From Methylobacterium sp. FF17 (GTDB lineage: Bacteria > Pseudomonadota > Alphaproteobacteria > Rhizobiales > Beijerinckiaceae): a stretch of 64,000 nucleotides of DNA. Shown here piece by piece: positions 1-64,000 of this stretch (within the stretch, counting starts at the first letter, position 1; each line of letters begins with the position of its first letter). Both the position numbers and the translations under genes were made by a program. The notes beneath the pieces are model-generated. The model saw only the letters and a program-made list of their open reading frames with translations. It made no database searches and was not told the DNA's origin. Location: the NCBI RefSeq assembly GCF_025813715.1, contig NZ_CP107532.1, forward strand, positions 1,364,001-1,428,000, read 5' to 3'.

Positions 1-397
1 CGAAGGTCTCGCCACGGATACCGGGTGCGTAGCGCACCGCCTCGGCGAGCGACGTCGGCTTCTGATCGTCGATCTGCTGGCGCCCGACCACGGAGATCGC
101 CTGCGGAGTCCGGAGGATCGGCGTGTCGGTCTTTGTGCTGGAGACGGAGCGGGTCGCGACGTATCCGGCGATCGGGCCGCGCGGATCCTCGGCCGCGCCG
201 ATCACCGGTGCGCCGCGACGGTCGCCGACGACCTCCAGCGTGTCGAGGGTGACGCTCGACGCGCTCGGCGGGCTGGATTGCTGCGCCGCCGCCGGACCGG
301 CCGCCCACGTGGCGAGGGCGGCGACAGAGCCCATCAGGGCGGCCCGGAGCCGGGAGGCGCTGTTCGGCGCTGACGAAGATGTGAGGAGAAGCGGCAC
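1..397 (-). CDS. TonB-dependent siderophore receptor, N-terminal part (cut by window edge)
   Basis: The reverse strand reads in one open frame from a GTG at 397 to the window edge, 132 residues. It starts with a Sec-type signal peptide ending near AAAQQ. A short linker follows, then the start of a TonB-dependent plug domain: a VVGDRRG stretch, then TPQAISVVGRQQI and a segment ending YAPGIRGETF, typical of FhuA/FoxA-type receptors. These outer-membrane proteins import ferric siderophores using TonB energy. An in-frame ATG at 334 is an alternative start but would cut into the signal peptide, so the GTG is preferred. The beta-barrel lies outside the window, so substrate and integrity cannot be judged. 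Confidence 0.85.
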   Translation of the reverse strand, partial: MPLLLTSSSAPNSASRLRAALMGSVAALATWAAGPAAAQQSSPPSASSVTLDTLEVVGDRRGAPVIGAAEDPRGPIAGYVATRSVSSTKTDTPILRTPQAISVVGRQQIDDQKPTSLAEAVRYAPGIRGETF

Positions 398-776
398 GTT
401 CGAACCTGAAGCCGGATGTATTTCGCCAGTTGGAACGAAAAGCCGGACCGGTCAACGGACAATACGCTGGCTGTAATTCAAGGTTCAACGTCGTGATGGC
501 AAAGCAACATTTTAGAATTGGTACAATGATGTAGCGGGCTGCCGAGCGACCGGTCCGCCGGTTGCAGGAAACACGAACACAACTCAATGATCGTATCTGT
601 ACCCGACGGGTGCCACGCCGGATTTACGCGGCGACCCGCGGGGGCGATCCCCATCCCGCCATCGGGTTGTGAGCACCAGCGGCGGCGCGGCCGAAACGAG
701 AACGGCCCCGCCGGAGGGGCGGGGCCGTCTTCTCGCGGGCATCGAAGGCGCGGCGAGCGCCGCGCGGGCCGTCTTT
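398..776. other. Intergenic region, receptor upstream region
   Basis: No convincing gene is seen here. The stretch around 500-560 is AT-richer than its surroundings and lies upstream of the receptor on the minus strand. It contains TTTAGAA at 511-517, which matches one half of the Irr iron-control element (TTTAGAA-N3-TTCTAAA). The second half is not present, so iron control is only a guess. A strong hairpin at 702-728 closes the region. Confidence 0.4.
702..728 (-). terminator. Hairpin terminator after the small secreted protein gene
   Basis: A perfect 11-bp stem (ACGGCCCCGCC paired with its complement) surrounds a 5-nt loop. It lies about 50 nt past the stop codon of the minus-strand gene ending at 777, so it is read as that gene's terminator. 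The T-run is poor, so efficiency is uncertain. Confidence 0.6.
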
Positions 777-1079
777 CTACTCGCAGACGCGGACGCGGCG
801 GATATGCTCGTAGCCGTAGGCGTCCACGTAACCGCGGCGCTCCATGTGGCACACCTCCTCCTCGACATAGACCGGGCGCGGGGCGCGGTAGACGGGGCGG
901 CCCGGATAGTAGCCGCCGTCATTCTGCGAGGAGGCGATGGCGCCGCCGATCGCGAGACCGCCGAGCACGCCGAGGGCGGCCGCGCCGCCCGGGCTGATGC
1001 CGTCGCGCGCCTGGGCGCTTGGGACCGCCGCGACGGCGACCGTGGCGGCCACGAGGGCCGCGACCAGCGAATTCTTCAT
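777..1079 (-). CDS. Small exported glycine-rich protein of unknown function
   Basis: The product has 100 residues. A signal peptide ends near SAQARDG. A Gly/Ala-rich segment (about residues 30-50) resembles a glycine-zipper or single membrane-associated helix, and a Tyr/Pro/Arg-rich tail follows. The ATG at 1079 is chosen because GGGAACGGAGCT just upstream supplies a GGAG ribosome site; an upstream in-frame ATG at 1145 has no signal-peptide logic. Two Cys residues near the C-terminus (EEEVCHMERR and RVRVCE) could form a disulfide in the periplasm. I do not recognise a named family; proteins of this build are frequent in methylobacteria and rhizobia. Confidence 0.6.
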   Translation of the reverse strand: MKNSLVAALVAATVAVAAVPSAQARDGISPGGAAALGVLGGLAIGGAIASSQNDGGYYPGRPVYRAPRPVYVEEEVCHMERRGYVDAYGYEHIRRVRVCE

Positions 1080-1269
1080 AGCTCCGTTCCCTTGATCCCG
1101 AAGAGCGTGTGTCAGATCAGAAGCGTCACCGTGGAACGGAATCACCGAACGATTGATGAACGGTAAGCGTCCCCGTCGTTTCGCATCGCTCCCCTGTGCG
1201 ATCCCTCACGCGGATTCCGCAGATCACGCAGGATTGTGCCGCTGGCGTGGCGGTTCCCGGGGCGTCGGG

Positions 1270-2202
1270 TCAGATCGTGCCGGTCGGCTCCTCCACCAGC
1301 GCGAGGAGCGTCCGGCGCAGCCAGCGATGGGCGGGATCGTCGTCGTAGGAGGCATGCCAGAGCATCGAGATCGCCACGTCCTCGAGCTCCACCGGCGCCG
1401 GGCTCACGGTAAGGCCCAGCGCCCCCGCGAAGAAGGTGGCGAGGCGGGCGTGCATGGTGGTGAGCACGGGGGCGCTGCGCACGAGGAACGGCACCGCCAG
1501 GAAGCGCGGCGTCGTCACCGCCAGGGTGCGGCTGCGCCCGAGCCGGGCCAGGGCATCGTCCACCACCCCGTGCGCCGTCTCCTTAAGGCTGGTCAGCACG
1601 TGGGGGAAGCGCAGGTAGTCGTCCAGCGAGATCGGCGGGGTCAGGCCCACGAGGCCGGCGTTGAACATGCAGAGGTAGCGGTCGCGATAAAGCAGGCGCT
1701 GCTTGTGGTGCGTCTGCCCCTCCGAGAAGAAGCCGATACCGAGGTCGACCCGGTCCGCATCGAGTTCCTGCAGGATGCGGATGCGGTCGATGGAGCGCAG
1801 GAGCAGGCTGATCCCCGGCGCCTCCGCCCGGAGATGGGCCAGCAGGCGCGGGCCGATCAGCACCTCGGCGCTGTCCGGCAGGCCGATGGTGAAGGTGCGT
1901 GTCACCGTGCGCGGGTCGAACTCGGCGTCGCGCCGCACCAGCGCCTGGATCTGCCGCAGCAGGGTCCGGACCGGCTCGGCCAGCGCGAGGGCCCGGGGCG
2001 TCGGGCGCATGCCCTCGGGCGCGCGGGTGAGGAGTTCGTCGGCGAACAGGGTTCGCAGGCGCGCGAGACTGCTGCTCATCGCCGACTGGCCGATGCCGAT
2101 GCGGGCGGCGGCCCGGGTGACGCTGCGCTCGGCCAGGAGCGCGTCGAGGGCGACCAGCAAATTCAGGTCGACCCGGGAGAGATCGACGTGGTCAATCGTC
2201 AT
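1270..2202 (-). CDS. LysR-family transcriptional regulator (NodD/SyrM-like branch)
   Basis: The product has 310 residues. An N-terminal winged helix-turn-helix (about residues 8-65, with DLNLLVALDALLAERSVTRAA) is followed by a two-lobed effector-binding domain. The N-terminus and the RYLCMFNAGL and HRWLRRTLLAL segments resemble the NodD/SyrM/NahR branch, which responds to small aromatic or related ligands. The start at 2202 is chosen because it opens directly with the DNA-binding domain; the frame stays open to 2244. It faces the asparaginase gene across a 460-nt gap, so control of that gene is possible but not shown. Confidence 0.85.
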   Translation of the reverse strand: MTIDHVDLSRVDLNLLVALDALLAERSVTRAAARIGIGQSAMSSSLARLRTLFADELLTRAPEGMRPTPRALALAEPVRTLLRQIQALVRRDAEFDPRTVTRTFTIGLPDSAEVLIGPRLLAHLRAEAPGISLLLRSIDRIRILQELDADRVDLGIGFFSEGQTHHKQRLLYRDRYLCMFNAGLVGLTPPISLDDYLRFPHVLTSLKETAHGVVDDALARLGRSRTLAVTTPRFLAVPFLVRSAPVLTTMHARLATFFAGALGLTVSPAPVELEDVAISMLWHASYDDDPAHRWLRRTLLALVEEPTGTI

Positions 2203-3776
<1,574 letters not shown>

Positions 3777-4010
3777 GCGGCCCGGGTCGATGGCGGGGGC
3801 GATGTTCGGTGTCCGTTGCGGACCCGACCCGACCGTTCACGGCAGCCAGCATCGTTCCCAAAAGCCGTTGTTCGCGACGCGCCCGCCTTGCCGGGTGCGT
3901 CGCGCGGTCGATCTTCGTTCGACCGCCTCGGCGACGTTGTGTGATGGCTCTGGAGTGTGCCGTCGGCCGCACGCCCGGAGTTCGTCGCGCGAACCCGATC
4001 CGTTCTCCGA

Positions 4011-4292
4011 TCACCGCATCATGCGAAACGTCGCCCGGATATGCTCCACGAACGCCGCCGGGTTTTCCATGGCTGCGAAGTGCCCTCCACGCTCCGCTTC
4101 GGCGAAGAAACGAAGGTCGGCGAAACGTTTCTCCGCCCAGCGGCGGGACAGGCGCAATTGTTCGCCAGGGAACAGGCTGACGCCGGCCGGTAGGGGTACG
4201 GGGGCGGACGGCATGCCCCTCCTCATCTCCTGCGCGGCCTCCTAATAGAAGCGCGCGGAGCTTGGTCCGGCATTGGGGAGCCAGTAGAGCTG
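4011..4292 (-). pseudogene. Epoxide hydrolase remnant (C-terminal end only, with a nonsense codon)
   Basis: Reading the minus strand from about 4292 gives the C-terminal part of an alpha/beta-hydrolase of the epoxide-hydrolase group: REQLYWLPNAGPSSARFY, a TAG codon at 4244-4242 where the family has Trp, then EAAQEMRRG and the segment RGGHFAAMENP carrying the catalytic His region. The TAG is one base change from TGG. The nucleophile half is missing completely. About 90 of the usual 300-400 residues remain. It ends where the TetR remnant begins on the other strand, so both were probably cut by the same event. Confidence 0.75.
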
Positions 4293-4733
4293 TTCACGGC
4301 CGTGGTGCGAAGGATGGTGGACCGGACGCTGCTCCCGTCCGGCGAAGTACCCTGGCACCTGCCTCTCCCGGATCGGCTGCAGGCAGTGGGGCTTGCCTTG
4401 CTCTCACAGGCACTCAGCTTCGAGGTGGTCGCCTTGATGCGCGTGGTCGTCACGACTGCGCACCGGATGCCGGAGCTCGCCAAGTTGGCTGACCGGATCG
4501 GCCGGGATAGCGGCGTGTACTGCGTCGCCACGGCGATAGCGGGTGAGAACGCAACGGCAGAAGCAATCGACCGTGCCTCGACGGTGGCGAGCACGTTCAT
4601 CGATCTGGTGTTCGTCCCCCATCAGATGCGCGCGTTGCTCGGCGACGATTCCATGAGGCTCGAAGCGGAAGCCCCACGAAGGGTCTCCGAGGCGATCGAC
4701 CTCCTCTCGAAGGCCGGATGGCTCGCCGAGTGA
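4287..4733 (+). pseudogene. TetR-family regulator remnant lacking the DNA-binding domain
   Basis: The plus-strand frame begins ELFTAVVRRMVD, the point in TetR proteins just after the helix-turn-helix (normally preceded by a YRHFPSKE-like motif). It continues through a complete AefR-type C-terminal domain to 4733 (about 148 residues; the first start-like codon is GTG at 4302). The roughly 50-residue DNA-binding domain is absent and no start codon with a ribosome site precedes it. If translated it would be a ligand/dimer domain without DNA binding. The remnant abuts the 5' end of the epoxide-hydrolase remnant, as expected from a deletion across a divergent regulator-target pair. Confidence 0.7.
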
Positions 4734-4910
4734 AGGCCGCAGCGGTTCCCTCTGATGCGGCCTAGCCTTCGCTCGACCCCGTACGAGGACGCCGACGATC
4801 CTCACCAGAGGCGCAATCGCCAGCGGCCAGCCCGAAGCGGTCCGGCGCATCCCCACCCATCCCGGACCACACCCGAAGACACCACCCCTCAGAACTCCAG
4901 GCACGCCCCC

Positions 4911-5831
4911 TCACGTCAGCAGATAGCGCTGCGGCTCCAGCGGCGGCGGCGCTGTCTCGCCCAGCGCGTCGAGCACGATCCCGTCGATGGTGTGCAGGAG
5001 GGCGTCGAGCGGCAGGTCGTTCGGCGCGAGGCCGAACGGCTCCTCCAGTTCGTCACCGAGCGCATCGAGACCGAAGAAGGTGTAGGCGACGAGCGCCGTG
5101 GCCACCGGTGTCGCCCAGCCGAGAGAGGCGGCGAGACCGAAGGGCAGGAGCAGGCAGTAGACCCAGGCCGTGCGGTAGAGGAGCAGGGTGTAGGCGAAGG
5201 GCAGCGGGGTGTTCTGGATGCGCTCGCACACGACCTGGACCTGGGCCAGCGCCGCGATCCGGTGCTCCAGGGTTGCGAACAGCACGTCGGTGAGGGCGCC
5301 CCGGCGATACGCCTCGGCGAGGTCGGCGGTCAGCCGGGCCAGGATCGCGTCCGCCGCGCTCGGATGCCCGGCGAGCGCCCCGGCCTCGTCCGCCGGGAGC
5401 CAGGGCCCGGCCGCGACGGCGGGCTCGCCCCCGCGCAGTTGGGCGTGCAGGGCATGCGCGAAGGCCGAGAGGCGCCGCAGCGCGCGGCCGCGCCGGGAGG
5501 CCTCGGCCTCATCCGGCAGCAGGGCGTTGAGCAGCCGGGCGAGCCCCCGCGCCTCGACGACGAGGCTGCCCCAGGCCCGGCGCCCTTCCCACCAGCGGTC
5601 GTAGCAGGCGCTGTTACGAAAGCTCAGGAAGATCGACAGCGCGATTCCGATCAGGGTGAAGGGCCCGACCCCGGCGGTGATCGGGAACGCCTCCGGCCAG
5701 CGCCGCTCCACCGCCACCACCACGACCGCGATCCCGGTGATCCCCAGGACCTTGAGGGCCACCTGCGGCAGGATCGAGCCGCGCAGGGTGAACAGGATGT
5801 CGAACAGGCTCGGGCGCGAACGGACGATCAT
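4911..5831 (-). CDS. Bestrophin-like (UPF0187/YneE) membrane channel protein
   Basis: The product has 306 residues. The start MIVRSRPSLFDILFTLRGSI, the following pair of transmembrane helices, SFRNSACYDRWWEGRRAWG, and the late helices with GLDALGDELEEPFG are diagnostic of the bacterial bestrophin family. Members form pentameric ion channels in the inner membrane; bacterial ones conduct cations or anions depending on pore residues, so ion choice is not assigned here. The length is normal. It stands alone between gene remnants and the SDR gene. Confidence 0.85.
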   Translation of the reverse strand: MIVRSRPSLFDILFTLRGSILPQVALKVLGITGIAVVVVAVERRWPEAFPITAGVGPFTLIGIALSIFLSFRNSACYDRWWEGRRAWGSLVVEARGLARLLNALLPDEAEASRRGRALRRLSAFAHALHAQLRGGEPAVAAGPWLPADEAGALAGHPSAADAILARLTADLAEAYRRGALTDVLFATLEHRIAALAQVQVVCERIQNTPLPFAYTLLLYRTAWVYCLLLPFGLAASLGWATPVATALVAYTFFGLDALGDELEEPFGLAPNDLPLDALLHTIDGIVLDALGETAPPPLEPQRYLLT

Positions 5832-5914
5832 CGCACCGTCTTCTCAGGCCACGGCTTGTCCCGCAACCGCGCCACGTCGTCCGCGCGCCCCTCTCGCGTT
5901 CACGGATCCGGCGC

Positions 5915-6670
5915 TCAGAGCGACCAGCCCCCGTCGACCGAGATCGAGGCGCCGGTCACGAACGCCCCGAGATCGGAGCACATCCACAGGACCGCCTCCG
6001 CGATTTCCTCTGGCCGGCCCAAACGCCCGACCGGCTCCAGCGCGATCGCCTTCCGGATGTCGCCGCCGGTGAAGCGGTCCATCATCGGCGTCTCGATGTT
6101 GCCGGGCAGGACGGCATTCACCCGGATGTTCGAGGTGGCGTAGTCGAGGGCGGCGGACTTGGTCAGGCCGATGATCGCATGCTTGGACGCGGCGTAGCTC
6201 GCGCCGCCCGCCACGCCCCGGATGCCTGCCCCCGACGCGGTGTTGACCACCACACCGCCACCCTGGCGCAGCATCTGTGCGATCTCGTGCTTCATGCACA
6301 CGAAGGTGCCGCGCAGGTTGATATCGAGGATCCGGTCCCACGCCTCCAGCGCGATCTCCGCGACCGGTGCGGCCTCGTTCTCAACCCCGGCATTGTTGAA
6401 GGCGATGTCGAGGCGGCCGAACACCGCGACGGTCCGCGCGACCGCCGCCTCGACCTGCTCCGGAACCGCGACGTCGCAGGCGATGGCCAGCACCGCGCCG
6501 CCGGTCGCCCGGATCGCATCCGCCACCGGCTGCAGCGCATCCTCCGCCCGGTCGATCAGGGCGACACGCGCCCCTTCCTGAGCGAAGGCGATGGCGGTGG
6601 CACGCCCGATGCCGCTGGCGGCTCCGGTGATGAAGGCGACCTTGTCGGTGAAGCGGTCGGGGCGGGACAT
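5915..6670 (-). CDS. Short-chain dehydrogenase/reductase (SDR)
   Basis: The product has 251 residues and is a classical SDR. The Rossmann cofactor motif TGAASGIG is near residue 15, followed by NNAG, a catalytic Ser in NTASGAG, YAASK with the catalytic Tyr and Lys, and a PGNIETPM loop. An acidic residue after beta-2 (ALIDR) favours NAD(H). A GAGGAG ribosome site precedes the ATG. The substrate cannot be read from sequence; the nearest families are glucose-1-dehydrogenase- and cyclopentanol-dehydrogenase-like. A perfect palindrome at 6821-6839 upstream and the neighbouring lysR gene suggest it is a regulated target. Confidence 0.88.
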   Translation of the reverse strand: MSRPDRFTDKVAFITGAASGIGRATAIAFAQEGARVALIDRAEDALQPVADAIRATGGAVLAIACDVAVPEQVEAAVARTVAVFGRLDIAFNNAGVENEAAPVAEIALEAWDRILDINLRGTFVCMKHEIAQMLRQGGGVVVNTASGAGIRGVAGGASYAASKHAIIGLTKSAALDYATSNIRVNAVLPGNIETPMMDRFTGGDIRKAIALEPVGRLGRPEEIAEAVLWMCSDLGAFVTGASISVDGGWSL

Positions 6671-6820
6671 GGCGGAATCTCCTCGCGTGGGGCCGGGATT
6701 GGATCCGGGCGTCGCACCGAGGGTGAAGGCGTCGCGCTCACCCTTGGACGATCCCTGAAATCGCCACTCCGATCTAGGCGGAGGGCACCGTCGGGGTGAG
6801 TGGGCACCCCCTCAACGGAG

Positions 6821-6839
6821 CGATGAGCGGCGCTCATCG
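6821..6839. promoter_or_regulatory. Candidate LysR operator upstream of the SDR gene
   Basis: CGATGAGCG-G-CGCTCATCG is a perfect 9-1-9 inverted repeat. It lies 150 nt upstream of the SDR start and just past the lysR stop. A related site occurs at the lysR start, at 7809-7823. LysR-type proteins typically bind such dyads at their target and at their own gene. Confidence 0.5.
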
Positions 6840-6859
6840 TCGGCGCGATCGGCCGACCG

Positions 6860-7810
6860 CTACGATCCGAGTGGATTCATCTCGCGGATGAGGGCGATCA
6901 GCAGGCGCAGGCCGGTCGGAAGCTGACGGCGGCCCGGGTAGTAGATGTGGAAGCCCGCCCCGGTTGGTGCCCAGTCCGTCAGGACCGGGCGCAGGTCGCC
7001 GTCGCGAATCAGCGCCGCCACGCAGGGCTCCGGCAGGTAGGCGAGGCCCACGCCCGCCCTGGCGAGGGCGATCAGCAGACCCGTATTGTCGAGGGTCAGC
7101 GCGCCGGGCACATCGCGCGCGACGGCCTCGCCGGCACGCTCGAACTCCCAGCGATAGATCTGATCGTCGCCGAGGCGGACGCACAGGCCGCGATGTCCCG
7201 CGAGGTCGTCCGGATGCAGCGGCACGCCGTAGCGCTCGAGATAGGCCGGTGCGCCGACGACGACCCAGCGCAGATCGGCCGACAGGCGCTGCGCGACCAT
7301 GTCCTCCGGAACCGTATCGCCGTAGCGAATCCCCGCATCGGCCCCGGCCTCGATGACGTCGAGCAGGTGGTTCGAGACGCGGACCTCGACCGCGATCTCC
7401 GGATAGCGCGCGTTGAAGACCGGAAGGACGGGGGCGAGGAGGAGCATGCTCGCATGCTCCAGCACGTTCAGCCGCACGCGTCCGGTCGGTTTGCCGCGAT
7501 GGCGGTTCAGCGCCTCGACGGCCTGGTCGATCGCCGCGAACGGCCCATCGAGGGACGCGAAGAGCTCCTCGCCGGCGGCGGTGAGGGTGACGCTCCGGTT
7601 CGTCCGGTTCAGCAGGCGGACGCCGACCTGCGTCTCCAATCCCTTCAAGGCATGGCTCAGGGCCGACGCGCTGACGCCCAGGTCAAGGCCGGCCCGCCGG
7701 AAGCTGCGATGCTTCGCGATCGCCAGGAAGGCGCCGAGGGCGGGCAGGCTGGGACGAAGAGGCGGCACGGATCGGTTGTGCCGGCGCGGGTGCGCCGACG
7801 CAACCACCAT
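6860..7810 (-). CDS. LysR-family transcriptional regulator (CrgA/DsdC-type)
   Basis: The product is 316 residues from ATG 7810, or 302 from GTG 7768. The winged helix-turn-helix runs LGAFLAIAKHRSFRRAG to LNRTNRSVTLTAAG. A periplasmic-binding-like effector domain follows, containing DAGIRYGDTVPEDMVAQRL, typical of the large CrgA-like group. It lies 189 nt upstream of the SDR gene on the same strand. The 5-5-5 dyad at 7809-7823 overlaps the first ATG, which hints that the GTG at 7768 may be the true start and the dyad an autoregulatory site. Control of the SDR gene is inferred from the shared sites and position. Confidence 0.85.
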   Translation of the reverse strand: MVVASAHPRRHNRSVPPLRPSLPALGAFLAIAKHRSFRRAGLDLGVSASALSHALKGLETQVGVRLLNRTNRSVTLTAAGEELFASLDGPFAAIDQAVEALNRHRGKPTGRVRLNVLEHASMLLLAPVLPVFNARYPEIAVEVRVSNHLLDVIEAGADAGIRYGDTVPEDMVAQRLSADLRWVVVGAPAYLERYGVPLHPDDLAGHRGLCVRLGDDQIYRWEFERAGEAVARDVPGALTLDNTGLLIALARAGVGLAYLPEPCVAALIRDGDLRPVLTDWAPTGAGFHIYYPGRRQLPTGLRLLIALIREMNPLGS

Positions 7811-7823
7811 GAGCGCTCCTCAT
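7809..7823. promoter_or_regulatory. Second copy of the candidate LysR operator, at the lysR start
   Basis: ATGAG-CGCTC-CTCAT is followed by CGTCGG, as at the 6821-6839 site, where ATGAGCG and CTCATCGTCGG also occur. It lies at the 5' end of the lysR gene, so autoregulation is likely. Confidence 0.45.
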
Positions 7824-7862
7824 CGTCGGACGCCGACCGGCCCGGGCTCGCGCCGCCCAGGC

Positions 7863-9836
7863 TTACGCCGCCGAGGCGATCGCCGTCGAAGCGCGGCGGA
7901 CCTTGCCGGCGCCCTCCAGGAAGGCGTGGGCGTCCTCCTTGCGCTCGAAGACGTGGGGAGCGAGGCCGCGGCGGTTCAGAGCCTCCTCCATCTTCAGGCG
8001 CAGGAAGGCGCTGGTCGCGTAGCGGGTGGTGGTGAGATAGTAGTTCGCCTGCAGGTATTGGATCATGTGGGCGTAGTCGTCGTACAGGTTCTCGTTGATG
8101 CGGAACCCGTCGTGGTTGACCACGGTGTTGACCCGCTGGCCGGCCTTCTTGCAGGCGCCCACCAGCACCAGGCGCAGGTCGTCGAGGTCGCTCTTGGCGC
8201 GGGCGTGCCAGCCTTCGAGATTCACGAACAGGATGTTGCGCTCCGGGTCGTAGCTCACCCGCTCCGGCAGATTGAGGTTGAGAAGGTCGGCGAGCAACTC
8301 CATCGGCTCCTCGCGGAACAGGCGGGCATCCATCGGCACCGGCTGCTTGATGATGGGCTTGAAGCCCATATGGGGCAGGATGTCCCGCTCGATGTCGATG
8401 CCCGGCGCCACCTCGATGAGTTCGAGCCCCTCGTCGGTGAGCTGGAATACGCAGCGCTCGGTGACGTAGATCACCGGCTGCGCGCGCATCTGCGCGTAGT
8501 GCCCGCTGAAGGTGATCTGCTCGACCTGCGGCAGGAACTTCTGCGAGCGTCCTTCGGTGACGATGCGAAGCTCGCCGTTCTCGATCACCGTCTCTAGGCC
8601 GCCCACCGTGAAGGTACCGGCGAAGACCACGGAGCGGGCGTTCTGGCTGATGTTGATGAAGCCGCCGCAGCCGTTGAGGCGGCCGCCGAACATGCTGGTG
8701 TTGACGTTGCCGTGCTGGTCGCACTCGGCGAGCCCGAGGCAGGTCATGTCGAGGCCGCCGCCATCGTAGAAGTCGAACATCTGGTTCTGGTCGATGACGC
8801 AGTCGGCGTTGGTCGCCGCGCCGAAGCTCGACCCGGAGGCGAGCACGCCGCCGACCGCCCCCGCCTCGGTGGTGAGCGTGATGTAGGGGGTGACCTTCTC
8901 CTCGTTGGCAACCGCCGCGATGCCTTCCGGCGCCCCGACCCCGAGGTTGACGACGCCGTTCGGGGGCAACTCGAAGGCGGCGCGGCGCGCGATGACCTTG
9001 CGGGCGTCGAGCGGCATCCGCTTCATGCCGCTGACCGGGACGCGGATCTGGCCCGCCAGCGCCGCGTCGTGCTGCACGCCGTAGTTCATGCGGTGCATCT
9101 CCGGCTCGGCCAGCACCACGCAATCGACCAGGATGCCGGGGACGCGCACGTCTTTCGGCAGCAGGAAGCCGTCATCGACGATGCGCTCCACCTGGGCGAT
9201 CACGATGCCGCCGTTGTTGCGCGCGGCCATCGCCTGGGCGAGGCAATCGAGGGTCAGGGCCTCCTTCTCGAAGGAGATGTTGCCCGACGGGTCGGCCGAG
9301 GTGCCGCGGATGAAGGCGACGTCGATCTTGGTGGCGGTGTAGAACAGCCACTCCTCGCCATCGACTTCCACGAGCTTGACGATCTCGGTCTCCGTCACCG
9401 TGTTGACCCGGGCGCCGCCGTGGCGCGGGTCGACGTAGGTGTGCAGGCCCACCTTCGAGAACAGGCCCGGCTGGCCGGCGGCGCAGGCCCGGTAGAGCTG
9501 CGAGATCACGCCCTGGGGCAGGTTGTAGCCGAGGATCTTATTCTCCTGCGCGGCCTTGGCGACCTTCGGCATGCGGCCGAAATTGGCGGCGATGACCCGC
9601 TTCAGGAGGCCCTCGTGGTGCAGGCGCCCGGTGCCGAGGCCTTTGCTGTCGCCGGCCCCCGCCGTCATGATCAGGGTGAGGTCCCGGGGCGCGCCCGTGT
9701 CCACGAAGCGCTTCTCCAGGGCGGCGTGCAGCGCCTCGGGGATGCAGCTCTGGACGAAGCCGGTGGTGGTGACCACGTCGTTGTGCCGGATCAGCGCGAT
9801 CGCCTCCTCGGCCGTGATGACCTTATTTTTCTTCAT
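7863..9836 (-). CDS. Propionate/acetate-type CoA-transferase (YdiF/Pct family)
   Basis: The product has 657 residues. The first about 530 form the fused alpha/beta family I CoA-transferase. The catalytic Glu, which forms a glutamyl-CoA thioester in this family, is Glu324 in TLTTEAGAVGG. N-terminal GFVQSCIPEAL and GLGTGRLHHEGL are typical of the acetate/propionate type. About 120 extra C-terminal residues (LPERVSYDPERNILFVNLEG onward) are not part of the usual Pct and also occur in some proteobacterial homologues. The reaction moves CoA between short-chain acyl groups in the cytoplasm, here perhaps for propionate or acetate handling. The ATG follows GGAAGA. Confidence 0.85.
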   Translation of the reverse strand: MKKNKVITAEEAIALIRHNDVVTTTGFVQSCIPEALHAALEKRFVDTGAPRDLTLIMTAGAGDSKGLGTGRLHHEGLLKRVIAANFGRMPKVAKAAQENKILGYNLPQGVISQLYRACAAGQPGLFSKVGLHTYVDPRHGGARVNTVTETEIVKLVEVDGEEWLFYTATKIDVAFIRGTSADPSGNISFEKEALTLDCLAQAMAARNNGGIVIAQVERIVDDGFLLPKDVRVPGILVDCVVLAEPEMHRMNYGVQHDAALAGQIRVPVSGMKRMPLDARKVIARRAAFELPPNGVVNLGVGAPEGIAAVANEEKVTPYITLTTEAGAVGGVLASGSSFGAATNADCVIDQNQMFDFYDGGGLDMTCLGLAECDQHGNVNTSMFGGRLNGCGGFINISQNARSVVFAGTFTVGGLETVIENGELRIVTEGRSQKFLPQVEQITFSGHYAQMRAQPVIYVTERCVFQLTDEGLELIEVAPGIDIERDILPHMGFKPIIKQPVPMDARLFREEPMELLADLLNLNLPERVSYDPERNILFVNLEGWHARAKSDLDDLRLVLVGACKKAGQRVNTVVNHDGFRINENLYDDYAHMIQYLQANYYLTTTRYATSAFLRLKMEEALNRRGLAPHVFERKEDAHAFLEGAGKVRRASTAIASAA

Positions 9837-10185
9837 GAACCGGGTCTTCCTCCAGGCATTCCCATGTCCACCCGCGAGCGGCCGGTCTGAACCTGCCGTG
9901 CCGGATGGCTGCGAACATCTTGTTGTCGCGCGAAAGCCTAGAGACCCATTTGAAGCTTCGCAAGAGCCTAAAACCCAGCATCGCAGCGCATTGGACGCCT
10001 TGTGCGATGCACAGTTGACCTTGGATATTCAAATCGAACCTGAGACGCTGTTGAAAATATTTTCTTCGCTGCGGCGAAGTGGGAGACACCTGAAATTCCG
10101 ACGCATGGATTCGGCGGATTATTCATAATAATGCTTGCTACCAGACGCACCCGACGTGCCTGATCGGGTCGAAACGCCCCCTTCG
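9837..10185. other. Intergenic region, AT-rich patch 10030-10140
   Basis: No gene is seen. This is the promoter side of the CoA-transferase gene (minus strand) and the 3' side of the hybrid kinase gene. The patch around 10050-10140 (GAAAATATTTTC, ATTCATAATAATG) is clearly AT-richer than the surrounding DNA. GAAAATATTTTC at 10051-10062 is a perfect 12-bp palindrome. Confidence 0.4.
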
Positions 10186-11541
10186 TCACGCCAGCAGGTA
10201 GGTCAGGAGCGCGCGGAGTTGGGCCGGCCGCACGGGCTTGTGGACCAGATGGCCCCCGAGGGCGGCGACCTCGGCCGCGATCTGCGGCCCGTGATTGGCC
10301 GTCGTGACGATCACCGGCAGGCGCGCGCCCGTGCGCGCCTGGAGATGCGCCGCCACGGCGAGGCCGCAGGCACCGTTGTCGAGGTGGTAGTCGAGCACCA
10401 GAAGGTCCGGCAGGGCCATGCCGGCGGAGAGCGCCGCTTCCACGCCGGCGAGATCCCGGTGGATGCGGACCTCGGCGTCCCAGGCGCGCAGGAGGCGCTC
10501 CAGCGCGTCGGCGGTCGACGGGTCGTTCTCGACGACGAGGACGCGCGCGCCCGTGAGCCGGGTCGCCAGGGGGGTCGCCGCCGCCGCCCGCTCCGGCGGC
10601 GTCAGGCTCACGGGCACGGTGAGGCCCATGCGGGTGCCACGGCCGAGACGGGAGGCGAGGTCGAGGGGATGGTCGAGGGCGACCGCCATCCGGCGCACGA
10701 TGGAGAGGCCGAGCCCGAGGCCCGGCTCGCCCCCCTCCCCTTCCGCGCCGCCGCGGAAGAACTCCTCGAACACCAGTTCGCGCTCCGCCGGGGCGATGCC
10801 GCAGCCGGTGTCGTACACCGCGATGCGGCAGGCGGTCCCGCGCCGGCGCACCGCCACCAGAACCCCGCCCTGCCGGGTGTAGCGGATGGCGTTGGAGACG
10901 AGGTTCTGCAGGATACGCTGGAGCAGCATCGGGTCGCTGGCCACCACGAGGTCGGGACCACGCGCGATCAGGCGCAGGCCCTTGCGCTCGGCCAGGGGTC
11001 GAAAGCTCGCGACGATGCCGTCCAGGAGGTCGCTCAGGGCGACGGGTCCGATCGCCGGGCGAACCACGCCGGCATCGAGCTTGGAGATGTCGAGAAGGGT
11101 CTTGATCAGGTCCTCGATGATCTGGAGCCCGCGCTCGATCCGCCCGGAGATCGCCACCGCCTCGGGCCCGAGGGGGAGGTCGGCGAGCGCCGAGGCCGAG
11201 AGCCGCGCGGCGTTCAGGGGCTGGAGGAGGTCGTGGCCGGCGGCGGCCAGGAACCGGGTCTTGGAGCGGTTGGCGTTCTCCGCCTCCTCCTTGGCCGCGA
11301 CCAGGGCCTCGTTGGAGCGCTCGAGGCGGTGCATCAGCCCCGTCAGCTCCTCGGTGCGGGCGCGGACCCGCCCCTCCAGCATGGTGGCGGTCTGGAACAG
11401 CGAATAGGCCCCGCCCTGCTGGTCCATGCTGCGCTCCACATGCGCCATGAGGGCGGCGTTGATACGCTCCAGCTTGGCGATGCGGCGCGGCGCATCCTCC
11501 CCCGGCGGGTGGCTGTCGGAGCCGGGGGGCGGAACGCTCAC
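10186..11541 (-). CDS. Soluble hybrid histidine kinase/response regulator (NahK-like)
   Basis: The product has 451 residues and no membrane segment. A coiled-coil N-terminus (about 20-100, ARTEELTGLMHRLERSNEALV) leads to a HisKA domain with the phospho-acceptor His in AAGHDLLQPLNA. An HATPase domain follows (NLVSNAIRY, DTGCGI, GLGLGL), then a receiver domain with acceptor Asp in LLVLDYHLDNG. The GTG start overlaps the TGA of the FIST gene in GTGA, indicating translational coupling. In Pseudomonas a similar kinase, NahK, is controlled by the NO-binding FIST protein NosP. Gene order and architecture point to the same pairing here; haem binding is not shown by sequence. Confidence 0.8.
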   Translation of the reverse strand: MSVPPPGSDSHPPGEDAPRRIAKLERINAALMAHVERSMDQQGGAYSLFQTATMLEGRVRARTEELTGLMHRLERSNEALVAAKEEAENANRSKTRFLAAAGHDLLQPLNAARLSASALADLPLGPEAVAISGRIERGLQIIEDLIKTLLDISKLDAGVVRPAIGPVALSDLLDGIVASFRPLAERKGLRLIARGPDLVVASDPMLLQRILQNLVSNAIRYTRQGGVLVAVRRRGTACRIAVYDTGCGIAPAERELVFEEFFRGGAEGEGGEPGLGLGLSIVRRMAVALDHPLDLASRLGRGTRMGLTVPVSLTPPERAAAATPLATRLTGARVLVVENDPSTADALERLLRAWDAEVRIHRDLAGVEAALSAGMALPDLLVLDYHLDNGACGLAVAAHLQARTGARLPVIVTTANHGPQIAAEVAALGGHLVHKPVRPAQLRALLTYLLA

Positions 11542-12692
11542 GCCCCGACGCCTCCCCGCCCGATCGCGATGCCCGTGAAGGTCTGGTTGAGGTGCATGGA
11601 ACGGTACTGCTCGCCGTAGGTGTCGAAGCCGACGATGTCGTAGCGCCGGTAGAGCTCGAAGATGCCGTGGCGGACCTGGCGGCTCTCGGCGTCGAGGCGG
11701 CGCAGCACGCATTCGAAGCCGATGACGAGGTCGATGCCGCCGAGGGCCGCGTCGAGGCGCGCGAGTTCGGCCGCCGTCGCCGCCACGATGTCGCGCGGGC
11801 GCGCCAGGGTGAGGACAACCCCCTCGTCGATGGCGCAGAAGAAGCTGAGCGAGCCGTCCGGGTTCATGCGCCGGATCGAGCGGCAGAAATACTCGCCCCC
11901 CACCTTCACCGCGAGCGGATAGGCGGCGAAGCTCATCGGCGAAAGCCGTTCGGGGTCGAGCCCCACCGCCATGGCGTATTCCCGCGCGGCGGGCTCCGCG
12001 TTGAGTTCGTGGACGGTGCGCTGCTCGTCATCCGAGGCCGTGACCACGAACCGTGTGGCCGTGGGCTCGAAGTTGTCGCTCTTGAAGATCTGGATCGGGA
12101 AATCCGTTTCCACCAGCAGCAGCACGGCGGCGCGCTGATGGATGCGCCCATCATGGAGCAGAACGGTCTCGCGGAAGGTGAGGTCGTCCCCCGCCGAACC
12201 TCCGACGAGGGGGATGCCGTCGAGCGCCCAGGCGATGGCCGAGACCACGGTCTCCTCGGCATTGGCCAGACCGTCGATGAGCGAGAGGGCGAAGCGCTGG
12301 CCCGTCCCCGGATCGGCGCCCGCGCCGTCGAGGCTCCGGCGCAGGGCCCGCACGCCGGAGGCGGTGCGCTCGACGTCGAGATGGTCGATGGCGTCGAGCA
12401 GCGTGGAGACGATCCGGAAGCCTTCCCGCGGGAAGGCGATGACGACGAGGCCACGCTCCAGCCCGCCCGCCGGCGAGATGCCCCCTGACATGGTGCAACC
12501 GGCGATTCCGGCTCCGGGAAAGCGCGCGGCGAGGCCCCGGCTCAGGGTCTCGACGTCGTAATCGGCCGAGAAGAAGGCCACCACCTGGGACACCCCGCGC
12601 GCGCCGATGGCGGCGCCGACCTCGGCGATCGCCCCGTCCGCGTCAGGGGCCTCGCTCCAGGCCGTCGTGATGCCGCACAGGTGCGTGCGCAC
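11538..12692 (-). CDS. FIST-domain sensor protein (NosP-like)
   Basis: The product has 384 residues. A FIST_N domain runs from about residue 15 to 225 (GISPAGGLERGLVV, LVGGSAGDDLTF) and a FIST_C domain from about 235 to 370 (SFAAYPLAVKVGGEYFCRSI, SFFCAIDEGVVL, ending GFDTYGEQYRSMHLNQTFTG). FIST proteins bind small ligands; the NosP group binds haem and senses NO. The GTG at 12692 is chosen because GGAGGGG sits 6 nt upstream and because longer starts would run into the divergent regulator gene. It is the first gene of a coupled pair with the hybrid kinase. Direct NO sensing is an inference from the pairing. Confidence 0.82.
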   Translation of the reverse strand: MRTHLCGITTAWSEAPDADGAIAEVGAAIGARGVSQVVAFFSADYDVETLSRGLAARFPGAGIAGCTMSGGISPAGGLERGLVVIAFPREGFRIVSTLLDAIDHLDVERTASGVRALRRSLDGAGADPGTGQRFALSLIDGLANAEETVVSAIAWALDGIPLVGGSAGDDLTFRETVLLHDGRIHQRAAVLLLVETDFPIQIFKSDNFEPTATRFVVTASDDEQRTVHELNAEPAAREYAMAVGLDPERLSPMSFAAYPLAVKVGGEYFCRSIRRMNPDGSLSFFCAIDEGVVLTLARPRDIVAATAAELARLDAALGGIDLVIGFECVLRRLDAESRQVRHGIFELYRRYDIVGFDTYGEQYRSMHLNQTFTGIAIGRGGVGA

Positions 12693-12843
12693 CCGCGTCC
12701 CCTCCGCCACGCTCGTTCCCTCGCCCGCCCGGTGCGCGCCGGGCTTGACGCCCGGTTCTCCACGATGACACGAGTATGTCGGGAGGCCGGTTTGCGCGCA
12801 ATGCGGGGCATCGGCTCCGGCACAGCCCCCCGGTGGAACGGGC

Positions 12844-13503
12844 ATGCACCTCCTCATCGTCGACGATCATCCGCTGTTTCGCGAGGCCCTCGCCAGCGTG
12901 GTGGGGCTGGCCTACCCGGCGGCGACGCTGCACGAGGCCGACGGGATCGCAGGGGCCTGCGCGATCCTCGGGGCGCAGCCCGCCGTCGAGATCGTCCTCC
13001 TCGACCTGTCGATGCAGGGGGTGACCGGCTTCGAGGGGCTGATGGCGATCCGGGCGCGGGCACCGCGCGTGCCGATCCTGGTGGTGTCCGGCCTCGAGGA
13101 TCCGCGCATCATCCGGGAGGCCCTGGACCATGGCGCGGCGGGGTTCGTGCCCAAGGCCGTGGACAGGGCGACCCTGACGCGGGCCATCGCGGACGTGCTG
13201 GCCGGCGGCCTCTTCGTGCCCGCCTCGCTGCAGGCTGCGGCACCGGCGGCCCCGGCCCGGCACAAGGCCTCCCTGGCCGAGCGGGTCGCGAGCCTGACGC
13301 CGCAGCAGCTGCGGGTGCTGTCGATGATCCGCCAGGGCAAGCTGAACAAGCAGATCGCGCACGAACTCCAGGTCGGGGATTCGACCGTGAAGGCCCACGT
13401 CTCGGAGATCCTGCGCAAGCTCGACGTGATCAGCCGCACGCAGATCGTGATCGAGACCGCACGCCTCGACTTCGATCGGATCACCGCCGAGCCGGGACCC
13501 TGA
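12844..13503 (+). CDS. LuxR/NarL-type response regulator
   Basis: The product has 219 residues. An N-terminal receiver domain (LIVDDHPLFREAL acidic pocket, acceptor Asp in VLLDLSMQG, Lys in FVPKAV) is joined by an Ala/Pro linker to a C-terminal LuxR helix-turn-helix (LTPQQLRVLSMIRQGKLNKQIA through STVKAHVSEILRKL). It is divergent from the FIST/kinase operon across about 150 nt, where both promoters must lie. It is the probable output partner of the hybrid kinase, passing a phosphoryl signal to transcription. Confidence 0.85.
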   Translation: MHLLIVDDHPLFREALASVVGLAYPAATLHEADGIAGACAILGAQPAVEIVLLDLSMQGVTGFEGLMAIRARAPRVPILVVSGLEDPRIIREALDHGAAGFVPKAVDRATLTRAIADVLAGGLFVPASLQAAAPAAPARHKASLAERVASLTPQQLRVLSMIRQGKLNKQIAHELQVGDSTVKAHVSEILRKLDVISRTQIVIETARLDFDRITAEPGP

Positions 13504-13507
13504 GTCC

Positions 13508-13945
13508 TCAGGCGGTGGGGGCCTTGCGGCCGCCGTAATGGCCGTCGACGCGCTCGCCGAAGCCCGGCTCGGCGAAGGGATCCTCCCCGGGGCCATGGGT
13601 CGGGGCACCCGCCAGGGTGTCGCGGTCGATGTCCACGATGTAGCCGCCGAGCTCGACGCTGTAGGTCAGGGCGCGCCAGGGGACCGGATGGTAGCTCTCG
13701 CCGAGTCCCAGGAAGCCGCCGAACGACAGGATGGCGTAGGCGACCTGCCCCGAGACCTTGTCGACCATGAAGTTGTAGACCGTGCCGATATGCTCGCCCT
13801 CGCGGCTGTAGGCCGCCGTGCCCTCGACCTTGTTCGAGGCGATGAGGCGCGGGGTCTCGTCGATGGCCACGCCCTCGGCGGAGGGATCGAGCTCCATCGA
13901 GCCGGCGGGCCGGATGCTGCGCTGGTTGGGGAGGTCCGTCGGCAT
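13508..13945 (-). CDS. PRC-barrel domain protein
   Basis: The product has 145 residues. A PRC-barrel lies at about 40-110 (SNKVEGTAAYSREGEHIGTVYNFMVDK, then VAYAILSFGGFLGLGESYHPVPW). The acidic/Gly-rich tail ends with HYGGRKAPTA. Such small soluble proteins are abundant in methylobacteria and rhizobia and are often stress-induced; molecular function is unknown. The ATG at 13945 follows GAGGAA; the open frame continues upstream without support. It converges with the response-regulator gene, with a 4-nt gap. Confidence 0.8.
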   Translation of the reverse strand: MPTDLPNQRSIRPAGSMELDPSAEGVAIDETPRLIASNKVEGTAAYSREGEHIGTVYNFMVDKVSGQVAYAILSFGGFLGLGESYHPVPWRALTYSVELGGYIVDIDRDTLAGAPTHGPGEDPFAEPGFGERVDGHYGGRKAPTA

Positions 13946-14183
13946 GCCTGTTCCTCGAGTTGCGGCGGCGCGCGGAACGGCCGGCGCCGCACCGGACAAA
14001 GCCCGACCTCCGAGGGGGTTCCGCCCTCCGGCACGCGCGCCCACGGCGAGACCGGTTTTCGAGGGATCACGGCGGCGTCGAGGGCGGGGAAGCGCCGGCG
14101 CAGGGCGTTCCTGCGCAGCGCGAGGCGAAGCCGCTCGCCATTCTGGCGCGGCTCGAAACCCGCGCGCGACCTGGGATCCGACC

Positions 14184-14309
14184 TCAGATCAGGCCCGCGT
14201 CGCCCCGCGCGGCGGGACCGGCCGGGGCCTCGCTCGACACCACGGCCCCGAGCCCGATGATGAGCGCGGCGGCGGCACCCAGCGAGAGTGTGAAGGCGAT
14301 CAGGATCAT
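14184..14309 (-). CDS. Possible 41-residue single-pass membrane protein
   Basis: From ATG 14309 the minus strand encodes MILIAFTLSLGAAAALIIGL followed by a short Ala/Pro/Gly tail. One hydrophobic helix fills residues 2-24. I see no good ribosome site (GATCATCTG... precedes it), so support is codon-position GC and the clean helix only. No family is recognised. Confidence 0.35.
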   Translation of the reverse strand: MILIAFTLSLGAAAALIIGLGAVVSSEAPAGPAARGDAGLI

Positions 14310-14885
14310 GCGGTCAGATGATCCGATCGCCGTTAAGGCCCGGTAACGCCCCGGCTTCCCCCGTGTCCCGGGATCGCGCAGGACGGGCCCCGTCACGGCC
14401 CCCGCGTGAAATTTCGGATGTGCGCCGCATCGACTTTCGAGGGCGTCCATCCTTTCCGCGCACTGCGTCGCGCGGAGGATCGACCGAGCGCTCCTCCGGG
14501 ACGGAGGCCTGTCGGGGCGGGTCCATCGAGGCACGGCGTTCCGGCGATCGGAGTTCGACCCAGCGGAGGCTATCCCCGAGCAAGCCCTTCAGGAGCCATG
14601 GCTTTCGGTGCTGCGCGGCATGCAACCACGCCGTGCCTCGACGCGGCCGCTTCCCTCAAGTACAGGTCGGGCGAGACCAAGGTCTCGTGCAAGTCGAGCG
14701 TCTATCTCCCCGGTCCGTGGCGGCAGAGGGCCCGCTTCGCCGCCGCGCCTGTGGATGACGCGCGCTATCGATGCGGATTTCCCTTGGAACGCTCGCGGCA
14801 CCGCTTAGTTGTTGCAGCTATGCGCTGCGAGGCCACAGGCCGTGGGCGTACCGGCGCTCACCGCCGACATCCGGAGGACGACCCC
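14310..14885. other. Long intergenic region upstream of the SWIB gene
   Basis: I see no credible gene in these 576 nt; long open frames here lack ribosome sites and have mixed composition. The 3' part carries an EcfG-type promoter match at 14786-14810. Confidence 0.4.
14786..14810 (+). promoter_or_regulatory. EcfG-type promoter match before the SWIB gene
   Basis: GGAAC, 16 nt, AGTT. The known alphaproteobacterial EcfG consensus is GGAAC-N16/17-CGTT; the first base of the -10 differs. It lies 75 nt upstream of the SWIB start on the same strand. Confidence 0.4.
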
Positions 14886-15251
14886 ATGGCAAAGAGCACC
14901 ACCAAGACTGCGGAGAAGGCGGCCCCGAAGGCCGCCGAGAAGGATGCCGAGAAGCCCGCCGCCAAGGGCAAGAAGGTCGCCGCGCCGAAGGGCGATGGTG
15001 CCAAGCCGAACGCCCTGCAGCAGCCGCTGAAGCCCTCGGCCGAACTCGCCGCCGTCGTCGGCGACGCTCCCCTGCCGCGCGGCGAGGTCGTCAGCAAGGT
15101 TTGGGAATACATCAAGAAGCACGAGCTTCAGAACCCTGAGAACAAGCGCGAGATCCTCGCGGACGACAAGCTCAAGAAGGTCTTCGGCAAGGACAAGTGC
15201 ACCATGTTCGAGATGAACAAGCACCTGGCCGCGCACCTGAAGTCGGCCTGA
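14886..15251 (+). CDS. SWIB/MDM2-domain protein with a lysine-rich tail
   Basis: The product has 121 residues. The N-terminal 45 are Lys/Ala/Glu-rich, like a histone H1-type tail. A SWIB domain follows from about residue 48 (LKPSAELAAVVGDAPLPRGE, VWEYIKKHELQNPENKREI, KVFGKDKCTMFEMNKHLA). Bacterial SWIB proteins are best known from chlamydiae and many alphaproteobacteria and probably bind DNA and condense or organise chromatin. The ATG at 14886 follows GGAGGA. An EcfG-like promoter upstream suggests stress or stationary-phase expression, an inference. Confidence 0.85.
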   Translation: MAKSTTKTAEKAAPKAAEKDAEKPAAKGKKVAAPKGDGAKPNALQQPLKPSAELAAVVGDAPLPRGEVVSKVWEYIKKHELQNPENKREILADDKLKKVFGKDKCTMFEMNKHLAAHLKSA

Positions 15252-15328
15252 CGGCAAAACCCGGATCGGCGTCGGACAGGGGCAGCCCTCCCCCTGGCCG
15301 ACGGGTCCAACGCGGATCCGGGTGGCGA

Positions 15329-17473
15329 TCAGGCCCCCGCGCCCGCCCGGCGCGACCGGCGCTCGACCTTGCGGGTCGCGGTCTCCCGGAGGTGGCGTTC
15401 GATCTCCCCGTTCGCGCGTGCCCGCATCGCCCGGATGGCCTCGGCATCGTCGAAGGTTTCGGGGAAGCGCCGCGACAGCCAGAGATAGGCGCTGGCGAGC
15501 TTCACCGTACGTTCCTGATAGACGAGTTCGCCGGCGAGGTTCGCCCGCAGGGCCGGGACGGTGAGTCCGCCCGCCCGGGCCTGCGTCCAGCGCTCCAGCA
15601 TGCCGAGCGAGACCGGGTCGCGCCGGTCCACCGGGCAGACCGAGAACGCGAACTTCTCCGCAATCGGCAGCCGCGCCTTGTCCACCACGCGGGCGATCTC
15701 GAGGATTTCCTCCAGGGCCGAAGGCTGGAACGGCGAACCGGCATAGAAGGTGGCGCGGGCGAAATGCGCCAGCACCTCGCGCAGGCTGTCGGTGCGCATC
15801 TCCTCGGCCACCGAGTTGATGGCGATGAGGTCGGGCCGCACGAAGAAGCGCGTGTCGGCGGCCGGCGCGGTGGGGGCTCCGGCAAGCGCCGCGCGGATCG
15901 GCTCCAGGCCGGTCTCGTCCACGGCGGCGACGTAGCCCTCGTCCTGATGCCCGAAGCGGCCGGCGCGGCCGGCGATCTGGCGGATCTCCGAATTCGTGAG
16001 CGCCCGCTCGCCGACGCCGTCCCACTTGCGCACCGCCGAGAACACGACCCGCTTCAGGGGCCCGAGGTTGAGCCCCATGCCGATGGCGTCGGTGGTGACG
16101 AGGACGTCGGCCTCGCCGGTGCGGAAGCGCGCGGCCTCGGCACGGCGGACCTCCGGCGAGAGCGCGCCGTAGATCGTCGCCACCCGGTGCCCGGCCGCCA
16201 CCAGGATCTCGCGGTTCTCGTGAACGGCCCGGCGCGAGAAGGCCACCACGGCGTCGCCCGGCGTCACCTTCTCGAGGGGAACGGGTGCCTCCTGCAGCAC
16301 CAGCGGCGTCTTGCGCACGAAGGTGACCACCTCGAGGGATTCGTCGGCGGCCTCCGCCGCCCGGCGCACGGCGGCGAGCGCATCGTCCGAGCCGCAGACC
16401 ACGACGGTGCGGGCCGGCACACCGAACAGGGCGTTGGTCCAGGCCCAGCCCCGGTCGGGGTCGGAGATCATCTGGATCTCGTCGATCACCGCCACCTCGA
16501 TGGGCCGGCTCAGGTCGGCGGTTTCGATGGTGCGCGCCGTGTGGGTCGGGTTGAGGTCGCCCAGGGTCTCCTCGCCGGTGACCATGCCGGCTCGCAGGCC
16601 GCGCTCGGCCAGGGCCTCGTAATTCTCCAGGGCGAGGAGGCGCAGGGGCGCGAGGTAGGTGCCGGTGGGCGCGGCGCGCAGCATCTCCAGGGCCGCATAC
16701 GTCTTGCCGGAATTCGTCGGCCCCATGTGGAAGACGATCCGCCGGCCGAGGCGACGCGCGGCGGTGAATTTCTCGATGTAGGCCCCGAAGCCCACCTGAT
16801 CGCGCAGGCGGCGCAGGCGCGAATTCTCGCGCGCCACGTTGCGGGCCCGGGCGCGCACGCCCTTCAGGGTGTCGGTGAGCGACTGGTTCAGGTTGGGCGA
16901 GAGCAGGAAGGCCCGCGAGCGCAAGGACCGGTCGAGGTGGTCGATATAGGTGGCGGCGTCGGCCCCCACCTCGCGCAGATCCTCGGCCACCTGGTCGCGC
17001 AGGCGCTCCACCGCCCGGCGCAGGGCTTTTGCGGTCCGCACCGACGTCTCGGCCACGGCGGCGCGCAATTCGTCGAGGCGCCAGGTCGGGTCGTTGCGAT
17101 GGGCCATGCCGGCGAGGATGCCGGCGATGCCCGTCTCGGGGGCCGCGTCGACCCGCAGGTCCAGGCGCCCCCCGTCGAGGATCGGGATCATGGTCCGGAT
17201 CGTCCAGGCAATGGCGCCGTCGCGCATCACGGCGGCGCGCAGGGCCGGGACCGCCTTCTTCAGGCTCGCGACGCCTGTTTCGGCAAAGGTGCGCCGGGCC
17301 TTCAGCTCGCGCAGGCCCTTGGCGACCACCGCATCCTCGACGAACCCGCCGAATTCCGGCAGGCCGAGATGGAGCCGTAGGGCCTCCACCTCGACGCTGC
17401 GGGGCGGCAGCCCCAGGCGCATCGCCGCCTCCAGGAGGATCTCGCTCGTCGGTCGCACACGCTTGCGGGCCAT
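15329..17473 (-). CDS. SUV3-like superfamily 2 RNA helicase
   Basis: The product has 714 residues. After an about 240-residue N-terminal region comes the helicase core: Walker A GPTNSGKT at 251-258, Walker B VIDEIQM, TDAIGMGLNL, and motif VI QIAGRAGRFG. The GPTNSGKT and DEIQ motifs are the signature of Suv3, the helicase of the mitochondrial RNA degradosome, whose bacterial relatives occur in alphaproteobacteria. The C-terminal domain (LERWTQARAGGLTVPALRA to the basic tail KVERRSRRAG) is probably for RNA binding. RNA unwinding or turnover is the expected role. Confidence 0.88.
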   Translation of the reverse strand: MARKRVRPTSEILLEAAMRLGLPPRSVEVEALRLHLGLPEFGGFVEDAVVAKGLRELKARRTFAETGVASLKKAVPALRAAVMRDGAIAWTIRTMIPILDGGRLDLRVDAAPETGIAGILAGMAHRNDPTWRLDELRAAVAETSVRTAKALRRAVERLRDQVAEDLREVGADAATYIDHLDRSLRSRAFLLSPNLNQSLTDTLKGVRARARNVARENSRLRRLRDQVGFGAYIEKFTAARRLGRRIVFHMGPTNSGKTYAALEMLRAAPTGTYLAPLRLLALENYEALAERGLRAGMVTGEETLGDLNPTHTARTIETADLSRPIEVAVIDEIQMISDPDRGWAWTNALFGVPARTVVVCGSDDALAAVRRAAEAADESLEVVTFVRKTPLVLQEAPVPLEKVTPGDAVVAFSRRAVHENREILVAAGHRVATIYGALSPEVRRAEAARFRTGEADVLVTTDAIGMGLNLGPLKRVVFSAVRKWDGVGERALTNSEIRQIAGRAGRFGHQDEGYVAAVDETGLEPIRAALAGAPTAPAADTRFFVRPDLIAINSVAEEMRTDSLREVLAHFARATFYAGSPFQPSALEEILEIARVVDKARLPIAEKFAFSVCPVDRRDPVSLGMLERWTQARAGGLTVPALRANLAGELVYQERTVKLASAYLWLSRRFPETFDDAEAIRAMRARANGEIERHLRETATRKVERRSRRAGAGA

Positions 17474-17619
17474 GGGCCTCTCGTCATGAGGGTCGTCGAT
17501 CGCGGCGACCGATGCCCATCAGGGTGCGCGCGACGCGGGGCAAAAGGCAACGGTCCGGATCCGCGCAAGGCGGGTCCGGGCTCGGCAGGGCGGGTTGCCC
17601 CCAGGCAAAGTGGCGAGCG

Positions 17620-18123
17620 TCAGGCCGCCCGCTGGTTCACCTGCCGCTCGGCGAGCGCGGTGAGCAGGTGGTCGGTGGCCTTCTCCTCGTCGAGGTTCTG
17701 CTGCAGCACGCCGGCGCAATCGTCGCGCCCGAGCTGTTTGGCCCAGGCGATCAGCGAGCCGTACCGGGTGATCTCGTAATGCTCGACGGCCTGGGCGGAG
17801 GCGACGAGGGCCGCGTCGAGCACGTCCTTGTCGGCAACCTCGCCAGCGACCTCGTTGGCCTCCTCGATGATGCCGTTGATGGCCGGGCAGGTGACCGCCT
17901 TCGGGCTGTGACCGTGCATCCGGAAGACCTCTTCCAGGCGCTGGATCTGGGTCTCGGTCTGGCGCAGGTGGGTCTCGAAGCCCTGCTTCAGCTCCGGATG
18001 GGTCGCCTTGGCGATCATCTTGGGCAGCGCCTTCGTGATCTGGTGCTCGGCGTAATAAATGTCCTGGAGCGTATGCACGAAGAGGTCATCGAGGGTTTTG
18101 ATGTCGTGGGTGAACAGGCCCAT
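17620..18123 (-). CDS. DUF892/YciE-type ferritin-like protein
   Basis: The product has 167 residues. It opens MGLFTHDIKTLDDLFVHTLQ and YYAEHQITKALPKM, the diagnostic start of the DUF892 family, a four-helix ferritin-like bundle. Conserved Glu/His residues (YYAEHQ, ETHLRQTETQ, QAVEHYEITRYG, DEEKATDHLL) fit a di-metal site. Related YciE/YciF proteins are induced by stress. The start at 18123 is fixed by GGAGGAAACC directly before the ATG. An EcfG-like promoter match lies 150 nt upstream. Confidence 0.85.
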   Translation of the reverse strand: MGLFTHDIKTLDDLFVHTLQDIYYAEHQITKALPKMIAKATHPELKQGFETHLRQTETQIQRLEEVFRMHGHSPKAVTCPAINGIIEEANEVAGEVADKDVLDAALVASAQAVEHYEITRYGSLIAWAKQLGRDDCAGVLQQNLDEEKATDHLLTALAERQVNQRAA

Positions 18124-18272
18124 GGTTTCCTCCGTCATCGATGCGTCGGGGTCACGGGAGGCGATCCGTTCGCCACGCTCGGCTTGCGCGGAGGTTCCGG
18201 CCGCTTCCCATGCCCGCGCCGTCCCGGACACCGGGTTCCGGGCCGGTCGCGGCGGCGCGCGTATGCCGGGGC

Positions 18273-18297
18273 AACCGCAGGGACGCTTGCGTGTTCC
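18273..18297 (-). promoter_or_regulatory. EcfG-type promoter match before the DUF892 gene
   Basis: On the minus strand: GGAAC, 16 nt, GGTT. The -35 is perfect; the -10 differs only in its first base from CGTT. It lies about 150 nt upstream of the DUF892 start codon. Confidence 0.45.
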
Positions 18298-18492
18298 GCG
18301 CGCCAAGTCCCTGGCAGGGGGTACGACCAGGCAACCGCATCGCGAGACTCGAGGCCCCGCACATTCGTACGTTTCGGTACGAAGCAACGACCGTTCGTCG
18401 CGATCCGCGCGCAGTTTGCTTCACGTTATAGGCCCCGCTTTCCGGCTCTTGCTAGGCTGGAGCCGTAGATCAGAACGAGGGTTGCGCGGGCA

Positions 18493-18540
18493 AAGTCTTG
18501 CGCACTGTCTTGGGCGAGGTCTTGCACAAGGTCTTGGGAT
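18493..18540 (+). repeat. 12-bp tandem repeat, four copies
   Basis: AAGTCTTGCGCA, CTGTCTTGGGCG, AGGTCTTGCACA and AGGTCTTGGGAT share the core nGTCTTGnnnn at exact 12-bp spacing. It lies about 80 nt upstream of the small gene at 18618, in otherwise gene-free DNA (18124-18617). Confidence 0.7.
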
Positions 18541-18617
18541 CATGCCCGGGGAGCGGCGTGCCTGCACGGGCAGAGCTGTCAGAGGCCCACATCCAGACAC
18601 ATCAAGGAACGATCACG

Positions 18618-18884
18618 ATGCACGAGGATCCCGCCGGACCGGCCACGTTCTGGGCCTCCGTGGCGCATCACGTCACCTGCCGGGTCGAGCCGGTCCTCGC
18701 CCGGAACGACGCGGCCCGGGCGGACGTCATCGAGTACCTGCGCGACCTGGAGGCGGTCGCCCTGCGCGAGGGCAGCAGCCGCGAGGCCCTTCAGGTGATC
18801 GCCTCCGGCCGGCGGCTCCTCGGCGATGGCAGCGAAGTCCCGCGGGCCGAGGTGGCCCGCGCCGTGCGGAGCAGCCTCGGTTGA
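18618..18884 (+). CDS. Hypothetical 88-residue protein
   Basis: The product is mainly helical: MHEDPAGPATFWASVAHHV, a middle Arg/Asp-rich stretch (ARADVIEYLRDLEAV), and a C-terminal basic part (AEVARAVRSSLG). There is no signal peptide or membrane helix. AAGGAACGATCACG before the ATG gives a plausible AAGGA ribosome site. It converges tail to tail with the ecfG-like gene, with a 7-nt gap. I do not recognise a family. Confidence 0.5.
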   Translation: MHEDPAGPATFWASVAHHVTCRVEPVLARNDAARADVIEYLRDLEAVALREGSSREALQVIASGRRLLGDGSEVPRAEVARAVRSSLG

Positions 18885-18891
18885 CGCCCCG

Positions 18892-19473
18892 TCAGGGCGT
18901 GGCCCCGAGGGCCGCCCGCGTGACCGCATCGGCGCCGATATCGTCGGTGCCGTGCATGCCCAGGGTCTCGATGAGCCGGACGCGGGCCCGGCTGACCCGG
19001 CTCTTCATGGTGCCGACCGCAACGCCGCAGATCTCGGCCGCCTCCTCGTAGGTGAAGCTCTGGGCACCGACGAGGACGAGGGCCTCGCGCTGGCTGAGCG
19101 GCAGGCCGTCCAGGGCGGCCTGGAACTCCCGCATCTCCACCCGGATCTCCTGCTCGGGCAGGCTCGTGAGGCGCCCGGCCATCGCCCCGTCGGCATCCTC
19201 GACCTCGCGCTTGCGCTTGCGCTGCTCGGAGTAGAACAGGTTGCGCAGGATCGTGAACAGCCACGCCGTGAGGTTCGTACCCCGGGTGAAGCTGTCGGCC
19301 TTGGTCCAGGCCCGCACCAGGGTGTCCTGGACGAGGTCGTCGCTGCGGTCGAGGTCGTAGGTCAGCGAGAACGCGAAGGCGCGCAGGGCCGGGATCGCCC
19401 CGAGCAGGAGCGCGCGCATCTCGTCGTCGGCCCCGCGCGGCGTGCCGATCGGGGCCAGGATGGCGTTCGTCAT
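18892..19473 (-). CDS. ecfG: EcfG-type ECF sigma factor (general stress response)
   Basis: The product has 193 residues. Sigma region 2 (LRAFAFSLTYDLDRSDDLVQ through AWLFTILRNLFYSEQRKR) and region 4 (GLPLSQREALVLVGAQSFTY, EEAAEICGVAVGTMKSRVSR) match the ECF15/EcfG group, which drives the alphaproteobacterial general stress response at GGAAC-N16/17-CGTT promoters. Its ATG overlaps the TGA of the upstream nepR gene (ATGA), so the two are translationally coupled. No phyR gene lies beside it, so this may be one of several EcfG paralogues, as is usual in methylobacteria. Confidence 0.85.
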   Translation of the reverse strand: MTNAILAPIGTPRGADDEMRALLLGAIPALRAFAFSLTYDLDRSDDLVQDTLVRAWTKADSFTRGTNLTAWLFTILRNLFYSEQRKRKREVEDADGAMAGRLTSLPEQEIRVEMREFQAALDGLPLSQREALVLVGAQSFTYEEAAEICGVAVGTMKSRVSRARVRLIETLGMHGTDDIGADAVTRAALGATP

Positions 19474-19715
19474 GAGGATCCCCCCGGATCGGTGCGCGCG
19501 GCCAGATTGGCGAGAAGGGTGCCGAAACGGTCGGGAAGCGGCTCGTCGAGTACCTCCGCGTAGAGGAGGCGCAGGTTGCGTCCGATGCGCAGGCGCGCCT
19601 CGCGGGCGATGCCGGCGGGCGTATCCGGTTCCGCGACCGCGCGGGGCGTCGGCCCGGCTTGTGGACCTTCCTCGGCACCGGTGCCGGGAAACAGCTCGCT
19701 CTGGTGAATGCTCAT
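19470..19715 (-). CDS. nepR: NepR-family anti-sigma factor
   Basis: The product has 81 residues. The C-terminal half contains the NepR core IGRNLRLLYAEVLDEPLPDR followed by FGTLLANL, the two helices that clamp the EcfG sigma factor; the N-terminal half is disordered. In the known pathway phosphorylated PhyR titrates NepR and frees the sigma factor. It forms an operon with the sigma gene through a 4-nt ATGA overlap. A near match to the EcfG promoter upstream suggests autoregulation. Confidence 0.85.
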   Translation of the reverse strand: MSIHQSELFPGTGAEEGPQAGPTPRAVAEPDTPAGIAREARLRIGRNLRLLYAEVLDEPLPDRFGTLLANLAARTDPGGSS

Positions 19716-20092
19716 CGCTTCTCATCGCTCGACGGCAGGAACCGGAGAGACCGGAGCGCTGTCTGTTCGTCGGCGGTGCTAGCGATCGGCGATTTAACGG
19801 CCTCTGAAAAACGTATTCATCCGATCTTAAGCCGCGAAATGCAGGCCCAAGGCGGAGCAAATCAATCTGGAAACGATCGCTTACAAACTGAGTTCGGACG
19901 CTGAGCGCCACTGCCCCGATCTATAGAGGCGACACCCTGTCGATAAGCTGAACAATACGGGAGCGCATCACGGGCACGTCGCATCCCGGAACCGCTTGCT
20001 CCCGAAGCGGCGCCGTGCCCGATCGGGGTCTGGCCCGCCGCTTGCGGCGACGCTTCCGGCCCTCCGACCCCTCCTTGCGAAAAACCGTTCCG
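19716..20092. other. Divergent promoter region of nepR-ecfG and glutaminase
   Basis: No gene is supported in these 377 nt. It should contain the leftward nepR promoter and the rightward glutaminase promoter. The stretch 19790-19900 is AT-richer than average. Confidence 0.4.
19872..19896 (-). promoter_or_regulatory. Weak EcfG-type promoter match before nepR
   Basis: On the minus strand: CGAAC, 16 nt, CGTT. The -10 is perfect; the -35 has one mismatch to GGAAC. It lies about 157 nt upstream of nepR. Confidence 0.3.
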
Positions 20093-21034
20093 ATGAGCAC
20101 AGCCGCGCCCGATCTCGACCGCATCGTTCGGGAGATCGCCGACGAGATGCGGGACCGCTCGGACCGGGGCGAGGTGGCGACCTACATCCCGGAACTCGCC
20201 CGCGTCGACGGGGGCGCCTTCGGCCTCGTGGTGATCGACGCGGACGGGCATGTGGCGGCGGCCGGCGACAGCGACGTGCCCTTCTCGATCCAGAGCATCT
20301 CGAAGGTGTTCACCCTGACCCTGGCGCTGGGCATGGCGGGCGACCGGCTCTGGCGCCGGGTGGGCCGCGAGCCGTCGGGCAGCCCCTTCAACTCCATCGT
20401 TCAGTTGGAGCGCGAGCGCGGCATTCCGCGCAACCCCTTCATCAACGCCGGCGCCATCGCGGTCACCGACCTGATCCTGTCGGGTCACCAGCCCCGCGAG
20501 GCCCTCGGCGAGATCCTGCGCTTCATGCAGTTCCTGGCCCTCGACGCGTCGATCACCATCGACGAGGCGGTGGCGGCCTCCGAGCTGCGCACGGGCTTCC
20601 GCAACGTGGCGTTGGCCAACTACATGAAATCCTTCGGCGTCCTCGACAACCCGGCGGACTTCACCCTCGGCGTCTACTTCCACCATTGCGCGATCAGCAT
20701 GTCCTGCCGGCAGCTCGCCCAGGCCGGCCGTTTCCTCGCGCATTCCGGGCGCAATCCGGCCACGGGCCATTCCGTGGTGTCGCCCGAGCGGGCGCGCCGC
20801 ATCAATGCGGTGATGCTAACCTGCGGCCATTACGACGGCTCGGGGGAGTTCGCCTACCGCGTCGGCCTGCCGGGCAAGAGCGGCGTCGGCGGAGGCATCC
20901 TGGCGATCGCGCCCGGCAAGGCCTCGATCGCGGTCTGGTCCCCCGGCCTCGACGCCGCCGGCAATTCGCATCTCGGCCGCATCGCCCTCGAAATGCTGAC
21001 GAAGCGCCTCGGCTGGTCGATCTTCGGAGCGTGA
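20093..21034 (+). CDS. glsA: Glutaminase
   Basis: The product has 313 residues, the normal length. It belongs to the serine-dependent glutaminase family, which hydrolyses glutamine to glutamate and ammonia. The catalytic Ser lies in [13 protein letters not shown] with the Lys three residues on; NPFINAGAI, the [10 protein letters not shown] motif, the Tyr-containing [11 protein letters not shown] and the [10 protein letters not shown] loop are all present. There is no signal peptide, so it is cytoplasmic. The ATG at 20093 is chosen because the family alignment starts there; the frame is open from 20015. It complements the asparaginase in nitrogen release. Confidence 0.93.
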
Positions 21035-21046
21035 GCGGGCGACGCC

Positions 21047-21805
21047 TCACCCCGCCGGAGACGCCTCTTTTCCTGCCGGAGACGTCTCTTTTCCCGGCGG
21101 AGGCGTCTCTTTTCCTGCCGGAGGGGTCTCTTGCAAGGCGGCGAGGTAGGCCTTGAGGAGGGCGACCCGCTTCGGCCGGAAGCTCGGGCCTCCGCCCTCG
21201 GCGGCGACGATCCGGTCCGCGCGGAACATGCGATGCGCCGCGCGCAGGCAGCACCAGGCGAGGATCACGAGCTTGCGGTCGAGATAGACGATCGCGAGGG
21301 GCCAGATCGCCCGATCCGTGACCCGGTCCTCCCCGTCACGGTAGCGGATCGTCACCGCCTCCTCACGCCAGCACCCTTCGCGGATCGTGGCGAGGCTGGT
21401 CGCGGGCGCGAAGCGTTCCTCCGACCGGCGCACCCGCGAGACCGCGTGAAGGAGGTGCTGCTGGCCCGCATCCGGCAGTGTCGCGGCAACCTTGGCGAGC
21501 ACCGCGCCTGCGGCCCGGGCCAGGGCCGGATCCCCCATGTGGCGCACCTCGGACAGGCCGAGGACCAGGGCCTCGATCTCGATCCGGTCGAAGACCTGCG
21601 GCGGCAGGGCGCCGTCCTCGATCAGGCGATAGCCGTAGCCGCGCTCACCGGCGATCTGGGCGCCGGCCGCGCGCAGGCTGTCGATGTCGCGGTAGACCGA
21701 GCGGAGGGAGACGCCCGTCTCCTCCGCCAGCCGCGCCGCCGTCACGGGCGCGGGAAGCACGCGCAGGGTCTGGAGCAGGCGAAACAGGCGATCGGTGCGG
21801 GCCAT
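21047..21805 (-). CDS. HTH/WYL-domain transcriptional regulator with a repeat-expanded tail
   Basis: The product has 252 residues. An N-terminal HTH_11 domain (RLFRLLQTLRVLPAPVTAAR, SLRSVYRDIDSLRAAGAQI) is followed by a WYL domain (AVTIRYRDGEDRVTDRAIWP, LAIVYLDRKLVILAWC), family YafY/PafBC-type, where the WYL part binds a ligand. The last 27 residues are a heptapeptide repeat, ETPPAGK-ETPPPGK-ETSPAGK-EASPAG, matching a 21-bp DNA repeat. It is divergent from the GST gene, a plausible target. Confidence 0.82.
   Translation of the reverse strand: MARTDRLFRLLQTLRVLPAPVTAARLAEETGVSLRSVYRDIDSLRAAGAQIAGERGYGYRLIEDGALPPQVFDRIEIEALVLGLSEVRHMGDPALARAAGAVLAKVAATLPDAGQQHLLHAVSRVRRSEERFAPATSLATIREGCWREEAVTIRYRDGEDRVTDRAIWPLAIVYLDRKLVILAWCCLRAAHRMFRADRIVAAEGGGPSFRPKRVALLKAYLAALQETPPAGKETPPPGKETSPAGKEASPAG
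21053..21136. repeat. 21-bp in-frame tandem repeat, about four copies
   Basis: The unit GCCGGAGACGCCTCTTTTCC recurs at 21-bp spacing with few changes, ending in a shortened copy. It codes on the minus strand for the heptapeptide repeat at the WYL-regulator C-terminus. A multiple of three keeps the frame if copies are gained or lost. Confidence 0.8.
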
Positions 21806-21881
21806 CGCGCAACTGACGGAAACTGGCAGGTGCCCTGCGCTATAGCGGCTCCCGTCGAACCCGCCAACCGGAGCCCAGCCC

Positions 21882-22484
21882 GTGCTGATCCTCTACCATT
21901 CCCCCCGCAGCCGCTCGAGCCGCGTCGTCGCCCTGCTTCACGAACTCGATGCCCTCGACGCGGTGACGATCGAGCGGGTCACCATCCCGCGCCAGGACGG
22001 CTCGGGCGCTTCGGATCCGCGCAACCCCCATCCCGAGGGCAAGGTCCCCTACCTCGTCCATGACGGCGTCGAAATCCGGGAGAGCAGCGCGATCATGCTG
22101 TATCTCGCCGACCTGTTCCCGGATGCAGGCCTGAGCATCCCGCCCGGGCACCGGCAGCGTGGCGCCTACCTGAGTTGGTTCGCCTGGTACGCGGGCGTGG
22201 TCGAGCCGGTGATGCTGCTGGAGGCCCTCGGCCTCTCCCATCCCGCGCTGCAGGCGACCTTCCGGGACGGCGAGGCGATGCGCCAGCGCCTTCGCGCGGC
22301 CCTCGCCGAGGGCCCCTTCCTGTTCGGCGAACGCTTCACGGCCGCGGACCTGCTGCTGCACTCGCCCTATGCGTGGTTCGGCAAGCCCGGCGATCCGGTC
22401 CTCGACGCCTGGATCGACCGCTGCATGGCGCGGCCCGGAGCGGCCCATGCCCTGGCGTTCGATACCGCCGCGCAAGCGGCCTGA
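21882..22484 (+). CDS. Glutathione S-transferase family protein
   Basis: The product has 200 residues. The thioredoxin-like N-terminal domain begins LILYHSPRSRSSRVVALLHE with Ser residues at the catalytic position. EGKVPYLVHDGVEIRESSAI holds the cis-Pro and Glu-Ser glutathione contacts. The alpha-helical C-domain contains FLFGERFTAADLLLHSPYAW. The start is GTG with GGAGCCC upstream. Substrate unknown; these enzymes conjugate or reduce electrophiles in the cytoplasm. Divergent from the WYL regulator. Confidence 0.85.
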   Translation: MLILYHSPRSRSSRVVALLHELDALDAVTIERVTIPRQDGSGASDPRNPHPEGKVPYLVHDGVEIRESSAIMLYLADLFPDAGLSIPPGHRQRGAYLSWFAWYAGVVEPVMLLEALGLSHPALQATFRDGEAMRQRLRAALAEGPFLFGERFTAADLLLHSPYAWFGKPGDPVLDAWIDRCMARPGAAHALAFDTAAQAA

Positions 22485-22538
22485 GCAGGCACGAGCCGGC
22501 AACGCCGCGTCCCTGCCTGTCGAATGCGCAAAAACAAA

Positions 22539-22565
22539 ACCCTGCCGCAGCGTTTGCGGCAGGGT
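22539..22565 (-). terminator. Rho-independent terminator of glnII
   Basis: A perfect 11-bp stem, ACCCTGCCGCA with its complement, and a 5-nt loop. On the minus strand it is followed by TTTTGTTTTTGC, a good U-tract. It lies about 45 nt past the glnII stop codon. Confidence 0.88.
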
Positions 22566-22608
22566 CTGATCGTTCAGTAGGCAAAAGGCCGATTTACTTG
22601 CCTAAAAC

Positions 22609-23649
22609 TTAGGCAGCAGCCTGCTGGTCGGTCGCGGTCGGGACTGACGCGATCGTCTTCAGGATCTGCGAAGCGATCTGGTAGGGGTCCCCCTGGCTGT
22701 TGGGACGGCGGTCTTCCAGGTAGCCCTTGTACGCGTTGTTGACGAAGCTGTGCGGCACGCGGATCGAGGCACCGCGATCGGCCACGCCGTAGCTGAACTG
22801 GTCGATGGCCGCGGTCTCATGCTTGCCGGTGAGGCGCATGTGATTGTCGGGGCCGTAGACCGCGATGTGGTCGTCCAGGTTCTCCTTGAAGGCGGCCATC
22901 AGCGCCTCGAAATAGGCCTTGCCGCCCACGTTGCGCAGGTGCTCGGTCGAGAAGTTCGCATGCATGCCCGAGCCGTTCCAGTCGGTGGCACCGAGCGGCT
23001 TGCAATGGTACTCGACGTCGATCTCGTAGCCTTCGCACAGGCGCTGGAGCAGGTAGCGGGCGAGCCACATCTCGTCGGCAGCCTTCTTGGAGCCCTTGCC
23101 GAAGATCTGGAATTCCCACTGGCCCTTGGCCACTTCGGCGTTGATGCCCTCGTGGTTGATGCCGGCGTCGAGGCAGAGGTCGAGGTGCTCCTCGACGATC
23201 TTGCGGGCGATCGCGCCGACTTCCTTGTAGCCGACGCCACAATAGTACGGGCCCTGCGGAGCGGGGTAGCCGGTCGTGGGGAAGCCCAGCGGGCGGCCGT
23301 CCTTGTAGAAGAAGTATTCCTGCTCGAAGCCGAACCAGGCACCGTCATCGTCGAGGATGGTGGCGCGCTTGTTGGAGACGTGTGGGGTGACGCCGTCCGG
23401 CATCATCACTTCGCAGAGCACCAGCACGCCGTTCTTGCGGGTGGAGTCCGGGACATGGCGCACGGGCTTGAGCATGCAGTCGGAGCTGCCGCCCTCGGCC
23501 TGCATCGTCGAGCTGCCGTCGAAGCCCCAGAGCGGAAGCTGCTCGAGGGTCGGGAAGCCGTCGAATTCCTTGATCTGCGTCTTGCCGCGAAGGTTCGGCA
23601 CCGGAGTGTAGCCGTCGAGCCAGATGTACTCGAGTTTGTATTTCGTCAT
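22609..23649 (-). CDS. glnII: Glutamine synthetase type II (eukaryote-type)
   Basis: The product has 346 residues, the GSII length (GSI would be about 470). It makes glutamine from glutamate, ammonia and ATP. Family motifs: LPLWGFDGSSTMQAEGGSSD near the N-terminus, FGFEQEYFF, NHEGINAEVAKGQWEFQI, DWNGSGMHANFST and ADRGASIRVPH. GSII genes in Rhizobiales are NtrC/sigma-54 controlled, and a clean sigma-54 promoter is present at 23731-23746. A U-rich terminator follows. It is the second layer of ammonia assimilation beside an expected GSI elsewhere. Confidence 0.95.
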   Translation of the reverse strand: MTKYKLEYIWLDGYTPVPNLRGKTQIKEFDGFPTLEQLPLWGFDGSSTMQAEGGSSDCMLKPVRHVPDSTRKNGVLVLCEVMMPDGVTPHVSNKRATILDDDGAWFGFEQEYFFYKDGRPLGFPTTGYPAPQGPYYCGVGYKEVGAIARKIVEEHLDLCLDAGINHEGINAEVAKGQWEFQIFGKGSKKAADEMWLARYLLQRLCEGYEIDVEYHCKPLGATDWNGSGMHANFSTEHLRNVGGKAYFEALMAAFKENLDDHIAVYGPDNHMRLTGKHETAAIDQFSYGVADRGASIRVPHSFVNNAYKGYLEDRRPNSQGDPYQIASQILKTIASVPTATDQQAAA

Positions 23650-23704
23650 CCCGAACCTCTTGTCCTGAAGCGATGCGGAATCCGAAGGCTCCCGGCCGGA
23701 TCCG

Positions 23705-23720
23705 CAGCCAGCGCTGGCTG
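23705..23720. promoter_or_regulatory. 16-bp perfect palindrome in the glnII leader
   Basis: CAGCCAGCGCTGGCTG lies between the sigma-54 promoter and the glnII start, so it is transcribed. It could form a leader hairpin or bind a dimeric protein. No known role is recognised. Confidence 0.4.
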
Positions 23721-23730
23721 GGGCCCCATA

Positions 23731-23746
23731 AGCAAAGATCGCGCCA
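23731..23746 (-). promoter_or_regulatory. Sigma-54 promoter of glnII
   Basis: The minus strand reads TGGCGCGATCTTTGCT, with GG and GC separated by 10 nt, matching TGGCACG-N4-TTGC. It is about 80 nt upstream of the glnII ATG. This fits NtrC-dependent nitrogen control. Confidence 0.8.
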
Positions 23747-23844
23747 AACGTTCCCCGAAATGCCCTGCGGCAAATCTGCCCAGTAATCGTCGACAGACTT
23801 CGTTAATGGGTTCGGACTAGCGCTGATCGGATCAGGAGATCGCG

Positions 23845-24936
23845 ATGCGCAGACGGATCAGCAGCGCGCTCGCCGGCGCCGCTCTGCTCGCCGTCGCGGC
23901 GGCGGCAGGACTCGGCCTCAACCGGCTGAGCGCCGGCGAGCCCACGACGGGGGATGGCGGCGCGGCAGGCCGCGAGATGGCGGCCCTGCGGGACGCCTAC
24001 CGGCGCGCCGACGAGAACCCCTACCCGGACGAGAACCCCTACAGCCCGGCCAAGGCCGAACTCGGCCGCCGCCTGTTCTTCGATCCGATCCTGTCCGGCG
24101 CGGGCACCATGAACTGCGCCAGTTGCCACGTCCCCACCCAGTCCTGGAGCGACGGACGCCCGCGCGGGGTCGGCGAGACGGGCGCGGAAATGAAGGTGCG
24201 CACGCCGACCCTCCTCGACATCGCCCAGATCCCGATCCTCGGCTGGGACGGCAAGTTCCGCGATCTCGAGGATGTGAGCTTCACGCCGATCACCAGCCCC
24301 AATGCCATGAACCTGCCCGAGCCGGTGCTCATCGCGCGCCTGAAGCGCAGGCCCGATTACGTCCGCGCCTTCGCGGCCGCCTTTCCCGACGAAGGCGCGG
24401 CGGCCGGCCCGGGCAGGCGCGGCGCGAAGCGAGCCGTCACCCGCCGGACCATCGAACTGGCCCTGGCGACCTTCCAGCGCGCCATCGTCTCGGGTCAGGC
24501 CCCCTTCGACCGCTGGGTGATGGGCGACGAGACGGCCATCGATGATCGTGCCAAGGCGGGGTTCGCGCTGTTCAATGGCAAGGGGCAGTGCGCCGCCTGT
24601 CATTCCGGCTCGTCCTTCACCGACGGGTCCTTCCAGGACATCGGGGTCGGCACCGGTGACGATATCGGCCGCGCCACGTTCTTTCCGAACTCGGAGCCGC
24701 TGCGCTACGCCTTCAAGACCCCGACCCTGCGCGATGTCGCCGAGCGCGGGCCCTACATGCATGACGGCTCGCTCACCACCCTGGAGGAGGTCATCGACCT
24801 CTACGACCGCGGCGGGATCGCCCGGCCGAGCCGTTCGCCCTCGATCCGGCCGCTCGGCCTCACGGAGACCGAGAAGCGCGACCTCATCGCCTTCCTCAAG
24901 ACGCTCACCGCCGACGCCCCGGCGCGCATGAACTGA
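23845..24936 (+). CDS. Di-haem cytochrome c peroxidase (CcpA/MauG family)
   Basis: The product has 363 residues. A signal peptide/anchor (about 1-25) is followed by two c-type haem sites: CASCH with downstream QSWSDG, and CAACH with GSSFTDGSF. FKTPTLRDVAERGPYMHDGS carries the distal Met/His region of the family. These periplasmic enzymes reduce hydrogen peroxide or, in MauG, oxidise protein side chains. AGGAG precedes the ATG. With the downstream membrane protein and cupredoxin it may form a small periplasmic redox set. Confidence 0.88.
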   Translation: MRRRISSALAGAALLAVAAAAGLGLNRLSAGEPTTGDGGAAGREMAALRDAYRRADENPYPDENPYSPAKAELGRRLFFDPILSGAGTMNCASCHVPTQSWSDGRPRGVGETGAEMKVRTPTLLDIAQIPILGWDGKFRDLEDVSFTPITSPNAMNLPEPVLIARLKRRPDYVRAFAAAFPDEGAAAGPGRRGAKRAVTRRTIELALATFQRAIVSGQAPFDRWVMGDETAIDDRAKAGFALFNGKGQCAACHSGSSFTDGSFQDIGVGTGDDIGRATFFPNSEPLRYAFKTPTLRDVAERGPYMHDGSLTTLEEVIDLYDRGGIARPSRSPSIRPLGLTETEKRDLIAFLKTLTADAPARMN

Positions 24937-24947
24937 GCTGCCCCGCG

Positions 24948-25109
24948 TCAGCGGAACAGCGGAAGGCCGGCCCCGAGGAGTCCGAGACCGGCGAGCAGCA
25001 GCCGTCCGGACCAGAGCTCGAGGGCTTCGGCCCGGTTCGGGACCCGGATCGCCGCGTAGGAGAGCCCGGTCCCCATCATCAGGCTCGAGAGGCTCAAGGT
25101 GGCGATCAT
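24948..25109 (-). CDS. Small 53-residue membrane protein
   Basis: The frame from ATG 25109 starts MIATLSLSSLMMGTGLSYAA, has a short polar middle (RVPNRAEALELWSG) and a hydrophobic C-terminal segment ending LGLLGAGLPLFR. GGAG lies 8 nt before the ATG. It converges with the peroxidase gene, with 11 nt between stops. No known family. Composition and a good ribosome site make it likely real. Confidence 0.5.
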   Translation of the reverse strand: MIATLSLSSLMMGTGLSYAAIRVPNRAEALELWSGRLLLAGLGLLGAGLPLFR

Positions 25110-25274
25110 CGGGTCGCTCCGGAGAAGTGCTCGGGACGATTTCCTACCCCTGCCAAGGTTACCGGACCATGCCGGCCGGGCGAGTTCCGAGCGGCACTCT
25201 TACCAAATTCTTAATTCATCGCGACGCATGCGGCGAAAGCTGTGACCGGCCGGGACGCCACCAGGGCGTAGCCT

Positions 25275-25301
25275 GTTAACCATTTGTTCAAGTTGGTTAA
25301 C
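25275..25301. promoter_or_regulatory. Inverted repeat GTTAACC-N13-GGTTAAC upstream of the membrane protein gene
   Basis: A perfect 7-bp dyad with a 13-nt AT-rich spacer, in the AT-rich stretch 25200-25340, about 85 nt before the start at 25387. It is a likely operator or promoter element; the binding protein is unknown. Confidence 0.45.
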
Positions 25302-25386
25302 AACTTCCTTCCGAAATCGAGCGAAGGCAGGTAGTTTTTATCTGCCGGCCCGCCGTGATCGCCGGTCCTCTCAGCAAGGCCTCCCC

Positions 25387-26445
25387 ATGCAACCCGGTCT
25401 TTCTCGGCAACCCGGTAGAGTTTGGCTGCCCCGCCCGGCGGTCCTGATGATGACAGCCCTCCTCAGCGTGGTGGGATCCACCGCCGCGACGGCGCATGTG
25501 AAATGGTTCTGCGCCTACGACCTCGTCGGATCGCCGCGCGGGCTCGGCGAGGTCCTCTGCGCGGATTTCGAGCAGCTCGTCGGCCTGTCCCTGCTGGCCC
25601 TGATCGTGGGAGGCCTGCTGGAGGGAACGGTGCTGGGGGCCGCGCTGATCCGCTCCCTCGACCGGACGACGGCCTGGGCGCGCGACAACACGGAACTCCT
25701 GTTCCGCGCGGTCTGCGGCGGCTTCTTCGTGGCGCTCTGGACCCTGGGCGGGGTCATCCTGACGCCGGAGCTGAAGACGGCCAACGCCGCCATTCCGTGG
25801 TTCCAACTCGCCATCGCCACGGGCTTCCTGTGGCGCCGGACGATGCCCTTCTCGGCGCTCGGCATCGTGGTTCTCTTCGCCACCGCGATCCACGATTACG
25901 GCGCCTTCCACCTCGCGGACTACCCGGTCTTCCTCGGCGTCGCGGCCTATATCGCGCTCACGGGCCTCGGCCGGCAGTTCCCCGGCGGGATCCGCCCCCT
26001 CGACGTCGTGCGCTACACGGCCGCCATCACCCTGATGTGGGCCTCCGTGGAGAAGTGGGCCTACCCGCAATGGTCCTTCCCGCTCTTCATCGAACACCCG
26101 GCGATGACCCTCGGGTTCACCGGCGAGTACTTCATGAAGGCGGCCGGCGTCGTCGAGTTCGCCCTCGCCTTCGCGCTGGTCTGCACGCCCCTGGTCCGCC
26201 GCGTCTCCGCGATCCTGCTCGCCGCCACCTTCGTCTCGGCCATCTTCGAATTCGGCAAGATCGACGCCATCGGCCATGCCCCGATCATCGTGGCCATGGT
26301 GGCGATCGCGGCCGACAACGCGTCGGCGCCCTACCGCCTGCGCAACCTGGCGTTGACTCCCGTCGGGTACGGGGCCGCGCTCGCGGGCTTCATCGGGCTG
26401 TACTACGGCGCTCACGCCCTGCTTCAGGGATCGAGCGTGCTCTGA
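25387..26445 (+). CDS. Polytopic membrane protein of unknown function
   Basis: The product has 352 residues with an N-terminal signal-like helix and about eight further hydrophobic segments. Conserved-looking polar residues sit near membrane ends: AHVKWFCAYDL right after the first helix, AIHDYGAFH, EKWAYPQWSFP, and GHAPIIVAM. The His/Cys/Trp pattern could bind a metal or quinone. It resembles the DoxX/MauE-type fold only loosely. It sits between a di-haem peroxidase and a cupredoxin, which suggests a redox or metal role, an inference from position. Confidence 0.7.
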   Translation: MQPGLSRQPGRVWLPRPAVLMMTALLSVVGSTAATAHVKWFCAYDLVGSPRGLGEVLCADFEQLVGLSLLALIVGGLLEGTVLGAALIRSLDRTTAWARDNTELLFRAVCGGFFVALWTLGGVILTPELKTANAAIPWFQLAIATGFLWRRTMPFSALGIVVLFATAIHDYGAFHLADYPVFLGVAAYIALTGLGRQFPGGIRPLDVVRYTAAITLMWASVEKWAYPQWSFPLFIEHPAMTLGFTGEYFMKAAGVVEFALAFALVCTPLVRRVSAILLAATFVSAIFEFGKIDAIGHAPIIVAMVAIAADNASAPYRLRNLALTPVGYGAALAGFIGLYYGAHALLQGSSVL

Positions 26446-26493
26446 ACGCGGGGCTCCCCCGTCCCGGGAGAGCCGGCACCGCGTCGGGGAGGA

Positions 26494-26841
26494 TCAGCGC
26501 CCTTCGACGCGGACGGTGAGCTTCATCTTGGGGTGGATTCCGCACAGGACCGCGAAGGTCCCCCCCTCCGTGAAGGCCACCAGGGTCTTGCTTCCGGGCT
26601 TCAAATCCCCGGAATCGAAGCTGAAATTCGGGGAATCAATGTAGACGTGGTGCAGGAGGTCGCCGTCGTCGTTGACGATCTCGACGCTGGCACCGCGCTG
26701 CAGGATGACGGCGTTCGGCTGGAACGCGCGCCCCTTCTGGGAGACGTGCAGGGTCGGCGCGCCGATCGCTGCCAGGGCGAGCCCGCCCGTCGCGGCGCCC
26801 ACCGCGCCGAAGGCAAGACAAAAAAGGGAAATACGTCGCAT
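26494..26841 (-). CDS. Periplasmic cupredoxin (plastocyanin-like)
   Basis: The product has 115 residues. A signal peptide (to about ALAAIG) is followed by a single cupredoxin domain. Likely copper ligands are His in DLLHHVYIDS and Cys, His and Met in AVLCGIHPKMKL, the classic type I Cys-x2-His-x2-Met cluster. Similar proteins are often labelled methylamine-utilization plastocyanins. The ATG at 26841 opens the signal peptide. It converges with the membrane protein gene and is divergent from the next GGDEF/EAL gene. Confidence 0.8.
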   Translation of the reverse strand: MRRISLFCLAFGAVGAATGGLALAAIGAPTLHVSQKGRAFQPNAVILQRGASVEIVNDDGDLLHHVYIDSPNFSFDSGDLKPGSKTLVAFTEGGTFAVLCGIHPKMKLTVRVEGR

Positions 26842-27037
26842 ACGTTGTCCGTTCCTGCCGCGATGCTTCGGTCCCGACACGAGATTCGGCTTCGGTTTCT
26901 GTACATTTCTCAGCCCTGCCAGCCTTTCACAAGCCGGTGAAGTATGAGTTAAAGGCCCGAATGCCGGGGCCATGCTTCAAGACGACCTTAACATCTTCGC
27001 GTCATCCTGAGCCTCATCGTTGGATGGGACCGCATTG

Positions 27038-29923
27038 ATGACATCTCGCGAAGCGCCGGTGACACCGTCCCGGGAGCGCCCTCGGCGCGTGACGGACACC
27101 ATCGGCGCGCTGGTCGGCACGATCCGCGGTCGGATCGTGATCGCGTTCCTGGTGATGAGCGCGATCACGGGCGTCCTCGGCCTGTCGGCGGCCTCGAGCA
27201 TCCGCCGCGCGGACGAATTGGTGAGCCAGACCTTCGACCGCTCGCTGATGTCGATCAACTACGCGCGCGCCGCCGCCACCGACTTTGCCGGGATGCGGTC
27301 CGTGGAGGCGCGTCGCTGGGTGATCACCGATCCGGTCGCCCGGGCCGCCCTCGACGAGCGGCTCGTCAGCCTCCAACGCCTGCTTGCGGAGGACCTGGAG
27401 ATCGCCGTCGCGCGGGCCCAGTCCGACCGGGCCACCGGCGCGGCCCGGGCCGCCGAACAGGCGGTCTCCGCCTGGACCGGCGCCCGCGCCAAGCTCTCCG
27501 AACGGGACCGGGGCCAGGCGGCCTACGCGGAGCTCGACCGGCATGCCGCCGCCGCCGAGGAAAACTTCGACCTGTTCATCAACTACACGGCCGGCGACGG
27601 CTTCATCTATCGCCAGCAGGCGCGCGCCATCGTCGCCCGCGAGACGCGGATCAACCTGTTCGGCACGCTGATCGCCGTACTTCTCTCGGGCACGGTGGCG
27701 TTCTATCTCTCACGCCGCATCATGGGTCCGCTGGCCGATGCCTCGCAGGCGGCCTCGCGCATCGCGGCGGGCGACCTCAGCGGGACCATGCCGGCGGGGG
27801 GCGCCGACGAGGTCGGCACGCTGCTCGCGGCCATGGGCGTCATGCGCGACAACATCCGCCAGGCCATGGAGCGGGAGGTCGCGCAGCGGATCTCGGCGGA
27901 GGACCGGCTCGCCGATGCCCTCGAAACCTCGCGCGAGGGCATCGTCGTGGTCGACGAGACCGGCCGCATCACGCTCACCAACAGGCAGGCGGACGACTAT
28001 CTCGGATTTGCCGCCGGGACCTTGCCGCCCGGCAGCGCCATCGCGGACCTCGCCCCCCGGGACGGCACGGGGCCCGGCAGCCTGGCCCGGGCCCTCCTCA
28101 ATGCCGCCGACGAGCACAGCGAGTTGCGCCTCGCGGACGGCCGCTGGCTGCGGATCAGCCGAAGCGCAACGCGCAGCGGCGGCTTCATCGCGGTCTGCAG
28201 CGACATCACCCTGCTCAAGGAGCAGGAAGCCACCCTGCAATCGACCAACCTGCGCCTCGACACCGCCCTCGACAACATGTCCCAGGGTCTGTGCCTGTTC
28301 GACGCCGCCGGCCGCCTCACCGTGGTCAACCGCCGCTACTGCGAGATCTTCGACCTGACGCCCGAGGATCTGCCCCTGGGCCTGTCCTATCGGGCGGTCA
28401 CGGCCCTGGGTTCTGGCGGAAGGGACGACCCGCACCCCGACGCCTTCGCCCTGGCGCTCGCCGAGACGTCGGCCGGGCGCGCATCGAACACCGATTTCCT
28501 CCACCTCAGCGACGGCCGCGTTGTGGCGGTCTCGCACAAGGCCGTGCGCGGCGGCGGCCTCGTGGCGACCTTCGAGGACGTGACCGAGCAGCGGGAGGCC
28601 GACGCCCGCATCGCCTTCATGGCCCGCCACGACGTCCTCACCGGCCTGCCGAACCGGGCGATGTTCGGCGAGCGCATCGAGGAGGCGGTCGCCCATCTCG
28701 GCCGCGGCAACCCGTTCTCGGTGCTGTGCCTCGACCTCGACCGCTTCAAGGAAGTCAACGACACCCTCGGCCACCCGGTCGGCGACGTGCTCCTGCGTGC
28801 CGTGGCCGACCGGCTGCGGGCCTGCGTGCGCGAGGTCGACACCGTCGCGCGCCTCGGCGGAGACGAGTTCGCCATCATCCTGTCGGACACCGAGCGGCCG
28901 CAGGATGCCGCCGTGCTCGCGCGCCGCGTCATCGAGGTGGTCAGCGCCCCCTACGACCTCGACGGCCACCGCGCCAGCGTGGGCGTCAGCATCGGCATCT
29001 GCCTGGCCCCGGGCGACGGCACCGCCTGCGACAAGCTCCTCAAGAACGCCGACGTCGCCCTCTACCGTGCCAAGGCGGACGGACGCGGCACCTGGCGCTT
29101 CTTCGAAGTGGAGATGGACATCAGCCTCCAGGCGCGGCGCGCCCTCGAACTCGACCTGCGCGAGGCCCTCGGGCGCGGGGAGTTCGAGCTGCACTATCAG
29201 CCGATCTACGATTTCCGCACCCAGCGGATCGGCGGGTTCGAGGCCCTGGTGCGCTGGCGTCATCCGGTCCGCGGACTCGTGCCGCCCGGCGAGTTCATCT
29301 CGGTCGCCGAGGAGATCGGCCTCATCGTGCCGCTGGGCGCCTGGTGCCTCACCACCGCCTGCACCGAGGCGATGCGCTGGCCCGACGGCATCAAGGTGGC
29401 GGTGAACGTCTCGGCGGTGCAGTTCCGCGACGAGGTCGTGGTCGAGGCGGTGCGCGAGGCCCTGTCCAAGAGCCGTCTGCCGCCCGGCCGCCTGGAACTG
29501 GAGATCACCGAATCGGTGCTCCTGAAGGACAACCTCGCGACGCTCGCGACCCTCTATGCCCTGCGCCGCCTGGGTGTGCGCATCGCCATGGACGATTTCG
29601 GAACCGGCTACTCCTCCCTGAGCTACCTGCGCAGCTTCCCGTTCGACAAGATCAAGATCGACCAGTCCTTCGTGCGCGACATCACGAACAAGAGCGATTC
29701 CGGGCTGATCGTGCGCGCGGTGATCGGCCTCGGACTCAGCCTGGGGATGCGGACCACCGGCGAGGGGATCGAGACCGAGGCCCAGTTCGACCGGCTGCGC
29801 TGCGAGGGCTGCGACGAGGGACAGGGCTACTACTTCGCCAAGCCCGGCCCCGCGCGCGACGTGCCCGCCATAATCGAGCAGTGGTCCTCCGGGGCGAAGG
29901 GCGTGTCCCGCGCCGTGGCGTGA
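27038..29923 (+). CDS. Membrane-bound GGDEF-EAL c-di-GMP enzyme with HAMP and PAS domains
   Basis: The product has 961 residues. A transmembrane helix (about 33-53) and an about 160-residue periplasmic helical sensor are followed by a second helix (about 215-233) and HAMP. Two PAS domains come next (the second starting NMSQGLCLFDAAGRLTVVN). The GGDEF domain has an intact LGGDEFAI site. The EAL domain has GGFEALVRW, LEITES and DDFGTGYSSL, all catalytic residues present. It may make or break c-di-GMP; the EAL side is fully equipped. Start ATG 27038; TTG at 27020 is an alternative. Confidence 0.9.
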   Translation: MTSREAPVTPSRERPRRVTDTIGALVGTIRGRIVIAFLVMSAITGVLGLSAASSIRRADELVSQTFDRSLMSINYARAAATDFAGMRSVEARRWVITDPVARAALDERLVSLQRLLAEDLEIAVARAQSDRATGAARAAEQAVSAWTGARAKLSERDRGQAAYAELDRHAAAAEENFDLFINYTAGDGFIYRQQARAIVARETRINLFGTLIAVLLSGTVAFYLSRRIMGPLADASQAASRIAAGDLSGTMPAGGADEVGTLLAAMGVMRDNIRQAMEREVAQRISAEDRLADALETSREGIVVVDETGRITLTNRQADDYLGFAAGTLPPGSAIADLAPRDGTGPGSLARALLNAADEHSELRLADGRWLRISRSATRSGGFIAVCSDITLLKEQEATLQSTNLRLDTALDNMSQGLCLFDAAGRLTVVNRRYCEIFDLTPEDLPLGLSYRAVTALGSGGRDDPHPDAFALALAETSAGRASNTDFLHLSDGRVVAVSHKAVRGGGLVATFEDVTEQREADARIAFMARHDVLTGLPNRAMFGERIEEAVAHLGRGNPFSVLCLDLDRFKEVNDTLGHPVGDVLLRAVADRLRACVREVDTVARLGGDEFAIILSDTERPQDAAVLARRVIEVVSAPYDLDGHRASVGVSIGICLAPGDGTACDKLLKNADVALYRAKADGRGTWRFFEVEMDISLQARRALELDLREALGRGEFELHYQPIYDFRTQRIGGFEALVRWRHPVRGLVPPGEFISVAEEIGLIVPLGAWCLTTACTEAMRWPDGIKVAVNVSAVQFRDEVVVEAVREALSKSRLPPGRLELEITESVLLKDNLATLATLYALRRLGVRIAMDDFGTGYSSLSYLRSFPFDKIKIDQSFVRDITNKSDSGLIVRAVIGLGLSLGMRTTGEGIETEAQFDRLRCEGCDEGQGYYFAKPGPARDVPAIIEQWSSGAKGVSRAVA

Positions 29924-29971
29924 CACGCGAAAGGGTCCGGGCCGGCGCCGGTCCGGTCCGGAGTCACGGCT

Positions 29972-30274
29972 TCAGTCGACGACCTTGAGGTCGTTCACGT
30001 TCACGTCGCCGTTCTGGCTGGTGAAGGTCGGTGCCCGTCCGTTGGACTGCGAGACGCCGCCGATCCGGTGGTCACCGCTGTCGTAGGTGGTGAGCTTGCC
30101 ATCGGTCTCGACCAGCAGGCGCTGCTTGTCGGGGAAGAAGGCGTAGCGCAGGCCGTTCTGGCCGCCGCTGGTGGACGGCTGGCCGAGTTCCTGCGGCCAC
30201 CACGGCTCGGCGCCCTTCATCGGCTCCATGGGCTTCATCGGTTCCATGGGCTTCATCGGCTTCATCGGTTCCAT
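29972..30274 (-). CDS. Met-Pro-Lys/Glu repeat small protein, unknown function
   Basis: The product has 100 residues. It opens MEPMKPMKPMEPMKPMEPMK, a near-perfect MEP/MKP repeat. A compact beta-rich domain follows with WWPQELGQPSTSGGQNGLRY, AFFPDKQRLLVETDG, TTYDSGDHRIGGVSQ and FTSQNGDVNV. The form recurs in Methylobacterium and Bradyrhizobium as an uncharacterised protein. There is no signal peptide. GGAG precedes the ATG at 30274. The Met-rich repeat could bind copper or be a flexible linker; neither is shown. Confidence 0.75.
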   Translation of the reverse strand: MEPMKPMKPMEPMKPMEPMKGAEPWWPQELGQPSTSGGQNGLRYAFFPDKQRLLVETDGKLTTYDSGDHRIGGVSQSNGRAPTFTSQNGDVNVNDLKVVD

Positions 30275-30484
30275 TTGGCGCGTCTCCTGTCGCGGTGCTG
30301 TGAAGTCACGGTGACGTTCGAGACGTCCCAAGGTTGCACACGGTGGGGCGATCGGTTCCGCCGAGCCCGGCGGGAGCCCCCGCCGCCGCGGTGGAGCACC
30401 GACCTTGGCCGCCATTGAATTCCTGAAACCGCAGAGGCATATCGCGCCCGGACATCATCCTTTTCGACACCCGGAGGCGATCCC

Positions 30485-32320
30485 TTGAGCGACACCGTGG
30501 AGCGGCACGAGTTCGGTGCCGAGGTCGGGCGCCTGTTGGACCTCGTGGTCCACGCGCTCTATTCCGACCGTGAGATCTTCCTGCGCGAACTGGTGGCCAA
30601 CGCCGCCGACGCCATGGACCGCCGCCGCTTCGAGGCGCTGACCGATCAGGCCTCCGCGCTGCCCGCCGACGCCCGGGTCCGCATCGTGCCCGACAAGGCA
30701 GCCCGGACCCTGACGCTGTCGGATGCCGGCATCGGCATGACCAAGGCGGAACTGGCCCAGAACCTCGGCACCATCGCGCGCTCGGGCACCCGCGCCTTCA
30801 GCCAGAGCCTCAGCGATGCCAAGCCCGAGGACAAGCCGAGCCTGATCGGCCAGTTCGGCGTCGGCTTCTACTCGGCCTTCATGGTCGCCGACCGGGTCAC
30901 CGTCACCTCGCGCCGCGCCGGCTCCGAGGAGGCCTGGACCTGGGCGTCCGAGGGCCAGGGCAGCTACACCCTGGAGCCCGCCACCCGCGCGGAGCCCGGC
31001 ACCGACATCGTCCTGCACCTCAAGGCGGATGCCGACGAGTACCTGGAGAGCTACCGCCTCGACCACGTCGTGCGCAAATGGGCCGACCACATCACGGTGC
31101 CGATCGCGATCCAGGGCGAGGATGGCAACGAGGAGAACGCCAATCAGGGCACGGCCCTGTGGCGCAAGCCGAAATCCGAGGTCACCCCCGAGCAGTACAC
31201 CGAGTTCTACCGCCACGTCGGCATGAACTTCGACGAGCCCTGGGCGACCCTGCACTGGCGTGCGGAAGGCGCCCTCGAATTCTCGGCCCTGCTGTTCGTG
31301 CCCGGCATGAAGCCGTTCCAGGCGGTGGAGGGCGAGCGCGGGAGCAAGGTGCGCCTGCACGTACGCCGGATGTTCATCACCGACGAGGCGGAACTCCTCC
31401 CCTCCTGGCTGCGCTTCGTCCAGGGCGTGGTCGACACCGAGGACCTGCCCCTCAACGTCTCGCGCGAGATGCTGCAGGCGACCCCGGTCCTGACGAAGAT
31501 CCGCCGCGCGGTCACCGGCCGGGTGCTGACCGAACTCACCAACCGGGCCAAGGACGCCGAGGGCTACCGGCCGTTCTGGGAGAATTTCGGCCCCGTCCTC
31601 AAGGAGGGCATCTACGAGGACCATGAGCGCCGGGCCGAGATCGCTCCGCTCCTGCGCTTCCAGTCCTCGGCCGTGGAGGGCTGGACCTCGCTGCCGGACT
31701 ACGTCGCGCGCATGAAGGACGGCCAGGAGGCGATCTATTACCTCGTGGCGGACGATGCCGATGCCCTGAAGCGCTCGCCCCAGCTCGAAGGTTTCCGGGC
31801 TCGCGGCGTCGAAGTGCTCCTGCTCTCCGACCACGTGGACGCGTTCTGGCCGGAAGCCCTGGCCCGCTTCGAGGACAAGCCCCTGCGCTCGGTGACGCAA
31901 GGCGCGGTCGATCTTTCGAAGTTCGCGGGCGAGACGCCCGAGGGCGAGGAGGGACCGGCTCCGGTCGACGCCCTGGTCGGTGCCCTCAAGGCGGCGCTCG
32001 GGTCGGACGTGTCGGACGTGCGCGCCACGGACCGCCTCGTGGAGAGCGCCGTGGTGCTCTCGGCCTCCGGGCAGGGCCCGGACCTGCAGATGCAGCGCCT
32101 GCTCCGCCGGGCGGGACGCGGCGGCGGCGGCATGCCGGTGCTGGAGATCAACCCGCGCCATCCGCTGATCCGGGCGCTGAGCGCCCGGGTGGAGGCCCAG
32201 GACGACATCGCCGACGCCGCCGGCACGCTCCTCGACCTCGCACGCGTCCAGGACGGCGATACCCCGCGCGACCCCGTCGCCTTCGCGCAGAAGATGGCGG
32301 CGGCCCTGGCGACCGCCTGA
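30485..32320 (+). CDS. htpG: Hsp90 chaperone HtpG
   Basis: The product has 611 residues. The N-terminal GHKL ATPase has [20 protein letters not shown] with ADA, the DAGIGM motif, GTIARSGT and [11 protein letters not shown]. The middle domain contains the catalytic Arg region [10 protein letters not shown]-terminal dimerisation domain completes it. The start is TTG at 30485 with GGAGG 7 nt upstream; no better ATG fits the family start. It is a cytosolic ATP-dependent chaperone for protein folding under stress. Confidence 0.95.
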
Positions 32321-32347
32321 TCGCGGTTTTCGGACGTATTCAGAATT

Positions 32348-32368
32348 CGGCGGGGCGTTCTCCGCCGG
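32348..32368 (+). terminator. Weak hairpin after htpG
   Basis: CGGCGG and CCGCCG pair around a GGCGTTCT loop about 30 nt after the htpG stop, followed by ATTTATG. The stem is short, so this is only a possible terminator. Confidence 0.3.
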
Positions 32369-32400
32369 ATTTATGATGCCACATTTGCCTATCAAAGGAC

Positions 32401-32425
32401 GGAACGAGTGGCAGGGTACGGGGTT
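32401..32425 (+). promoter_or_regulatory. EcfG-type promoter match before the small exported protein
   Basis: GGAAC, 16 nt, GGTT. It has the same -35, spacing and -10 as the match before the DUF892 gene. The -10 is 32 nt from the start codon at 32457. Confidence 0.45.
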
Positions 32426-32456
32426 AGGCTCCAGAAGAATTAATCTTGGAGGAAAC

Positions 32457-32756
32457 ATGACCGCTCGGAATCTTGCCCTCGCCACCGCCGCCCTGATGCT
32501 GACCGCCACCTCGGCCTTCGCGGCTCCCTGCGCGACCGGCACCACCAGCTCGATGAAGGACAAGTCCGCCTCGATGGAGAAGTCCTCGAAGGTGGATGGC
32601 GGCTCGACCACGAACGTGACGCCCGGCGCCAAGGCCGAGTCGCCCGGCACCGTCGGCGCGATGAACAACGTCGGCGCCAACACCCAGCCCGCCCCCGGCG
32701 AGAAGAAGCCTGCCGAGGGTCAGGTCGTGAAGGGCGACGGCGCCGACAATTGCTGA
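32457..32756 (+). CDS. Small exported Ser/Lys/Gly-rich protein
   Basis: The product has 99 residues. A signal peptide ends near SAFAAP. The mature chain is low-complexity (SSMKDKSASMEKSSKVDGGS, then TTNVTPGAKAESPG) with Cys near both ends (PCATG and ADNC). The start is fixed by GGAGGAAAC before the ATG. Such secreted, disordered small proteins are common in methylobacteria and their role is unknown. The EcfG-like promoter upstream suggests stress induction. Confidence 0.7.
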   Translation: MTARNLALATAALMLTATSAFAAPCATGTTSSMKDKSASMEKSSKVDGGSTTNVTPGAKAESPGTVGAMNNVGANTQPAPGEKKPAEGQVVKGDGADNC

Positions 32757-32926
32757 TCCGGTGATCGGCGGCGCGCCCGGGCTTCCGGTCGCGCGCCGAA
32801 CCCGTCAGACTCACGAACGCCTCGCGGGCCGATCCGGCGCGTGGGGCGTTCTCGCGTCCAGAGCCGTCCGGGGCGCGGCAGATTGGACACGGACACGGGG
32901 CGGCACCGGCGCTAGAAGCCCCGCCG

Positions 32927-34549
32927 ATGGAACTCCGCTCCTACCAGCGTGCCAGCCTCGACGCGCTCCGTGCCGCCTGGGCCCGGGGTGACGGCGCCAG
33001 CCTCATCGTCCTGCCGACCGGGGCGGGCAAGTCCCTCGTCATCGCGGCCCTCGTGCGCGAGCTCCTGGAGGAATCCCCGGGCTACCGCGTCGTCGTGGTG
33101 ACCCATACCCGTGAGCTGATCGCGCAGAATCACCGGGAACTCCTCGCCCTCTGGCCGGAGGCACCGGCCGGCATCTACTCCGCCGGGCTCGGCCGGCGGG
33201 ACGCGGGCGCGCAGGTTCTGTTCTGCGGCATCCAGTCGATCTGGAACCGGACGCAGGCGCTCGAGCCCTTCGACCTCGTCGTGGTGGACGAGGCGCACCT
33301 GATCCCGCGCGATGCCGAGACCCGCTACGGCCGGTTCCTCGCCGCCCTCAGGCAGGCCCGCCCGGCCCTGCGCGTGGTCGGCCTCACCGCGACGCCCTAT
33401 CGCCTGGACAGCGGCCGCCTCGACGAGGGCGCCGGCCGCCTGTTCGAGCGCATCGTCCACGAGGCCAATGTCGGCGACCTGATCCACCAGGGTTACCTCG
33501 CGCCGCTGATCTCCAAGGCCACGCGGACCGCCCTCGATGTCAGCCAGGTGCCGAAGCGCGGCGGCGACTACATCCCGAGCGCCCTCGAAGCCGCCGTCAA
33601 CCAGGACTGGATCACCCGCGCGGCGGTGGAGGAGATGGTGGGCTACGGGCATGGACGCCGCGCCTGGCTCGCCTTCTGCGCCGGTGTCGCCCATGCCGAG
33701 GCCGTGCGCGACGCGATCCGGGCCGAGGGCTATCCCTGCGAGACCCTCTCGGGCGAGACGCCGAAGCGCGCGCGCGACCGCATCGTCCGGGCGTTCCGCG
33801 AAGGCCGGGTGCGCTGCCTGACCTCGGTCGGCGTGCTCTCCACCGGGTTCAACGTGCCCGAAGTCGACCTCGTCGCCCTGCTGCGGCCGACCCAGAGCAC
33901 CGGCCTCTACGTCCAGCAGGTGGGCCGGGCCCTGCGCCGCGCGGCCGGCAAGACCGATGCGCTCATCCTCGATTATGCGGGCCTGGTGCGGATGCACGGC
34001 CCCGTCGACATCGTCACCAGCCACAGCGCCGCCGCGATCCGGGGCCGCGAGGGCGAGATCCGCGCCAAGCCCTGCCCCGGCTGCGGCGCCCTGATCGCCC
34101 TCAACGCCAGCACCTGCGAGGCCTGCTGGGTCGAACCGGACAGCGAGGACGGCCCGAGCCACGAGGCCACGGCGGACGATGCGCATTCCATCCTCTCCGG
34201 CGCGCTCCCGACCTGGCAGGAGGTGGTGGATTGGCGCTTCGCGTCCCGGGCGCGCCCGGGCCAGCCCGACGACCTCGAGGTCGTCTTTCTGCTCACGGAC
34301 CACCGCACCCACCGCATCGTCGTCGCGCTGGAGCAGGCCGGCTATCCCCGCGAGAAGGCGGTGCAGTGGTGGCGGCAACTCGGGGGCGGGCGCGATGCCC
34401 CGATGACCGTCGCGGACGCCGTGGACCAGCGGCATGCCCTCACCCGCCCAAGGGCGATCCAGGTCCGGGCGAGCGGCCGCCTGACCGAATCGATCAGCTA
34501 CCGATTCGACGACGGACGCACCTTCGCCGACACGCGCCGGGTGGCGTGA
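32927..34549 (+). CDS. RadD-like superfamily 2 DNA/RNA helicase with a zinc finger
   Basis: The product has 540 residues. It opens RSYQRASLDALRAA (Q-like motif), then Walker A LPTGAGKS, DEAH in VVVDEAHL, VGLTATP, and motif VI QQVGRALRR. A CPGCG ... CEAC four-cysteine finger at about 378-397 follows the helicase core, as in E. coli RadD/YejH, which acts in DNA repair. The C-terminal about 130 residues are unassigned. The start at 32927 has only a weak upstream ribosome site, but the family begins here. Confidence 0.85.
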   Translation: MELRSYQRASLDALRAAWARGDGASLIVLPTGAGKSLVIAALVRELLEESPGYRVVVVTHTRELIAQNHRELLALWPEAPAGIYSAGLGRRDAGAQVLFCGIQSIWNRTQALEPFDLVVVDEAHLIPRDAETRYGRFLAALRQARPALRVVGLTATPYRLDSGRLDEGAGRLFERIVHEANVGDLIHQGYLAPLISKATRTALDVSQVPKRGGDYIPSALEAAVNQDWITRAAVEEMVGYGHGRRAWLAFCAGVAHAEAVRDAIRAEGYPCETLSGETPKRARDRIVRAFREGRVRCLTSVGVLSTGFNVPEVDLVALLRPTQSTGLYVQQVGRALRRAAGKTDALILDYAGLVRMHGPVDIVTSHSAAAIRGREGEIRAKPCPGCGALIALNASTCEACWVEPDSEDGPSHEATADDAHSILSGALPTWQEVVDWRFASRARPGQPDDLEVVFLLTDHRTHRIVVALEQAGYPREKAVQWWRQLGGGRDAPMTVADAVDQRHALTRPRAIQVRASGRLTESISYRFDDGRTFADTRRVA

Positions 34550-34695
34550 TCCGGAATCGCGAGGCGCCCGACCCGTCGCGAGGCCCACCGAACCGCGACG
34601 CGCCCGGCCGTAGGGTGGGGTCGGCGCGACGCAACGGCGAGCCGGGACCGGCGGACTTGCGCCGGACGGACGGCGCTGCTAGCGCATCACCCTGC

Positions 34696-34771
34696 GCCGG
34701 TTTAGCTCAGCTGGTAGAGCAACCGCCTTGTAAGCGGTAGGTCGCGAGTTCAAGTCCCGCAACCGGCACCA
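34696..34771 (+). tRNA. tRNA-Thr (anticodon TGT)
   Basis: The 76-nt cloverleaf has acceptor GCCGGTT/AACCGGC, D-arm GCTCAGCTGGTAGAGC, anticodon stem ACCGC/GCGGT with loop CTTGTAA (anticodon TGT, reads ACA), and an encoded CCA. The T-stem has an A-C mismatch at its second inner pair (GCGAG/CCCGC). A T-run follows immediately (ATTTTTTCC), a likely terminator. Confidence 0.93.
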
Positions 34772-34942
34772 TTTTTTCCTATCCCGCATCGAAACTCCCG
34801 CCATCGGTGTCCACCGGCATCCGGACCGTCGATTCGCGAACCGCCCCGACGGGAAGCAGGTCCAGGCTTCGTTTCGACGCGCGTCCCGCACGCCCAACCG
34901 GCACGCGCTTCGGCAAAGGAGCGCACGTCGGAAAAGAGCACC

Positions 34943-37300
34943 TTAGGCCGCCAGTTCGATCCCGTCCGACGGGTTGCCCTGCGCCGGTGGGGCGGGCCGG
35001 CCGATCAGGTACCCCTGGACCGCGTCGCACCCGATGTCCCGCAGGAGGTTGAGCTGCTCCAGGCTCTCCACACCCTCCGCCAGGGTCGGAATGTCCATGT
35101 CCCGGCCCATCTGCGTCACGGCCTTGATCACCGCGAGGGACTGCTTGTCGTGCAGCGCCGCGGCCACGAAGCTCCGGTCGATCTTGATGCGGTCGAGCGG
35201 GAGATCCCGCAAATGGGCCAGGGACGAATAGCCGGTTCCGAAATCGTCCATGGCGATCTTGATGCCGAGGCTGCGCAGCGCCGTCAGGGTGTGGGCGATC
35301 TGGCGCCCGTCCTCGACCAGGGCCGTCTCCGTCAGTTCGAGTTCCAGGCGATGCGCTGGAAAGCCGCTCTCCGAGAGGGCCTGCGCGACATGCGTCAGCA
35401 GCAGGGGGGATCGCAGCTGGACCGCCGACACGTTCACCGCGAGATGGTGGCTCGGCGGCCATCGCGCCGCTTCGCGGCAAGCCTCCTCGAGGACCCATTT
35501 TCCGATCGAAACGATCAGGCCGTTCTCCTCGGCGAGCGGTATGAAGTCGGCCGGCGACACGAGTCCCCGCAGGGGATGCGTCCAGCGGATCAACGCTTCG
35601 TAGGACACGACCTGATCGTCCGTCAGCGACATGATGGGCTGGTAGACGAGGTGAAATTGCCGATGGGCCAAGGCGCCGCGCAGATCGTTCTCGAGATGGC
35701 CGCGCTCGGCGATGGCCTCCATCATGCCGGGCTGGTAGCGCACCGCCTGCCCGCGACCGCGCCGCTTGGCTTCGTAGAGCGCGATGTCGGTGCGTTGCAT
35801 CAGGTCGTCGAGACTGCTGCTGTCCGTAAAGTCGCAGATCCCGATGCTGCAGCCGATGACGACGGTCACGCTGTCCAAGGCATAGGGCCGATCGATCTCG
35901 GTGACGATCCGCTCGGCGAGATCCCGGCCGGAGGTCGCGTCGCCCGGCGTGAGGATCGCGAACTCGTCACCGCCCTGGCGTGCGACGAAGCCCTCGTCGG
36001 AGAACCGGCGGAGCCGGTCGGCGACGGCGACGAGAAGCTGGTCGCCCGTGAAATGCCCGAAGGTGTCGTTGACGGCCTTGAACCGATCGAGGTCGATCAG
36101 GAGGAGGGTCGAGGGGATGCCGCCGCGATGATCGGTCAGCAGGCGCTCGCTGAGCGCGCGCCGATTGGGAAGCCCGGTGAGCGGGTCGTGATAGGCCAGG
36201 TGCGAGATTTCCTCCTGGGCGCGCCGGTCCCGGGTCACGTCATCGTAGGTCAGGACGGCGCCGTCCGTCATCGGCTGGCAGGCGATCATCAGGATGCGGC
36301 CGTCGTCGAACTGATGTTCGACCCGCGTCTCGGTACGCTTCTCCATCCAGAGCCAGTGGTTGCGCACCACGTTGGCGGTGCGGTCGACGCTCCATCCGTT
36401 CGCCTTGCCCGTCATGGCCAGGAAACGCTCCAGGCGCATGCCCACCGAGAGCTCGTCCGGAGACAGCCCGAGCATGGTGCACAGGCGCTGGTTGTAGAGC
36501 TCGATGGTCCCGTCGGACGCGATTTTCAGAATGCCGTTCGACATGCTCTGCAGCGCCGTGGCGAGCACGTTCAGATGCGCTTTTTCCTGGGCCTCGAACC
36601 GGCCCGTCGCGGCCAAGGCGATGAAGGCCCCGACGATGAGGATCGCGGTGCCTCCCGCCGTCAGGAGACTCAGCGCCACCTGGATGTTCGGCACGAGCGC
36701 ACCCGCGTGCTGGCCCTCGATGCTGGTTCCGGCCAACGAGGTGAAGTGCGTGCCGCAGACCGCGAGCACGATCAGCGGACAGGCCACGGCGTACGGATGC
36801 CGCTGCGGCGGCAGACCCCGCACGATCCCCATGACCGTCGTGCCCACGAGGCACGCGAAGGCGTTGGCGAGCGCGGACTGATCCTGCACGCAGCCTTCCA
36901 GGGCGGACATGCCGGTGATGTGCATCGCGCCGATGCCGAACCCGGACCCCGCACCGAGCAGCGCCCGCAACGATCTGCGGGCCGGCATCGCGGAAAGAGC
37001 GAAGGGTAGGCCGACGGCCACCACGGCGATCAGGGCGGAGGCCAGCGTCCTGCCGAAGCTGTAGCTCAGGACGATGTCCGTGCGGTACCCGAGCATGGCC
37101 ATGAAATGCGTGGTCCAAACCCCGACACCGGCAACCACGGCCACGGCGATGAGCCATCCGATGCGTCGCTTCCCGGATCTGTCTTCCGCCTTCCGGATCA
37201 GGTGGACCATCAGCCACGCGCTGACCGTACAGATCGTGGCTGCCGCCAGAACGAAACTGACCGCCTGAGATTCGAGAAGCGTGACGAGCGTAAGCAGCAT
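34943..37300 (-). CDS. MHYT-GGDEF-EAL c-di-GMP enzyme
   Basis: The product has 785 residues. The first about 245 form seven membrane helices with MHYT-type motifs (WTTHFMAM, GAMHITGMSALEG and a divergent GTHFTSLAG), a domain proposed to sense O2, CO or NO through copper. A PAS-like segment leads to a GGDEF domain with intact RQGGDEFAI and an EAL domain with SYEALIRW, LELTET and DDFGTGYSSL intact. The protein is bifunctional on paper. It stands alone, downstream of a tRNA gene and convergent with nothing. Confidence 0.9.
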   Translation of the reverse strand: MLLTLVTLLESQAVSFVLAAATICTVSAWLMVHLIRKAEDRSGKRRIGWLIAVAVVAGVGVWTTHFMAMLGYRTDIVLSYSFGRTLASALIAVVAVGLPFALSAMPARRSLRALLGAGSGFGIGAMHITGMSALEGCVQDQSALANAFACLVGTTVMGIVRGLPPQRHPYAVACPLIVLAVCGTHFTSLAGTSIEGQHAGALVPNIQVALSLLTAGGTAILIVGAFIALAATGRFEAQEKAHLNVLATALQSMSNGILKIASDGTIELYNQRLCTMLGLSPDELSVGMRLERFLAMTGKANGWSVDRTANVVRNHWLWMEKRTETRVEHQFDDGRILMIACQPMTDGAVLTYDDVTRDRRAQEEISHLAYHDPLTGLPNRRALSERLLTDHRGGIPSTLLLIDLDRFKAVNDTFGHFTGDQLLVAVADRLRRFSDEGFVARQGGDEFAILTPGDATSGRDLAERIVTEIDRPYALDSVTVVIGCSIGICDFTDSSSLDDLMQRTDIALYEAKRRGRGQAVRYQPGMMEAIAERGHLENDLRGALAHRQFHLVYQPIMSLTDDQVVSYEALIRWTHPLRGLVSPADFIPLAEENGLIVSIGKWVLEEACREAARWPPSHHLAVNVSAVQLRSPLLLTHVAQALSESGFPAHRLELELTETALVEDGRQIAHTLTALRSLGIKIAMDDFGTGYSSLAHLRDLPLDRIKIDRSFVAAALHDKQSLAVIKAVTQMGRDMDIPTLAEGVESLEQLNLLRDIGCDAVQGYLIGRPAPPAQGNPSDGIELAA

Positions 37301-37641
37301 GCTTGCCGCGTATCAGTTACTTGTTGTCGTTTCGTCAAAGCGCGAAGTAAAAATTCGGTTAAATCGAAACATCTCTCCGGAGCGCCGCAGCTACACGACC
37401 TATTCGGTTAGGATTCTGCAGGATCTCACGAATCCGTGATCGGGTCCGATGCTATCAGCCCTTCCTCGAAGGGGCGGCCGTGACCCTCTTCGAGACCACC
37501 GCAAATCATGAGCGGCGGCAGACGTATCTTGCGTGGGTGGGCAGTGGGTGTCGCGGCGGGACCGCTCGGGCCGGGCCGACGATGTCACGGCCGAGACCGG
37601 CCCTGCTGCCGCGCCAGGCCCCGCTGTCTCATGAGGATGCG
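37301..37641. other. Intergenic region between the MHYT gene and the hybrid kinase gene
   Basis: No gene is supported in these 341 nt. AT-rich DNA at 37320-37400 (AGTAAAAATTCGGTTAAATCG) is the probable promoter zone of the MHYT gene. Confidence 0.4.
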
Positions 37642-40407
37642 TCAGCCCTGCGCGATCATTTCGCGGATGCGCACACCCAGCGTCTCCACCACGAAGGGCT
37701 TGGTCAGCACCGCCATGCCGGGTTCGAGGTGGCCGTTGCCGACGACGGCGTTCTCGGCGTAGCCCGTGATGAAGAGCACCTTGAGGTCGGGCCGGTTCAC
37801 GCGGGCGGCGTCCGCCATCTGGCGACCGTTCATCCCGCCCGGCAGCCCGACATCCGTGACGAGCAGGTCGATCCGGACGTCCGATTGCAGCACCTTGAGC
37901 CCCGAGGCGCTGTCGGCGGCCTCGATGGCGGTATAGCCGAGATCCTCCAGCACCTCGGTCACCAGCATCCGCACGGTGGGCTCGTCGTCGACGACGAGGA
38001 CCGTCTCGCCCTGCTCGGCGCGCGGCGCTTCCGTCAGACCGCCCAGCGGGTCGTCCTCGGTCACCAGGCCGTGATGGCGCGGCAGGTAGATGCAGGCGGT
38101 CGTGCCCTCGCCCACCTCCGAGTACAACCGCACCTGCCCCCCCGACTGCTTGGCGAAGCCGTAGATCATGGACAGGCCGAGCCCGGTCCCCTGGCCGATG
38201 GGCTTGGTGGTGAAGAACGGGTCGAACACCTTGGCGAGCACGTCGGGGCCCATACCGGTGCCGGTATCGGTGACACAGAGCGAGAGGTACTGCCCCTCGG
38301 GCACGTCGTGCTTGCGCGCCGCCCAACGGTCGAGCCAGGCGTTCGCGGTCTCGATCGTGATGCGGCCCCCATCCGGCATGGCGTCGCGCGCGTTGATGCA
38401 GAGATTCAGCAGCGCGTTCTCGAGCTGCGGCGGGTCGACCAGGGCCGCCCACAGCCCGGCGGCCCCGACCACCTCGACCGTGACGGCGGGGCCGACCGTG
38501 CGCCGGATCAGCTCTTCCATGCCGCGCACGAGCGTGTTCACGTCGGTGGGCTTCGGGTCGAGCGTCTGGCGGCGCGAGAACGCCAGCAGGCGATGGGTCA
38601 GCGCGGCAGCGCGCTTCGCTGCCCCCTGGGCGGCCGACATGTAGCGATCGATGTCCTTGAGCCGCCCCTGACCGATACGGGTCTGCATCAGCTCCAGCGA
38701 ACCGGAGATGCCCGCGAGCAGGTTGTTGAAGTCGTGCGCGAGCCCGCCCGTGAGCTGGCCCACAGCCTCCATCTTCTGGGACTGGCGCAATTGCGCTTCG
38801 AGGCGTTCCCTCTGCTCGGCGGCATCCTTGTCCGCGGTGATGTCGCGGCCGGTCCCCGTCAGGCGCCTGCCACCGGGCTCGGGCGCCAGCTTCCACGCGA
38901 CCCAGCGCCAGGTCCCGTCGGCGGCCCTGAGCCGGTCCTCGAAGCGGACCGGCTTGTCGCTGGCCCGCATCGCGAGCAAGGCTTCCATGACGACCGGGAA
39001 ATCGTCCGGATGGACGAGTTCGGCATACGGCCGGGCGAGCAGGGTCTCCTCGGTATGGCCCAGCAGCGTCGTCCACGACGGACTGACCCGGAGCAGGCGG
39101 CCCTCGTAATCGGCCTGAACGAGCAGGTCCTCGCTGAGCTCCCACAGGCGGTCCCGTTCGGCCGCCAACCCGGCCTCGGCGTCCCGCTGGCCGGTCACAT
39201 CCTGGACGAAGACGTAGAAGCCGTCGACCGCGCCCCGGGAATCCCGGCGCGGTTCGTAGCGGATGTCGGCGATGCGTCGGCGCCCGTCCGGCCAGGGCCA
39301 CAGCAGATCCGTGCGAACCGCCGTTCCGGCGAGCGCCCGCTCCATGTTCGGCCGCCGCGCCCGGAACCCGGCCTCGCCGACGATGTCGGGAACCCGCCGG
39401 CCGGCCACCTCCTCCGGCGTGCGTCCGAACCAGACGCGGGCGGCATGGTTCACGAAGCGGTAGGTCAGGCTCCGGTCGACGAAGCCGACGAGCAGCGGGA
39501 GCGCATCGGCCACGAGGCGCAGGTCGGCCTCGCTCTCGCGTAGGCTCGCCTCGGCGAGCTTGCGGTCGTGCACGTCCTCGACGACGCCGTACCAGCGGAT
39601 GATCGCGCCGGCTTCATCCCGGCGCGGGTAGGCGCGGGCCCGCTGCCAGCGGTACTCGCCCGTGGCGGCGATGCGGATGCGGTAATCCACGTCCACCGGC
39701 CCGCCCGAGGACAACGCGGCCGAGAAGGCCGCCCCCGTCGGCGCTAGGTCGTCGGGATGCAGCGCCTTGGTCCAGCCGGTGCCGTCCGGCTCCCCGGGCG
39801 CCTGCCCCGTGAGTTCGAGCCAGCGGTGCGAGTAGGAGGTGATGTTGCCGTGCGGATCGCAGGTCCAGGGCACCTGCGGGTTGAGCTCCACCGTCTGCCG
39901 GAAGTGCTCCTCGCTTTCGCGCAGCGCCTTGTCGCCCAGCACCCGCGCGGTGGTCTCGTTGGTGAAGACGAACAGCCCGGCCACGCCCCCCGCGCCGTCG
40001 AGCACCCGCGAATACGAGAAGGTGAACCAGGTGTCGGCGCCGCCCCGGTCGGTGGCGAGCTTCCACGGCAGGTCGTCGAAGCGCCGGCTGCGCCCCGCGA
40101 ACGCATCGTCGATGATGGGCCTCGCCTGGTCCCAGGCATCGGCCCAGACCACGTCGAAGCGCTCGCCCATGGCCCAGGGCAGGCGAGGTCCGAGCAGCGG
40201 GACGTAGGCGTCGTTGAAGAAGAACGTGAGGTCCGGCCCCCAGGCGAGGATCATCGATTCCGGCGAGTTCAGCACCAGGCTGAGGGCGACGCGCAAGCCT
40301 TCGGGCCAGGTCTCGGGAGCCCCGAGGGGATGACCCGACCAGTCGCACGTGCGGATCATGCGGGCGGCCTCGCCGCCGCCGGCGAGGAAGGCCAGGGACT
40401 CGCTCAT
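37642..40407 (-). CDS. Soluble multi-PAS hybrid histidine kinase
   Basis: The product has 921 residues with no membrane helix. About four PAS domains occupy residues 15-530. A HisKA domain with the acceptor His in GGLAHDFNNLLAGI is followed by an HATPase domain (NARDAMPDGG, DTGTGM, GTGLGLSM) and a C-terminal receiver with acceptor Asp in LLVTDVGLPGG. The ATG at 40407 follows CGAGG. This class senses light, redox or small molecules through PAS; no cofactor residue is recognisable. No separate response regulator lies beside it. Confidence 0.88.
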   Translation of the reverse strand: MSESLAFLAGGGEAARMIRTCDWSGHPLGAPETWPEGLRVALSLVLNSPESMILAWGPDLTFFFNDAYVPLLGPRLPWAMGERFDVVWADAWDQARPIIDDAFAGRSRRFDDLPWKLATDRGGADTWFTFSYSRVLDGAGGVAGLFVFTNETTARVLGDKALRESEEHFRQTVELNPQVPWTCDPHGNITSYSHRWLELTGQAPGEPDGTGWTKALHPDDLAPTGAAFSAALSSGGPVDVDYRIRIAATGEYRWQRARAYPRRDEAGAIIRWYGVVEDVHDRKLAEASLRESEADLRLVADALPLLVGFVDRSLTYRFVNHAARVWFGRTPEEVAGRRVPDIVGEAGFRARRPNMERALAGTAVRTDLLWPWPDGRRRIADIRYEPRRDSRGAVDGFYVFVQDVTGQRDAEAGLAAERDRLWELSEDLLVQADYEGRLLRVSPSWTTLLGHTEETLLARPYAELVHPDDFPVVMEALLAMRASDKPVRFEDRLRAADGTWRWVAWKLAPEPGGRRLTGTGRDITADKDAAEQRERLEAQLRQSQKMEAVGQLTGGLAHDFNNLLAGISGSLELMQTRIGQGRLKDIDRYMSAAQGAAKRAAALTHRLLAFSRRQTLDPKPTDVNTLVRGMEELIRRTVGPAVTVEVVGAAGLWAALVDPPQLENALLNLCINARDAMPDGGRITIETANAWLDRWAARKHDVPEGQYLSLCVTDTGTGMGPDVLAKVFDPFFTTKPIGQGTGLGLSMIYGFAKQSGGQVRLYSEVGEGTTACIYLPRHHGLVTEDDPLGGLTEAPRAEQGETVLVVDDEPTVRMLVTEVLEDLGYTAIEAADSASGLKVLQSDVRIDLLVTDVGLPGGMNGRQMADAARVNRPDLKVLFITGYAENAVVGNGHLEPGMAVLTKPFVVETLGVRIREMIAQG

Positions 40408-41163
40408 GCGATCAAGCCTCGGCCGCCGAGGACGGCACGTCGCGGTGGCTCTCGAAGGCGTGCACGCGAGCGTCGAGCGGGCGCGGCGCCGGGCGCACGA
40501 CCGCGCTCCTGTCGCCGTCGCGCCCCGGGGTGAGCGCCCGCCCGGTGGCGGCTGGACGCCCGGGACTGAGCGAAAGGGTGACGGGCTTGCGGCAAGGCAT
40601 GCGGACGTTTGGCCTGTCGAATTTGCTCCGACAACGCGTCGACCTGCCGCAAGGCTGCATCGTCGGGCCGAGGCGCGCAGGTCCGGACCGCCGAAGGCGC
40701 GGACGCCGACGCGCACAGGAGTCGTCGTCCCGGAGGGCACCGGCAGCCGCCGGACATCCGGTGCGGGAAAAGGCTGCCCGGGCTCATGCCCGCACCGTGT
40801 CCGCCCCGATCTGCGGTGCGGCCCAGGGGCAGCATCGATCCACCGGGAGCCGGCGAAGCGCGCCTGCCTCGGTCACACCGACATCCGTGCATCCCTGTAG
40901 TCGATGCTTCGCGCCTCGAAATACCAGACGGCAACGATCGAGCAAATTGCCAAGCTGTTGGTCAGTTTTCTGACGAACGCGCATCGAAAAAACGCAGAAC
41001 GATGCCGTCAGAGATCATGCCAGGAATTCTCTGTTGCGTTCGATGACGATTTATTAAGGATAGAATCACTGTCGGTTTTCCAACATCATCTGCCGTAGCG
41101 CATTCTTAATTCTTGGGGCACCAAGGACCAAGGAGACACCACGAAGGCAGGAAGCGCTCGCCC
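40408..41163. other. Long gene-poor region upstream of the diguanylate cyclase
   Basis: I see no credible gene. Open frames here are GC-rich, lack ribosome sites and match nothing known. Composition becomes AT-richer from 40950 to 41110. A purine-rich AAGGAGA (41130-41136) and CAGGAAG (41148-41154) precede the 14-bp repeat array. Confidence 0.4.
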
Positions 41164-41209
41164 ATGATCCTTCCAACATGATCCTTCCGACATGATCCTG
41201 CCGACATGA
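41164..41209 (+). CDS. Three overlapping five-codon mini-ORFs (leader relay)
   Basis: Each 14-bp repeat unit starts with ATG and reads MILPT-stop: ATG 41164 to TGA 41181, ATG 41178 to TGA 41195, ATG 41192 to TGA 41209. Every stop overlaps the next start as ATGA, and the last TGA overlaps the ATG (41206) of the diguanylate cyclase. CAGGAAG 9 nt before the first ATG is a plausible ribosome site; none occurs inside the array. CTTCC in three of the four units could pair with GGAAG of that site. The function as a translational relay is inferred. Confidence 0.5.
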
Positions 41210-41219
41210 TCCTTCCGGA
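41164..41219 (+). repeat. 14-bp tandem repeat, four copies, across the cyclase start
   Basis: The units ATGATCCTTCCAAC, ATGATCCTTCCGAC, ATGATCCTGCCGAC and ATGATCCTTCCGGA follow without gaps. The fourth carries the start codon of the diguanylate cyclase. Since 14 is not a multiple of three, each ATG is in a different frame from the previous one. Confidence 0.9.
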
Positions 41220-42738
41220 CCGCTTCGCGCGCCGGCTCCGCTCCGCCCGGACATGGATCGTCCTCGGCGTGCTGGCGCCCCTCGGGATGCTCGCCGTCTC
41301 CGGCCTGATGCTGCTCGACCTGAGGCAGGATGCCTGGGACAAGGCCGGGCAGACCTCGAAGAACCTGCTACAGGTCATCGAGCGCGACATCGCCCGCAAC
41401 GTCGAGATCGTCGACCTCTCGCTCCGGGCCGTCCAGGACAATCTCCGCGCCCCGGGCCTCGCGCAGCTCGAGCCGGAGATGCGCCAGCTCGTTCTGTTCG
41501 ACCGCGCGGCGTCCGCGCGCGACCTCGGCGTCATGTTCGTCCTCGACGAGAACGGCGACGTGATCATCGACGCCGCGGCCTTCCCGCCGCGCAAGGGCAA
41601 CTACGTCGACCGCGACTACTTCCAGGCCCACAAGGCCAACCGGCATCTCGGCCTGCATGTGGGACGGCCGATCGTCTCACGCCTCACGGGCGAGCGCATG
41701 CTGACCTTCACCCGGCGGATCGACAAGCCCGACGGCTCCTTCGGCGGGCTGGTGCTCGGGAGCCTGAAGCTGACCTTCTTCAGCCGCCTCTTCGACCAGA
41801 TCGGCCTCGGCAACGAGGGCGCGATCAACCTCTATCTGCGCGACGGCACCCGCATCACGCGCCACCCTTACCTGGAAGCCGATATCGGCGTGAACATCGC
41901 CGGCTCTCGAACCTTCGACCGTTTCGCACGCGAAGGCAGCGGCAGCTTCGTCGAGACCTCCGTCCGCGACGGCATCAGGCGGCTCTACACCTTCGCACGC
42001 GTCGGCGACCTTCCGCTGATCCTGAACGTGGCGCTCGCCGTCGACGCGATCGAGAGCGGATGGCGTGCAAAGGCGCTCGTCATCGGCGTCGTCGTGCTGG
42101 TCCTGTGTGGGCTCACCGCCGCCCTGTCGCTGCTGTTCGGGCGCGAGCTCCGCCGCCGCGCCGCCATGCAAGCCGAACTCGCCCAGCTGTCGCTCACGGA
42201 TGCCTTGACGGGGCTGCCGAACCGGCGCCGGTTCGACGAGGTGTTCGAACGAGCCCGGAAGGGCGCGCGGCGGACGGACAGACCGCTGTCCCTGCTCGTC
42301 GTCGATGCCGATCACTTCAAGCGCTACAACGATCGGTACGGTCACTCGGTCGGGGACGAGGTGCTCCGCTGCCTGGCGCGCTGCCTGTCGGCCAGCGTGC
42401 ACCGGCCGGACGACCTCGTCGCCCGCGTCGGCGGCGAGGAGTTCGTGATCCTGCTGCCCGACACCGACCTCGACGGAGCCCACCGCATCGCCAGGAAGGT
42501 GCACGCGGTCGTGGCGACGCTGGCGGTGCCGACGGCCGGCATCGGCGCGGGTGCTGTCACGGTGAGCATCGGACTGGCTGTCGAGGACGGCGTGGGAGGC
42601 ACCGCCGGGGGAGAACTCTACGAACGCGCCGACGCGGCCCTCTACGAGGCCAAGGCGGGCGGACGCAACCAGACGCGGTCCGCGACGGCCACGAAACCGC
42701 GCGGGGCCGGACCGCCCATGCGTCTCGTGGCGTCCTAG
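41206..42738 (+). CDS. Membrane-bound diguanylate cyclase with dCache sensor
   Basis: The product has 510 residues. A transmembrane helix (about 17-37) and a periplasmic dCache/PAS-like sensor (about 45-285, with NYVDRDYFQAHKANRHLGLH and GRPIVSRLTGERMLTFTRRI) are followed by a second helix (about 288-310) and a GGDEF domain. The active site is VGGEEFVILLPD, a functional GGEEF form, so the protein should make c-di-GMP from GTP. No clear inhibitory RxxD is present just upstream of the site. The start lies in a 14-bp repeat and overlaps a mini-ORF stop, so translation depends on that leader. Confidence 0.9.
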   Translation: MILPDRFARRLRSARTWIVLGVLAPLGMLAVSGLMLLDLRQDAWDKAGQTSKNLLQVIERDIARNVEIVDLSLRAVQDNLRAPGLAQLEPEMRQLVLFDRAASARDLGVMFVLDENGDVIIDAAAFPPRKGNYVDRDYFQAHKANRHLGLHVGRPIVSRLTGERMLTFTRRIDKPDGSFGGLVLGSLKLTFFSRLFDQIGLGNEGAINLYLRDGTRITRHPYLEADIGVNIAGSRTFDRFAREGSGSFVETSVRDGIRRLYTFARVGDLPLILNVALAVDAIESGWRAKALVIGVVVLVLCGLTAALSLLFGRELRRRAAMQAELAQLSLTDALTGLPNRRRFDEVFERARKGARRTDRPLSLLVVDADHFKRYNDRYGHSVGDEVLRCLARCLSASVHRPDDLVARVGGEEFVILLPDTDLDGAHRIARKVHAVVATLAVPTAGIGAGAVTVSIGLAVEDGVGGTAGGELYERADAALYEAKAGGRNQTRSATATKPRGAGPPMRLVAS

Positions 42739-42818
42739 GCGGCGGCTTCGGCGATATGGCCGGAGCGTCGAGAACCCGGCGCACCCCGACGAGGGCCGGG
42801 CCCGTTGTGGGGATCGGG

Positions 42819-43034
42819 TCAGGCGAGGTCGTTCTGTTCCTCGGGCTCCTCGGGGAGCCGCTCAGACGGATCGACCGTTTCCTGGGTGTGGCTGCCCTCG
42901 ATCCGGGGGGTCTGGGCCGTCGCCGCCTGCCCGGCCTCGCCCTTCGGCGCGGAGCCCTCGGGATCGCGGTTGCCATTCCGCGTGATCACCTGATCCATCG
43001 GGACGTCCAGCGGATCCTGCTTGTTCTCAGCCAT
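42819..43034 (-). CDS. Small acidic hypothetical protein
   Basis: The product has 71 residues and is very acidic and Gln/Glu/Pro-rich: MAENKQDPLDVPMDQVITRN, then a disordered middle and a tail ending EEQNDLA. There is no membrane segment. GAGGAAACG before the ATG at 43034 supports the start; the upstream frame to 43421 does not look coding. Function unknown. It converges with the cyclase gene. A weak EcfG-like promoter (CGAAC-N16-CGTT) is at 43089-43113. Confidence 0.6.
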   Translation of the reverse strand: MAENKQDPLDVPMDQVITRNGNRDPEGSAPKGEAGQAATAQTPRIEGSHTQETVDPSERLPEEPEEQNDLA

Positions 43035-43782
43035 CGTTTCCTCGCCTGTTGTGTTGCCGGTTTTTTGCAAGTCTTCTCGCAGAGGACCAACGGCTGAGCC
43101 CGACCGAGGTTCGCGCGGGTGTTCATCGTCGCGCTCGGCAGGGAAGCGGCCTGCCGGATGGGTTCGTCCCGCAGCGGTGGCGCCGAACAAAAAGCCCGCC
43201 TCGGATTGCTCCTGGCGGGCGAAGGTGTTGCCTCGGGTAAGGACAATGGCCGGACGGGTCATTCCGCCGACTCCGTGCGCCCCTTGCACGATCTTTGCCA
43301 CGGAGATGTGACGCACCAGGTGGTCGACGCGAGAAATCCGTCCGGGATTGCCGATGCCCGCCGTTCGTTCCCTCGAAGCCGGATGGGACGATGCCGAGCG
43401 CCGCAGCGTGGCCTCAGCCATCCGCCGGCCGACGAGGCCCCCGGGCTGGCTTCGTTTCCGTCAGGATCATCCAGCCGGGAAACGACAGGATACACGCGCA
43501 CCGATAAGATTATCGCGACGCCAGGACTCCCTAAACCCTGTTCTCCTCATGCGATTAAGCAGGTCATCACGATCGTGCGATCCACTAACCGGCTGTCGAA
43601 TCACGCGTGATATCTTCGACATGACTAGACCGTAGAACAGCGGAAACTTTTTCCGAACGTCAGAAAGAACGATCTTCGCTCGTGTGCTTCAGGGAGTTTT
43701 TACGATCTCCAGCCTTCTACTGCCGAGGGTCCGTGGGTCGGCAACGCGCAGGGCGGCGGCCGAAGGGGAGACCGTTCAGACC
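43035..43782. other. Intergenic region upstream of the tad-type genes
   Basis: No gene is supported. The AT-rich zone 43490-43690 is the likely promoter region of the pseudopilin genes and contains a perfect CACGATCGTG palindrome at 43568-43577. Confidence 0.4.
43089..43113 (-). promoter_or_regulatory. Weak EcfG-type promoter match before the acidic protein
   Basis: Minus strand: CGAAC, 16 nt, CGTT. One mismatch in the -35. About 55 nt upstream of the start at 43034. Confidence 0.28.
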
Positions 43783-44832
43783 ATGCGGCACGCGAGGCGC
43801 CTTCGAGGATGCGAGGACGGAAACATCTTCATCCTCTTCGCGCTCAGCCTGCCCGTTCTCCTGGGGGCCGCGGGAGCCATGATCGACTACGGCAACGCCA
43901 TTCGGATCCGGAACGCCGAAGCGAGCGTCGCCGATTCGACGGCGTTGCTGGTGGCGAACGCCGAGACGCCCGCCGCGGCCCTGGAGGCCTTCCGGCTGGC
44001 GAACGCGCAACTAGTCCGGAATCTGGGCGATCAGAGTTCTTCCGGTGGCTACAGGATCAACGGAGCCTGGATCGACGGCTCGAACTATCGGGTGACCGTA
44101 TCGACGACGATGAAGACGATGTTCGTGCACCTGCTGCCGGGCATGGCGAAGGAGATGCAGGTCGACGCCGTGACGACCGTGAATCGCGTTGCCCCAAAGT
44201 ATCAGACGGCGCCACCGACCTTCACGCAGCTCTCGCCCGATGCCGCCGATTACAACCGCATCTACGTCTACTGCTATTCCTCGGATCCGAAGCGCCAGAG
44301 GGAGCCGGACCTCGGCCGACGCGGCCTGACACCGATCGCGGACAATGCCGGCACCCGGTACGATATGAGCAGCGCACCCACCTGCGAAGAGGGCGAAGCG
44401 CCCAGCTTCCTGCTGCGCAACGTCCGGGACAAGCGAACCAGCCCGAGCAACTGGAACGATACCGGCCGGCAAACCTATAATTACTACACGGATACGAAGA
44501 TCGACAACAGCACACTCGTGCACACGATCCAGATGAAAGGGTCGAACATGGGAACCGGGGAAGTCATCGACGTGGTCAAGTATCCCATACTCGAAACCAT
44601 CATCTGCAACACCCAGCGGGAATGCACACCCCGATCGGCGGGCGGCATCATCGCCGATCGTACGAACGCCACGGCCTCGGTCGCCACCGGAAGCTGCGAG
44701 AAGGGGAAGTTCATGTATTACGGCTGGGAGGACAGACCAGGGGGCGATCGGGACTACAACGATATCCGGCTCGTCGTGAATTGCCCGATCCCGGAGCGGA
44801 TCGCGGACAAGAAACTGAGAATCGTCGAGTAA
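43783..44832 (+). CDS. TadG-type pilus assembly protein with a DUF4114-like end
   Basis: The product has 349 residues. A short basic N-terminus (MRHARRLRGCEDGNIFILFA) leads into one membrane helix and then AMIDYGNAIRIRNAEASVAD, the TadG/TadE signature. The periplasmic part ends in YYGWEDRPGGDRDYNDIRLV, a motif typical of DUF4114 calcium-type modules. ATG 43783 is chosen because the TadG start is near; the frame is open from GTG 43684. It is first of three pseudopilin-like genes. No tadA/B/C or rcpA lies in the window, so this is an orphan set. Confidence 0.78.
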   Translation: MRHARRLRGCEDGNIFILFALSLPVLLGAAGAMIDYGNAIRIRNAEASVADSTALLVANAETPAAALEAFRLANAQLVRNLGDQSSSGGYRINGAWIDGSNYRVTVSTTMKTMFVHLLPGMAKEMQVDAVTTVNRVAPKYQTAPPTFTQLSPDAADYNRIYVYCYSSDPKRQREPDLGRRGLTPIADNAGTRYDMSSAPTCEEGEAPSFLLRNVRDKRTSPSNWNDTGRQTYNYYTDTKIDNSTLVHTIQMKGSNMGTGEVIDVVKYPILETIICNTQRECTPRSAGGIIADRTNATASVATGSCEKGKFMYYGWEDRPGGDRDYNDIRLVVNCPIPERIADKKLRIVE

Positions 44833-44882
44833 CCGTCCTCATTCCATGCCCGTCACCCGTCTCATCCGAGGCATTCCGCCGT

Positions 44883-45476
44883 ATGACCGCTGAATCCGCA
44901 ATCGCGAGGAGGTGCGCGGCCCGCTGGCGGCGCCTGCGTGCCGATCAGGGTGGCGCGGCGGCCCTGGAATTCGCCCTCGTGAGCCTGCCCTTCATCACGC
45001 TGTTCCTCTCCATCCTCCAGATTTCCCTGGTCTACTGGGTGGGCCAGAACCTCGAGGATTCCCTGCAGAGGGGCGCGCGCACGCTCTACACCGGGACATT
45101 CCAGGGCGACACCCGGACCCAGAAGGACGCCTCCACCCTTCTGACCAACCTCAGGACCAAGATCTGCAGCCGCGGCGTCGCGTTCGACTGCAACAACCTG
45201 AAGCTCGACGTCTCGGTGAGCACCTCCTTCGCGGGCGGCGCGGTCCCCACCGCCCTCGATACGCGGACCGGCACCTGGATCAGCGGATTCGGTACGAAAT
45301 ACACCTGTGCCAATCCGGGCGCGATCGTGGCCGTGACGGCCGCCCTGAAATTCCCCGTCGCCTTCACCTTCCTGAACGCCGGCGCGTCGGCCTTCAGCGA
45401 CGGGTCCAGGCTCATCCAGTCGACGTACGTGATGCGGGTCGAGCCCTATGACGTCTCATCCGGCTCCGCCTGCTGA
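44883..45476 (+). CDS. TadE-like pseudopilin
   Basis: The product has 197 residues. After a basic start (ARRCAARWRRLRADQGG) comes AAALEFALVSLPFITLFLSI, the TadE prepilin-like motif with Glu five residues into the hydrophobic helix; a prepilin peptidase (TadV) would cut before it. The periplasmic body has four Cys, probably paired. It lies 50 nt after the TadG gene and overlaps the next gene by 29 nt, so it belongs to one operon. Confidence 0.82.
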   Translation: MTAESAIARRCAARWRRLRADQGGAAALEFALVSLPFITLFLSILQISLVYWVGQNLEDSLQRGARTLYTGTFQGDTRTQKDASTLLTNLRTKICSRGVAFDCNNLKLDVSVSTSFAGGAVPTALDTRTGTWISGFGTKYTCANPGAIVAVTAALKFPVAFTFLNAGASAFSDGSRLIQSTYVMRVEPYDVSSGSAC

Positions 45477-46128
45477 AGCGGACGGCACCGTGTCGTCCCC
45501 CCCACGCTTGCCGCACAGCTTTGGCGCGTTCGCGCGCGCGGACGCGGGCGCCTCGGCCATCGAATTCGCCCTCGTGCTGCCCATCATGCTCGCGATCCTG
45601 GTCGGATGCCTGGAATTCGGCCGGGCCCTGGACAACCAGCGCAAGGTCGAATCCCTCGCCCGCACCATCGCCGACCTGACCTCGCAGGGCGACACGACCG
45701 ATGTCATCCGGTCCGCGACGATGGCCGACATCGTGGCGAGCGGGAAGCTCGTCCTGGGTCCCTTCAACGGGACGGCCGTGAAGATCGTGGTCAGCGCGCT
45801 GGCCGTGGACCTCGCCGGAACGGTGACGAAACCCCGCGTCTGCTCGAGCTATGCCACCGCGAACGCGTCCGCCCGGAGCCTGGGCCTGGCCGGCGACGTC
45901 ACCATTCCGACCGGGTTCAACACGCCGGGCATGCGCTACGTCTTCGCCGAGATCTCGATGCCCTACACCCCCCTCTTCGGCAGCGAGGTGGTGCGCTTCT
46001 TCACGGGGGCGAACAACGTGTTCTCGCTCAGCTCGTCGATGCCCTGGCCGGTGCGTGTGGGGAAGAGCTACAACGAGAACCCCTACAACGAGGTGATCAT
46101 GCCGGGCGGCAGGGCATGCTATCTGTGA
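45448..46128 (+). CDS. TadE/TadF-like pseudopilin
   Basis: The product has 226 residues. FARADAGASAIEFALVLPIM is the prepilin-like cleavage and Glu5 motif, followed by a membrane helix and LEFGRALDNQRKVESLART. The periplasmic part has two Cys. The ATG at 45448 overlaps the preceding gene; GTG 45490 is an alternative. It is third in the pseudopilin operon. Confidence 0.82.
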   Translation: MTSHPAPPAEADGTVSSPPRLPHSFGAFARADAGASAIEFALVLPIMLAILVGCLEFGRALDNQRKVESLARTIADLTSQGDTTDVIRSATMADIVASGKLVLGPFNGTAVKIVVSALAVDLAGTVTKPRVCSSYATANASARSLGLAGDVTIPTGFNTPGMRYVFAEISMPYTPLFGSEVVRFFTGANNVFSLSSSMPWPVRVGKSYNENPYNEVIMPGGRACYL

Positions 46129-46445
46129 GCGCCCCGCCACCATCCCGCTCCGCGCTGCCGGCACCGACCGCCCGCCTCCTCGAGCGGTGACCGGACCGGG
46201 CTTTGGGACCGAGGCGATGCGGGCCGCCCGGGGGTGAAAGCTATCTCGCTGCCTCAGACGGGCGCCGCTGACAGCCGCTCCCGCTGCCGATGCGCCATGC
46301 CGACGCATTCAACCCTTGCGCGCACCTCGCAGGAAACATCGCCCGATCGGGGCAGGTTGGCGCGTCGTGAGGATCTCCTGGACCGAGTTCCCGAACCTTG
46401 CCGGTCCGGCGATCCCGTACCCAGCGCCCATTCGAGGAAACACCC
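46129..46445. other. Intergenic region after the tad-type genes
   Basis: Nothing recognisable in these 317 nt besides the presumed promoter of the DUF4142 gene. Confidence 0.4.
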
Positions 46446-47039
46446 ATGCGTCGTCTTGCCCTCAGCGCCGTCGCGCTCGCTTTCGCCCTGCCGACCCTTC
46501 CCGCCATCGCCCAGAACGCCCCGAGCACCGTCTCGGAGAAGACGGGCAACAAGGCCGCGATCATGGGAGAGGCCGAAGCCCGCCATGCCGCCGACACCAC
46601 GACGGCCGGGCTCATGGCGCTCGAAACCAGCCGGATCGCCTTGAAGAGAGCGCAGAACCCGAAGGTCAAGGAGTTCGCGCAACTGGAAGTCGCCGAGCAG
46701 GAGACCATCGCGGACGTGCTCAAGTCCATGCGCGACCAGAGCGTCCCCGCGAGCGGCCAGGTGAAGGCGCCTTCGGCCGAGGTCGTCCAGACCAATCTCG
46801 ATGCCAAGGGCAAGGCGATGGCCGAGAAGCTGCAGAAGGCCGAAGCAGGCGCTGCCTTCGACCGCGACTACGTGCAGGGGCAGATCGAGGGCCACAACCA
46901 GTTGCTCGAGATCCAGGAAACCTACCTGAAGACCGGCAAGGACCGGGAGAACCTGAACGTCACGAAACTGATGCGCGGGCAGATCAAGGAGCACCTGACG
47001 CTCCTCCAGGACATGCTGAAGCAGCTCGGCCGGAGCTGA
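46446..47039 (+). CDS. Exported DUF4142-type helical protein
   Basis: The product has 197 residues. A signal peptide ends near PAIAQNA. The mature protein is all-helical: ALETSRIALKRAQNPKVKEF, AQLEVAEQETIADVLKSMRD, AFDRDYVQGQIEGHNQLLEI, QETYLKTGKDRENLNV. This matches DUF4142, a ferritin-like periplasmic family often induced by stress. The start is at 46446, with GAGGAAACACCC just upstream. Function unknown. Confidence 0.8.
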   Translation: MRRLALSAVALAFALPTLPAIAQNAPSTVSEKTGNKAAIMGEAEARHAADTTTAGLMALETSRIALKRAQNPKVKEFAQLEVAEQETIADVLKSMRDQSVPASGQVKAPSAEVVQTNLDAKGKAMAEKLQKAEAGAAFDRDYVQGQIEGHNQLLEIQETYLKTGKDRENLNVTKLMRGQIKEHLTLLQDMLKQLGRS

Positions 47040-47120
47040 GATCCGCAGCGCTCGCCGCCCCCTCGGACGGAGGGGGAGGCGAGCGCCCGTCATCGCTCCG
47101 AGGGGACGGGCATCGCGGCC

Positions 47121-47573
47121 TCAGCCGGCGGGGGCCGTCAGCACCAGCTTGCCCTCGAACGGGGCCTTGCGATTCCGATTGCTCGTGCAGGCGTAGGTCG
47201 TCTGCCCTTCCTTCAGGGTCCGGATGCGCAGCACGCCCTTGCCGTTCTGCTTGACGAGGTAGCCCTTCTCGCTCGCCACGTGGACGAGGTCGCCGTCCGC
47301 ATGCAGCACGTTGGCATTCTCGAACTGGCCCGGCGCCGTGAGGGTGACGGGCTCCGGCGCCTGGCTGGCGATGTGAAGTTCCACGTTGGTGTTGGCGGGA
47401 AGCTTCAACTCGGCCGGCGCGCAGACGGGCTTGTCCCCGTCCATCGTGATCGTGAGTTCGACGGGCGGCATGACATCGCTGGAGGCAGGGGGCAGCGGCT
47501 TGCTCTGAGCAAACGCCGCGGGGGCGAAGGACGTGGCCGCAAGCGCACCAAGTCCGAGCAATGCGTATCGCAT
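47121..47573 (-). CDS. Exported cupredoxin-like domain protein
   Basis: The product has 150 residues. A signal peptide ends near AAFAQSK. The cupredoxin-like fold is seen in PAELKLPANTNVELHIASQA, LHADGDLVHV and GQTTYACTSNRNRKAPFEG. Only some type I copper ligands are present: the His/Cys remain, but no His or Met follows the Cys, so copper binding is doubtful. GAGG precedes the ATG at 47573. Confidence 0.7.
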   Translation of the reverse strand: MRYALLGLGALAATSFAPAAFAQSKPLPPASSDVMPPVELTITMDGDKPVCAPAELKLPANTNVELHIASQAPEPVTLTAPGQFENANVLHADGDLVHVASEKGYLVKQNGKGVLRIRTLKEGQTTYACTSNRNRKAPFEGKLVLTAPAG

Positions 47574-47895
47574 GGGATGACCTCGACGGATCTGAAGGGA
47601 ATGCCAGGGTAAGAACCGCCCCGGTGCGGAGTTCCGGCACGCGGCGGCGCGCCGCAAGGGCAGCGCACCGCTCCGGGTGGCGAAGCGACATCGCGTCGGC
47701 TTGCCGGCTCCAGAGGCGGCACCATCTCGGGAAGCGGCATGTCGCGGGACGGCATGGCTCCTCCCCCGCCCGAGTTCTTCCCCGCTCCAGTCCTTCCCCG
47801 CTCCAGTCCTTCCCTGCTCCAATCCTTCCCTGCTCCAATCCTTCCCCGCTCCAATCCTTCCCCGCTCCTTGGCGAGCGCATCCCATCCGGGACGC
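47574..47895. other. Intergenic region holding a 16-bp repeat array
   Basis: No gene is supported. The main feature is the tandem repeat at 47778-47868; the rest holds the promoters of the cupredoxin and phosphoesterase genes. Confidence 0.5.
47778..47868 (+). repeat. 16-bp tandem repeat, five copies plus a partial
   Basis: TTCCCCGCTCCAGTCC occurs twice, then three copies with AATCC endings (two with a C-to-T change), then a partial copy. The last unit ends 28 nt before the phosphoesterase start. The run is pyrimidine-rich on the plus strand. Confidence 0.9.
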
Positions 47896-48453
47896 ATGGC
47901 GATCTTTTTCACGGCCGACACGCATTTCGGTGACGCGCCCCTCGTCGAGCGGCGGCGTCGGATCTTCGGCTCGGTCGAGGCGCATGACGAGGCGCTGATC
48001 GCGCGCTGGAACGCGACCGTCTCCGTCGAGGACGAGGTCTGGCACATCGGCGATTTCGCGGCCGGCGCCAGCCGTGAGCATTGCGCGGCCGTGTTCGCCC
48101 GGCTCAACGGCGTCAAGCGCCTCGTGCGCGGAAACCACGACACCAATCGCGTGCTCGACCTGCCCTGGAGCGATCCCCCCGTGGAGAACGCCCGTATCAC
48201 GGTGCAGGACGAGACGGGGCGCGCGTGGCGGCTCTTCCTCTCGCACTACCCGCATCGGTCCTGGCCGGGCTTCTGGCGCGAGACGCGCCACCTCTACGGC
48301 CACACCCACGCCTGCCTTCCCGACACCAGCCGGGCCTGCGACGTCGGAGCCGATGCCTGGGCGTATTCACCGGTCGGCATCGAGGCGCTCATCGCCCGTC
48401 AGGACGCCGCGCCGCAGGCCCCCGAGGAAATGGCGGCGCGGGGCCTGCGCTGA
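47896..48453 (+). CDS. Calcineurin-like metallophosphoesterase
   Basis: The product has 185 residues. Metal-binding motifs are in order: FFTADTHFGD, HIGDFA, VRGNHDTN, LSHYPHRSW and LYGHTHACLP. This is the small phosphoesterase class (about 180 residues) common in bacteria and phages; the substrate is unknown. The ATG at 47896 starts the fold. The open frame runs back through the repeat array, but that part is low-complexity and not coding. Confidence 0.85.
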   Translation: MAIFFTADTHFGDAPLVERRRRIFGSVEAHDEALIARWNATVSVEDEVWHIGDFAAGASREHCAAVFARLNGVKRLVRGNHDTNRVLDLPWSDPPVENARITVQDETGRAWRLFLSHYPHRSWPGFWRETRHLYGHTHACLPDTSRACDVGADAWAYSPVGIEALIARQDAAPQAPEEMAARGLR

Positions 48454-48755
48454 CGCTGTCCGAAGGCCCACCGCACGCGAAATCCCGACGGCCTCGACGG
48501 CGCAGCCGGATCAGGCACAGAGAAACGCGGGGCTCCTCGTAGCCGTGTGCCGGCGCACCGTCCTCGCCGTCATGGTGCTCGTCGGGCAGGATAATGCCCG
48601 GGCGATTCCGCCTCACCGGGTCGCCCTCGTTGGCAGACTCGCTCTCCCGGGGGCAGGAAGACGGGGGCGTCGTCGGCCACGAGCCAAGTGCGAAGTTTCG
48701 CGTTGTTGCTGTTTTGTTCCTAGCTCAAACCCGCCGAATCGGCCATATTCGGGTC
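48454..48755. other. Intergenic region
   Basis: Nothing clear beyond the likely promoter of the next small gene at 48700-48750. Confidence 0.4.
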
Positions 48756-49121
48756 ATGCGCAAGATCGTCCTCTGTGCCCTCCTGTCGATCAGTCTCACC
48801 GGGACACGCGCGGACGCGCAAACCCCGGCCCGCTCCACCGGCGACCTCGCGTCCCTGGAGCGCGACTGGCACGGATGCGTGCGGGAGGCGTTCCAGCGCC
48901 AGCCCGCCAGCCAAAGCCGGGCCGCCTCGCAGCGCAGCGCCCTCGACGAGTGCCAGGCCGGCGAGGATGCGTACGTGGCCGCCGCCATGCGGATGGAGGG
49001 TCGCTCGGCCGATCGCGGCGCGCGCCGGGAGCTGACCGAACGGGCCCGGGCCTGGGCCTCCTCCGTCGCCGCCGAAGTGATCGATCCGGTCTCGTCCTGG
49101 CTGGAGGCCCTCCGGCGCTAG
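48756..49121 (+). CDS. Small exported helical protein, unknown
   Basis: The product has 121 residues. A signal peptide ends near RADAQTP. The rest is helical with two Cys: DLASLERDWHGCVREAFQRQ, ALDECQAGEDAYVAAAMRME. Only a weak GGGTC precedes the ATG at 48756; the signal peptide supports this start. It converges with the MFS gene. No family recognised. Confidence 0.6.
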   Translation: MRKIVLCALLSISLTGTRADAQTPARSTGDLASLERDWHGCVREAFQRQPASQSRAASQRSALDECQAGEDAYVAAAMRMEGRSADRGARRELTERARAWASSVAAEVIDPVSSWLEALRR

Positions 49122-49193
49122 GGCACGTTCCGCGGAGGCGGGTCCCGGTTCGGCGCTGGCGAGTCCGGACCGGGCCGGTGGCGATCATTCCGG

Positions 49194-50537
49194 CTACGGC
49201 CGGGCCTGCGCGGGCCTGCCCCGGGCGGCCCGCACCGCGAGCCAGGCACCCGGCACCCCCACCAGCAGGAACAGCGTGATCAGGGCCCGCCCGAGCTGGT
49301 CGGCGCCGTAGACGGTGTCGGCGAGGAGCCCGAGCAGCACCGGGCCGGTACCGGAGGCCACCAGGGTCACGGCGGCGATGAAGAGCGCGCTCACGCGCCC
49401 CCGCAGGGTGATCGGCGTCAGCCACTGCACCCCGGTCAGGGCCGCCGGCGAGGCGAAGCCGAGGACGACCATGAGCAGGGTGAAGGCGGCGAGCGAGAGT
49501 ATCCGGTCCTGGGCGGTCGCCATGGCCGCGACGATGGGCAGGGCGAGCACCAGGGCGAGGGCGAGCATCCACGAGGCCGCCGAACGCCGGTGACGCGCGG
49601 CGATGCGGCCGAGGATCAGTCCCCCGCTCAGGTGACCGACCGGACCGCCGACCAGCAGCAGGAATCCGAGGGTGATCCCGCATTCGGCCGGGCTCATGCC
49701 GTGGCTGCGCACGTAGAAGGTCGGCCCCCAGGCGGCCAGGGTCCGGCCCATCAGGACGGCGGCGGTGGAGGCCGCGACGTGCGGCAGGTAGATGCCGCGC
49801 CGGCGCATCACCCAGGCGAAAGCGGTGCGCAAGCCCGGTCGGACCAGGGGTGGTGTCGGCGGCAGGCGGACCGAGGCCGCGGCGAAGATGAGGAGGAGGT
49901 TGGGCAGGCAGGCCAGGACGAAGATCGCCCGCCACGGGGGCAGCGTCCCGAGGCCCGGGAACCAGGCGCCGCCGCGCGACACCAGCCATGCGAGCACCGC
50001 GCCACCGGACAGGAGGGCGAAGGATTGCCCCAGGCTCCCGGCGGCCGTGAACAGCGAAACCGCGAAGGCCAGGCGCCCGCGTGGGGCGTGATGGGCAATG
50101 AGCGAGAAGGCGGCCGGGGCGACGCCCGCCTGTCCGAGGCCCAGCGCGAGGCGACTGAGGACCAGGGCGGCGAAGGATCCCGCCAGGCCGAAGCCGAGGG
50201 TCGCCAGGGTCCAGACCGCGATGCTCGCGAGCAGGATGGTGCGCTGGTGCCCGCGATCCGCCAGGGTGCCGAAGAACGGCATCGTCAGCGCATAGAGGAA
50301 CACGAAGGCCGAACCGAGTAGGAGGCCGAGCTCCGCGTCGCTCAAGGCCAGCGCCTGCTTCACGGGCACGGCCACCAGGGTGATGAGGAAGCGGTCGCTG
50401 GCGGCCGAGAGCTGCGCGCCCGTCAGGAGCAGCATCAGCGGCAACAGACGCGCCGACAGGCCGGTCCGCTCCGGGCCGGACGGTTCGCGCAGGGCTGGGT
50501 CGCGCAGGACTGGGTCGCGCATGTCCGGCGTCGTCAC
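49194..50537 (-). CDS. Major facilitator superfamily transporter
   Basis: The product has 447 residues with 12 predicted helices. The MFS cytoplasmic loop motif appears as GTLADRGHQRTIL after helix 2, and FMLG-type Gly-rich repeats follow. It resembles the sugar-phosphate/spinster-like branch. The N-terminus has a repeat (RDPVLRDPALREP) coded by a 15-bp DNA repeat near 50475-50523. Start GTG 50537; ATG 50522 is possible. It lies 28 nt downstream of the AraC-type gene, so regulation by it is likely. The substrate is unknown. Confidence 0.82.
   Translation of the reverse strand: MTTPDMRDPVLRDPALREPSGPERTGLSARLLPLMLLLTGAQLSAASDRFLITLVAVPVKQALALSDAELGLLLGSAFVFLYALTMPFFGTLADRGHQRTILLASIAVWTLATLGFGLAGSFAALVLSRLALGLGQAGVAPAAFSLIAHHAPRGRLAFAVSLFTAAGSLGQSFALLSGGAVLAWLVSRGGAWFPGLGTLPPWRAIFVLACLPNLLLIFAAASVRLPPTPPLVRPGLRTAFAWVMRRRGIYLPHVAASTAAVLMGRTLAAWGPTFYVRSHGMSPAECGITLGFLLLVGGPVGHLSGGLILGRIAARHRRSAASWMLALALVLALPIVAAMATAQDRILSLAAFTLLMVVLGFASPAALTGVQWLTPITLRGRVSALFIAAVTLVASGTGPVLLGLLADTVYGADQLGRALITLFLLVGVPGAWLAVRAARGRPAQARP
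50475..50523 (-). repeat. 15-bp in-frame repeat at the MFS gene start
   Basis: CTGCGCGACCCAGTC, CTGCGCGACCCAGCC and CTGCGCGAACCGTCC, on the minus strand, code for LRDPV/LRDPA/LREPS at the very N-terminus. Confidence 0.75.
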
Positions 50538-50565
50538 CCCGGAATCCGTGCGTGGAGCGGGCGCA

Positions 50566-51621
50566 TCAGTAGAGTTCGCAGAGCCACTCGGTCAGGATCG
50601 CCCTTGGACCCCCATCGGTCCGTGCCTCGCTGCGGCGCCGGTTCAGGCCGGCGCGGAATTGCCCCGGCGGGCAGCCGAACGCATCCCGGAAGCTTCGGTT
50701 GAAATGCTGCTCGCTGGTGAACCCGTAGGCATAGGCCAGGGTGGCGACGGAGCGCGTTTCACCCTGGCGTCGAAGGGCCTGGCGGACGCGTTCGAGGCGC
50801 CGCTGCCGCAGGTAGCGGGCGACGCCGCCATCCCCCGAGAAGGCGCGGTACAGGAGGCTGCGGGAGACCGCGATGCCGGACGCGATGACCTCGGCGTTCA
50901 GGTCCGCCTCGCTCAGGTGCGCCTCGATGAAGGCCTCGGCCTGGCGACGGCGCGACTCCTCTTCCGGCCAGTCATGCGTGCCGGCCCAGACCACCGCCTC
51001 GGCCGGTGGATCCTGCCCCCGCAGGGCTGCCGCCAGCAGCATGCCGATGGTGGAACTCGACCGGGTGACGACGCCGGGATCGAGCATGGCCGAGCGCCGG
51101 GTCAGGGAGACCAGGAAATCGCCCAGGAGGCCGCCGACGGATTCCGGCAGGATCGCTCCGTGAAAGGCCCGGATGTCCGGCACCAGGGGCTCGATCAGGT
51201 CCCGCGCCACCGGCGTGGAGATCACGTTGACGTCGTAGGAGCGGCTCTGCTGCGGCAGGCTGTTGTCGAGGACGAGGATCTCGCCCGGTCGCATCCGGCG
51301 CTCATGGCCGGGCGGCCCGGCGAGCATCTCGCCGACCATCAGGAGATGGAGGGTGATGTGGTCGAAGGCGTCCCGCCGCACCCGTGTCGGGTTCCGGCTG
51401 TGCCCGAGGCCGTTGAGGCTGCGCTCGAACAGGATCATCCGGTCGAAGCGATAGGCCTGCACCCGCGCGTGGAAAGGACCCCCGACACGGGCCACGTCGG
51501 CGCCCGCGGCATACAGGTCGTGATAGGCGCCGAACGCGAGGTCCGGGCACAACCTGTCCGTGCTGAAGGTGATCGACGGGAGCGACACGATGGCGAACCG
51601 GAGGGGCGCCCGACAGGGCAA
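50566..51621 (-). CDS. AraC-family transcriptional regulator
   Basis: The product has 351 residues. The N-terminal AraC_binding_2 domain (HLLMVGEMLAGPPGHERRMR, GEILVLDNSLPQQSRSYDVN) is followed by a C-terminal double helix-turn-helix (about 235-330): SRSLLYRAFSGDGGVARYLR, TLAYAYGFTSEQHFNRSFRD and AFGCPPGQFR. This fits activators of transport or catabolic genes; the MFS gene just downstream on the same strand is the likely target. The start at 51621 is the first in-frame start-type codon; V12 (GTG) is an alternative. Confidence 0.85.
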   Translation of the reverse strand: MPCRAPLRFAIVSLPSITFSTDRLCPDLAFGAYHDLYAAGADVARVGGPFHARVQAYRFDRMILFERSLNGLGHSRNPTRVRRDAFDHITLHLLMVGEMLAGPPGHERRMRPGEILVLDNSLPQQSRSYDVNVISTPVARDLIEPLVPDIRAFHGAILPESVGGLLGDFLVSLTRRSAMLDPGVVTRSSSTIGMLLAAALRGQDPPAEAVVWAGTHDWPEEESRRRQAEAFIEAHLSEADLNAEVIASGIAVSRSLLYRAFSGDGGVARYLRQRRLERVRQALRRQGETRSVATLAYAYGFTSEQHFNRSFRDAFGCPPGQFRAGLNRRRSEARTDGGPRAILTEWLCELY

Positions 51622-51994
51622 GGACGACGTGGGGACCGGGACGAAGGACCCGGGTCCCGCGCGTCCGTGCTAACTTACGCGCGACGCGAGCTTCAAACCA
51701 GATCCGCCTCACGGCTCTGTGAAGACAAAACCCGGAGTTTGAAGACGTAGTCGAGATGTGATGCCGCAGCGTCACGCATTTTCCTTGGCGCGGCAGGCAT
51801 CATCTCAACTGAGCCCGGGTCCTTCAAAAGCAACAGGCGCGTACAGCCCTCTCGCCGTTCCGGCGCGGGGCACGGGACCCGCGCATCCGGCCGCCCCCGG
51901 GACGGGGCGGGACGGCGTGCCGCAACGCCCCGGTAACCGTTCCGGTTTAGGTCCGGGGAACCCCATCGTTTCCAAAAACCCACGATCGGCATTG
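51622..51994. other. Intergenic region upstream of the HNH pair
   Basis: No gene is supported in 373 nt. It should hold the promoters of the AraC gene (leftward) and the 82-residue gene (rightward). Confidence 0.4.
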
Positions 51995-52243
51995 ATGACC
52001 CGAGACCAGTTGGCCGCCGAACTCCTCCGCATCTCCAAGCTGCAGCTCAGCGACATCACCCGCGCCGTGAAGAACGGCGAGAAGTCCATCGCCCTGAACG
52101 AGGTGGTGGACCTCGGCCGGCGCCTCAACCGCCTCGCCGACGCGGTGGCGGGCCGGCCCGCGCCGACGCCCGCCGCCCCGGCGCCGGGCGACCAGGTACC
52201 CGGCGGCCAGGTACCCGGCGGCCAGGTGCTCGTGGAGGCGTGA
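51995..52243 (+). CDS. Small helical protein coupled to an HNH protein
   Basis: The product has 82 residues. It reads as one helical part, MTRDQLAAELLRISKLQLSD, ITRAVKNGEKSIALNEVVDL, GRRLNRLADAVAG, and a Pro/Gly tail with VPGG-Q repeats coded by a 15-bp repeat (52190-52235). There is no known family. Its TGA overlaps the GTG of the HNH gene (GTGA), so the two are translationally coupled. Small size and coupling hint at a partner or regulator of the HNH protein. Confidence 0.6.
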   Translation: MTRDQLAAELLRISKLQLSDITRAVKNGEKSIALNEVVDLGRRLNRLADAVAGRPAPTPAAPAPGDQVPGGQVPGGQVLVEA

Positions 52244-52986
52244 GCGCCGCATCCGAGTGGCGCGCCGCGCGCAACGTCGCGGCGCGCGGGCGCCTGGAGC
52301 GGGCGCTCCCGGCGATCTTTCCCGGTGCCGTCCTCCGGCACGCCCTGGCGCGCCCGCTGATCCCCCCGACGCCGCGCCTCGCGGTGGAGAGCTACTGGCG
52401 CATGCACCTGATGCGCGCCGACCGCCTCGCCCGCGCGCTCGCCACCCGCTCGGGCCATCCCGAGGGCTGGACCTGGCGCCTGGGCACCGCCAAGGATTCG
52501 GGGCTCGCGGCCACGTTCCGGCTGCCGCCCTCGCCCTTCCGCGAACCCGCGCATACGCGCGGCAAGGGGCATTGCTGCATCTGCGGCCAGCCCGTCTACC
52601 GCTTCGGCTGGCACCGGGACCTCTGGGGCACGGGCGTCCCGAACAAGAACGCCCGCTGGCACGCGGCCTGCGTGACCGCCTGGAAGCTGTGGGTGGCCCC
52701 CAGCGACCAGGTGAAGGTGCTCAAAGCCCATCAGCGCCACCGCTGCGCCGCCTCCGGCAAACGCCTGTTCCGGACGGCCGAGGTCGACCACCGGGTGCCG
52801 CTCTACCGGGTCTGGCGCGAGCACCGCGATGCGCCCTGGCCGACGCTCCTCCGCTACTGGGGAGCGCCGAACCTCCAGGTCGTCAACCGCGTGGCCCATG
52901 TGGAGAAATGCGGGATCGAGGCGGGCGAGCGGGCCTCGAACCGGCGCGGTCCGCGCGCCGAGCCCGAGCAGGAGTCCCAGACCTGA
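52240..52986 (+). CDS. HNH nuclease-like protein with two Cys/His metal sites
   Basis: The product has 248 residues. The N-terminal helical part (about 1-105) contains AVESYWRMHLMRADRLARAL. A Cys-His zinc site follows (HCCICG at 111-116, HAAC at 141-144). Then an HNH-like fold: RCAASG at 168-173, the catalytic EVDHRVPLYRV with His184, Asn211 in GAPNLQVVN, His220 and Cys224. These fit HNH endonucleases that coordinate a catalytic metal. The start is GTG 52240, coupled to the upstream gene. No restriction or phage gene is adjacent. Nuclease activity is predicted from the motif only. Confidence 0.7.
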   Translation: MSAASEWRAARNVAARGRLERALPAIFPGAVLRHALARPLIPPTPRLAVESYWRMHLMRADRLARALATRSGHPEGWTWRLGTAKDSGLAATFRLPPSPFREPAHTRGKGHCCICGQPVYRFGWHRDLWGTGVPNKNARWHAACVTAWKLWVAPSDQVKVLKAHQRHRCAASGKRLFRTAEVDHRVPLYRVWREHRDAPWPTLLRYWGAPNLQVVNRVAHVEKCGIEAGERASNRRGPRAEPEQESQT

Positions 52987-53005
52987 CCCGCGGGGCGACG
53001 GGACC

Positions 53006-53575
53006 TCAGACCACGCCCTCGATCAGGCCGAGTTCCTGCGCCTGCCCGGCTTCGATGTACCAGTTCTCCGGAGCTCGCCGCAGGACCTCGTCGAGGGTCA
53101 CGCGCGACCCCCGGACGAGGTTGGCGAAGCCCTCGTTCTGGATCTCGATGGAGCTTTCGATCTCGTGCAGGGTCGCCTTCACGGAGGCGATGCAGGTGGT
53201 CAGCGGGCCGTTGAGCTGCACCGTCTTGGCGAGCTTGCGCTCGTGGATCATCAGGCGCGTGCCGCGGGTGAGATAGCGGTTGGGGCGAGAAAAGAAGCTC
53301 ATGAAGGTGGTGCCGGCCGAGTAGATCGCGGCCTTGCCGAGGAAGACGAAGCGGCGCCCGGGCGCCACGTCCGTGCCGAAGCGGATATCCTCCCCCATCA
53401 TCCGGGCGACCTCCGGGTCGCCGCCCAGGGTCGTCAGTTCCACCACCACGAGATCGCGCTCGGCCGCCGCGTCGAGCTGGCGCCGGAAGTCGCGGTACAT
53501 CTCGTGGTCGACCGGTCCCGAGAGCAGGATGGCGGGGCTGCAGAAGTCGCGGGGGGAAAGGGGCGTCGGGTCCAT
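53006..53575 (-). CDS. ClpP-like serine protease homologue
   Basis: The product has 189 residues. It belongs to the ClpP/crotonase fold: LLSGPVDHEMYRDFRRQL, FLGKAAIYSAGTTFMSFF with the putative nucleophile Ser86, and RLMIHERKLA with His111, matching ClpP's MIHQP. The third catalytic residue, Asp in ClpP near the ERDxFMS motif, aligns with APENWYI, so it may be Glu or lost. No ClpX partner is next to it. Activity is uncertain; it could be a SppA/ClpP relative or an inactive paralogue. Confidence 0.75.
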   Translation of the reverse strand: MDPTPLSPRDFCSPAILLSGPVDHEMYRDFRRQLDAAAERDLVVVELTTLGGDPEVARMMGEDIRFGTDVAPGRRFVFLGKAAIYSAGTTFMSFFSRPNRYLTRGTRLMIHERKLAKTVQLNGPLTTCIASVKATLHEIESSIEIQNEGFANLVRGSRVTLDEVLRRAPENWYIEAGQAQELGLIEGVV

Positions 53576-53620
53576 GGCGGGCTCCCGGCCGCGGGAATCG
53601 CGGCCGATGCCGGGTGAACG

Positions 53621-54421
53621 CTAGATCCGCGCCAAAGGATCGCCGCCGGAATGCGAATCCGGCTGGGCTCCGGAGGCGGCCGGCGGCGCGTCGTCCGAGC
53701 CGGGCGGGGCGAGGTTGCGAAATGGCCCGATGAGGTCTTCGTAGGCGGCTTCCGCCGAGCCGTAGCTGCCGCCCGCATGGTCTGTGAGCAGGCCGCGGTC
53801 GAGCACCGTGATCCGGCCGCGCCGCGCCCGGATCATGCCCTGGCCCTCCAGCGCCTGGATCGCCAGGGTCACGCCGGAGCGCTGCGTTCCCAGCATCAGC
53901 GACAGGAAGTCGTGGGTCAGGGCCAGGTCGTCGCCCGCGAGGCGGTCATGCGCCATCAGGAGCCAACGCGCCAAGCGCTCCTCGATGGAGGAGGCTCCGT
54001 TCGAGAGGGCCGTCTGCGACAGGGTCATGATGAGGAAATGCGCGTAGCGGAGCAGCACCGCGCGCAAGCCCGGCAGGGTCTCGAAGGCGTCGCGCAGGTG
54101 CCCGGCTTCGATACGCAGCCAGGGTCCGCCGACTTCCACGATGATCTCGTGGGGGGCTTCGCGCGCACCGAGGAACACGCCCGTGCTGATCATCCCCTCG
54201 AAGCCGAAGCAGCCGACCTCCAGCCGGCGGTTGCCGTAGGCCGTGGCGATGTTCGAGGACAGGCCGCTTTCCGGAAAGTAGGCGAAGTCCAGCGCGCCCC
54301 CCGCTTCGATCACGCGCTCCCCCTTCTCCACCGCGACGCGAGTAAACAGGGGAAGGAGGTGCGCGACCTCCGCCTCCGGGAGGGACCGGAGCAGCAGGTT
54401 GCGGGTCTCGGTGATGCTCAT
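53621..54421 (-). CDS. Crp/Fnr-family transcriptional regulator
   Basis: The product has 266 residues. A cyclic-nucleotide-binding-like fold (EKGERVIEAGGALDFAYFPE, VGCFGFEGMISTGVFLGARE) is followed by a HTH_Crp_2 domain (DFLSLMLGTQRSGVTLAIQA, LEGQGMIRARRGRITV). There is no Fnr-type Cys cluster. This subgroup in methylobacteria and rhizobia has a long disordered tail. The effector is unknown. The gene follows the small exported protein gene on the same strand, with a 78-nt gap. Confidence 0.85.
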   Translation of the reverse strand: MSITETRNLLLRSLPEAEVAHLLPLFTRVAVEKGERVIEAGGALDFAYFPESGLSSNIATAYGNRRLEVGCFGFEGMISTGVFLGAREAPHEIIVEVGGPWLRIEAGHLRDAFETLPGLRAVLLRYAHFLIMTLSQTALSNGASSIEERLARWLLMAHDRLAGDDLALTHDFLSLMLGTQRSGVTLAIQALEGQGMIRARRGRITVLDRGLLTDHAGGSYGSAEAAYEDLIGPFRNLAPPGSDDAPPAASGAQPDSHSGGDPLARI

Positions 54422-54499
54422 GCCGCCCGGCCCGGCTGACCGGGGACGCGTCCGTTCCAGCGCATGCGCATTCCGAGCCTCGCGGAGGTCGAGCGGAGG

Positions 54500-54772
54500 T
54501 CAGTAGGGGTAGCCGTAGACGGGCCGGCGGCTGGGGCGATACCGGTTGCGTACGGGACGGTCGTAGCGACCCTCGTAGGCGCCGAGATAGGGGTCGAGTT
54601 CGGGGGCGCGGTAGTTGCCGTTGTTCACCCCCGCCGAGCGGTCGTTGCCGCTGAGCGCGGCATAGGGCGAGAGGCCGTCACCGCCACTGCCGCCGCCACG
54701 GGCCAGGGCCGCGCCGGACAGGCCGAGCACAAGGGCCGCGGCGAAGGTGTTGCGAACGAGGGATGCCGACAT
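54500..54772 (-). CDS. Small exported Gly/Tyr/Arg-rich protein
   Basis: The product has 90 residues. A signal peptide ends near AALARGG. The mature chain is Gly-, Asn-, Tyr- and Arg-rich: GGGSGGDGLSPYAALSGNDR, YRAPELDPYLGAYEGRYDRP, ending PVYGYPY. The ATG at 54772 lies close after GGAGG. Function unknown; similar tyrosine-rich exported proteins are common in the family. Confidence 0.65.
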   Translation of the reverse strand: MSASLVRNTFAAALVLGLSGAALARGGGSGGDGLSPYAALSGNDRSAGVNNGNYRAPELDPYLGAYEGRYDRPVRNRYRPSRRPVYGYPY

Positions 54773-54844
54773 GGAAACCTCCTGGGATGCTGAAGCGACC
54801 GAATTCCGGGTCGCCCTCGGATGTCGGGGCCGTTCCCGCTTGCC

Positions 54845-55090
54845 TCAGCGCTCGGCCTGCAGGCTCTTGAGGAAGCGGCGGGCGACGTCGCGAACCGCCG
54901 CGTCGTCCCGTGTCTCGTCGTCGCCCTTGTCCCAGAGGTGGTCGAGGCTGGCCTCGAGGCTCGTCAAAAGCTCCGGGTTCTCGCGGGCGAGATGCCGGAT
55001 CGTACCGAACAGGAGATGCTCGATCGCGAGTTCGCGGTGGCGGGCCTCGGCGAGGGCAGCGCTGGTGGTGGGGGATTCAGCGTTCGTCAT
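54845..55090 (-). CDS. Small hypothetical protein
   Basis: The product has 81 residues. It is helical: LAEARHRELAIEHLLFGTIR, HLARENPELLTSLEASLDHL, WDKGDDETRDDAAVRDVARR. No membrane helix or signal peptide. Start ATG 55090. It lies on the minus strand upstream of the small exported protein gene and is divergent from the YoaK gene. No family recognised. Confidence 0.55.
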   Translation of the reverse strand: MTNAESPTTSAALAEARHRELAIEHLLFGTIRHLARENPELLTSLEASLDHLWDKGDDETRDDAAVRDVARRFLKSLQAER

Positions 55091-55242
55091 GAGAACACAA
55101 CGAGCGGGCTTGCCGACGGTTCATGTCCATCGGCCACAGCCGCAAGCTTTCGCCAATCCCCCGGCATCGAACACTTCCACTCACCGATGCTTTCGGCCAG
55201 AGAGCCCGGCACGTCGGGGATGATTCGCGAGGCAGGGACGCG

Positions 55243-55956
55243 ATGGCACAGACACCAGGCCCGGCGACGGGCGGCGCGGGACCGGCTTCCTTCGACACGG
55301 ACCTGACCGCCGGAATCGGCCTCGCCTTCGTGGCGGGCTTCGTGGACGCGGCGGCCTTCATCGCGCTCGCCGGCCTGTTCACGGCGCATGTCACGGGCAA
55401 CTTCGTCCTGATCGGCGCCGAACTCGTCTCGACCTCGGTCGGGGTCGTGGCCAAGCTCCTCGCCCTGCCGGCCTTCGTCCTCGCGGTGGCGGGAACGCGC
55501 CTGTTGGCCCTGGGCCTGGAGCGGCGCGGGGTGGCGCCCCTGCGCTGGCTCCTCGCCCTCGAAACCCTGCTGCTGGCCGGCTTCGGCCTCGCGGGCCTCG
55601 CCCTGGCGCCGCTGGGCTCGCCCGACGGCGCGGCGGCGGTGTCGGTGGGCATGCTGGGCGTGGCCGCCATGGGCGTGCAGAACGCCATCGGCCGCCTCGG
55701 CCTGCCGCATCTGGCCGCCACCACGGTGATGACCGTCAACGTCACCCAGGCGGTGATCGACCTCGTGGACTGGGCGCGCGGCGCGGTGGCGCCGGACGGC
55801 GCGGCCCGCCTCCGGATGCGCCGGATGCTCCCGGCGGTCCTGGCCTTCGCGCTGGGCGCCCTGGCGGGCGCCTTCGGCGTCGCCGCCTGGTCGTTCGCCT
55901 GCCTCGCGATCCCGATCGCAGCACTCTGCGGCCTGATGCTCCTGCTCAAGCCCTGA
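55243..55956 (+). CDS. YoaK (DUF1275) family membrane protein
   Basis: The product has 237 residues with about six helices. The start GIGLAFVAGFVDAAAFIALA and the FTAHVTGNFVLIGAELV segment are diagnostic of DUF1275/YoaK. GVQNAIGRLGLPHLAATTVM follows. Function unknown; it lies in the inner membrane. The ATG 55243 follows GAGGCAGGGACGCG; the open frame from 55123 lacks a fitting start. Confidence 0.82.
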   Translation: MAQTPGPATGGAGPASFDTDLTAGIGLAFVAGFVDAAAFIALAGLFTAHVTGNFVLIGAELVSTSVGVVAKLLALPAFVLAVAGTRLLALGLERRGVAPLRWLLALETLLLAGFGLAGLALAPLGSPDGAAAVSVGMLGVAAMGVQNAIGRLGLPHLAATTVMTVNVTQAVIDLVDWARGAVAPDGAARLRMRRMLPAVLAFALGALAGAFGVAAWSFACLAIPIAALCGLMLLLKP

Positions 55957-55966
55957 GATTCGGACC

Positions 55967-56716
55967 CTATCCCGGCATGCTGAGGACGAGCGGCCCGTTG
56001 CGGGTGGCGACGACGGTGTGCTCGTACTGGACCGTGAGGGCCCTCGGCCGGGCGTAGAGGGTCCAGGGGTCGTCGCCATCCTCCGCGAAGGTGGCGCCCA
56101 GCGACAGGAAGGGCTCGATGGTGAAGACCAGCCCCTCCCGCATGATCCGGCGCTCGGAGGCGTCGGGCCAGGTGGCGATCTCGGTGGGCTCCTCGTGCAG
56201 CGAGAGGCCGACGCCGTGGCTGGCGAGATTGCGCACCAGGGTGTAGCCGTTCTTGCCCGCGAAGGCGCCGATGGCCCGGCCGATCTCGGCGAACGGCCGG
56301 CCGGTCCCGACCTGGCGCAGGCCCGTCCACATCGCCCGGCGCCCGTCCTTGCAGAGCCGCTCCACCGCGCGCGTCACCGGCGGCACGGCGAACGACGCTC
56401 CGGTATCGGAGAAGTAGCCGTCCTTCTCCGCCGAGACGTCGATGTTGACGAGATCGCCCGGCCGGATCGCCCGGTCCCCCGGGATGCCGTGCGCGATCTC
56501 CTCGTTGACGCTGATGCAGGTCGCCCCAGGGAAGGCGTAGGCCATCTCCGGTGCCGGACGGGCCCCGGCCGCCTCCAGGGAGGCCCGGCCGACGCAATCG
56601 AGTTCGCGGGTCGTCATGCCGGGCTCGATGGCTTTTCCCATCGCCTCCAGCGTGTTGGCGACGATGCGCCCGATCCGCTTCAGGGCCGCGAGATCGTCCT
56701 CGCTCGAAACCGTCAT
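55967..56716 (-). CDS. map: Methionine aminopeptidase, type I
   Basis: The product has 249 residues, the normal type I length. It removes the N-terminal Met of new proteins. Metal ligands are all present: Asp in VNIDVSAEKDGYFSDTGAS, His in NLASHGVGLSLHEEP, Glu in TIEPFLSL and Glu in QYEHTVV. AAGGAGA precedes the ATG 56716. A second MetAP is likely elsewhere in the genome, so this may be the accessory one. It is divergent from the deacetylase gene. Confidence 0.92.
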   Translation of the reverse strand: MTVSSEDDLAALKRIGRIVANTLEAMGKAIEPGMTTRELDCVGRASLEAAGARPAPEMAYAFPGATCISVNEEIAHGIPGDRAIRPGDLVNIDVSAEKDGYFSDTGASFAVPPVTRAVERLCKDGRRAMWTGLRQVGTGRPFAEIGRAIGAFAGKNGYTLVRNLASHGVGLSLHEEPTEIATWPDASERRIMREGLVFTIEPFLSLGATFAEDGDDPWTLYARPRALTVQYEHTVVATRNGPLVLSMPG

Positions 56717-56887
56717 CGCGTCTCCTTTCGCACGACCGTGAAGGTCCGGCCGCCGCGCGCCCGGACGAAGGCCGCCCCATCCCGGGCGCGCCCGGAGCGG
56801 GCCATTCCGTCTCGCCCGGGTATACGCCGATCGTCGGATCGAGGCGAAAGTCCGCGCGCAGCACTCCCCTAGCCTGTGTCCCGCCAT

Positions 56888-56899
56888 CTGGTATACCAG
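56888..56899. promoter_or_regulatory. 12-bp palindrome upstream of the deacetylase gene
   Basis: CTGGTATACCAG is perfectly palindromic, 28 nt before the start codon at 56927. Possible operator in the divergent map/deacetylase promoter. Confidence 0.3.
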
Positions 56900-56926
56900 G
56901 ACAGCCAAGACGTCCGGGAGCGCCGC

Positions 56927-57853
56927 ATGACCATCCTGTTCAGCCACGAGGCCGCCCTGGGGCACCGGACGCCGCACGGGCATCCGGAGCGGCCCGAGCG
57001 CATGCAGGCGGTCAAGGACGCGCTCGGTACGGACGCCTTCGCGGCCCTGGTCCGGCGGGCGCCGGAGCCCGCGAGCCTGGAGACCGTGGCGCTCGCGCAC
57101 CCGGAGGAATGGGTCCGGGCGATGATCGCGGCGGCCCCCGCCGAGGGTCTGGTCCACGTCGATTCCGACACGGTGCTCTCGCCCGGCACCATCGACTGCG
57201 TGCTGCGCGGGGTCGGGGCCGCCGTCGAGGGCGTCGACGCGGTGATGCGGGGCGAGGCCCGCAACGCCTTCTCGGCCATGCGGCCGCCGGGCCACCATGC
57301 CGAGCGCACCCGCGCCATGGGGTTCTGCCTGTTCAACAACGCGGCCATCGCCGCCCGGCACGCCCGGATCGTGCACGGGGCCGAGCGGGTCGCGATCGTG
57401 GATTGGGACGTGCACCACGGCAACGGCAGCCAGGACATCTTCTGGGCCGATCCCTCGGTGCTGTTCTGCTCCACCCACCAGATGCCGCTCTATCCCGGCA
57501 CCGGCGCGGTCTCGGAATCCGGCGACCACGACACCATCGTCAACGCGCCCCTGAAGCCGGGCGCCGACGGGGAGCGCTTCCGCGAGGCGTTCACCGCCCG
57601 CATCCTGCCCCGGCTCACGGAGTTCCGGCCGGACCTCATCATCATCTCCGCCGGGTTCGACGCGCATTGGCGCGACCCGCTCGCCAACCTGATGCTGGAG
57701 GCGGAGGATTTCGGCTGGGCGACGCGGCAGGTGATGGACGTGGCCGAGCGCTCCTGCGGCGGGCGCATCGTCTCCGTGCTGGAGGGGGGCTACGACCTGC
57801 GGGGGCTGGCCGAATCCACCGCCGCGCACGTGTCCGCCCTGATGGAGGCGTGA
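56927..57853 (+). CDS. Histone deacetylase-family (AcuC/polyamine deacetylase-like) hydrolase
   Basis: The product has 308 residues. It is a zinc amidohydrolase of the arginase/deacetylase fold: RPPGHHAE, NNAAIAARHA, VDWDVHHGNGSQDIF (metal Asp/His) and SAGFDAHWRDPL. Bacterial members act on acetylated polyamines, acetoin-related or protein substrates. The ATG at 56927 follows CGGGAG. It ends 58 nt before the EEP gene on the same strand. Confidence 0.88.
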   Translation: MTILFSHEAALGHRTPHGHPERPERMQAVKDALGTDAFAALVRRAPEPASLETVALAHPEEWVRAMIAAAPAEGLVHVDSDTVLSPGTIDCVLRGVGAAVEGVDAVMRGEARNAFSAMRPPGHHAERTRAMGFCLFNNAAIAARHARIVHGAERVAIVDWDVHHGNGSQDIFWADPSVLFCSTHQMPLYPGTGAVSESGDHDTIVNAPLKPGADGERFREAFTARILPRLTEFRPDLIIISAGFDAHWRDPLANLMLEAEDFGWATRQVMDVAERSCGGRIVSVLEGGYDLRGLAESTAAHVSALMEA

Positions 57854-57911
57854 GGGCACCCCCGCAGCGGACGGGCTTCCCAAACCCCGGCCCTTGCCCA
57901 CCTATGTTACG

Positions 57912-58733
57912 ATGCTCAACGATCGACGCCTCGCGCGACTGACCGCCCATGCCCTCCAGAACTCCCACGGACGCCCCGGCCACGACCGGCCCGGCACCCG
58001 CAAGATCGTCAGCTGGAACCTGCTGCGCCGGGTCGGCGCGAACGTCGCCGGCATCGCCGCGCTGATCGAGCGCGAGCAGCCCGACCTCGTGCTGATGCAG
58101 GAGGCCACGAAGGACATCGAGGCGCTCCAGGCCAAGGTCGGCGGGCACTACGCCTGGGCGCAGATGCCCGGGCGCATCCACGGGCTGGCGGTCTGGAGCC
58201 CGACCCCCTTCGCCGCCCCCCCGGAGGCGATCGAGCTGCCCTCGGGGGCGATGTTCGACCGGGTGAGCCAGGTGATCGATCTCGGCGCCTTCGGCGTCGC
58301 CAACGTGCACCTGTCGCATGGGCAGGTGCTCAACCGGCGCCAGTTGCGCCGCATCGAGCAGAGCCTGCCCGCCCGCGCCGCCGTCATCGGCGACTACAAC
58401 CTCGTCGGCCCGCCCCTGCTGCCCGGGTTCCGCGACGTCGGCCCGCGCCTGCCCACCCATGCCATGGCGCGGGTGGTGCCCCTGCGCCTCGACCGCTGCC
58501 TCGTGCGGGGTCTGACCTGCCACGGTCGCAGCGTGCTGCCGCGCGGGGATTCGGACCACCGCCCGATCATCGTGCACCTGGCGCCCAGCCAGGAGGCCGT
58601 ACGGCGCGAGGCGGAGGAGAAGCCTACAGGTATGGCAGCAGTAATCGGACGCCTGCGTCGCGCAGCCGGACGGGGAGCCCGCGCCGCGACAACGTTTCGC
58701 GGGTCAGCCGAACGCGCATCTTCTCCCGCATGA
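57912..58733 (+). CDS. Endonuclease/exonuclease/phosphatase (EEP)-family protein
   Basis: The product has 273 residues. EEP motifs: KIVSWNLLR, LVLMQEATKDI (metal Glu), ANVHLSHG, AVIGDYNLVGP and DSDHRPIIVHL. The family includes DNA repair nucleases and phosphatases; substrate unknown. Start ATG 57912; TTG 57894 is an alternative. Its last 110 nt overlap the 3' end of the cardiolipin synthase gene on the other strand, so the last about 36 residues (TGMAAVIGRLRRAAGRGA onward) may be a read-through tail. Confidence 0.82.
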   Translation: MLNDRRLARLTAHALQNSHGRPGHDRPGTRKIVSWNLLRRVGANVAGIAALIEREQPDLVLMQEATKDIEALQAKVGGHYAWAQMPGRIHGLAVWSPTPFAAPPEAIELPSGAMFDRVSQVIDLGAFGVANVHLSHGQVLNRRQLRRIEQSLPARAAVIGDYNLVGPPLLPGFRDVGPRLPTHAMARVVPLRLDRCLVRGLTCHGRSVLPRGDSDHRPIIVHLAPSQEAVRREAEEKPTGMAAVIGRLRRAAGRGARAATTFRGSAERASSPA

Positions 58734-60066
58734 AGGCGTCGAGCCGCCCGGCGAGCCCGGCGTCGTAGACCTCGACGTTGAGTTCGAAGTTCAGGCGGAA
58801 GCTGCGCGTGTCCCAGTTCGCGCTGCCGACGAAGCACCAGACCTCGTCGACCACGAGGAGCTTGGCGTGGTCGAAGGGCGGGTCGTCGAGCCAGATCCGG
58901 ACGTCGCTGGCGAGCAGCGGGTCCACATGCGCCCGCGTCGCCCAGTCGACCACCGCGTGGTCGCTCGCCATCGGGATGATGACGTCCACCGTCAGGCCCC
59001 GGAGGGCCGCCAGCGAGAGCGCGCTGACCAGCACCTCGCTGGGCAGGAAATAGGGCGTCATCAGGCGGATGCTGCGGGTCGCGCAGGTGATCGCCTCGAG
59101 CACCACGAGCTCGATCTTGCGCAGGTCCGCGTCCGGCCCCGAGGTGACCACCCGGGCCGGGCTGTCGCCCCGGGATTCGAGGGACGGGAACCAGTCCGCG
59201 CCTCCGATCTCCTCGTCCGTCACGAAAGCCCAGTCGCTGGCGAAGGCCGCCGTGAGCTGCGCCACCACCGGGCCCTCGATCCGGAAATGCACGTCGCGCA
59301 CGGGCTCGGGCGGGTCGAGCGCCAGCCGGTTCTCGTCCGCGATGTTGATGCCCCCGGCAAAGGCGAGCGCCCCGTCGACGATGAGCAGCTTCTTGTGCGT
59401 GCGCAGGTTCAGGAAGGGCATCCGCCAGGGCAGGACCGAGTGCATGAAGCGGCCCACCGGCACGCCCCGGCGCCGCAGGCCCCCGTAGACCGTGGCGAAG
59501 AAGTAGCCGCTGCCGATGCCGTCCACGAGGACGCGCACCGCGACGCCGCGCGCATGGGCCGCCTCCAGGGCGTCGAGGAAGGCGCGTCCCGTCGTGTCCT
59601 TGCGGAAGATGTAGCTCGAGAGGGCGATGGAGGACCGCGCCTCCGCGATCGCCGCCAGCATCGCGGGATAGACCGCGTCGCCGTTGCGCAGGATCGCGAT
59701 GCGGTTGCCGGCCCGGAGCGGGAGCGCGGTGATGCGCCGGACCGCGTGGTCGAGGGGGGCGAGGTGTTCCGGCAGCCCCGAGGCCGGCGCCCCGCCGGCC
59801 TCCGCCCGGCGCGGTTCGGAAGGCCGGACGCCGAGCTTGCGCGCGCGGCGCGTGACCCGGTTGATCCCGAACAGGGCGTAGAGCGCGCTCCCGAACAGGG
59901 GCGAGAGCCAGACGAGGCCGATCCAGCCGATCGCCGCCCCGACCTCACGCTTGCGCAGCAGGACATGGACGGTGAGGAGACCGGACAGGCCGGCGCAGAG
60001 CAGCCAGAAAACCTCGGTCCGGATCGCGGTGAGCCCGCCGATCCATGACAGCAATGCCTGTTCCAA
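58624..60066 (-). CDS. cls: Cardiolipin synthase
   Basis: The product has 480 residues. Two N-terminal membrane helices (about 15-65) are followed by two PLD domains with HKD motifs: RTHKKLLIVDGALAFAGGIN and FDHAKLLVVDEVWCFVGSAN. This is the classic ClsA-type architecture that joins two phosphatidylglycerol molecules. The C-terminus LRDAGVRLLLPYL is family-typical, so the gene's 3' end is real. It converges with and overlaps the EEP gene by 110 nt. Confidence 0.93.
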   Translation of the reverse strand: MEQALLSWIGGLTAIRTEVFWLLCAGLSGLLTVHVLLRKREVGAAIGWIGLVWLSPLFGSALYALFGINRVTRRARKLGVRPSEPRRAEAGGAPASGLPEHLAPLDHAVRRITALPLRAGNRIAILRNGDAVYPAMLAAIAEARSSIALSSYIFRKDTTGRAFLDALEAAHARGVAVRVLVDGIGSGYFFATVYGGLRRRGVPVGRFMHSVLPWRMPFLNLRTHKKLLIVDGALAFAGGINIADENRLALDPPEPVRDVHFRIEGPVVAQLTAAFASDWAFVTDEEIGGADWFPSLESRGDSPARVVTSGPDADLRKIELVVLEAITCATRSIRLMTPYFLPSEVLVSALSLAALRGLTVDVIIPMASDHAVVDWATRAHVDPLLASDVRIWLDDPPFDHAKLLVVDEVWCFVGSANWDTRSFRLNFELNVEVYDAGLAGRLDAFMREKMRVRLTRETLSRRGLPVRLRDAGVRLLLPYL

Positions 60067-60309
60067 CGCGGCTCCCGGGGCTCAAGGTCGTCGGGAGATA
60101 CGCCAAGGCCGGGTGGCGCACAAAGCCGGCGGGATGCGCGGGCCTCGGCGGAACGAAAAACGGCCACGGTGGCCGGGCATGGGGTGCGCGTACATCCGGC
60201 GTCACCTCACATCCGGGCTCCGTGGCCCTGTCCGGTCGTTTCCGACCGGCTTGCAAGCACATTGCCCGATCAAGGTTAACGAATCCTCAACGGACCCGGC
60301 CTGGGTCGG

Positions 60310-61323
60310 TCAGTTCGTGCGGCGCGAGAGCGAGATCGCGTAGGCCGGCGAGCGGATGGCGAACATCGGGTCGTCGGCCGGGCCGGCGACGCCCTCGGGC
60401 AGGTCGGCGACGGGGTCGAAGGTGGCGGCATCGCAGGTGGCCGCCGGCTCCAGGGCGGTGATCGACAGGGTGCCGAGGGTGACCGTCTTGCGGCTCTCCT
60501 CGGGCCACTGCGCCGTGGGGTCGTTCGTCGGGTCGCCGGCCTCGCCGAGGACGGCCACGAGGTCGAAGCGGGCCGGCGCCTGCGCGAGGCGCTCCTTCAT
60601 CTCGTCGGCGTAGAAGGCGTCGGGCTTGGCCTTGGCCTCGTCGTCGGACAGGCCGAGCTGGCCCGCCGCCGCCACGGTCTTCAGCTTGGCCACCGTGGCC
60701 CGTCCCTTGGCGTCGGTGAGCGTGTAGGCGTGGACGCCCCAGTAATCGACGCCGGCATAGCTCGCCGGGACGGGGCGGGCGTTGAGCCAGGCGGCCTGCC
60801 GGGTGGTCTCCGGGTTGGCCGCCGAGAACGCCTTGATCTTGTCCGCATCCGGCTTCCCGTCGGGACCCGGCGCCCGCACCGTGGCGAAGTCGAGCAGTTG
60901 CTGCGGGGTCTTCGTGCCGAAGACCGGCGCGGAGATGAACACGAACACCATGTCGCCGGCCGGGTTCGCGATCCGCATGGAGAAGCCGCGCGTCACGGCC
61001 TTGGCCTTGTCGGACACTTTCGGGTTGCTGCCGCCCATGGAGAACCGGGCGGTGACCGGCGATGCCCGGGTGAAATGCGGCGCCTTGGTCAGGCCCGGCG
61101 CCTCGGCCGAGGGGGTGAACGTACCCTTCACGCAGACGCCCTTGGCGCCGCTCGCCCGCACGTTCGGCTGGTTGCCGCCGGCCTTGAACAGGGCATCCAC
61201 GATGGCCTGGGTGTCGACCTCGCGGGACACGGTGTCCGGCGTGCCGCCCTGCGCCAGGGCCGGCCCCCACCCTGTCAGGAGCAGCAGGGACGCGACGGTC
61301 GGCGGGCTCAGGCGGATCGACAT
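60310..61323 (-). CDS. Exported catalase-related peroxidase (SrpA-type)
   Basis: The product has 337 residues. A signal peptide ends near ALAQGGT. The core has VRASGAKGVCVKGTFTPSAE, PVTARFSMGGSNPKV, ITALEPAATCDAATFDPVA and ends PAYAISLSRRTN, where the Tyr matches the proximal haem ligand region. This is a short catalase-like family lacking the full catalase length (about 480), acting in the periplasm on peroxide. ATG 61323 opens the signal peptide. Confidence 0.87.
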   Translation of the reverse strand: MSIRLSPPTVASLLLLTGWGPALAQGGTPDTVSREVDTQAIVDALFKAGGNQPNVRASGAKGVCVKGTFTPSAEAPGLTKAPHFTRASPVTARFSMGGSNPKVSDKAKAVTRGFSMRIANPAGDMVFVFISAPVFGTKTPQQLLDFATVRAPGPDGKPDADKIKAFSAANPETTRQAAWLNARPVPASYAGVDYWGVHAYTLTDAKGRATVAKLKTVAAAGQLGLSDDEAKAKPDAFYADEMKERLAQAPARFDLVAVLGEAGDPTNDPTAQWPEESRKTVTLGTLSITALEPAATCDAATFDPVADLPEGVAGPADDPMFAIRSPAYAISLSRRTN

Positions 61324-61461
61324 CGTGGGTTCGCTTCCGAATCGGGGCGGGGCTGCGAATCGCAGGCCCGACACGCTGCGATTCGGCGCGCAGTTTGGAA
61401 AGGTTTCAAGGCTGGAATTTGGTATCCCATCCCCTCAAAAGGCTGCGAGGACACGCAGAAT

Positions 61462-61504
61462 GCCCGCGCGGGGCATGGGGGTAATCCCCCTGCCCCGCGC
61501 GGGC
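61462..61504 (-). terminator. Strong hairpin after dctA
   Basis: A 14-bp stem (GCCCGCGCGGGGCA with its complement) encloses an inner GGGGG/CCCCC stem and a TAAT loop. It lies about 65 nt past the dctA stop. There is little T-run, so it may instead be a stabilising element. Confidence 0.7.
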
Positions 61505-61569
61505 CGCGATCCAGCTCGAAGACGGCTTGCCGGGGCCGGGCCGTTATGGCCGGCCCCGGGGCGTCCGGC

Positions 61570-62919
61570 TCAGACGGCCGGCTGGAGCGCCGGAGCCGGG
61601 AGCTCCGAATCCAGGGGCATCGGGTTGCCGCCGAGAGCCGCCGCGAGCTTGACGTCGTCGACCTCGCCCTCCCAGCGGGCGACCACGATGCAGGCCACCG
61701 CGTTGCCGATGAAGTTGGTGAGCGCGCGGCACTCGGACATGAAGCGGTCCACGCCGAGGATCAGCGCCATGCCGACCACCGGCACCGAGGGGACCACCGC
61801 GAGGGTCGCCGCCAGGGTGATGAAGCCGGAGCCGGTGACGCCGGCCGCGCCCTTCGAGGAGAGCATTGCCACGAGGAGGAGAAGGCCCTGCTCGCCGTAG
61901 GTCAGCGGCGTGTCCGTGGCCTGCGCGATGAAGAGCGCCGCCATGGTCATGTAGATGTTGGTGCCGTCGAGGTTGAACGAGTAGCCGGTGGGGACCACGA
62001 GGCCCACGACGGGCTTCGAGCAGCCGGCGCGCTCCATCTTCTCGAGCAGCGAGGGCAGGGCCGACTCGGAGGACGAGGTGCCGAGCACCAGCATCAGCTC
62101 TTCCTTGATGTAGCGGATGAGCTTGATGATCGAGAAGCCGTTGTAGCGGGCGACCAGGCCGAGCACGCCGAGCACGAAGATCGCCGAGGTCAGGTAGAAG
62201 GCGCCGACGAGGTAGGCGAGGTTGGCGAGCGAGGCGATGCCGTACTTGCCGATGGTGAAGGCCATGGCGCCGAAGGCGCCGATGGGGGCGACCTTCATGA
62301 TGATGTTGACGACGCCGAAGATGGCTTCCGACAGCACCTTGATGATGTCGAGGACCGGCTTGCCGCGGTCGCCCAGGAAGGCGAGGCCGAAGCCGAACAG
62401 CACCGAGAAGAACAGCACCTGCAGGATCTCGCCGCCCGCGAACGCACCCACCGCCGTGGACGGGATGATGTTCATGAGGAAGTCGGTGATCGACTGGGTC
62501 TTCGCCTTGTCGGCGTACATCGCGATCGACTTCGCATCGAGCGACTTCGGATCGATGTGCATGCCCGCGCCCGGCTGGACGAGGTTCGCGACGATCAGGC
62601 CGACGATCAGCGCCAGCGTCGAGAAGGTGAGGAAGTAGATCAGCGCCTTGCCGCCGACGCGGCCGACCTTCTCGAGGTTGGTCATGCCGGCGATGCCGGA
62701 GACGACGGTGAGAAAGATCACCGGCGCGATGATCATCTTCACGAGCTTGATGAAGGCGTCGCCGAGCGGCTTCATGTCCGCGCCGGTCTGCGGGTAGAAG
62801 TGGCCGAGGGTGATGCCGATCGCCACGGCGACCAGAACCTGGAAATACAGGGTCTTGTAGATCGGCTTGGGCTTCGGCGGGGCGTGCGGGGCGGTGAGGG
62901 GCAGTGGTACGGCAGCCAT
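61570..62919 (-). CDS. dctA: C4-dicarboxylate transporter DctA
   Basis: The product has 449 residues, an inner-membrane Na+/H+-dicarboxylate symporter of the DAACS family (succinate, fumarate, malate). Motifs: [40 protein letters not shown], and the substrate-binding [16 protein letters not shown] and [18 protein letters not shown]. Transcription should start from the sigma-54 promoter at 63118-63133, giving an about 200-nt leader. Divergent dctB lies upstream, the classic rhizobial arrangement. Confidence 0.95.
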
Positions 62920-63117
62920 GAGGGCGTTCTCCCGGTGGGTCTCTCGAAGGGTGTCGGTTCGGGTCCGGGGCGCAGCCCCGTCTCCGTCCGCTCTTGGTCT
63001 TGCGCCTCGGGGTTCCAGCAGTCCCGGTCGCGCCCCTTGGGGGCACGATGGCGGGAGGTCCGGACCTTCGGCACCGAGCCCTGCGAGGGGTGCAGGGCTG
63101 CGTTACCCTCCCGGAAT

Positions 63118-63133
63118 GGCAACCGGCGTGCCA
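63118..63133 (-). promoter_or_regulatory. Sigma-54 promoter of dctA
   Basis: On the minus strand TGGCACG-CCGG-TTGCC matches the consensus TGGCACG-N4-TTGC exactly, with GG and GC 10 nt apart. It is about 200 nt upstream of the dctA start. Confidence 0.88.
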
Positions 63134-63218
63134 GCACGGGAACGCATGAAACTTTTCCGTAAATCTTTGAGAATAGCTTGGTTTTTCTCGTGATCCCGCG
63201 ACCCTTTCCAGCGCGCCG

Positions 63219-63264
63219 TGCGGGTTTCCGGACACGGAGCGGGAATCCCGTCCGGAAACCCGCA
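63219..63264. promoter_or_regulatory. 15-bp inverted repeat between dctA and dctB
   Basis: TGCGGGTTTCCGGAC and GTCCGGAAACCCGCA are perfect complements with a 16-nt spacer. It lies 85 nt upstream of the dctA sigma-54 promoter and ends 15 nt before the dctB start. It fits the place of a DctD-type enhancer pair or a dctB leader hairpin. Confidence 0.55.
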
Positions 63265-63278
63265 GCGGGCCCGAGCGC

Positions 63279-64000
63279 ATGACGCGTCCAGCCCCGCCGG
63301 ACGCGCTGGGTCGTGCGCTGGCACAGGCGCCGGCCGATGCGCCGGGGCGGCGGCGCCTGTTCCTCCTCGCCAGCCTCGCCGCCATCCTGCTCGCGGCCTG
63401 GGCCGCCGGGCGGGTCGCCGAGCGCTGGGCCATGGCCGACCTGCAACGCACCGCCCAGACGGCGCTCGCCCTCCAGGTCGGGGCGCTCGGGGCGGAGATG
63501 CAGAAGCAGACCTCGCTGCCGCTGGCCCTGGCATCCGACCCGGAGATCGCCGCGGCGGCGCAGGGGTCGGCCCCCGCCGATCTGATCGCCCGCGTGAACC
63601 GGCGCCTCGCCGAGGTGGCCCAGGCCACGGGCTCGGCCGTGATCTACGTGATGCGGCCCGACGGGATCACGGCCGCGGCCAGCAACGCGGGCGCCCCGGG
63701 CAGCTTCCTCGACTGGAATTACGGCTTCCGGCCCTATTTCCGCGAGGCCATGCGGGAGGGCGCCGGGTCGCAATTCGCCCTGGGCACCGTGAGCGGGCGC
63801 GCCGGCCTCTACCTGGCCCGCCGCATCGGCGCCGCCGGCGGCGTGGTGGTGGTCAAGATCGAGTTCGACACCGTCGAGGCGGGCTGGCGCACGACCGGGG
63901 ACGGGGTGTTCGTCACCGAGGCGCGCGGCATCGTCCTCGTGGCGAGCGACCCGGCCTGGCGCTTCACCACGCTCCGGCCGATCGACGAGGCCGAACGCCG
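63279..64000 (+). CDS. dctB: DctB-type C4-dicarboxylate sensor kinase, N-terminal part (cut by window edge)
   Basis: From ATG 63279 the frame stays open to the edge, 240 residues. A cytoplasmic start, a membrane helix (about 27-45, LFLLASLAAILLAAWAAG) and a periplasmic dCache/PAS sensor follow. DWNYGFRPYFREAMREGAGS, FALGTVSGRAGLYLARRI and VVVVKIEFDTVEAGW match DctB sensors, which bind succinate. The kinase domain is outside the window. Divergence from dctA with a sigma-54 promoter between supports the name. Confidence 0.85.
   Translation, partial: MTRPAPPDALGRALAQAPADAPGRRRLFLLASLAAILLAAWAAGRVAERWAMADLQRTAQTALALQVGALGAEMQKQTSLPLALASDPEIAAAAQGSAPADLIARVNRRLAEVAQATGSAVIYVMRPDGITAAASNAGAPGSFLDWNYGFRPYFREAMREGAGSQFALGTVSGRAGLYLARRIGAAGGVVVVKIEFDTVEAGWRTTGDGVFVTEARGIVLVASDPAWRFTTLRPIDEAER

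Follow-up and report, generated by a model that had tools for sequence, protein, structure and literature searches.

Tandem 14-bp Arrays at Start Codons Form Chains of Overlapping Mini-ORFs Upstream of Unrelated Genes in Methylobacterium

Introduction

What becomes of the translation of a gene when the segment carrying its start codon is duplicated in tandem? The question is raised by a locus in Methylobacterium sp. FF17 at which four copies of a 14-bp unit, each with its own ATG, stand at the beginning of a gene for a diguanylate cyclase; the consequences of a start-codon duplication for the reading frame are readable at once. The locus lies within a stretch of 64,000 nucleotides, referred to here as the window (C1:1364001-1428000 of the 6.0-Mb genome, designated G000), and window positions are counted from its first nucleotide. 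A first-pass annotation had proposed that ribosomes reach the cyclase gene by termination and reinitiation along a chain of mini-ORFs, and that the number of copies tunes the amount of c-di-GMP. Here we describe the array, its relationship to cyclase homologues, and arrays of the same design at other genes of the genus and of its class.

Genes that overlap by 4 nt are translationally coupled and the last 15 nt of the upstream gene are enough for this, according to excerpts from PMC10666635, in which a gap of +14 nt is also reported to cost 40-80% in E. coli gene pairs. The same excerpts describe as disputed whether post-termination ribosomes reinitiate solely at overlapping stop-start codons or scan tens of nucleotides. 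Reinitiation often requires help from a Shine-Dalgarno (SD) sequence, and in the sections available to us of PMC6728339 loss of the SD near the junction abolished reinitiation in one E. coli gene pair and reduced it by 60-90% in three others.

Results

Anatomy of the array

Read directly from the sequence, the array consists of a 14-bp tandem unit present four times at 41164-41219 and containing three five-codon ORFs, each encoding MILPT followed by a stop (Table 1); the first-pass description of this structure, with ATGA junctions leading into the GGDEF gene, was confirmed by the sequence and by TRF. The unit begins ATGATCCT, three copies each read ATG-ATC-CTN-CCN-ACA-TGA, and the fourth copy (ATGATCCTTCCGGA) differs from the unit at its final two bases. 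At all three junctions the stop overlaps the following start by the 4 nt (-4) typical of termination-reinitiation coupling at ATGA overlaps. Any unit that starts with ATGA and has a length of 3n+2 produces this overlap automatically, and the coincidence that needs explanation is therefore the length class. Three units amount to 42 nt, which puts ATG1 in the frame of the cyclase gene, although the TGA of mini-ORF 1 shuts that frame at 41179. The array is not of the phase-variable kind in which copy number switches a gene on and off by frame, since the last ATG and the ORF behind it stay the same whatever the number of 14-bp units. Two other tandem arrays are present in the window, one at 47759-47868 (16 bp x6.9, TCCTTCCCCGCTCCAA) and one at 21054-21132 (21 bp x3.8).

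Table 1. Coordinates of the tandem array, its mini-ORFs and the adjoining gene in the window.
Feature	Position	Strand	Sequence	Basis and remarks
Shine-Dalgarno-like stretch before ATG1	41144-41154	+	AAGGCAGGAAG	Duplex scan; contains CAGGAAG; aligns with homologue leaders
Tandem array	41164-41219	+		TRF: period 14, 3.9 copies, 92% matches, score 96
Unit 1	41164-41177	+	ATGATCCTTCCAAC	Sequence
Unit 2	41178-41191	+	ATGATCCTTCCGAC	Sequence
Unit 3	41192-41205	+	ATGATCCTGCCGAC	Sequence
Unit 4	41206-41219	+	ATGATCCTTCCGGA	Sequence; start of GGDEF ORF 41206-42738
Mini-ORF 1, MILPT-stop	41164-41181	+		Sequence; TGA 41179-41181 overlaps ATG2
Mini-ORF 2, MILPT-stop	41178-41195	+		Sequence; overlaps ATG3
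Mini-ORF 3, MILPT-stop	41192-41209	+		Sequence; TGA 41207-41209 overlaps GGDEF-gene ATG
Sensor diguanylate cyclase, 510 aa, dCache + GGDEF	41206-42738	+		Pfam GGDEF 6.1e-46, dCache_1_like 1.6e-13

Ribosome sites and leader

A duplex scan against the anti-SD sequence found SD-like pairing of -6.9 kcal/mol before ATG1, by AAGGCAGG at 41144-41151, whereas no such pairing precedes ATG2, ATG3 or ATG4, in agreement with the earlier suggestion that the sole good ribosome site precedes the first mini-ORF. The AAGGAG at 41130-41135 is a better SD match, yet it ends 28 nt upstream of ATG1. The stretch AAGGCAGGAAG aligns with leaders of the GGGAG or GCGAAAGG type in 22 homologues. Pairing of this site with the CTTCC of the units had also been suggested, but the leader fold is unremarkable (z = -0.5) and the predicted partner of GGCAGGA is the TCCTGCC of unit 3. 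Neither a sigma-70-like promoter nor a terminator was found in 40400-41300.

Origin of the array at the cyclase gene

Four close paralogues of the cyclase (66-80%) are encoded in the window's own genome, and many homologues occur across the 111 genomes of the genus. These proteins typically start MxLPxRLARRLRSARTWI, to which the cyclase N-terminus, MILPDRFARRLRSARTWI, is similar, and their genes have a single ATG and a leader of the type ACCAAGCAACGA...GGGAG. The first-pass annotation had recommended aligning related loci for copy-number variation and conservation of the ATGA junctions; each of the 22 homologues aligned has a lone ATG preceded by a related leader, and none has an array. The leader and start of the cyclase gene align with them once three units are removed, ATG1 then falling at the homologues' start-codon position, and 42 nt have therefore been added at the cyclase gene. 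This alignment drew on 23 loci at which the match begins at residue 1, and 22 remained after L018 was dropped (the gene at L014 contains a stop); later-starting matches (e.g. L029, L031, L032, L035-L039), as well as L012 and L013, whose leaders are identical to that of L011, were viewed and left out. No array was present at any cyclase homologue viewed or aligned. We conclude that the initiation region of the cyclase gene has expanded into an array which, so far as could be seen, only this genome has.

Among the 120 proteins listed, only the window's own exceeds 84% identity, and there is thus no close strain for comparison. Among named organisms, the nearest protein matches come from Methylobacterium and Methylorubrum. 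In the five genomes from which the top matches to the neighbouring kinase were taken, cyclase DNA was found nearby only in G097 (L152, about 5583-6225); it is decayed, truncated at both ends and without an array, and lies ~5 kb from the matching histidine kinase. An exact two-unit search of genome contigs gave no match. When up to 3 mismatches were allowed, a three-unit array like that of the window was found in the 111 genomes only in the window itself and once, between genes, in G098, and two-unit arrays again in these two alone. The intergenic G098 array (L061, 1496-1542) has 14-bp units (CCGACATGAGCCTG x3.4) that are nearly the window's, and its last ATG leads into a short frame. We considered the idea of a repeat family or binding site and dropped it, the units of other arrays being unrelated, though G098 has this look-alike.

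Arrays of the same design in the genus

The 111 genomes were searched for ATGA-N10 three times followed by ATG, which gave 72 matches in 35 genomes, corresponding to 43 distinct arrays, all of them fetched; a backward control pattern matched in 3 of the 111 genomes. Orthologous arrays among these are not independent events. In 33 of the 43 arrays a frame of 150 or more codons follows from the last ATG, as compared with 20% of 369 ATGA sites at the same loci, and a downstream ORF supported by Pfam (family above cut-off) is present in 30, the array at the cyclase gene and L287 included. The remaining 13 are made up of six that open fewer than 60 codons and seven others without an assigned family. 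Nearly all of the mini-ORFs (152 of 157) have exactly five codons.

The genes downstream of the arrays have no function in common. Their families are MFS, glutaminase, GT61, CobQ-type, ABC-2, HolB-type (3 genomes), EamA, AroE, KdpE-type (3), AEC-type, YcjX, bestrophin (2), MrpD-type (2), TssF, response regulators, SpoIIE, GT2, amidase, RND, NMT1 and ATP-grasp, where KdpE, HolB, MrpD and similar names are our reading of Pfam hits. Units of different arrays likewise share little beyond ATGA and the spacing. The 5' halves of the units are more similar to the gene's own first codons (0.55 identity, versus 0.42 for 3' halves) and the 3' halves to the sequence preceding the first ATG (0.58, versus 0.49 for 5' halves), a modest sign that hints at duplications straddling the start codon. 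Across 37 arrays compared by duplex scan, the SD was stronger at the first ATG in 24 and at the last in 10, with 3 ties, which is a modest difference; in some arrays an SD-like stretch is present in every unit.

We note that the window's own genome contains a second 14-bp ATGA chain (L276, G000:C1:1587272-1587316), with diverged units, situated between an upstream frame of more than 500 codons and a family-2 glycosyltransferase ORF. At L162 and L166 the arrays contain TCATGA, and start-stop chains are consequently found on both strands of the same DNA.

Upstream frames and copy number

Eight of the 43 genus arrays stand between two long frames: the first TGA closes an upstream frame of at least 300 codons, and the array is followed by an ORF of more than 230 codons, the baseline for such upstream frames being 7% of 369 ATGA sites at the same loci; L157 (10 codons after the array) and L179 (first copy ATGC, not ATGA) were left out of the eight. 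The clearest example is the KdpD-KdpE-type junction of three species: the kinase frame finishes with D-(I/L)-A-A-TGA, its stop being that of the first ATGA, and the regulator begins at the last ATG, with 5, 7 and 3 units between them. Copy numbers in other orthologous sets are 4, 4 and 3 (HolB-type), 4 and 3 (bestrophin), and 3 and 6 (MrpD-type), and at ClpS in three genomes of another family (L248, L249 and L251) there are 3, 3 and 3 14-bp units whose interiors differ. The earlier claim that copy number can change without breaking the coupling is thus upheld insofar as orthologous genes of different species, each species represented by one genome, carry different numbers of units; the retention of ATGA and of the 14-bp length within arrays is partly by construction, since the search pattern demanded both, and maintained coupling is a prediction from these junctions.

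Length class of the units

The identical pattern at 13 bp yielded 6 distinct arrays in 5 of the 111 genomes, two of them near-duplicates. Only one of the six has 150 or more open codons from its last ATG (L238, 252), and no Pfam family was found in the five ORFs tested, which come from three of the six arrays. Arrays with no recognised gene downstream number six at 13 bp, about equal to the six short ones (<60 codons) at 14 bp, and the 14-bp excess is therefore at gene starts.

A sample covering all lengths (three CATGA, unit lengths 8-24, in G001-G012 and part of G013, counting arrays with similar units) contained 15 arrays of 3n+2 length (11 bp: 2; 14 bp: 8; 17 bp: 5), 3 of 3n+1 and about 34 of 3n. 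A Pfam-supported ORF is opened by 12 of the 15 at 3n+2 and by none of the 3 at 3n+1; the 3n+1 numbers being small, we take the excess of 3n+2 over 3n+1 as an indication. Among 25 fetched arrays of 3n length, 15 open at least 150 codons, with a Pfam family in 10 of 11 tested, and 7 of the 15 long-opening ones also have more than 200 codons open upstream, so that they lie only putatively at a start. One array, L773, has ten ATGs at 15-bp spacing (the unit reads MTTAP) in one open frame, at a glycosyltransferase ORF.

Raw stretches in virus contigs show no clear length-class preference (10 bp, 101; 11 bp, 119; 13 bp, 40; 14 bp, 92; 16 bp, 68; 17 bp, 35), and virus arrays of similar units that open at least 100 codons number 3, 7, 1, 6, 4 and 4 at these lengths, repeats of one sequence included.

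Arrays elsewhere in the class

Arrays of 14-bp ATGA units occur in 26 of 387 genomes of the class, two of which belong to the genus itself. Outside the genus 36 distinct arrays were listed and 33 examined, G200:C18, G431:C1:998393 and G137:C1:83601 not having been fetched. A Pfam-supported ORF is present at 18 of the 33 (three ClpS, two the same permease), and 12 of the other 15 open fewer than 60 codons. Nine of the 33 have on their upstream side a frame of 300 or more codons that stops at the first TGA, and on their downstream side an ORF of at least 240 codons.

Discussion

The explanation that we favour, and regard as probable though well short of secure, is that duplications across initiation regions survive where termination-reinitiation keeps the gene expressed. 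A segment spanning the cyclase start codon would have been duplicated in tandem. With a unit that opens with ATGA and measures 14 bp (3n+2), each extra copy would add one five-codon mini-ORF whose stop overlaps the next start, every step of the chain staying at -4 nt. Ribosomes would load at the one SD, that of ATG1, and after three rounds of termination and reinitiation would arrive in frame at the ATG of the cyclase gene. Duplications of this kind would have been repeated at unrelated genes, in the genus and elsewhere in its class, with copy number shifting over time and 3n+2 arrays outlasting those of 3n+1, because with a 3n+1 copy ribosomes initiating at the added ATG would enter the gene in the wrong frame. 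Such out-of-frame entry would strike at the first duplication, and would spare 3n+2 and 3n. We infer that ribosomes step along the chain and that the length bias is due to purifying selection. Of the termination-reinitiation relay first proposed for this locus, the chain architecture is real, recurs at unrelated gene starts and is rare at 13 bp; the relay itself is what these features suggest.

The main rival, which we consider possible if distinctly less probable, is that initiation occurs directly at 41206, independently of an SD, and that the upstream copies are harmless bystanders, the debris of duplication. On this explanation arrays of 3n+2 and 3n survive since their upstream ATGs avoid out-of-frame entry, whether or not there is reinitiation; it explains the scarcity of 3n+1 no less well than the relay, and since a gene initiated directly at its last ATG, behind ORFs that do no harm, would show the same length bias, the bias is compatible with reinitiation rather than proof of it. 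The 3n arrays, in which starts or residues are merely added in frame, are also common, as direct initiation would have it, and the relay has against it that the array at the cyclase gene contains no internal SD and that none was found at this gene in any relative. Nevertheless, the only SD in the window array precedes ATG1, more than 50 nt from the cyclase gene, and the eight genus arrays placed exactly between a long upstream frame and a downstream ORF are not what harmless copies would lead one to expect, as a gap of 42-98 nt without a relay would be expected to lose the coupling (from the excerpts of PMC10666635).

It is improbable that copy number is an adaptive rheostat, selected as a slippage-driven tuning dial (for c-di-GMP in the case of the cyclase), as had been proposed for this locus. 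Differences in copy number between species at KdpE-type, HolB-type, bestrophin and MrpD-type genes are of the kind that a rheostat would produce, but arrays precede all kinds of functionally unrelated genes, the cyclase homologues viewed and the G097 remnant are without one, and we find no evidence for copy number as a regulatory dial. Still more doubtful, to the point of being very improbable, is an operator or RNA-protein binding array in which the reading frames are incidental. The unrelated intergenic array of G098, with nearly the same unit, speaks in its favour, but the units of different arrays have little in common apart from ATGA and the spacing, the fold of the leader is nothing out of the ordinary, and binding does not obviously predict that 14 bp should so far exceed 13 bp.

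The closest known kind of element is the MIRU, in which, according to the part of PMC12548453 available to us, a repeat inserted at the start codon of a gene contains an ORF that is coupled to this gene at -4 nt, and probably preserves the gene's expression. The -4 nt overlap of a repeat ORF with the gene start is read directly in the array at the cyclase gene, where the coupling is predicted. MIRUs, however, are one dispersed and apparently mobile family, whereas the units of different arrays here are unrelated, 11-17 bp long, and resemble the start region of their own gene; in 111 genomes the window's unit is arrayed only here and once in G098, and there is no homologous dispersed family. 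The arrays appear to be a variant of what MIRUs do, built locally from each gene's own start.

Every step of the chain has the same junction as ATGA gene pairs that work by termination-reinitiation, although those, in the excerpts of PMC6728339 and PMC10666635, join two genes once, whereas here 2 to 7 mini-ORFs stand in tandem. The TAACTGA heptamers of Beggiatoaceae are likewise short tandem repeats directly upstream of the starts of unrelated genes, with a suggested translational role, but as described in the consulted part of PMC4679880 they are a fixed heptamer with stops in three frames, no start codon and no chain of ORFs. The two-codon minigene of axe-txe resembles the chain in that a mini-ORF raises translation of the next gene in cis, frame and distance being important; it differs, in the excerpt of PMC8708949, in being a single two-codon ORF without a chain, and possibly acts through mRNA stability. 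In full-text searches of an open-access library, subscription journals being outside our scope, we recognised no description of tandem start-stop chains.

Gene starts beside such chains are easily misplaced in annotation. Chains at many unrelated gene starts would test repeated stopping and restarting of the ribosome in nature, and the 2 to 7 chained overlaps, with one length class favoured, are natural alleles for the efficiency of each step and its limits. We suggest, tentatively, and as less likely to hold than the relay on which it builds, that start-codon minisatellites of 3n+2 length are recurrent, copy-number-variable cis-elements of this class, imposing up to seven consecutive stop-restart steps, probable housekeeping genes (AroE-, HolB- and ClpS-type) included. 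Genomes would thereby record which junctions reinitiate efficiently enough to persist, and expression may be quietly set by copy number.
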